From positions 220 to 32,524 of the forward strand of contig JAPPFO010000025.1 in NCBI GenBank assembly GCA_028875175.1: a DNA stretch of 32,305 nucleotides. Direction: 5' to 3'. The DNA comes from Chloroflexota bacterium. Its GTDB lineage: Bacteria > Chloroflexota > UBA11872. Of the stretch, positions 1 through 32,305 are shown in pieces (the first letter of the stretch is position 1; every line of letters starts with the position of its first letter). Made by a program: the position numbers and the translations under genes. A model generated the notes under the pieces. The model searched no databases, had not been told where the DNA came from, and was given only the letters and a program-made list of their open reading frames with translations.

Positions 1-1470
1 CACCAGGACTCCCAACTCCGCGCCCTTGCCCACGCCAACCATGATGGCCGTGGGGGTGGCGATGCCGAGCGCACAGGGACAGGCAATGATCAGCACCGTG
101 ACCATGGCGACCAGCGCGTAAGTGACCCGCGGATGCGGTCCGACGGCCAGCCAGACGCCCAGGGTGACCAGCGCAATCACGATGACCGCCGGCACGAACC
201 GCGCCGACACCCAGTCCGCCAGCCGCTGCACGGGCGCCTTCGAGGTTTGGGCGCGTTCAACCAGCGCGATGATCTGCGCCAGCATCGAATCCTGGCCGAG
301 GCGGGTGGGCCGTACGCGAAGGCTGCCCGCGGTGTTGAGCGTCGCGCCGATCACCTCGTCGCCCGGACCCTTGTCGACCGGAATGCTTTCGCCAGTGATC
401 ATCGACTCGTCCAGTGCCGACGCGCCCTCGAGCACCCGGCCGTCCACCGGGACCTTTTCGCCAGGGCGAACGACGACGACATCGTCATGCCGCACGTCGT
501 CGAGCGCGACTTCGAGGGACTGTCCACTTCGCTCGACTCGGGCCATCCTGGCCCTCAGATCCAGCAGCCGCTGAATCGCGGCGGACACCCGCGCCCGGGC
601 GCCCGTCTCGAAATACCGGCCAAGCAAGACCAACCCGATGATGACCGCGGAGGCTTCGAAGTAATGCACATCCGCGCCGGCCACGCCGCTCAGCAGCCCG
701 GGCGACACGGTGACGATGAGGCTGTAGCCGTATGCGGCGCTGGTTGCGATGGCTACCAGCGTGTTCATATCGGTGGTCCCGCGCCGCGCCGCCAGCCAGG
801 CGCCCCGGTAGAACGACCAGCCGGACCAGAACTGAACCGGCGTGACGAGGACCATTACCACCCAGGGATTGCGCAGGAGCTCCGGCGCCCACGGGATGAC
901 GTCCATCGCCCCCCACATCGCCAGGGCCCCGACGCCGAGTGCGAAGGCGGCCTGAATGCCGAGCCAGCGACGTTCGCGGCGGCGGCGCTCCTCAAGCCCG
1001 CCGTCTGCGGCGGCAGCGCCATCGGGCGTTGCCTCGGACCCGGCGGTCTCGAGCACGCTGAAGCCGGCGCGCTCCACGCCCGTCCGCAGCGCGCCAAGGT
1101 CGGCCTGTCCCAGGGCGTGACGCACCAGGGCCTGGCCGGAGGCGAGGTTTACCGATGCATCAAGCACCCCGGAAACTCTGGCAAGGGCGTTCTCGACCTG
1201 GCCCACGCAAGACGAGCAGTGCATGCCCTCGATCTGGAGCGTGCGTTCATCTGTTGGGACTTCGTAACCCGCTGACTCGACCGCGGCGGCGACATCGGCC
1301 GCCCTGACGTCCCGACCGGCTCGCACCGCTAGCCTTTCGTCCGCGAGATTGACCGCTGCTTCCTGAACGCCATCCACTCTTGCGACAGCCTGTTCGACGC
1401 GACCTACGCAGGCCACGCAGTGCATACCGGTGACAGGGAGAGTGAAGGACCGCTCGGTCTCGACGGTCAT
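1..1470 (-). CDS. copA: Copper-translocating P-type ATPase (CopA-like), 3' end truncated by the window edge
   Basis: Reverse-strand reading from ATG at 1470 gives two heavy-metal-associated motifs ([24 protein letters not shown]), then [11 protein letters not shown] and a CPC-type membrane motif ([12 protein letters not shown]) near the edge. Not in the ORF list because it runs off the window. Confidence 0.93.
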
Positions 1471-1841
1471 GGGACCTCACCGTTGCCGTGGGCGTGCGGG
1501 GGCTTTTCTCCCGCGTTCAGGGTGGCAGCCACACGTTCGATGGCCTCGCCGGCCGAGGCCACGCGGCGCAGGTGTCCCGTGCCTTTGAAGACGTCCATCA
1601 GCTCCGCAATCACCCGCTCGCGCTCTGCCAGGTCATCGGACGCGATGGCGGTTGTGACGCAGGTTCGGAGGTGGCGTTCCAGGACGCCGGCGTTGACCTT
1701 CTCGATCGCGCCCTGGATGGCCAGGGTCTGCTTGAGGACGTCCACGCAGTAGGCGTCGTCTTCGAGCATCTTCTCGACCGCGCGGACGTGGCCCTGGATG
1801 GACTTCCAGCGGTTGAGGAGGCTTCTGGTTTCCTGATCCAT
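1467..1841 (-). CDS. csoR: CsoR/FrmR-family metal-sensing transcriptional repressor
   Basis: 124 aa all-helical protein with the family pattern ([28 protein letters not shown]...HLRTCV) including the Cys-His-Cys ligand set; overlaps the copA start by 4 nt. Confidence 0.9.
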
Positions 1842-1872
1842 TGAGGTTCCCTAGGCTGGATTAGCCCATCAG

Positions 1873-1891
1873 ACCCCACCCCAGGTGGGGT
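1873..1891. promoter_or_regulatory. Candidate CsoR operator (ACCCCACC-CCA-GGTGGGGT)
   Basis: Perfect 8-bp inverted repeat with 3-nt spacer, about 30 bp upstream of the csoR start; G-tract/C-tract palindromes are typical of CsoR operators. Confidence 0.75.
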
Positions 1892-2002
1892 GGTTCATTC
1901 AATCCTACACCCGGATGGGGGCTCTGCAAAACAGGTCGGTTGCCTCCGCGATGGCGTTGCTCGCGCTATGTTGCAGGCCACCACCAAACCGGAGTCACCA
2001 CA

Positions 2003-2944
2003 ATGGAGTACCGTCGCCTGGGCCGCACGAATCTGCGAGTCTCGCTGGCCAGCCTGGGAACCGGCGGCCCCAGCAAGATGGGGCAGAACCGAGGGACGAC
2101 GCCGGACGACGCCCGGCGCCTGACCCGGCGGGCCCTGGACCACGGGATCAACTTCTTCGACACCGCGGCCAGTTACGGCGACAGCGAGATCTTGCTGGGT
2201 CACGGGCTGGTCGGCGTGCCGCGCAACGACTTCGTGGTGGCCACGAAGTACAGCCCGCTTGCCGACGACGAGTTGAAGAGTCCCGAGGACGTTGGGACGT
2301 CGATCGATCGAAGCCTGGAACGCCTGCAACTCGATTACATCGACGTGATCCAGGTGCATGGCCTGATGCCGGACCGGTACGATGACATCGTGGAGCGGCA
2401 CTTGCCCGTGCTGATTGAGGCTCAACGAGCCGGCAAGGTCGGCTTTCTGGGCGTCACCGAGCAGGCCCATGCGGACGTCCACCATGAGACGTTCAAGCAG
2501 ATGGTGACGGACGACCACTTCGACACACTCATGGTCGGCTACAACCTGCTGCACCAGACGGCCGAGCAGGACGTGTTGGAAGCAGCCGAGGCCGCCGACA
2601 TCGGCTTGATCGTGATGATCGCCGTGCGCCGCGCGCTGGGAAACCCTGAACGCCTTCGCGAAGTGATTGCGGAACTCAAGGCCGACGGACACCTGGCGGC
2701 CGACGCGCTGCCGGACGACGATCCGCTGGGTTGGCTGGTGCACGACGACGTGGAATCGGTGCCGGAAGCGGCCTATCGCTTTGTGCTGGAGCCGAGCACC
2801 ATTTCAACCGTACTCACGGGAACCGCCAACCCCGCCCACCTGGACGCCAATGTGGCCGCCATGGCGCGCGGACCGCTGCCGCCCGAGGACCGAGCGCGGC
2901 TGCAGTCGATCTTCGGCGGCCTGGCGCTGGGGCTGGGGAACTAG
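2003..2944 (+). CDS. Aldo/keto reductase family protein
   Basis: MEYRRLGRTNLRVS...GINFFDTAASYGDSEILLG...VVATKYSP...SLERLQLDYIDVIQVHG is a standard AKR pattern. ATG at 2003 preferred over the longer ORF start at 1940. Confidence 0.9.
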   Translation: MEYRRLGRTNLRVSLASLGTGGPSKMGQNRGTTPDDARRLTRRALDHGINFFDTAASYGDSEILLGHGLVGVPRNDFVVATKYSPLADDELKSPEDVGTSIDRSLERLQLDYIDVIQVHGLMPDRYDDIVERHLPVLIEAQRAGKVGFLGVTEQAHADVHHETFKQMVTDDHFDTLMVGYNLLHQTAEQDVLEAAEAADIGLIVMIAVRRALGNPERLREVIAELKADGHLAADALPDDDPLGWLVHDDVESVPEAAYRFVLEPSTISTVLTGTANPAHLDANVAAMARGPLPPEDRARLQSIFGGLALGLGN

Positions 2945-2966
2945 CGCGGCCGACCGATCCGCGGGT

Positions 2967-3959
2967 CTAGGCGATAGCGCCGGTTGCGCGCATGAGGGTT
3001 TCTTGCACGACGCGCTCGTGCTCGAGCGAGCGTTCGGGCGCCTGCTCGCCGCGCAGCGTGCGTACGAAGGCCTGCAGACTGGCCACGTAGCGCGGTCGGG
3101 CCTCGAGCGTCATCGTCTGCTCGCCTTCGAGGAAACCGTCGCGCGCGCTGTCCAGGGACAGCCGGACGGTCTCCGCAGGCTCCATCGGCTCCATGATGGC
3201 CCAGCCGCGCGAGCCGTAGACCTCGTAGCGCCGTGGGCGCGGCGGAACCTCGAGTCCGGCAATATCCACAAAGGCCAGGGCCCCCGGGTACTCCAGCACG
3301 GCGACGCCGTTGTCAACGAACCCACTCTCGGGACGCACGCGCTGCATGAACGGCGTTACCCGATCAGGCCGGCCCAGCGTCCAGACGATTTGGTCCAGCA
3401 CGTGGCCGCACAAGTCATAGAACACGCCGCCGGCGAAGCTGGCCAGCAATGGGTGGGTGGCCGGCTCGACGTACGTGGACATGTGGGCGCGGATGGCGAA
3501 GATATCGCCCAGGAGCCCTCCGCGGGCCCAGTTGGCAATGCGCTGGTAGCCGTCGTGATGCCGGAACATGTAACCAAGCTGGATGTAGAGATTCTGCTCG
3601 GCGGCTGATTCGAGCACGCGCTCCCAGCGGGGGAAGTCGTGGCCGGCCGGCTTGTCAAGGAGCAAATGGCGACCGGCCGCGATGACGGCCTCGCCCTGCT
3701 GGAGGTTCTCGGAGTTATCGCCTTCCGCAACCACCGCGTCGATGCTGGCGTCGTGCAGGACGGCGCCCAGGTCGTCGAGCCAGATCGACCGGTTCCAGGG
3801 CGCGCCACCGCCGGATTCGAGCTGTTGCCGGCGCTCGGCGTCGTCCTCGTAGACGCCCACCACGTCGACATCCGGATTGTCGAGCATCACGCTCAGCCAG
3901 CCTGCGGCGTGGGGATGCTTGGTCCCCCACTGAACCATGCGCAAAGGTGAAGGGGTCAC
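2967..3959 (-). CDS. Gfo/Idh/MocA-family oxidoreductase
   Basis: N-terminal Rossmann-like region, LLLDKPAGHDFPRWERVLE (EKP-like motif), C-terminal GFO_IDH_MocA-like region. Confidence 0.82.
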   Translation of the reverse strand: MTPSPLRMVQWGTKHPHAAGWLSVMLDNPDVDVVGVYEDDAERRQQLESGGGAPWNRSIWLDDLGAVLHDASIDAVVAEGDNSENLQQGEAVIAAGRHLLLDKPAGHDFPRWERVLESAAEQNLYIQLGYMFRHHDGYQRIANWARGGLLGDIFAIRAHMSTYVEPATHPLLASFAGGVFYDLCGHVLDQIVWTLGRPDRVTPFMQRVRPESGFVDNGVAVLEYPGALAFVDIAGLEVPPRPRRYEVYGSRGWAIMEPMEPAETVRLSLDSARDGFLEGEQTMTLEARPRYVASLQAFVRTLRGEQAPERSLEHERVVQETLMRATGAIA

Positions 3960-4082
3960 GGTGTCTGGCTCCTCTGGCAGCGTCGCAGAACGCAGTCACG
4001 CGTCTGAAAATAGCCTAGCGCTCCCACCGGCCGGGTGATGGGCTGCAAAGCGACCGAAGCGAGCCACCCGCGCTGACGTATG

Positions 4083-5378
4083 TCAGGACTCGTAGAGGAT
4101 TCGACGGACGTGTTCAATCCGACCGTCGGAGGTGTAGCGCCAGACCCCCACGTAGCCCAGGCGCAAGTCACCGTTGGCGTCCCACTCCAGCGGACCGGAC
4201 GCGCCCTGGTAGACGATTTGGCCGCCATCGGCCAGCACCTCGAGCGCACGCGCCACGCCGTCAGGTCCGGCGGTGACGGTCTCGCCAGTACCCGAAACAA
4301 CGGTGCGCAAATGGTCGCGAATGACGGTGCCGTCTGTGCTATTGCCAGCCTGGGCCGCCAGAGCAAGGGCGATGGTGGAGTCATAGACCTCCCTGGCATA
4401 GCTGCCGACCGGAGGCTCGCCGTAGGCCTGGACGTAGGATTCCACCCATGCCGGGGCAGGCTGGCCCGTAGCGGACGCTCCGACGCCGTACGAGTCGGCC
4501 AACGCGTCCGCGCCGATCGCTTCGATGAGATCCAGGTTCCGCAGGGCGCCGTTCCACAAGAATTGGTCATAGAGGCCAAGGTCCAGCGACTCGCGGGCGG
4601 CAGTCACAGCCTCGGCCGGATACAAGAGGACTACGAGCACCTGGGCGCCGCCAGCGGCTGACTCCCGCAGGGCGTCGGCCACGCTGCTCTGGCCAATCTC
4701 CACGGCCACCGACCGGATAGCGCCGTCCCAGGCCTGATCAAAAGCCTGGGCCAGTCCCTGGCCCCAGAGATCGTCGCGGTAGAGCACGCCGACGTTGTCA
4801 AAGCCACGCTCACCGGCTAATCGCGCCAGCGCCGGCCCATACGCCCGGTGGGACAAGGTGGCGCGGAAGAAGAAGTCGTTGTCCGCAGCGTCGGTCAAGC
4901 GCGCGGTGCCTGCCGCTGGACTAATGAAAGGGATCCCGGCCGACCCCGTCACACGCTCAGCCACCGCAAGCGAATTGACGCTGGTGCTGGGTCCCACAAT
5001 CGCGTGTACGTCTTCCGCCTCTACGAGGCGCCGCGCTTCGCTCACCGCCCGATCCGGGTTCTGTGCCGTGTCGGCAACCACGGCTTCGACCGTACGCCCA
5101 AACACACCGCCAGCCTGGTTGAGGTGGGCAATAGCTAAGTGGAAGGCCCGCTGCCGGTCCTGGGCGTTCTGCGCCGAACCCTCGCTGATATAGGTCAGCA
5201 GGCCGAGCTTCAACGGCTGGTCGTGTCGCGTCTCGCCGCAGGTCGCGAAGACCAGTAGGAGCAGAAGCGTCACGAGGAGACGGACTGCCAGGGCGTGTGA
5301 AGTCGCAATCGAACGGTTCGACCAGGGCGGTACCTGCACAGAACGCCGGAGACAAGACGTCAGCAATCGCGGAGTCAT
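4083..5378 (-). CDS. ABC transporter substrate-binding lipoprotein, branched-chain amino acid (LivK-like, type I periplasmic binding fold)
   Basis: Lipobox-like LLVFATCGE; LKLGLLTYISEGSAQNAQDRQRAFHLAIAHLNQAGGVFGRTVE; AIVGPSTSVNSLAVAERV. Confidence 0.87.
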   Translation of the reverse strand: MTPRLLTSCLRRSVQVPPWSNRSIATSHALAVRLLVTLLLLLVFATCGETRHDQPLKLGLLTYISEGSAQNAQDRQRAFHLAIAHLNQAGGVFGRTVEAVVADTAQNPDRAVSEARRLVEAEDVHAIVGPSTSVNSLAVAERVTGSAGIPFISPAAGTARLTDAADNDFFFRATLSHRAYGPALARLAGERGFDNVGVLYRDDLWGQGLAQAFDQAWDGAIRSVAVEIGQSSVADALRESAAGGAQVLVVLLYPAEAVTAARESLDLGLYDQFLWNGALRNLDLIEAIGADALADSYGVGASATGQPAPAWVESYVQAYGEPPVGSYAREVYDSTIALALAAQAGNSTDGTVIRDHLRTVVSGTGETVTAGPDGVARALEVLADGGQIVYQGASGPLEWDANGDLRLGYVGVWRYTSDGRIEHVRRILYES

Positions 5379-5385
5379 CGCTGCC

Positions 5386-6273
5386 TTAGAAGAGCGTGCG
5401 GCCCGGGACGTTGACTCGCGTGCGATAGAGCGCGGACCCCGCGTTGATGAACAAGCTGCGCAGGTCGGCGTCGCCCCAGGTGAAGTTGGCCACTCCCTGG
5501 GGCACGTGAATCACGCCGAGGCAGGCAGCGTCCGGCCCAAACACCTGAACCCCGCCCGGCCCCGCCGTGTAGAGATTGCCCTGGCTGTCAATCTTCATGC
5601 CGTCGGCCAGCCCGTCGCGGTCGCCGGTCAACTCGGCCCACACCCGGCCGTCGGAAAGCCCACCGTCGGCATTCACATCGAACACGCGGATGTGGGCCCG
5701 CATTGTGTCGTTGATGTACAGCTGCTGTTCGTTCAGCGAGAAAGTGAGTCCGTTCGGCTGGTCGAAGTAATCGACCAGCAGCCGGAGCGTGCCTCTCTCG
5801 GGATCGAGCCGGTACACACCGCGGACATCGAGCTCCGGCTCGCGCAGCACCCCGTAGTACTCCATCCGTCCGAACGACGGATCGCTGAAATAGATTGAGC
5901 CGTCGCGCTTGACGATCACGTCGTTTGGGCTGTTCAGTTCCTTGCCGTCGTAGTGCGTGGCCAATACCGTGATCGAGCCGTCGTGCTCCGTGCGCGTGAC
6001 GCGGCTGGTGGCGTGTTCGCAGGTGATCAGCCGACCCTGCAGGTCGTACGTGTTGCCGTTGGCCATGTTGCTGGGCTGCCGAAAGACCTGGATCCCGTTG
6101 GCGGCCGTCCACTTGCGCATGACGTTGCCGGGCATGTCGCTGAAGATGAGGCAGCCCTCAACGTGGTTCCAGACCGCGCCCTCGGTGAAGTCGAATCCGG
6201 CGGCCACTTCCTCAACCGGAGCGTCGTAGCCAACCACCTGCCGGAACCGCTCGTCGCGAATCTCCACGTTCAT
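5386..6273 (-). CDS. SMP-30/gluconolactonase/LRE-family protein
   Basis: FTEGAVWNHVEGCLIFSDMPGNVMRKW...LNSPNDVIVKRDGSIYFSDPSFG...DQPNGLTFSLNEQQLYINDT...LADGMKIDSQGNLYTAGPGGVQVF. Confidence 0.93.
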   Translation of the reverse strand: MNVEIRDERFRQVVGYDAPVEEVAAGFDFTEGAVWNHVEGCLIFSDMPGNVMRKWTAANGIQVFRQPSNMANGNTYDLQGRLITCEHATSRVTRTEHDGSITVLATHYDGKELNSPNDVIVKRDGSIYFSDPSFGRMEYYGVLREPELDVRGVYRLDPERGTLRLLVDYFDQPNGLTFSLNEQQLYINDTMRAHIRVFDVNADGGLSDGRVWAELTGDRDGLADGMKIDSQGNLYTAGPGGVQVFGPDAACLGVIHVPQGVANFTWGDADLRSLFINAGSALYRTRVNVPGRTLF

Positions 6274-6327
6274 GACCGCTCCTTGATCTGAGTCCGCACC
6301 GTCAGTTCTCGCGCGCCGCGACGGCCG

Positions 6328-7194
6328 TTACTCGTCGGTCGAAATCACCGGCAGCGCTTCGTTCATGGCGCCGGAGCGGAAGCCCTGCAGGTCCAGGGTC
6401 ACGTAGGTGAAGCCAAGCGACTTCAGGCCATCGAGAATGCGCTGCCGTCGTTCGGAGTCCTGCGTGAATCGACCCAGTTCCAACTCTGGAACCTCGATGC
6501 GGGCAATCGTGCCGTGGTGTCGAACGCGCAACTCCCGGAAGCCTTCGGCGCGCAGCAGCGCCTCCCCGGCTTCGATCTGCCCAAGCTTCTCCACGGTGAC
6601 CTCGCTGCCGTAGGCGACGCGGGACGACAGGCAGGCTACCGCCGGCTTGTCCCAGCTGGGGAGGCCGAGACGGCGCGAGAGTTCACGGACCTCGGCCTTG
6701 CGCAAGCCGGCCTCCACCAGCGGCGCGCGGGCGCCACGCTCCCGGCTGGCGGCCATCCCTGGGCGGAAATCGCCCAGGTCGTCGACCACGGGCCCGTAGA
6801 GCATGTGTTGCACGTCGCGCTCGGCCACGAACTCGCGCAATCGATCGAAAAGCTCGGCCTTGCAGTGGAAGCAGCGGGAGCTGTCGTTGGCGCGGTACGC
6901 CGGATTGTCCAGTTCGCGGGTGTCGATGAATTCGTGCCGGATCCCGATCTGGTCAGCAAATCGAGTGGCGTCGTCGCGCTCGGCCTGGGCCAGACTTGGC
7001 GAAACGGCGGTCACGGCCAGCGCCCGGTTGCCGAGGGCATCGAACGCCATCTTGGCCAGGAAGGTGCTGTCGACGCCGCCCGAATAGGCCACGACCGCAT
7101 TCTCCAAGCCGCCAAGCGTCCGCTGCAGAAACTGCGTCTTGGCCTCAAGCGAGGCCTCAAGGTCAATGGACGGCTGGTAGACGGCGGTTGCCAT
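6328..7194 (-). CDS. larE: LarE-family ATP-dependent sulfur transferase
   Basis: PP-loop VVAYSGGVDSTFLAK; SSRCFHCKAELF; WDKPAVACLSSRVAYGSEVT; total three Cys (108, 111, 188). Confidence 0.88.
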   Translation of the reverse strand: MATAVYQPSIDLEASLEAKTQFLQRTLGGLENAVVAYSGGVDSTFLAKMAFDALGNRALAVTAVSPSLAQAERDDATRFADQIGIRHEFIDTRELDNPAYRANDSSRCFHCKAELFDRLREFVAERDVQHMLYGPVVDDLGDFRPGMAASRERGARAPLVEAGLRKAEVRELSRRLGLPSWDKPAVACLSSRVAYGSEVTVEKLGQIEAGEALLRAEGFRELRVRHHGTIARIEVPELELGRFTQDSERRQRILDGLKSLGFTYVTLDLQGFRSGAMNEALPVISTDE

Positions 7195-7203
7195 GCCCGA
7201 ATC

Positions 7204-7644
7204 CTACGCGCCTTCGTCGTCCGCCGGATCGATCACGAGCAGTGGCTCCTCGCTGATCGCTCCGCCTCGCAACCAGAAGCAGCGCATCACGGGCCGTTCG
7301 GGATTCATGAGCGAAACAATGATGAAACGGCTGTACTCGGAGTAGCCAGACTCAACGGCCTCGCGCACGTCCGTCGGCGAAGGGTAGGCGTCGCTGCGCG
7401 GGTGTGAGTGATAGAACGCCGAGATCTCCCAGCCCTGCACGTCTTCGATGTCGCGGGTGGCGTCGAGCATGTCGCGCGGATCGATGGTGTAGTGCACGCG
7501 GCTCTGGTCGGCGTTGCGGGCGGGGTAGATCTGCAGTGCCGTTTCGCCCTGCCCGCCAATCAGGCCGCAGCATTCGAGCGGGGCCTCGGCGCGGGCCTGG
7601 GCCACGATCTGGTTGTGCTGCGTACGGGTCAGGTGGAAGGGCAT
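7204..7644 (-). CDS. JAMM/MPN+ (Mov34/PAD-1) family metallopeptidase
   Basis: E(APLECCGLIGG)...HSHPRSDAYPSPTD gives the E / H-x-H-x(n)-S-x2-D JAMM zinc motif; 9-nt gap to the LarE start. Confidence 0.9.
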   Translation of the reverse strand: MPFHLTRTQHNQIVAQARAEAPLECCGLIGGQGETALQIYPARNADQSRVHYTIDPRDMLDATRDIEDVQGWEISAFYHSHPRSDAYPSPTDVREAVESGYSEYSRFIIVSLMNPERPVMRCFWLRGGAISEEPLLVIDPADDEGA

Positions 7645-7811
7645 GGCGCAAAGATAAGGGATTGCGGTAGACGCTGAGAGATGTCGGCCGCGTGTTTCGT
7701 AGATCGGCCAGCCTCGTTAGGATCGGCGATTGCCGGTTCGGCGCGCGAACAGAGCCGCCACGACCACTGTGACTACCGGCATCCCCGAGCGGGAAAGGAT
7801 AACGCTGTCCT

Positions 7812-9074
7812 ATGCCTTCTCGTCCTCAGGGTCTCTGGCGCCACCCCAACTTCCTGAAGCTTTGGGTTGGCGGGACCGTCTCAGCGTTCGGATCGCAGAT
7901 CACCTTCCTTGCCCTGCCGCTCACAGCGGTACTTGTGCTGGATGCCTCGCCGCTGCAGATGGGCATCCTGGCGGCCATCGGCGGCCTGCCGTCGCTCGCC
8001 TTCGGCGTCGGTGTGGGCGTCTGGGTCGACCGGCTCAGGAAGCGCCGGGTAATGATCCTTGCCGACTACGGACGCGCACTGTTGCTGCTCTCGGTCCCAA
8101 TCGCCGCCTGGCTGCAGGTCTTGCGGATCGAGCACCTCTACGCCGTGGCCCTTGGCACCGGCACGCTGGGGATGTTCTTCGGCGTCGCCAATCGGTCGAT
8201 TCTCCCGTCGCTGGTATCGCGGGAGAAGCTGGTGGAAGCCAACAGCAAGCTCGCGATCGGCACGTCAGCATCGCAGGTCGCCGGCCCGGGGGTTGCCGGT
8301 GTGCTGATCCACGTGGTCACGGCGCCCGTGGCCCTAGTCGTCGACGCCGTGACCTTTGTAGTTTCAGCGCTGGCGCTCCGAGGAATCCGTCTCACGGAGG
8401 CTGCGCCTGCAACGTCTGAGACCGGCGACAGCTTCCTTACACAGGCTCGCGAAGGGCTGGTCGTCGTCGGCCGGAACCGAATACTGCTCCCCATTGCCGT
8501 CGCCATTGGCGGGATCGCCGTCTTCAACGCGATGTTCGAAGCCGTGTGGCTGCTCTACGTCAACAAGCAGCTGGAGGTCGAACCGCTCGCTTTCGGCTTC
8601 CTGTTCGCGGTTAGCAGCGTCGGGTTCATGGTCGGCGCCTTCGTCGCGGAACGGCTGATCCGCTGGCTGGGCGCCGGTCCGGCCATGATCGCTGCGGTTG
8701 TCATTGCGGCGCTGAGCGACCTGGTGACCCCGCTGGCGGGAGGGCCGCTGGCAGCCGTCGTCGTGTTGCTGACCACATCGATGTTCCTGTTCGGCATCGG
8801 CGCCACGGTTTACGGGGTTTGCCAGGGCAGCCTGCGCCAGGCCACCACGCCGCTTCGGCTTCAGGGCCGCATGAACGGCATCATGAACACCCTGGAGATT
8901 GGGCTGGTCCCGCTCGGCGCCCTTGTCGGTGGCGTTGTAGCTGAGGCCTTTGGCATGCGGCCGACCCTCTTTGTCGCCGCCGGGCTTGAGTTTGCGGTCG
9001 CTCTCTGGCTGTTCCTATCGCCGATTCGGTCGCTTCGCGAGCTGCCGAAAGCGGACGAATCGGGCGATGCGTAG
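7812..9074 (+). CDS. MFS transporter (efflux type)
   Basis: About 12 hydrophobic helices; FLKLWVGGTVSAFGSQITFLALPL N-terminus and GVWVDRLRKRRVMILADYGRA loop typical of MFS_3-like exporters. Confidence 0.88.
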   Translation: MPSRPQGLWRHPNFLKLWVGGTVSAFGSQITFLALPLTAVLVLDASPLQMGILAAIGGLPSLAFGVGVGVWVDRLRKRRVMILADYGRALLLLSVPIAAWLQVLRIEHLYAVALGTGTLGMFFGVANRSILPSLVSREKLVEANSKLAIGTSASQVAGPGVAGVLIHVVTAPVALVVDAVTFVVSALALRGIRLTEAAPATSETGDSFLTQAREGLVVVGRNRILLPIAVAIGGIAVFNAMFEAVWLLYVNKQLEVEPLAFGFLFAVSSVGFMVGAFVAERLIRWLGAGPAMIAAVVIAALSDLVTPLAGGPLAAVVVLLTTSMFLFGIGATVYGVCQGSLRQATTPLRLQGRMNGIMNTLEIGLVPLGALVGGVVAEAFGMRPTLFVAAGLEFAVALWLFLSPIRSLRELPKADESGDA

Positions 9075-9120
9075 CGCCGGATACGCGCTGGCTCCATACC
9101 TCCGAAAACAGCGGAAACTC

Positions 9121-9150
9121 TTGACGCTCGTTTTGGCCGATCTCTACAAT
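9121..9150 (+). promoter_or_regulatory. Candidate sigma70-type promoter for groEL (TTGACG, 18 bp, TACAAT)
   Basis: -35 at 9121-9126, -10 at 9145-9150; about 150 nt upstream of the GroEL start. Confidence 0.6.
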
Positions 9151-9296
9151 GGGCTGCTAACGCGATTGATTCGATCCGCGTCAGCGCGCGTCCCGAAAAC
9201 TCGGTGCGCGTCGTCTGACTGGCGGACCAGACACGACCCCCACACGAAGACCGAAGCACTCTGCTGGCGGTCAGCCGGGTCGAAAGGGACGACAGT

Positions 9297-10922
<1,626 letters not shown>

Positions 10923-10945
10923 GTCCTCACCATCGGATTGCTCAA

Positions 10946-10980
10946 CCGCCCCGCCGGCCGTGGCCGGCGGGGCGGTTTGC
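10946..10980 (+). terminator. Rho-independent terminator after groEL
   Basis: Perfect 14-bp inverted repeat CCGCCCCGCCGGCC / GGCCGGCGGGGCGG (10946-10959 and 10962-10975), then TTTGCTTG; 24 nt after the stop. Confidence 0.8.
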
Positions 10981-11210
10981 TTGTCGGAAACGATTGGCGT
11001 CTTGGCTTACTCTGGCAGCTACCAGCCGGTGGTCCCCATCCCAGTCTCAATTCACATCTGGCCAAACCACTCATCCTGTAGACCAGGCAGAATCGCACGC
11101 CCCGTGTGCTCATGGCGTTCAAGCGGGCCAATTCGCTGCATCTCGTCATAGGCGATTGGGCTGCAGAGATTTGACTTCACCAAAAACATTTATTGATATA
11201 CCATAAACAA

Positions 11211-11244
11211 GCCGGCAGGCCGCCTGAGGTGCGGGCCTGCCGGC
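11211..11244. other. GC-rich hairpin in the presumed 5' leader of the metal ABC operon
   Basis: 11-bp perfect inverted repeat GCCGGCAGGCC / GGCCTGCCGGC (11211-11221 and 11234-11244), 12-nt loop; no following T-run on the + strand. Confidence 0.5.
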
Positions 11245-11278
11245 GCTCTATGGTGGTATCGGCTTGAGAGGGAGAGTG

Positions 11279-12262
11279 ATGCGTGCGCTGCGGGTGCTAG
11301 CCGTCGCAGTAGCCACCACCGTCTGTGCTGGCGTTCTCACGGCGTGCGGCGCCACCTTCGACCGAACGGGAACGAAAGCGGAGTCCAATCTGGCGCCGGT
11401 TTCCCGCGTGGACGGACGACCACTTCGGGTGGTCGCGACCACTGGGCAGGTAGCCGATGCAGTGCGCCGAATCGGTGGAAACCGCGTGGTTACCCACGGC
11501 CTCATGGGACCCGGAGTGGACCCGCATCTCTATCGCGCCAGTGAGAGCGACATTACTCGGCTCGAATCCGCGGACGCCGTGTTCTGGAACGGCCTGCATT
11601 TGGAGGCCGGGCTTTCCGGGGTTCTCGAACGGATCGGGGAGTTGGGGGTCCATTCCATCCGTGTGACTGACGACATCGACCGTGACCGCCTGCTGGCGCC
11701 GCCTGAATTCGAAGGAGCCTATGATCCCCACGTCTGGTTCGATCTTGACCTCTGGTCCACCGTGGTGGAGACGATTCGCGACGCGCTGATCGAGATGGAC
11801 CCCGACGGTGCCGAGGTCTATCAGGCCAACGCCGCCGCCTATGTGGCTCAGATAGCAGAACTCGACGAGTACGTGAAGATTAGGACCCTCGGGATCGAGG
11901 AGCGCGTGCGGGTGCTCGTAACCGCCCACGACGCCTTTAACTACTTTGCCAACCGCTATGGCATGCAGGTCCGTGGTCTCCAGGGCATTAGCACTGAGAG
12001 CGAAGCCAGCACCGCCGACGTGCAGGAACTCGCTCGCTTCATCAGCGACCGTCAGATTCCCGCGCTATTCATCGAATCCTCCGTGCCTGACCAAGGCGTT
12101 CAGGCGGTCATCGAAGCCGCCGCCGCTCGCGGCCACACCGTCACCATCGGCGGCGAAATATTCTCCGACGCCATGGGTGCCGAGGGAACCGAGCAAGGCA
12201 CCTACCTGGGCATGATCCGCCACAACGTCGACACCATCGTCGAAGCGCTGCGCGGGACGTGA
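11279..12262 (+). CDS. Metal (Mn/Zn-type) ABC transporter substrate-binding lipoprotein, cluster A-I (TroA/MntA-like)
   Basis: Lipobox-like [72 protein letters not shown]. Confidence 0.93.
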
Positions 12263-13044
12263 GAATGCGCCTGCGCACCAGCGCCACCCTGGCCATTGAG
12301 GCCACGGACCTCACGCTGGCCTATCAGCAACGCCCGGTGCTCTGGGACGTCGACTTGGAGGTTCCCCAGGGCGTCTTGATGGCAATTGTGGGTCCCAACG
12401 GCGCCGGCAAGACCACCCTCTTGCGGGCGGTACTTGGTCTGCTAAAGCCTGCCGCTGGCGAAGTGCGCGTGTTCGGTCGCCCCTACGCGGAACAGCGTCG
12501 GCTGGTGGCCTACGTGCCGCAGCGCGGAAGCGTTGACTGGGACTTTCCCACGACCGCGCTGGACATAGTCACGATGGGAACCTATGGGGGCCTCGGCTGG
12601 GTAAGGCGTCCCGGCGTTTCCGAGCGCTCCCGCGCCACCGCGGCCCTGGCGCAAGTCGGGATGCAGGACTATGCCGATCGCCAGATCAGCCAGCTCTCGG
12701 GCGGCCAGCAACAACGGGTCTTTCTGGCGCGGGCCCTGGTGCAGGACGCCCAGATCTATCTGATGGACGAGCCCTTTCAGGGCGTCGACGCCACCACCGA
12801 GCGCGCAATTGTCGACCTGCTCCGCACCCTGCGCGCTGACGGCAAGACTGTGGTTGCCGTGCATCACGACCTGCAGACCGTCGTCGACTACTTTGACCAG
12901 GTCACGCTCCTGAACGTCCGCCGCATCGACGCGGGATCCGTCGAGGACGTTTTCACAGATGAGAACCTGCGCCTCACCTACGGCGGCCGCGTGGCCGGCA
13001 TCGGTGGACGCGGCAACGGTCGGGCCTCGGACTTGTCGGCATGA
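12259..13044 (+). CDS. Metal ABC transporter ATP-binding protein (MntB/TroB-like)
   Basis: Walker [35 protein letters not shown] typical of Mn-type family; [15 protein letters not shown] signature; start overlaps previous stop. Confidence 0.95.
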
Positions 13045-13074
13045 GCCGCGCGACGGCGCACCGGTAGGTTTGCA

Positions 13075-14211
13075 TTGCCAGTGGACGTTCTGAGCGATCT
13101 TGTCTTCGACTACACGCTACGAACCGTCGCGCTGGGCTCCGCTGCCCTGGGCATCGTCAGTGGCGCCTTGGGCGCGTTCGCCGTGCTCCGACGCCAGGCC
13201 CTGCTGGGTGACGCAATGTCCCATGCCGCGCTTCCCGGCGTGGCCCTCGCCTTTCTGATCACCGGCAGCCGCGCGCCGCTGGTCCTGATGATCGGCGCGG
13301 CCTTGACCGGCTGGCTGGCCGCCGTGGCAATTGTCGGCGTCGTCCGCGCCTCACGTGTCAAGACCGATACCGCCATGGCCCTCATGCTCAGCGTCTTCTT
13401 CGGTGCCGGGCTGGTTGTGCTCACCTTCATTCAGCGTCAGCCGGCTGCGGGCAAGGCGGGCCTCGACAAGTTCCTCTTCGGCCAGGCGGCCGCCATGCTC
13501 GAGAGCGACGTCATCACCATGGCATCGGTCGGCGCCGTCGGACTGCTCGGGGTGCTGGTGCTCTGGAAAGAGTTCAAGCTGCTGAGTTTCGATCCGGACT
13601 TCGCCGCCACGCTTGGAATGCCCACCCGGCGCCTGGATGTGCTTCTCACCAGCCTCCTCGTGATCGCAATCGTGGTCGGCCTCAAGACCGTCGGCGTCGT
13701 CTTGATGAGCGCGATGGTCGTGGCGCCCGGCGCCGCCGCCCGGCAGTGGACGAACCGCCTCGGCGTCATGGTCACGTTGTCCGCACTGCTTGGCGCGGCC
13801 GCCGGCGTGCTTGGCGCGCTCGTAAGCACCGCAGCCGAAACGTCCACCGGCCCCACCATCGTGCTGGTCGCCACGGCATTCGTCGTCGCATCCCTCCTTT
13901 TCGCGCCAGCCCGCGGCCTGGTCTGGGCTCGCCTGCGCGGCTGGCGTAGCCAGCGCCTGCTGGCCCTCGAAGCGGTCATGGCCGATCTGGCCGCCCTGGC
14001 GGCTCAGCACAGTACTGACGCCACACGTCCGCATGACGTGGCCGCCCTGCACGCGCTGCGCGGTCGCGCCATCGTCGAAAGTGCCCTCAGCGAACTCGCC
14101 GCCGACGGCCTTGCCCAGCGCCACGTCAGCGGCGGCTGGTCGCTCACCCCCCGTGGACTTGCTGAAGCCGACCGCTTGGCCCGGCTGCGACGCGCGCCGG
14201 ACGACGTCTGA
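13075..14211 (+). CDS. Metal ABC transporter permease (ABC-3 family) with a C-terminal soluble, winged-helix-like extension
   Basis: LRRQALLGDAMSHAALPGVALAFL, KEFKLLSFDPDFAATLGMP, GVVLMSAMVVAPGAAARQ; about 100-aa soluble tail; TTG start. Confidence 0.92.
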   Translation: MPVDVLSDLVFDYTLRTVALGSAALGIVSGALGAFAVLRRQALLGDAMSHAALPGVALAFLITGSRAPLVLMIGAALTGWLAAVAIVGVVRASRVKTDTAMALMLSVFFGAGLVVLTFIQRQPAAGKAGLDKFLFGQAAAMLESDVITMASVGAVGLLGVLVLWKEFKLLSFDPDFAATLGMPTRRLDVLLTSLLVIAIVVGLKTVGVVLMSAMVVAPGAAARQWTNRLGVMVTLSALLGAAAGVLGALVSTAAETSTGPTIVLVATAFVVASLLFAPARGLVWARLRGWRSQRLLALEAVMADLAALAAQHSTDATRPHDVAALHALRGRAIVESALSELAADGLAQRHVSGGWSLTPRGLAEADRLARLRRAPDDV

Positions 14212-15320
14212 TGAGCGCGGCCCAGGTTGACGTCCTCCTGGTCGCCCTGGTGGTCGCCGCCGCCTGCGCAATCCCCGGAGCCTTCTTGATCCTACGCGGC
14301 ATGGCCATGATGAGTGACGCCATCAGCCACACCGTCCTGCTGGGCATCGTCCTGGCCTTTTTTATCGTTGCCGACCTCAACTCGCCCATCCTGATCCTCG
14401 GCGCGGCCCTGGTCGGTCTGCTAACGGTCGCGCTCGTCGAGGCCGTTAGCCGAACCGGTCTGGTCCGGGAAGACACCGCCATCGGCCTCGTCTTTCCCGC
14501 CCTATTCTCGATTGCCGTGATCCTGATCTCCAGCCTGGCCGGCAACGTGCACCTGGACAGCGACGCCGTCCTGCTCGGCGAGATTGCCTTCGCGCCTTTC
14601 AATCGCTTCGCCCCGGGCGGCGTCGACCTCGGACCCATCGCCCTGTGGGTCATGGGCGCCATCCTCATCGTCAACCTCTCTTGCACAGCCCTGTTCTTCA
14701 AGGAACTCAAGCTGACCACCTTTGACCCCGCCCTGGCCGCCGCCCTCGGATTCTCGCCGGCACTTGTCCACTACGGTCTGATGGGGGTGGTATCCGTCAC
14801 CGCCGTCGGCGCCTTCGACGCCGTCGGATCGATCCTGGTCGTCGCGCTCATGATCGGTCCGCCGGCCACTGCCCGCCTGCTCACGGACCGCCTACCCCAC
14901 ATGCTGGGCCTTGGCGTCCTCATAGGTGCGGCGGCGGCCGCCGGCGGCTACTGGCTGGCTCGCCTGCTGGATGCCAACATTGCCGGCTCCATGGCCACCG
15001 TGGTCGGCATCGCCTTCGTCCTGGTCTTGCTGCTCGCCCCACACCGCGGCCTCGTCGCAACCGCCCGACGCCAGCGCCGCCAGCGCTGGACATTCGCCCG
15101 CCAGATGTTGCTCATCCACCTCGCCACCCACGAGGGCACGCCGTCCGAAGCCGACGAAAGTCGCCCCGACCACATGCAGCGCCACATGCGCTGGCCGGCA
15201 GCCTTCGCTAACCGCGTCGTCCAAACCGCTACCGAACGCGACCTCATCACCCTCGAAAACGACCAACTCCGCTTAACGCCCCAGGGCCGAGTCGAAGCCC
15301 GCACCGCCGCCCTCCGCTAG
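14211..15320 (+). CDS. Metal ABC transporter permease (second subunit, ABC-3 family) with C-terminal soluble extension
   Basis: LRGMAMMSDAISHTVLLGIVLAFF, KELKLTTFDPALAAALGF, GSILVVALMIGPPATARLLT. Confidence 0.93.
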   Translation: MSAAQVDVLLVALVVAAACAIPGAFLILRGMAMMSDAISHTVLLGIVLAFFIVADLNSPILILGAALVGLLTVALVEAVSRTGLVREDTAIGLVFPALFSIAVILISSLAGNVHLDSDAVLLGEIAFAPFNRFAPGGVDLGPIALWVMGAILIVNLSCTALFFKELKLTTFDPALAAALGFSPALVHYGLMGVVSVTAVGAFDAVGSILVVALMIGPPATARLLTDRLPHMLGLGVLIGAAAAAGGYWLARLLDANIAGSMATVVGIAFVLVLLLAPHRGLVATARRQRRQRWTFARQMLLIHLATHEGTPSEADESRPDHMQRHMRWPAAFANRVVQTATERDLITLENDQLRLTPQGRVEARTAALR

Positions 15321-15374
15321 CCGGTACAGCCGCGCGGGAGGGAACATGCGCGGCGCGGTGTGCTGTCGTTCACT

Positions 15375-16043
15375 CTATGCGTCCCGGATGAACACGCTGT
15401 CGCTCACCGTCTGGCTCAGCGCCACCTCTTCCGACTCAATGCGCACCACCAGCGGTCCATCGAACGGCAGTCGTCGGACCACGCTGGCCTCCGTCCCCGG
15501 TACGAGCTGGATTTCCGTCAGGTACTCCAGCACCGCCCGGTCGCGGTCCCGCACCCGCGCCACCACAAAGTCCGTACCGTCCGCAGCCCCTGTCAACTGC
15601 CGGGCGTCGTCGGCCTGCAGCGCGTCCAGCGCCTCGTTGGGAATCGAGTCCCCGTGCGGGTCGGTCGTCGGGTCGGACACCTTGGCCGCAATTCGTCGCT
15701 CCATTTCCTCCGAAATCACATGCTCCAGCCGGTCAGCCTCTTCGTGCACGTCGTTCCAGTCGTAGTCCAGAAACTCCACCAGGAAACGTTCGATCAGCCT
15801 GTGATGCCGCACCATTTCCAGCGCGTGGCGCTCGCCATCCTCGGTCAGCCGCGCCCCCTGGTAGCGCCGGTAGTTGACCAGCCCCTTTTCGTGCAGCCGT
15901 TGCAAGGCGAATGTCACCGCCCCCTGCGTCAGATTCAGTTCACCGGCGACTTCACCTGTTCCCACACGCCGCTCGTGCCCACCCGCGTCGTAGATCGCCC
16001 GCAGGTAGTCCTGGTCGCTGGCTGAAATCCGCGGCTCTGACAT
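15375..16043 (-). CDS. DtxR/MntR-family metal-dependent transcriptional regulator with C-terminal FeoA-like domain
   Basis: DYLRAIYDAGG...VGTGEVAGELNLTQGAVTFALQRLHEKGLVNYRRYQGARLTEDG; HHRLIERFLVEFL; DVHEEADRLEHVISEEME; DPHGDSIP. Confidence 0.93.
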   Translation of the reverse strand: MSEPRISASDQDYLRAIYDAGGHERRVGTGEVAGELNLTQGAVTFALQRLHEKGLVNYRRYQGARLTEDGERHALEMVRHHRLIERFLVEFLDYDWNDVHEEADRLEHVISEEMERRIAAKVSDPTTDPHGDSIPNEALDALQADDARQLTGAADGTDFVVARVRDRDRAVLEYLTEIQLVPGTEASVVRRLPFDGPLVVRIESEEVALSQTVSDSVFIRDA

Positions 16044-16069
16044 CGTGACTCAAATATAGCGAGGGTCCG

Positions 16070-16084
16070 CAACCTAACAGGTTG
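16070..16084. promoter_or_regulatory. Candidate DtxR/MntR operator (CAACCT-AAC-AGGTTG)
   Basis: Perfect 6-bp inverted repeat in the 72-bp divergent intergenic region between the regulator and the 16116 gene. Confidence 0.45.
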
Positions 16085-16115
16085 GCGGCAGGCCTTGACT
16101 GGCTAGACTGCCGGT

Positions 16116-17090
16116 GTGGACAGTCCCGACCCTTTCAGTCAGCCGCGACCGAGCCACGCCCACCAAATCTCACGTCGAACGCTGCTCGGCGCGTTGGCCC
16201 TGGGGGCGCCGGCCCTGGCCGCGTTGCTGCCCGCTTGCGGCGAACTGCCGACCAATCCGCAGATCAGCGTCCTCCTGGCCGTCAACGAAATGCTGCCCGG
16301 CCCCCACCGCTTTCCCTTCGTCCTGGCGGACGGCGACGGCGGGCTGGTCACCGGCGCGAACATCAACGTGCGCTTCGTTCGCCTGATCGGGGAGCGCGAC
16401 GAGTTCCGCTTCGAAGCGACGGCCCAGGAGCTCCTCGCCGGCGCCAGCTACGACCACGTGCACGAGGACGGCACCGTCCACGTCCACGACGCATCGCGCT
16501 CCTACTACCTCGTCGCCGACGCCGACTTCGAGGAAGGCCTGTGGCGCGCCGACCTGGAAGTGGAGCCGGCCTTCGGCTCGGCCTACGCGGCGTCGACCGC
16601 CTTCCAGGTGGGCCGGCGCACCTCGGCCCCTCGGGTCGGAGACTCGGCGCCAGCATTCGCCAACCTCACGAGCCGGGACGAACCTAATCTCGAAACTCTG
16701 ACAACCGCCGATCCGCCCCTCCCCGCTCTTTACGATCACTCAATCGCGGATGCGCTGGCCCGACGCGAGCCGTTGGTGGTGACCTTCAGCACCCCCGGCT
16801 TCTGCACCTCGGCCATGTGCGGGCCTGTTACCGCCGTCGTCGGCAACCTCTCCCGCAACTTCGGCGACCGCGTGCGGTTCATCCATCTCGAGCCGTTCAA
16901 TCTGGACGTCGCCCGCACCGAGGGCCGCCTCGAATGGGCAGACGCCGCCCGCGAGTGGAAGCTCGAAACCGAACCCTGGGTCTTCGTGGTCGACACTACC
17001 GGGCGCGTGGCCGCGCGCTTCGAGGGCCTGGTCGGCGCGGTTGAACTCGAACCCGCCGTCGCCGCCGTGGCTGGTCCGCCGCTGAACTAA
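16116..17090 (+). CDS. Tat-exported lipoprotein with C-terminal thioredoxin-like domain (CTSAMC motif) and an N-terminal Ig-like/His-containing domain
   Basis: SRRTLLGALALGAPALAALLPACG (twin-Arg plus lipobox); YDHVHEDGTVHVHD; VVTFSTPGFCTSAMCGPVTAVVGNLSRNFGDRVRFIHLE; WVFVVDTTGRVAARFEG. Confidence 0.75.
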   Translation: MDSPDPFSQPRPSHAHQISRRTLLGALALGAPALAALLPACGELPTNPQISVLLAVNEMLPGPHRFPFVLADGDGGLVTGANINVRFVRLIGERDEFRFEATAQELLAGASYDHVHEDGTVHVHDASRSYYLVADADFEEGLWRADLEVEPAFGSAYAASTAFQVGRRTSAPRVGDSAPAFANLTSRDEPNLETLTTADPPLPALYDHSIADALARREPLVVTFSTPGFCTSAMCGPVTAVVGNLSRNFGDRVRFIHLEPFNLDVARTEGRLEWADAAREWKLETEPWVFVVDTTGRVAARFEGLVGAVELEPAVAAVAGPPLN

Positions 17091-17572
17091 TGCGGGGTTT
17101 CGCCCGCCTCCTGCCGGTGCTTGTAGCTCTCGTTACCCTGTCGTCAACACCAGTCTTGGCCCACGGCGGCGACCTCGTCTACACCGGCGCCGCCGGCCCC
17201 TACCAGGTGCGCGCCTTCGCCAACTGGGCCGAAGGCTGGCTCGACTACTCCGTCGATCTCCGCAACGTCTCCACCGGTGCCAGGATTCCCGGCGCCGAGG
17301 TCCGCGTGACCGTCTTCGAGAACGGCGTCAACATCGCCCAATACACGGCCTTTGAGTCAGGTTCCGTCTACGAATTCGTCGAGCAAAGCCCCGAGGAAGT
17401 CCACTGGAACCTCGTCCTGGACATCTCCAGCGCCCTCGGACCCGCCAAACTCTCGCACTCGCTCGATCTGGCCCCCACCAACTGGGTCTGGCCCAGTGTG
17501 TTGGTCATCGGCGGCTTCTTCGCGGCCGTCGCCGCCCACACCTGGACCGCCCGCCGCCGCGCCCGCGCCTAG
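17090..17572 (+). CDS. Exported small membrane-anchored protein of unknown function (signal peptide, beta-rich domain, C-terminal TM)
   Basis: Signal peptide ending in VLAHGG, central domain AGPYQVRAFANWAEGWLDYSVDLRN, C-terminal TM and RRRARA; overlaps the previous stop (TAATG). Confidence 0.65.
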   Translation: MRGFARLLPVLVALVTLSSTPVLAHGGDLVYTGAAGPYQVRAFANWAEGWLDYSVDLRNVSTGARIPGAEVRVTVFENGVNIAQYTAFESGSVYEFVEQSPEEVHWNLVLDISSALGPAKLSHSLDLAPTNWVWPSVLVIGGFFAAVAAHTWTARRRARA

Positions 17573-19869
17573 CTCCGCGTCGTTTCCGGCAGGGTCTGGA
17601 TGAAGTTGATAATGTGCCACGTATCCAGTTCGCCGTAGCGCTCGCCGAACGCCGGCATCCCCGTGCCCTCGATCCCGTTGAAGACGAATCCGAACAGCGC
17701 GTCGTCCGGATGCAGCGGCACGTGGATCACCAGGTCCAGCGGCGGCGGATCCAGCGTCGCCGCCAGCGGACCGTCCCCGCGACCTGTCGGCCCGTGACAG
17801 CTCATGCACTCGGCCTCATAGATCTCGCGACCCGCGCTGACTGACACGTCATCCGGCGGAATCGGGTTCACCGCCGACGGCGCCACGCCCTGCTGCGGCC
17901 CGATGATCAGCAACCCGGCCCCCAGCAGAATCGCCGCGAATCCCGCTCCGGTCCCCGCCTGCCGCACCCGCGCCGCCCATCCCTGCCGGGCCAGCGTGGC
18001 CAGCGCCAGCACAAATCCCATCCCCGCCAGCGCTAGCCCCCAGAGCCGCACCGCCACCGTCACGTCCACTTCCGCTACGCCAATCGCCGTGGGAGACCCG
18101 ATGTTCAGCCGCACCGGCACCCGCGCATCAAACGCCCCCGGCTGCCGCACGATCGCCAGCACCTGCCAGGCCCCCGCCAGCGCGAACGCATCGGTCTCCG
18201 CCTCGAACGTCCCCTCCTCGGTCCGCACCGGACGCTCAACGGTCGTCCCCAGGTCCGTATCGAGATACCTGAGTTGCAACTCAACATCCGCCTCGCTGAC
18301 CCGTCCGTCCTGGGACGACAGGTCAACCTCCAGCGTGTTCGGGCCCGGCCGCCCCGGCGCCACCCGCACCCGCACCCTCGTATCGCCGCTTGCGCCCACG
18401 CCCTCCACCGCCAGCGGCACGTCGCCGCTGACCTGCCGCGCCGGCTCCCGCTCCGTGAGCACGCCCACCACCGCAAGCACGGCCGCCGCCAGCACGATCT
18501 CAGCCACCACCAGCGTCCGCAGCGCTCTCGCCGCACGCGCCCCGGCCGCGCCAGCCCCCGCCAGCCGCGGCCGCGTCCACCCCAGGTTCACCCCACCCAG
18601 CGCCAGCAGCGGCGCAACCAGTGCCAGCTTCACCACCAGCAGCAGCCCGTACTCCGTACGCCACAACCGCTCCGGTTCCACCACCTGCAACCAGGCGCTA
18701 TACGCGCCCGTCACCACGATTAGCCCAACGGCCACTGTCGCAACGGCGGAAAATCGCGCCGCAACCTCGATCAGATCGGCTGCCGCGGCTCCACCGATTC
18801 TCGCCCCGCGCGCCTGCCAGGCCGCCAGCAGCAACACCGGCAGGCCGCCCACCCAGGCGCCAACCGCCAGCAGGTGAATCAGGTCGGCTACCAGCGCCGG
18901 CCCCACGTCCACCAGCGCCGCCGCGTGGCTACCCATCGAAATGCTCGTCGCCATCACCACGCCCGCCGCCGCCACCCCGCCGAACGCTATCGCCTGGCGC
19001 CGCTCACCCGCCGACGTCGAAGTCGCCTGGTCGGCCAGCACCAGCGCCACCACCAAAGCTGCGGTGCGCGCAATCCACAGCGCGCCCCATTGCCCGGCCC
19101 CGAACACCTCGCCAAACCCCGCCAGCAGCGAGTCCCCGCCCAGGATCAGGATCTGCGTCCCCAGCAACCCGATCTGACCCGCTAGCGTCAGCAGCCCGCC
19201 GCCCAGTAACAGCAGCGCCGTCCGCCGATCCACGCCCCTACGTCGCGCCGGCTGAGCGCCGCGCCGCTGCACCAGCGCCTGCAAAGGCCCGCCAATCAGC
19301 ACTGCCATGCCCACGAACAGCAGCCAGCGCGAAACCGCCGCCGCCGGGCTCGATTCGATCGACGCCACCGCCACCGCCACGTCCGCCGCCACCGGCTCGC
19401 CCACCCCAAACGCAAACGACCCCCGAATCACGTGGCCGTCCACCACCGACAGCGTCCGCCACACCACCACGTAGGTGCCGTCCGCCAGCTCCCCCACCGG
19501 CACCAGCATCGCAGTGGGAGTAGTCGGATCGGGCTCCGTCGGACCCGTGGTCACCGGCTGCCCGTTGGCGTCCAGTACCTCCAGGCTGCTGTAGCTCAGG
19601 TCAATGGCCTCGCTGAACTCCGCGTACACCACTGGCGGCGCGGGATCCACCGCCGTCCCTGGACTCGGCGACGAACGCACCAGGTTGGCGTGCGCCCCGG
19701 ACGGCGCCGTAACCAGCGCCAGCGCCGTCAACGCGGCTAGGACAGCCAGGACCAGCCGCCCGCAGCGGAGCCCAGGCCCCCGCCGCGGGCCGCATGCACT
19801 ACCCCGCGCCACGCCGTCGGAACGCATGCAACGCCAGGCCAACGCCGGTTGCAAGCCCCAGCCCGCCAA
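17569..19869 (-). CDS. CopC-CopD fusion with C-terminal cytochrome c domain
   Basis: CopC start HANLVRSSPSPG after signal peptide and SVVDGHVIRGSFAFGV; multi-TM CopD region; C-terminal REIYEAECMSCHGPTGRGDGPLAATLDPPPLDL. Start codon uncertain (M at 19869 or 19833). Confidence 0.9.
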   Translation of the reverse strand: MAGWGLQPALAWRCMRSDGVARGSACGPRRGPGLRCGRLVLAVLAALTALALVTAPSGAHANLVRSSPSPGTAVDPAPPVVYAEFSEAIDLSYSSLEVLDANGQPVTTGPTEPDPTTPTAMLVPVGELADGTYVVVWRTLSVVDGHVIRGSFAFGVGEPVAADVAVAVASIESSPAAAVSRWLLFVGMAVLIGGPLQALVQRRGAQPARRRGVDRRTALLLLGGGLLTLAGQIGLLGTQILILGGDSLLAGFGEVFGAGQWGALWIARTAALVVALVLADQATSTSAGERRQAIAFGGVAAAGVVMATSISMGSHAAALVDVGPALVADLIHLLAVGAWVGGLPVLLLAAWQARGARIGGAAAADLIEVAARFSAVATVAVGLIVVTGAYSAWLQVVEPERLWRTEYGLLLVVKLALVAPLLALGGVNLGWTRPRLAGAGAAGARAARALRTLVVAEIVLAAAVLAVVGVLTEREPARQVSGDVPLAVEGVGASGDTRVRVRVAPGRPGPNTLEVDLSSQDGRVSEADVELQLRYLDTDLGTTVERPVRTEEGTFEAETDAFALAGAWQVLAIVRQPGAFDARVPVRLNIGSPTAIGVAEVDVTVAVRLWGLALAGMGFVLALATLARQGWAARVRQAGTGAGFAAILLGAGLLIIGPQQGVAPSAVNPIPPDDVSVSAGREIYEAECMSCHGPTGRGDGPLAATLDPPPLDLVIHVPLHPDDALFGFVFNGIEGTGMPAFGERYGELDTWHIINFIQTLPETTRS

Positions 19870-21223
19870 TCACCAACCCGGCAACCGCAACGGTCAGCGC
19901 CGTTGCCGAGGCGTCCGATGCGTCCCGCGCCTGCAACTGCGCCGCGGTGGCCACCCCGGCAATCTCGCGCGCGCTCGGCACCGGCCGCGGAAACTGCGCC
20001 TCCGTCGCCGACCGCACGTCATCGAACGTGCCCGGACCAGACGTGAACGTCTCGTCGACCGGCAATCCCTCAATCGTCCCAATGAACCGGAACCTATACG
20101 GCCCCGGCACAGTCGGAATAAACGGCGCCACGTAGCCGCCGCTCTCCCCCGGCAGCGGCGACAGCGCCATCTGCCGCGCCACGCCCGAGGCCGACATGTC
20201 CGCCGCCAGGTGCGTCACCTCCACCACCAGGCTGTTCGCCAGCCCCGTGACACCAACCCGGGCCCCGTGTCCGTCATCCGTCTGGACTTCGCCTTCGGCC
20301 GGGATGTGGATCGTCGCTACCGCTTCGATCGTCTCTCCGTCGCGCGAGTACTCCTGGTGCATGTTCGTGTTCAACGTCACCCGCACCTCGTTCATGCCCG
20401 GCGCCAGCTTCCCCAGGTGCAGGTACGGACTGTAGACCCGACCAAGTCGCACTCCGTTCACGTACACGTGCGGATGGCCTTGGCCCGCCACGTTTGGTGC
20501 ATTGACATGCTCCGGAGCCAGCGTGAATCCCTGCGGCATCACCACGAGGTTGGCCCCACCCACCGGATCCGGCTCCAGGCTGATCGCGACTCCCATCCCT
20601 TCAGGCGCCTCGACTTGCCCGACCTCTTCTGGTGCCGGCGGCATTGCCGGAACGCTGAGTGTCGTCGTCGCCTGCACCGTCTGCCCGCCGACCGCGTATT
20701 CGCTGTGACCGTTCGTCTGCAGCGTCACGCGAATCTCACGGTCCCCAGGCGCAACACTCTTCAGGTGGAACCATTCGCCGTAAACCCGGCCCACCTTCTC
20801 GCCATCCACGTAAACGTGCGCGTGCCCCTCGCCCTCCACGTCCGCCTGGTTCACCCGCTCCGGCGCGAACACAAAGCCGGTGGGGATGATCTGAACGTTG
20901 ATCCCGTCGATCGGATCGACCTCCGCCGTCACCTCCACCGACATGTCCGAGGTTTCCACCGTCCCGCCGTGATCGTGGACGCCGCTCGCTGCCTGGCCGG
21001 TCCCGTGGTGATCGACGCTCGCGCGCGTCACCGACAGATACACCCCGTTCGGCTGACCCTCATACGCCGGCTCCACCAGGAAGCCAACGTCAAACGTGAA
21101 GCCATGCACTTCACGTCCCTCATGCGCCCACACAACGCCCGCGGCCGCTGCCAGAACCGCCCCGGATACAACCAGGGCCAGCAGGCTGCGCCTCAGGCGC
21201 GGCAGGCGATGCCAGAAGCTCAT
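19799..21223 (-). CDS. Exported His-rich protein with two tandem GHxHVYVxG modules, C-terminal TM anchor; putative metal-binding
   Basis: Signal peptide to VVWAHEGREVHG; repeats VEGEGHAHVYVDGEKVGRVYGEWFHL and VAGQGHPHVYVNGVRLGRVYSPYLHL; C-terminal TM and RRRGAG. Confidence 0.75.
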   Translation of the reverse strand: MSFWHRLPRLRRSLLALVVSGAVLAAAAGVVWAHEGREVHGFTFDVGFLVEPAYEGQPNGVYLSVTRASVDHHGTGQAASGVHDHGGTVETSDMSVEVTAEVDPIDGINVQIIPTGFVFAPERVNQADVEGEGHAHVYVDGEKVGRVYGEWFHLKSVAPGDREIRVTLQTNGHSEYAVGGQTVQATTTLSVPAMPPAPEEVGQVEAPEGMGVAISLEPDPVGGANLVVMPQGFTLAPEHVNAPNVAGQGHPHVYVNGVRLGRVYSPYLHLGKLAPGMNEVRVTLNTNMHQEYSRDGETIEAVATIHIPAEGEVQTDDGHGARVGVTGLANSLVVEVTHLAADMSASGVARQMALSPLPGESGGYVAPFIPTVPGPYRFRFIGTIEGLPVDETFTSGPGTFDDVRSATEAQFPRPVPSAREIAGVATAAQLQARDASDASATALTVAVAGLVIGGLGLATGVGLALHAFRRRGAG

Positions 21224-21324
21224 CTGTAAACCTCGCAGTTAGGACGCAGACCTGCACGACACTCCTCGTCGCGGCAGGATTCGCGCCAATGGTCCGCGCA
21301 ACCGTGTGCGCGGATGCAAGCCAT

Positions 21325-21684
21325 CTACCGCAAGGCCAGCCTGGGCGGCGGCCGCGGCGGCCCGATGGCCGTCAGCCGCACCCGCCGAATATCGAATCCA
21401 ACCCGCTCAAACTTGCACACCGCCAGCAGCACCACCAGCACCGCCGGCATCACCCCCACCGGAAACGGCGACGACTGCTCCGGGAACTCCCCCGATGTCC
21501 CATCCGCCCGTTCCGCATCCGCCGCCGGCGGCGTCCACGGCAAGTGAATATGGTCATGCCCCTCATGCCCGGGCGGCGTCACCACCCCAAGCACCGGCGC
21601 CGCACTCGTCACCACCGACGGCGCCAGTAACGCCACCACGGCTAGCAGCAGAACGACGGCCGCGCCGACTCGAATGGGCTTCAT
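21325..21684 (-). CDS. Small exported protein with His-rich GHEGHDHIH segment and C-terminal TM
   Basis: Signal peptide MKPIRVGAAVVLLLAVVALLAPSVVTSAA, then TPPGHEGHDHIHLPW; sits upstream of and co-directional with the copper cluster genes. Confidence 0.6.
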   Translation of the reverse strand: MKPIRVGAAVVLLLAVVALLAPSVVTSAAPVLGVVTPPGHEGHDHIHLPWTPPAADAERADGTSGEFPEQSSPFPVGVMPAVLVVLLAVCKFERVGFDIRRVRLTAIGPPRPPPRLALR

Positions 21685-21826
21685 ACAGCCAGACTATCCG
21701 AACTGAACGCACAAGAGCTCGGCCCGATACCCGAAGCTGCATCACAGTGCCCGGGTCTCCAGTCAGCTTCGATTTCGGGCACAATTCCGCCAGCCTCTTC
21801 CCTCTTCTCTCACGAAAGCCATCCCC

Positions 21827-22606
21827 CTGACCAACCCCGCCTACGCCTTCGGCGACGACGACACCGCCGCCGAACGCCTGCGCATGCTCGCCTACGTCTT
21901 TGCGCCCGAGATCAAGAGCTTCCTGGGCCGCGTCCCGCCCGACCCCAGGCTGGTGATCGACCTCGGCTGCGGCCCCGGCTTCACCACCCGCCTCATCGCC
22001 GAGACACTCAACGCCCGCAAGACCGTCGGACTCGACACCTCCCAGCCCTTCTTGGACATTGCCGGGAGCGAACTCACTGACGGCCTTGACTTCCTTCATC
22101 ACGACGTCACCAGGGCGCCCTTCCCTACCGGCGCCGCCGACGTGCTCTTCTGCCACTTGCTGCTGCCGCACCTCGCCGACCCCGCCGCCGCGCTGCGGAC
22201 CTGGGCCTCCCAGCTACGACCCGCCGGCCTCCTTCTGGTCGACGAGGTATCTGACATCCACACCACCAACCCAACCTTTCGCACCTACCTTGACGCCGCC
22301 GAAGGTCTACTCGAAGGAATCGGCGGCGACCTTTACGTCGGCCGCCGTGTCGAGCAACTCGGCCGCGTCCCCGGCCTCCGCCGCATCTCCAGCCGCCTCG
22401 TCAAACACCCCGTCGCCACCGCTGCCTGCGCCCGCATGTTCCGCCTCAACCTCAACGCCTGGGGCCAAAACCCCCACGCCGCCCTCTCCGACCACGACCG
22501 CGCCAATCTCGGCGCCGACCTCGACAACCTCACCACCTCCCCCGCCACCACCGACATCCACTGGCAAATGCGCCAGGTCACCTTCAAAGCCACCACAGGC
22601 AGCTAG
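21827..22606 (+). CDS. Class I SAM-dependent methyltransferase
   Basis: VIDLGCGPGFTTRLIAETL, VGLDTS, ADVLFCHLLLPHLADPAAALRTWASQLRPAGLLLVDE. The frame is open upstream of the ATG at 21884 to a CTG at 21827 encoding TNPAYAFGDDDTAAERLR. Confidence 0.85.
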   Translation: MTNPAYAFGDDDTAAERLRMLAYVFAPEIKSFLGRVPPDPRLVIDLGCGPGFTTRLIAETLNARKTVGLDTSQPFLDIAGSELTDGLDFLHHDVTRAPFPTGAADVLFCHLLLPHLADPAAALRTWASQLRPAGLLLVDEVSDIHTTNPTFRTYLDAAEGLLEGIGGDLYVGRRVEQLGRVPGLRRISSRLVKHPVATAACARMFRLNLNAWGQNPHAALSDHDRANLGADLDNLTTSPATTDIHWQMRQVTFKATTGS

Positions 22607-22650
22607 CCGGCACCACCTTGCCCGCGCTCTAGTACAATCACCCAAAGGTT

Positions 22651-22707
22651 CCCCCCCGATGACAAGAGCCCAAGGGGCTCTCTCCGGCAACGGAGTAGTC
22701 GGGGGGG
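22651..22707. ncRNA. Candidate structured RNA element (three-way junction) adjacent to a DUF3800 gene
   Basis: P1 22651-22660/22698-22707 (CCCCCCCGAT with GTCGGGGGGG, one G-U); P2 AGAGCCC-AAG-GGGCTCT (22665-22681); P3 CTCCG-GCAA-CGGAG (22682-22695, GNRA loop on + strand). Strand not certain; + favoured by the GCAA loop. Confidence 0.6.
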
Positions 22708-22727
22708 TCGCACTTTAATTTGCCCAA

Positions 22728-23390
22728 CTAGGAGCGCCGCGCCGTCAAACGCTCGAGGCTCGCAACATCGCTCGACATTGCCGGACGAATCTTGTCGAAA
22801 TAGCCCGAGTCACCTCTCTCGAATCTCCGAAATACTGCCCAGCACAAGTAATCCGCGACTTGTAGCCCATAGTGAGCTCGCGAGTCATGATGCAGGACGC
22901 GAAAGATCGGACGGTTGGGCAGTAACTCGGACAGCGCAGACCTGACAGACTTCTCAATCGCCTTTCGGCGGCTTCGCAGCGGAACCAGATCGGCAATCAC
23001 GATTACCTCTTTGGCCGTGGACTCCATCGTTCCAGATAGGACGCGACCAATCAGCGAACTGAGCATCTCGGCATAGAGCCGTTCGCTGCTGGACTGCGAG
23101 GAACGAGCCGCTCGCTTCTCAGAAATGAGCGAGTGAACGCTCATTTCTGCGAGATGGGCGCCGATGATGTCGAACACCTTGCGTCGAACATGTCGGTTGT
23201 CGGTGGAACAGTGAAAACGCTCGTGATCGATCCCGTACTCGAGGCAGTCGTACTTATATGCATCCAGCGCCTGATACATCGCAAACGGCCGCTTCATGCT
23301 CACGCTCGTCAGCACGAAGTGGCGAGTCCCGTGCGCGCTGAAGTCCAGGTTCCCTGACTCGTCCAGGAATATGTAAACGCAATCGCTCAC
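22728..23390 (-). CDS. DUF3800 domain-containing protein (RNase H-like fold predicted)
   Basis: N-terminal YIFLDESGNLDF, central VIVIADLVPLRSRRKAIEKSV, C-terminal LQVADYLCWAVFRRFERGD, the DUF3800 acidic motif layout; GTG start. Confidence 0.82.
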   Translation of the reverse strand: MSDCVYIFLDESGNLDFSAHGTRHFVLTSVSMKRPFAMYQALDAYKYDCLEYGIDHERFHCSTDNRHVRRKVFDIIGAHLAEMSVHSLISEKRAARSSQSSSERLYAEMLSSLIGRVLSGTMESTAKEVIVIADLVPLRSRRKAIEKSVRSALSELLPNRPIFRVLHHDSRAHYGLQVADYLCWAVFRRFERGDSGYFDKIRPAMSSDVASLERLTARRS

Positions 23391-23566
23391 CGGCGGCCCA
23401 GGCCCTTTCCTGATCGCTGTCCTGCCAGACAGCGCATCCCGACACTAGGAAGGTGCCCAGGGACTCCGAGCTGACCGCACGGATCACTGGCGCACCCCGC
23501 GTACCCGCCCGGCGGCTCATCGCCGCAATCCGCGTATCATGCCCCACACCGCACCGGCGCCACCCC

Positions 23567-24592
23567 ATGAACCTCGACAGCCGCACCTGGGACGCCCGCT
23601 ACGGCCGCGGCATCCTGGCGGCCCACGGGCCTCAATACACCGACTACATCGCCATCACCTCGCCCAGCGCCTGGGCGGTCGCCGAGCCTCACTTACCCCA
23701 TCCGCCACGCGCCCTTGAGTACCAGCGCGGCATGGGCCAGGACTACCTGGAAGACCTGATCCGGCGTCTCCCTGATGCCGAAGTCGTCCTCGCCATCGGC
23801 GGCGGCAACGCCCTCGATGTCGGCAAGGTCGCCGCCTGGAAGCTCGGCAAGCCCCTCGTCATGATCCCCACCATCGTCTCCACCGGCGCCATCTTCCAGG
23901 CCCCCGTCGCCTTCCGCCGCGAGCCCGTCTGGCAGTTCTACTTCGACACCATCGCGCCCGAGTACCTGATCCTGGACTTCGACGTCATCGCCGCCGCGCC
24001 CCCGCACCTCAACCGCGCCGGCATGGGCGAGTGCATCTGCCTCCTCGGTCACGTCGGCTCCTGGCGCTGGTGGGCCGACAACCGTTCCGACGGTGTCCCT
24101 TGGGACCAGTCCGCGGCCGACGAAACGATGGCCTGGATCCGCCGCCGCTGCGCCGAGTTCGCCGCCGGGCTCGACGCCCGGGGCCGCCCCAACGACGACG
24201 CCCTCCGCATCGCCAGCGAGGTCAACCGGGAGCGTTACGACATCCCCACATACGACCTCAAGGTCTCCCACAGCATCGACCACACTTTCGTCATGGCCTT
24301 CGAGTGGGTCCACAGCTACGAGCTCATCCACTCCGAAGTCGTCTCCCTCGGCGCCCTCATCAACGCGTACGTATACGAGTGGGGCTTCGACGAAACCAGG
24401 GCGCTGCTCGACGCCTGCCAGGTCCGCTACCGCCCCGCCGACATCGGCTGCACCTGGGACCAGGTCCGCGCCGTCCTCGCCAACCTCAACGAGCTCAACG
24501 ACCGCCTCGGCCACGGCCAAAACTGGTTCCATCTCAACTCGCTTTCCGACCAGTCGTTCCAGCAAATGGCGGCCGCGATCGACGCGCCCTGA
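23567..24592 (+). CDS. Iron-containing alcohol dehydrogenase / glycerol-1-phosphate dehydrogenase-like (dehydroquinate synthase-like fold) protein
   Basis: EVVLAIGGGNALDVGKVAAWKLGKPLVMIPTIVSTGAIF; NRAGMGECICLLGHVGSWRWW; HSEVVSLGALI. ATG at 23567 preferred over ORF start 23453. Confidence 0.78.
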   Translation: MNLDSRTWDARYGRGILAAHGPQYTDYIAITSPSAWAVAEPHLPHPPRALEYQRGMGQDYLEDLIRRLPDAEVVLAIGGGNALDVGKVAAWKLGKPLVMIPTIVSTGAIFQAPVAFRREPVWQFYFDTIAPEYLILDFDVIAAAPPHLNRAGMGECICLLGHVGSWRWWADNRSDGVPWDQSAADETMAWIRRRCAEFAAGLDARGRPNDDALRIASEVNRERYDIPTYDLKVSHSIDHTFVMAFEWVHSYELIHSEVVSLGALINAYVYEWGFDETRALLDACQVRYRPADIGCTWDQVRAVLANLNELNDRLGHGQNWFHLNSLSDQSFQQMAAAIDAP

Positions 24593-24625
24593 GTCGCCCA
24601 TGCGCCCTCAGCTGACGAGCCACCC

Positions 24626-25693
24626 ATGACCAAAGTCCGCCTCGCCATCGTCGGCTGCGGCACCATCTCCCGCCTCAACGCCCCCGGCTACCTCGAACAC
24701 CCGCAATGCGAGGTCGCCGCCCTCTGCGACCCCGCCCCCGAGCGAGCCGAACAGCGCGCAGCCGAGTGGGGCATTGCCCCCCGCATCTACACCAGTTACG
24801 ACCAGGTGCTCGACGACCCCGACATCGACGCCGTCGAGCTCCTCACCCCCACCCCCCTCCACGCCGACCAGTCCATCGCTGCGCTCGAAGCGGGCAAGCA
24901 CGTCTCATGCCAGAAACCCATGGCGCGAAACCTGGGGGAAGCCGCCCGCGTCGCCGATGCCGCCGCCAGCGCCGACACCTTCTATCGCGTCACCGAGAAC
25001 TTTCTCTACTACCCGCCCCTGGTCAAGGCCAAGGAGCTGATCCAAAGCGGCGTCATCGGCGACCCCAACATGATCCGCATGCGCGTCGTCGTGACCAGCG
25101 TGGAGGCCGAGTCGGTGCGGCTCCCCCTCGCGCCCGACGCCCTCACCTGGCGCCGCGATCCAGTGCTCAACCCCGGCGGCCTGCTCTACGACGAAGCCGC
25201 CCACAAGTTCGCCACCGCCATGTGGTGGGTCGGCGAGCCCGCCACGGTCAGCGCCACCGTCACCCGCACCGACGACTACATGGTCGATGCGCCCAGCGTT
25301 GTCGTCTGGCGCTTCAAGGACGCCAACTGCCTGGCCGTCTTCGAGTACTCCAGCGCCCCCGAAATGCGCATCCGCGCCCCCTACTACGCCCTCGACGACT
25401 TCTTCGAAATCCAGGGCGCCAGGGGCCTGATCTGGGTCACCCGCTGCAGCGGCGAAATGCTCGATCTCCCGCCCGTCATGCTGCACACCGGCTCGGAAAC
25501 CGTCAGCTACCAGGTCCCCATGGACTGGATCGAAGGCTTCAAGGGCGCCGCCCGCGACTTCATCGACGGCATCATCGCCGGGCGCCAGCCCCGCCTGGAC
25601 GTCCGCGCAGCGACCCAGGTGCTGCGCGCGTCCCTGGCCGCCTACGCTTCCGACGCCGCGCAGCGACCCATCGACCCCGGTACCCTCAGCTGA
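24626..25693 (+). CDS. Gfo/Idh/MocA-family oxidoreductase
   Basis: VRLAIVGCGTISRLNAPGYLEHPQCEVAALCDP...DAVELLTPTPLHADQSIAALEAGKHVSCQKPMARNLGEA. Confidence 0.95.
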   Translation: MTKVRLAIVGCGTISRLNAPGYLEHPQCEVAALCDPAPERAEQRAAEWGIAPRIYTSYDQVLDDPDIDAVELLTPTPLHADQSIAALEAGKHVSCQKPMARNLGEAARVADAAASADTFYRVTENFLYYPPLVKAKELIQSGVIGDPNMIRMRVVVTSVEAESVRLPLAPDALTWRRDPVLNPGGLLYDEAAHKFATAMWWVGEPATVSATVTRTDDYMVDAPSVVVWRFKDANCLAVFEYSSAPEMRIRAPYYALDDFFEIQGARGLIWVTRCSGEMLDLPPVMLHTGSETVSYQVPMDWIEGFKGAARDFIDGIIAGRQPRLDVRAATQVLRASLAAYASDAAQRPIDPGTLS

Positions 25694-25719
25694 CGTCCGG
25701 AGTCCCGGGGAGAATCAAT

Positions 25720-26082
25720 ATGGATATCAAGGGCGTCGACTTCATCTGGACCATCGCATCCGACGTCGACGAGACCGCCCGCTTCTACCGCGACGTGCTC
25801 GGCCTGCCCACTACGGGCATCCAGGACGACGATTGGCGCGAGTTCCAGGCCGGCGCAACCACCCTGGCCGTCACCCCCGCCCACGTCGGCTTGCACCCGC
25901 CCCGGGTGCTCATGGCCCTGGCCGTCGACGATGTCGACGCCGCCCTCCAGGAAGCCCGCGAAGCCGGCGCCACGGTGCTCCACGAAACCCGCGACACCCC
26001 CGCCTGCCTCAACGCCATGATCGCCGACCCCGACGGCAACCCCATCTGGCTCCACCAACGCCACGACGGCACCGCCGGCTAA
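25720..26082 (+). CDS. VOC (glyoxalase/bleomycin-resistance) family protein
   Basis: VDETARFYRDVLGLP...LMALAVDDVDAALQEAREAGATVLHET...IADPDGNPIWLHQ. Confidence 0.92.
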   Translation: MDIKGVDFIWTIASDVDETARFYRDVLGLPTTGIQDDDWREFQAGATTLAVTPAHVGLHPPRVLMALAVDDVDAALQEAREAGATVLHETRDTPACLNAMIADPDGNPIWLHQRHDGTAG

Positions 26083-26157
26083 CCCCCTAAGTCCATCTCG
26101 GAAACCGACCCTTCGTAAACACCGACTCGCCGCCACCCGCCTGATCGGAGTTCCCCG

Positions 26158-26526
26158 ATGTCTCTCCAGACCATCTGGCCACTCATCTGGGTCACCGACA
26201 TGCGGAGATCCCTCGACTTCTACCGCGATGGCCTTGGCTTCGAGCTCGTCGCCTCATGGGAACTCCCGCAGGGCATCGCCTGGTGCCGGCTCAAGCGCGG
26301 ACCCGTCAGCCTCATGCTCCAGCTAGCCCCCGGCGACGTCCCGCCCCCTGTCGAAGGCCAGGCCGCCGAGCTCTACATCCTCTGCGACGACGCCCGCGCC
26401 CTTCACGCCGAATTCGCCGCCCGCGGTATCCAGGCCACCAAACCCGAACGCATGGAATACGACATGCTCCAATTTCGAGTCACCGACCCCGACGGCTACC
26501 CCCTCTGGTTCGAAAACCCGGTATGA
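26158..26526 (+). CDS. VOC (glyoxalase) family protein
   Basis: ITDMRRSLDFYRDGLGFE-type start; LYILCDDARALHAEFAARGIQ; FRVTDPDGYPLWFENP. Confidence 0.92.
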   Translation: MSLQTIWPLIWVTDMRRSLDFYRDGLGFELVASWELPQGIAWCRLKRGPVSLMLQLAPGDVPPPVEGQAAELYILCDDARALHAEFAARGIQATKPERMEYDMLQFRVTDPDGYPLWFENPV

Positions 26527-26616
26527 CGGCCCGCGCCTGCTTGGGTCGTGTCAGTTTGCAGCTGTCAGTCAATGCAGCGAGTTTGAATTGTGGGTCACGG
26601 CGACCTGGCCGTTCGC

Positions 26617-26679
26617 AAAACGGCCCCTCTGGCGGGGCGGCCGCCTGTTAGAGTCGCGTGCCGCCAGAGAGGCCGTTTT
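26617..26679. terminator. Candidate bidirectional terminator between convergent genes
   Basis: 19-nt arms AAAACGGCCCCTCTGGCGG / CCGCCAGAGAGGCCGTTTT (26617-26635, 26661-26679), one mismatch; T-tract on each exit side. Confidence 0.7.
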
Positions 26680-26704
26680 CCGTCAGGTTTAGCTCAGAAG
26701 TTCC

Positions 26705-27136
26705 CTACCCGGTCTCCGTCTCTCCGTGCTCGCAGTTGAACTGCCAGGTAACCCCGAACTTATCCGTGCACGCCCCGAAGTAAGCGCCCCAGAACATGTC
26801 CGCCGGCGCCATCTGCACCGTCCCGCCCTCGGAGATCTTCGCGAAGAACTCGTCCGTCTGCTCGCGGTTCTCCGTCATGTAGGAAACCGAGAAATTCGTG
26901 CCCGTCACGTGCGGCGCGCCAAACCCGGGCATCACGTCGCTGCCCATCAGCACGCTCGACCCAATCGGGTACGACACGTGCATGATCTGGTCCTTCGCCT
27001 CCTCCGGTACACCCATGTCCGGCGGCCCGTCCGCAAACGTCTGTACGATCGCAAAGTCCCCGCCAAAAACCGACCGGTAGAACTCAAACGCTTCGCGGCA
27101 GTTGCCCGCGAAGTTCAGATAGATGCTCAGCGACAT
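26705..27136 (-). CDS. PhnB-like VOC family protein
   Basis: LSIYLNFAGNCREAFEFYRSVFGGDFAIVQTF...GTVQMAPADMFWGAYFGACTDKFGVTWQFN. Confidence 0.92.
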   Translation of the reverse strand: MSLSIYLNFAGNCREAFEFYRSVFGGDFAIVQTFADGPPDMGVPEEAKDQIMHVSYPIGSSVLMGSDVMPGFGAPHVTGTNFSVSYMTENREQTDEFFAKISEGGTVQMAPADMFWGAYFGACTDKFGVTWQFNCEHGETETG

Positions 27137-27468
27137 CCGTGTCTCCCTGGAGCTAGCCGGCTGGCAACTGCGGCTCCCGCCCGTATCGCATCGATACGAA
27201 CCACGGCTGAAACTGCCGGACCAAGATGAACAATTCTAGCCGCGGATCATATCGATCAGGTGAGCTCAATACTCGGAGGCCGGTCACCATCGGTCCCAGA
27301 GTCGCCACGCCGCGGCATTGTGGGTGCGCGGTCCGCAATCACATCTAAGGCTTCAGCCATCTCCCAGCGGCCCCTGTGAACGCCAGGCAGATAGCTGCGA
27401 AGCCGCTGGGTTCCATCGACTTCGGATCCTCCCGTGCGGAGGCTGGTCAGCCATGGGCCAAGCGGCCC

Positions 27469-28305
27469 TCACCCGTAAGTCGGAAACGCAAGCTCAAGGC
27501 GGTGGGTGGCGGCAATCTCCAGGATGGCCCGATGGATGTGACCGTTACTGAAAATGCAGCGACGGCTGGCGAAACTCGTAGGCTCGCCCCTCACGTTGGT
27601 GACGTGTCCGCCGGCTCGCTGTACCAGCAATCCGGCACCCGCGTGGTCCCACCATTTGACTGTGCTGAACATCGCGCCGTCGTAGCGTCCGGCGGCTACC
27701 CACGCTGTTTCCAGCGCCGCGGAACCGGTCAAGCGCACGCGATGAAATGTTCGCGCCGCTTCGGCCAGCGCAGCATTGAAGCGGCGGTCATCCTCGGCGT
27801 TGATTCCCCGCTGCGCCCAGGCCACGGTGCTCTCGGACGGCTCCGTCCGTTTCGTTACCTCGATCACGCGACCGTTGAGCCGCGCCGGACCATCAGCCAG
27901 CGCCGTGAACATCTCGTCGCGCACGGGATCGAATATCGCGGCGACTTCGGGTCGGGAGTCGCGTGTGTGAGCCACACTCACGCAGAACTGGGGCTGCCCG
28001 CGGGAGTAATTGTCGGTGCCGTCGAGGGGATCGATTACCCAGACGTCCGGCCCATCGATCTCCTCGTCGTCGGCAAACTCCTCGGAATAGACAGTGTGCG
28101 TAGGAACGAGCTCGTCCAACACGTCGCGAATGGCGCGGTCGGCCGCAAAGTCGGCGTCGGTCACCACCGTGCGTTCGCCCTGCCAGGTTTTCCACTGCAC
28201 ACCCAGCAGCTCGGACTCGAAGCTCCGCAGTAACTCGGCACCGGCCGCGCGGGCGGCCAGCTCAGCTATCTCCAGCAGCCTGGCCCGGTCGTTCGGGCCT
28301 GTCAC
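27469..28305 (-). CDS. Inositol monophosphatase family protein
   Basis: VTDADFAADRAIRDVL, VIDPLDGTDNYSRG, WWDHAGAGLLVQRAGG; GTG start at 28305 follows the upstream gene's stop, rather than ORF start 28521. Confidence 0.9.
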   Translation of the reverse strand: MTGPNDRARLLEIAELAARAAGAELLRSFESELLGVQWKTWQGERTVVTDADFAADRAIRDVLDELVPTHTVYSEEFADDEEIDGPDVWVIDPLDGTDNYSRGQPQFCVSVAHTRDSRPEVAAIFDPVRDEMFTALADGPARLNGRVIEVTKRTEPSESTVAWAQRGINAEDDRRFNAALAEAARTFHRVRLTGSAALETAWVAAGRYDGAMFSTVKWWDHAGAGLLVQRAGGHVTNVRGEPTSFASRRCIFSNGHIHRAILEIAATHRLELAFPTYG

Positions 28306-28307
28306 GT

Positions 28308-28748
28308 TCAGGCGGTGGTCGGCATTTCGGCCAGCGCCTTGCGCAGGCCCTGGGTCCAGCCGCGCACATTGCGGCGCAGGCTGAACCGCACAAAGAATCC
28401 CAGCGGGCCCAACGTGCGCGGACCGGACGCGGTCTGGAGGATCCGAACGCCCGTGCCGCCTTCGACCGGACGCAATTCGATGGACATTCCACGGGTGAGT
28501 CCGGCCTTGCTCCCGGTCCATGAGGCCGAGTGGCCCAGGTCAACCTCGGTGATGGTGTAGATGAACGTCATCCGCTCGCGCCCGGTCTTCTGGCGAAATC
28601 GGAAACCCGGCGTCCAATTGCCGGCGGTGAGTCGCTCGGCATCCTCAATCGTGGTGTTCCACTTCTGCCAGTCGTTGATCGTGCTCACCAGTTGCCAGAT
28701 TGTGTTGACTGGCGCCATGAGTTCAACGCTGGCGGTTTCCTCCATCAC
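28308..28748 (-). CDS. SRPBCC (START/polyketide cyclase-like) family protein
   Basis: ASVELMAPVNTIWQLVSTINDWQKWNTTIEDAERLTAG...ELRPVEGGTGVRI. Confidence 0.82.
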   Translation of the reverse strand: MMEETASVELMAPVNTIWQLVSTINDWQKWNTTIEDAERLTAGNWTPGFRFRQKTGRERMTFIYTITEVDLGHSASWTGSKAGLTRGMSIELRPVEGGTGVRILQTASGPRTLGPLGFFVRFSLRRNVRGWTQGLRKALAEMPTTA

Positions 28749-28881
28749 CTCGTACTCCTAGCCCGCGCCGTACGAAAATCGCGCCCGCGCACCCGGCATC
28801 TTACGCCGCTCAGCGGCCGCTTGCCCTCCTGGGCGCTACGCTACAGCGGTAGAGCCCCGTGTACCGACCCGAGGAGCGCTG

Positions 28882-30048
28882 ATGGAGCCGCTGGGATTTG
28901 TTGACGCACACGTCCGCGACCTGCGCGAGCGCGGGCTCTTCCGGCCGCTCCCGGTCCTGGAGTCACCGCAGGGTCCGCGCATCCGTATCGGCGGTCGTGA
29001 ACTCATCAACATGTCGTCGAACGACTACCTCGGCCTGGCCAACGATGCGGCCTTGCGCGAGGCGGCCATGGCCGGCGCCAAGACGTGGGGCGGCGGCGCC
29101 GGCGCGGTGCGCACGATCGCCGGCACGCTGGACGTGCACCAGGCACTGGAAGCCGAAATCGCCGCCTGGAAGGGCGTGGAGGCCACGCTGGTCTTTCAGT
29201 CGGGCTTTGCCGGCAACCTGGGCACCATCCCGGCTCTGGTCGGGCGTGGCGACGTGATTCTCAGCGATGAACTAAACCACGCCAGCATCATCGACGGCTG
29301 CCGGCTGAGCCGCGCGGAGATTCGCCGCTTTGCGCATGCGGATGCCGACTCGCTGCGCGAGCAGCTGGCCGGTTGCACCGCGGACCAGCGCAAGCTCGTC
29401 GTGACGGACGGCGTCTTCAGCATGGACGGGGATATCGCGCCGCTGCCGGACATTTGCGACGCGGCGGAGGCGTATGGCGCCATGGTGATGGTGGATGACG
29501 CCCACGGGAGCGGGGTTCTGGGCCGAGGCGGGCGCGGCAGCGTGGATCACTTTGGCCTGCACGGGCGCGTGCAGGTGCAGTTGGGCACCCTCTCGAAAGC
29601 CATAGGCTCCATGGGCGGATACATCGCCGGTAGCCAGGCTCTGCGCGACTACCTCACGCACACGGCCCGGCCTGTGCTGTTTTCCACTTCGCACCCGCCT
29701 GCCGTGGTCGAAACCACGCGGGCAGCGATTCGAGTGCTTACCCGGGAACCGGAACGAGTCGAACGGCTGTGGGACAACGCCCGCTTTTTCAAGCAGGGGC
29801 TGTCCGACCTGGGCATGGACCTGGGACGCAGCGCCACCCCCATCACGCCCGTGATCGTGGGCGAGGCGGAGCGCGCCCACGCGCTGAGCGACCGTCTACG
29901 GCAGCGGGGCGTCTTCGTTCAGAGCGTGGCTTTCCCAACCGTTCCTCGAGACGCCGCCAGGGTTCGGGCCATGGTCAGCGCCGCCCACAGCCGCGACGAC
30001 CTGGCCCAGGCCATCGACGCCTTCGGCGAGGCGATGCGCGGTCTCTAA
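28882..30048 (+). CDS. Pyridoxal-phosphate alpha-oxoamine synthase (KBL / 8-amino-7-oxononanoate synthase family)
   Basis: NMSSNDYLGLAND, FQSGFAGNLGTIPAL, DELNHASIIDGCRLS, VVTDGVFSMDGDIAPLPDI, MVDDAHGSGVLG, TLSKAIGSMGGYIAGS. Confidence 0.95.
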   Translation: MEPLGFVDAHVRDLRERGLFRPLPVLESPQGPRIRIGGRELINMSSNDYLGLANDAALREAAMAGAKTWGGGAGAVRTIAGTLDVHQALEAEIAAWKGVEATLVFQSGFAGNLGTIPALVGRGDVILSDELNHASIIDGCRLSRAEIRRFAHADADSLREQLAGCTADQRKLVVTDGVFSMDGDIAPLPDICDAAEAYGAMVMVDDAHGSGVLGRGGRGSVDHFGLHGRVQVQLGTLSKAIGSMGGYIAGSQALRDYLTHTARPVLFSTSHPPAVVETTRAAIRVLTREPERVERLWDNARFFKQGLSDLGMDLGRSATPITPVIVGEAERAHALSDRLRQRGVFVQSVAFPTVPRDAARVRAMVSAAHSRDDLAQAIDAFGEAMRGL

Positions 30049-30116
30049 CCCTCCGCGCTCTCGAACGACGGCGGGGCGGTGCTAGCATCGCGACCCGCGC
30101 CCGCCCGGAGTCTGAG

Positions 30117-31184
30117 GTGTCCGAGTCGCTTGAAGATCTGCGGCGAGAAATTGACTCCCTGGACAAGCAGTTGGTCACGCTGCTCGGGCAGCGCGCCGAG
30201 CTGGTTCAACAGATCGGTCACAGGAAGGCGGACACCGGCACCCCGGTCTTCGACCCGGGACGCGAGCGCGACGTGCTGGAGCGTGTCACGGCAATCAACC
30301 CTGGACCCTACGAGGACGACCACATCCAGGCCATCTACCGCGAGATCATGGCTGCCTCGCGGAGCCTCGAGGAGCCGCCGCGCGTTGGCTATCTGGGCCC
30401 TCCCCACACCTTCAGCCACCAGGCCGCGCAGCAATACTTCGGGCGCCTCGCGGACCTGACGCCGCTCAACTCGTTCAGGGATATTTTCGACCTAGTCGAC
30501 CGCTCGCCGCGCGTCTCCGGCGTGGTTCCGATTGAGAACACCACCAGCGGGACGATTGGCGAAACGCTGGATCTCTTCGTGACGCGCACTGTGTACATCC
30601 AGGCGGAGATTCAGCTTCCGGTCTCCCACAACCTGCTGGCGGCCAGCGGTTCGACCGACTGGGCCTGCGTCTATTCGCATCCGCACGCCATCGCCCAGTG
30701 CCGGGGCTGGATTGAGCGACATCTGGGCGCAACGCCCATCATGGAAGTGGCCAGCACCGCCGAAGCGGCCCGCCGGGCGGGCGGCGAACCAGACGCCGCT
30801 GCAATTGGTCCGCTCAGCGCGGCGGAGGCTTTCGGCCTGGAGGTCTTGCACCAGGACATCCAGGACATTGCCTCAAACCGCACGCGCTTCTACGTGATCG
30901 GCGACAAACCGGCCGCGCGTACCGGCCGCGACAAGATGGCCCTGATGGTGGCCGTGCATGACCGGGTGGGCGCGCTGCACGATGTACTGAGCTGCCTTCG
31001 CGATCACGACTTGAATCTCAGTTTCATCCAGTCGCGGCCCTCGCGGCTCAAGCCGGACGACTACATCTTTTTCCTGGAAATGATGGGACATCCGGACGAA
31101 GCACCCGTCCAGGAGGCGCTTCGCGTGCTTGGTGCGTCGACCGTCCTCACGCGCGTCCTCGGCGCTTGGCCGGTTGAGAACTGA
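30117..31184 (+). CDS. pheA: Chorismate mutase-prephenate dehydratase with ACT domain
   Basis: LEDLRREIDSLDKQLVTLLGQRAELVQQIGHRK (CM); GYLGPPHTFSHQAAQQYF, VVPIENTTSGTIGETLDLF, SNRTRFYVIG (PDT); ACT region. GTG start at 30117. Confidence 0.94.
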   Translation: MSESLEDLRREIDSLDKQLVTLLGQRAELVQQIGHRKADTGTPVFDPGRERDVLERVTAINPGPYEDDHIQAIYREIMAASRSLEEPPRVGYLGPPHTFSHQAAQQYFGRLADLTPLNSFRDIFDLVDRSPRVSGVVPIENTTSGTIGETLDLFVTRTVYIQAEIQLPVSHNLLAASGSTDWACVYSHPHAIAQCRGWIERHLGATPIMEVASTAEAARRAGGEPDAAAIGPLSAAEAFGLEVLHQDIQDIASNRTRFYVIGDKPAARTGRDKMALMVAVHDRVGALHDVLSCLRDHDLNLSFIQSRPSRLKPDDYIFFLEMMGHPDEAPVQEALRVLGASTVLTRVLGAWPVEN

Positions 31185-31194
31185 GCAGAGCCTC

Positions 31195-32037
31195 TCAGCT
31201 CCTACGCGCCGCCTCGATAGCCGTCCGCATTTCCTCAACCTTGGCCCGCACCGCCTGCGCATAATCCGGGCCGTCGCCCGCCCACAGAGCCGAACGCCCC
31301 GCGTTCACCAGCACACCCGCGGGCGCCGGTCCGAACCCGGCTCTGACGGTTGCCTCCAGCGCGCCCCCCTGCGCGCCCACGCCGGGGGCAAGGATGGGTA
31401 GGCCGGGTGTGACCTCGCGAACCGTCGCAACGTCGTCCGGACGCGTGGCGCCAACCACCACGCCAAGATTGCCAAGCTCGTTCCACTCCACCAGCCGACG
31501 GGCCAGCCGTGTGTACACCGGTTCGCTGCTCGCCGTCTGCAGACCCTGCAAGACATCAGCTCCCGGGTTGCTGCTGCGCAGCCAGGCAAAGGCGCCGCGC
31601 TCCGGCCGCTCAATCAGCGGCTGGATGGCGTCGCGGCCGCCCCATGGATTGAACGTGATGGCGTCGGCCTGCAGGTAGTCGAACAGGAAGGCGGCGTAGC
31701 GCTCCGACGTGTCGGCAACATCGCCGACTTTGTTGTCGACCAGGAGCAACGCTCGGTCGCCGACGGCGTCGCGCAGGTCGCGCAGCAACCGCAGACCGTC
31801 GGGGCCCAGCGCCAGGTAGAACGGCACGTTTGGCTTGAAGGCCACAACTACATCGGCGCAGGCGTCCACGACCGCGTACAGGAAGCGGCGAGCACCATCC
31901 ACCGTCGGCGGGAGGCCGATCGGCAGGCGTGCCAGGTCCAGATCCAAACCGAGGCACAGCCACGACTGCTTGGTCTCAGCCTCTTCCCAAAGGCGCGCCG
32001 AAAACCCAGGCGGAGGCCGATCTGGCGCAGTCGTCAA
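31195..32037 (-). CDS. pyrF: Orotidine 5'-phosphate decarboxylase
   Basis: LCLGLDLDLARLP, VVAFKPNVPFYLALG, LLLVDNKVGDVADTSERYAAFLF, ITFNPWGGRDAIQPL. Confidence 0.93.
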   Translation of the reverse strand: MTTAPDRPPPGFSARLWEEAETKQSWLCLGLDLDLARLPIGLPPTVDGARRFLYAVVDACADVVVAFKPNVPFYLALGPDGLRLLRDLRDAVGDRALLLVDNKVGDVADTSERYAAFLFDYLQADAITFNPWGGRDAIQPLIERPERGAFAWLRSSNPGADVLQGLQTASSEPVYTRLARRLVEWNELGNLGVVVGATRPDDVATVREVTPGLPILAPGVGAQGGALEATVRAGFGPAPAGVLVNAGRSALWAGDGPDYAQAVRAKVEEMRTAIEAARRS

Positions 32038-32070
32038 GGGGTGCCTCCCGAAGTCGGCTCGCTGGCCTTT

Positions 32071-32099
32071 TTGAGACTGATGCAGGCCAGTCCTATACT
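32071..32099 (+). promoter_or_regulatory. Candidate sigma70-type promoter (TTGAGA, 17 bp, TATACT)
   Basis: -35 at 32071-32076, -10 at 32094-32099, 47 nt upstream of the ATG at 32146. Confidence 0.6.
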
Positions 32100-32145
32100 A
32101 TTTCCCGCGCGAAACGCCGGTAGGCGCCAGCCGCTGGGGGCAGGC

Positions 32146-32305
32146 ATGGGTCTCTTAGATTTCCTGAAACGTGAGAAGAAGGTGACGGCCGTCCGCCACA
32201 CGATCAAGGTGATGCCCCGCGAAACCCTTCGAACGATCGCCGAACGCGAGTACGGCGACCAGGACAAGTGGGAGATCATCTTCAACAAGAACAAGTGGCG
32301 GTTCG
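32146..32305 (+). CDS. Small LysM-like domain protein, truncated by window edge
   Basis: MGLLDFLKREKKVTAVRHTIKVMPRETLRTIAEREYGDQDKWEIIFNKNKWRF resembles LysM (TLRTIAEREYGDQDKWEIIFNKN). Confidence 0.7.
   Translation, partial: MGLLDFLKREKKVTAVRHTIKVMPRETLRTIAEREYGDQDKWEIIFNKNKWRF

What the first reader, a model, noticed from the sequence alone, without database searches (positions are those of the whole stretch)
22644..22715. Compact three-way-junction structured element immediately beside a DUF3800 gene
The sequence folds almost completely: a 10-bp closing stem (22651-22660/22698-22707), a 7-bp hairpin with AAG loop (22665-22681) and a 5-bp hairpin with GCAA loop (22682-22695), no nucleotides between the two inner helices, and GACA and TA joining strands. 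It lies 20 bp past the DUF3800 stop codon, between convergent genes. A TACAAT hexamer at 22633-22638 would place a + strand start close to the element, though no good -35 is visible. Several structurally different RNA motifs named DUF3800-I and onward have been reported near DUF3800 genes, so this may be a member of that group or a new class. It does not look like a simple terminator.
Basis: partly seen in the sequence, partly recalled or inferred. Interest (0 to 1): 0.85.

Follow-up and report, generated by a model that had tools for sequence, protein, structure and literature searches.

The report
Small RNA paired with DUF3800 nuclease
A 74-nucleotide RNA gene with a strictly conserved three-way-junction fold lies head-on against a gene for a predicted RNase-H-like nuclease; the pair recurs across several bacterial phyla, often inside restriction-modification loci, and the public RNA library does not recognise this version.

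Summary
It is the core of a ~74-nt RNA (22643-22716, + strand) also found in other Chloroflexota, Pseudomonadota, Nitrospira and Latescibacterota. G-U polarity, GNRA loops, a -10 box at near-fixed distance and a U-rich 3' end indicate + strand transcription, towards DUF3800. All 17 distinct homologous DUF3800 loci found by protein search carry the RNA, convergent, usually within 25 nt of the stop codon. Rfam does not recognise the window RNA, but bridging members match RF02968 (DUF3800-IX), which shares architecture and placement: this is an unrecognised sister subclass of DUF3800-IX. DUF3800 is predicted RNase-HII-like. RNA-only loci are common; DUF3800 of this clade without the RNA was not seen. 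Many loci are type I restriction operons or defence hotspots. Best mechanism, inferred and untested: the RNA binds and restrains the nuclease as an RNA antitoxin (about 50%).

The parts
22643..22716 (+). The RNA: conserved 74-nt unit (CAAAGG ... CUUU), sister subclass of DUF3800-IX
   Evidence: Sharp conservation limits; model match 95.5 bits, E 1.8e-25; covariation
22633..22638 (+). -10 box TACAAT of the RNA's promoter
   Evidence: TANNNT ends 4-7 nt upstream of the RNA in 30 of 41 members, 0-6 in other 4-nt bins
22651..22707 (+). Closing helix P1, 22651-22660 with 22698-22707
   Evidence: Fold; 8 of 10 pairs change on both sides in A9
22661..22664 (+). Joining strand GACA
   Evidence: Invariant in the ten closest members; aligns with the 4-nt joining strand of RF02968
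22665..22681 (+). Hairpin P2, 7 bp, AAG loop
   Evidence: 4 of 7 pairs change on both sides
22682..22695 (+). Hairpin P3, 5 bp, GNRA loop
   Evidence: 5 of 5 pairs change on both sides; loop GCAA, GCGA or GAAA in close relatives
22696..22697 (+). Joining strand UA
   Evidence: Conserved in A4 and in the RF02968 consensus
22708..22722 (+). 3' tail; terminator-like U-run in most homologues, weak in the window
22728..23390 (-). DUF3800 gene (220 aa), convergent with the RNA; predicted RNase-HII-like fold
   Evidence: PF12686 E 9.2e-16; model pLDDT 83; Foldseek best hit RNase HII E 4.5e-6
21884..22606 (+). Flanking methyltransferase gene, left border of the variable site
   Evidence: Pfam; syntenic in 11 relatives
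23567..24592 (+). Flanking Fe-ADH-like gene, right border of the variable site
   Evidence: Pfam; syntenic in 10 relatives

Best explanation
The element is a stand-alone small RNA gene with its own -10 promoter, a rigid three-way junction and a terminator-like 3' end, transcribed from the + strand towards a convergent DUF3800 gene. It is a sister subclass of the DUF3800-IX RNAs. RNA and DUF3800 form a two-part module. Most likely (inferred) the folded RNA binds the RNase-HII-like DUF3800 protein and keeps its nuclease in check, as RNA antitoxins do in type III and AbiF systems, and the nuclease is freed when the RNA level falls, for instance in phage infection. Shown here: the RNA, its probable strand, covariation, homology and linkage. 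Inferred: binding, inhibition, toxicity, trigger. The confidence given is for the mechanism; for a conserved + strand RNA of the DUF3800-IX kind it is about 0.93.
For: 17 of 17 distinct DUF3800 loci found from the protein side carry the RNA, convergent (for proteins; 56, 62, 76 for RNA). Asymmetry: RNA without DUF3800 in at least nine loci and RNA beside truncated DUF3800 in three, the reverse never seen in this clade. Two to six RNA copies in some loci. RNase-H-like fold. Defence setting: type I restriction loci, variable site with defence genes. RNA and protein distances correlate, Spearman 0.79. Precedent: the abiF RNA motif beside AbiF was shown to be an RNA antitoxin binding the toxin (PMC12373285). 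DUF3800 has a PADLOC defence model, DUF3800_VII, matched weakly.
Against: No binding, toxicity or phage data. The layout differs from type III systems, where the antitoxin lies upstream in one operon with a single promoter (PMC5086642). Most loci have a single RNA copy. Solo RNAs may have other roles, since some lie beside other genes (TIR, unknown). Co-inheritance of close neighbours alone can give the distance correlation.
Confidence: 0.5

Rival explanations
1. The RNA is an activating or guiding cofactor: DUF3800 works only as a ribonucleoprotein with the RNA as scaffold or guide, rather than being inhibited by it.
For: Same obligate linkage; a TPR-DUF3800 protein accompanies some Cas12a2 systems and was suggested to act in interference or crRNA handling (PMC10910872).
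Against: No variable guide-like segment: the joining strands are conserved and variation is in paired columns. Solo RNAs without the protein are unexpected for a mere cofactor.
Confidence: 0.22
2. The RNA acts in cis or as antisense on the overlapping 3' end of DUF3800 (and hsdR) transcripts, as in convergent type I toxin-antitoxin pairs.
For: Convergent overlap at near-constant distance; in restriction loci the RNA lies antisense to the operon.
Against: Antisense action needs no conserved junction or compensatory changes; RNA kept where no DUF3800 is near.
Confidence: 0.13
3. It is a DNA element, such as a hairpin end or recombination site of a mobile unit, not an RNA gene.
For: Patchy spread across phyla, solo and multiple copies, variable insertion site.
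Against: G-U 51 against A-C 5 on the + strand, GNRA loops, -10 box and U-rich tail; 1-3 copies per genome in most.
Confidence: 0.07
4. It is an ordinary terminator between convergent genes.
For: GC-rich stem with U-rich tail in most homologues.
Against: Loops and joining strands conserved across phyla; solo copies between co-directional genes; no U-run on the other strand.
Confidence: 0.03

Closest known systems
DUF3800-IX RNA (Rfam RF02968)
   Same: Same three-way junction: 10-11 bp closing stem, 4-nt joining strand, 7-bp hairpin, 0-1 nt, 5-bp hairpin, UA, U-rich tail; convergent with DUF3800-like genes in L153-L155; bridging members score with both models.
   Different: The window RNA and its close relatives are not recognised by the Rfam model; strongly conserved primary sequence (CAAAGGUU, GAUGACAAG, CAAGG, GUAGUC) of its own.
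DUF3800-III and DUF3800-V RNAs (RF02962, RF02964)
   Same: Convergent, just downstream of DUF3800 genes of other clades.
   Different: Longer models (108 and 96 positions); model R3 does not match the RNAs at those loci.
AbiF with its RNA antitoxin (abiF motif RF03085) and type III toxin-antitoxin systems
   Same: Structured small RNA coupled to one nuclease gene; proposed way of working.
   Different: There the RNA is upstream in the same operon (PMC12373285, PMC5086642); here it is downstream, convergent, with its own promoter; the protein fold is different.
RNase HII
   Same: Predicted fold of DUF3800; DE at the end of the first strand, as in the RNase HII DEAG motif (recalled, not aligned here).
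   Different: 10-14% identity and TM about 0.54: fold likeness only.

Membership tests
DUF3800-IX RNA (RF02968) | Score at or above the Rfam gathering cut-off (36.8 bits) | tested here: not met
   No match for the window element even at E 10; bridging member L100 46.2 bits, L146 copies 30.7 and 26.6
DUF3800-IX RNA (RF02968) | Three-way junction with long closing stem, 7-bp and 5-bp hairpins, 4-nt and UA joining strands | tested here: met
DUF3800-IX RNA (RF02968) | Homology by profile continuity | tested here: met
   R3 finds L155 (5.1e-5), L158 (1.1e-4), L159 (1.1e-3), none used to build it; the most distant RF02968 members are not reached
DUF3800-IX RNA (RF02968) | Association with DUF3800 genes | tested here: met
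   17 of 17 protein-first loci
Type III toxin-antitoxin system | Antitoxin RNA upstream of the toxin in one operon, separated by a terminator | tested here: not met
   RNA downstream and convergent in all loci; definition from PMC5086642
Type III toxin-antitoxin system | Tandem repeats of the antitoxin RNA | tested here: inconclusive
   One copy in the window; two to six copies in L113, L119, L111, L186
Type III toxin-antitoxin system | Endoribonuclease toxin neutralised by the RNA | not testable with these tools
   Needs expression and binding assays
RNase-H-like nuclease (DUF3800) | RNase-H-like fold with acidic residues | tested here: met
   Fold by Foldseek; D10, E11, D180 invariant and D134 at least 90% in A6; activity not tested

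The most novel reading that the evidence does not exclude
DUF3800 plus its convergent three-way-junction RNA is an RNA-restrained nuclease system, a toxin-antitoxin or abortive-infection module with an RNase-H-fold toxin, placed inside type I restriction loci as a guard that fires when restriction is defeated; RNA-only loci are anti-addiction remnants. The convergent placement also seen for DUF3800-III and -V suggests that DUF3800 RNAs in general work this way.
Probability: 0.35. Interest if true: 0.82.

Novelty: new variant of a known kind. Interest (0 to 1): 0.62.

Why it matters
DUF3800-associated RNAs have been catalogued but, as far as the held literature shows, not explained. This subclass is invisible to the current Rfam model, spans several phyla, is tied to one DUF3800 clade at near-fixed distance and orientation, and often sits in restriction loci. 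The asymmetry (RNA often alone, this nuclease never seen without the RNA) turns the open function into a direct test: is DUF3800 toxic without the RNA? It also gives sequences with which to extend the Rfam family.

Tried and rejected
Known Rfam family by direct scan: none in the window. Second copy in the own genome: none. Element in E. coli genomes, phages or plasmids by DNA similarity: none, although the plasmid DUF3800 homologues do carry divergent copies. The impression after that the RNA is unrelated to DUF3800 (solo copies in the variable site) was overturned by the wider loci. Matches discarded as false: L098, L099, L101 (coding or repeat-like, no DUF3800) and L122 (only the pattern, no fold). 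MAFFT alignment of the most divergent members failed (A8) and was not used. Simple terminator rejected on conservation and strand grounds. The founding paper on DUF3800 RNAs and the retron classification paper are not in the held library, so their content is not relied on.

Full report
OBSERVATION. 22649-22709 folds at -39.3 kcal/mol as + strand RNA, z -4.98, and the MFE structure is the three-way junction. The conserved unit is 22643-22716: CAAAGG at the 5' end, the junction, and CUUU at the 3' end.

CLOSE RELATIVES. In the window's class (41 genomes held) a near-identical element occurs in 10 genomes, nine of one genus and one of another family, while the orthologous DUF3800 gene occurs in four. 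In the genus the space between a methyltransferase gene and a Fe-ADH-like gene is a variable site: very short in G017; an AbiL/RloB-type pair without the RNA in G016; the RNA alone in G008 and G010; a RAMA+HSDR_N gene followed by the RNA in G015 and G012 and, by position, in G009; the RNA with convergent DUF3800 in the window, G011, G013 and G014 (cargo). Sequence identity stops sharply at both ends of the element, so it is under its own constraint. In G025 the RNA lies elsewhere, beside a convergent gene without Pfam match.

DISTRIBUTION. A covariance model from these ten (R1; search) and an exact pattern scan found the RNA in Propionivibrio, Vulcaniibacterium, Tepidimonas, Sideroxydans, Pseudoxanthomonas, Sedimenticola, a Rhodocyclales MAG, Nitrospira, Latescibacterota and other Chloroflexota. 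In most of these a DUF3800 gene ends just beyond the RNA in opposite orientation.

COVARIATION. In 28 members 98.0% of cells form standard pairs and 11 of 26 pairs change on both sides (shuffled mean 2.4); versions slid by 1-3 columns fall to 48-64%. In 22 more diverse members 21 of 26 pairs change on both sides. These alignments were fitted to the model, which favours the structure, but most divergent members also fold this way, or nearly so, on their own.

STRAND AND ENDS. On the + strand the paired columns hold 51 G-U and 5 A-C cells, about half of the G-U cells at one near-invariant U-G pair. The P3 loop is GCAA, GCGA or GAAA in the window's close relatives, always GNRA when read on this strand. 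TANNNT ends 4-7 nt upstream of the RNA in 30 of 41 members, against 0-6 in other 4-nt bins, and 30 of 41 have a U-rich 3' end. The RNA is therefore most likely transcribed from its own promoter, towards DUF3800.

LINKAGE TESTED FROM THE PROTEIN SIDE. DUF3800 homologues were found by protein search without regard to the RNA: four in the class, Phaeobacter and Ruegeria plasmids, four viral-labelled contigs, and strong hits (E below 1e-20) in 330 genomes of the phylum and 378 of the class of the Tepidimonas genome. All 17 distinct loci have the RNA, convergent, down to 30% protein identity. Two are imperfect: in L165 the RNA match is partial, and in G108 the DUF3800 gene is split into two matches. 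Weaker DUF3800 hits belong to other clades; several of those carry DUF3800-III or -V RNAs, also convergent. In 21 loci the gap from stop codon to RNA is -3 to 22 nt, and RNA and protein distances correlate (Spearman 0.79, 0 of 5000 permutations). This shows co-inheritance; by itself it does not prove contact.

ASYMMETRY. RNA without a homologous DUF3800 nearby: G008, G009, G010, G012, G015, G025, L111 (three-copy array beside a convergent DUF1883-TIR gene), L114 and L191. Truncated DUF3800 with intact RNA: L106, L109, L118. For G008, G009, G010, G012 and G015 no homologue was found anywhere in the assembly, but these are incomplete MAGs.

RELATION TO KNOWN RNAs. The window RNA has no Rfam match, nor do its closer relatives. 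But L100, found with R1, matches RF02968 DUF3800-IX at 46.2 bits (gathering 36.8), and two copies in L146 match it at 30.7 and 26.6 bits. The RF02968 consensus has the same architecture. R3, built with two RF02968 members among its rows, finds three further ones, L155, L158 and L159, at their exact places; the most distant RF02968 members are not reached. RF02968 members in L153-L155 also sit convergent to DUF3800-like genes, while others (L150, L156) do not. The window RNA is thus a sister subclass of DUF3800-IX, not a formal member.

PROTEIN. The AlphaFold2 model of the window DUF3800 (pLDDT 83, pTM 0.85) is closest to RNase HII (1eke, E 4.5e-6, TM 0.54); there is no sequence-level PDB relative. 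This agrees with an earlier prediction of an RNase H fold for another DUF3800 protein (PMC10910872). D10, E11, H60, K92, Q177 and D180 are invariant in A6.

CONTEXT. In the proteobacterial loci the DUF3800-RNA pair lies next to hsdR inside a type I restriction locus: Pfam confirms hsdR, hsdS or hsdM for L104, L119, L140, L141, L189, L190 and L192 (layout); L105 and L120 look the same by inspection. PADLOC holds a DUF3800_VII defence model that matches weakly (about 1e-6 to 1e-7); its name recalls type VII retrons, known to me only from memory.

MECHANISM. Best supported: the RNA binds and restrains the nuclease. Shown: RNA, probable strand, homology, linkage; predicted: RNase-H fold. Inferred: binding, inhibition, toxicity, trigger. 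The abiF RNA, once also only a motif beside a defence gene, was shown to act this way (PMC12373285), which makes the inference reasonable but does not establish it here. A cofactor or guide role (0.22) and an antisense role (0.13) remain open.

Noticed in passing
window 23117-23152: Inverted repeat (15-nt arms, 93% complementary, 6-nt loop) inside the DUF3800 coding sequence.
   Followed up: no
window 22607-23566 and L079, L081, L085, L086: The methyltransferase/Fe-ADH intergenic site is a variable site with defence-type cargo in this genus: RAMA+HSDR_N gene, AbiL/RloB-like pair, DUF3800, or empty.
   Followed up: partly
L186 2385-5141: Six copies of the RNA over 2.8 kb, interspersed with Lipase_3-type genes.
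   Followed up: partly
L111 4939-6280: Array of three good RNA copies and one weak one between hsdR and a convergent DUF1883-TIR gene, without DUF3800.
   Followed up: partly
L083 7103-8467: 454-aa protein without Pfam or PADLOC match, convergent with the RNA in the place where DUF3800 usually stands.
   Followed up: partly
L119 5616-5695 and L191 4502-4578: A second, divergent RNA type lies directly before hsdR; in L191 it is present without DUF3800.
   Followed up: partly
L169, L170, L177, L178, L179, L183: DUF3800-III and DUF3800-V RNAs also lie convergent just downstream of their DUF3800 genes.
   Followed up: partly
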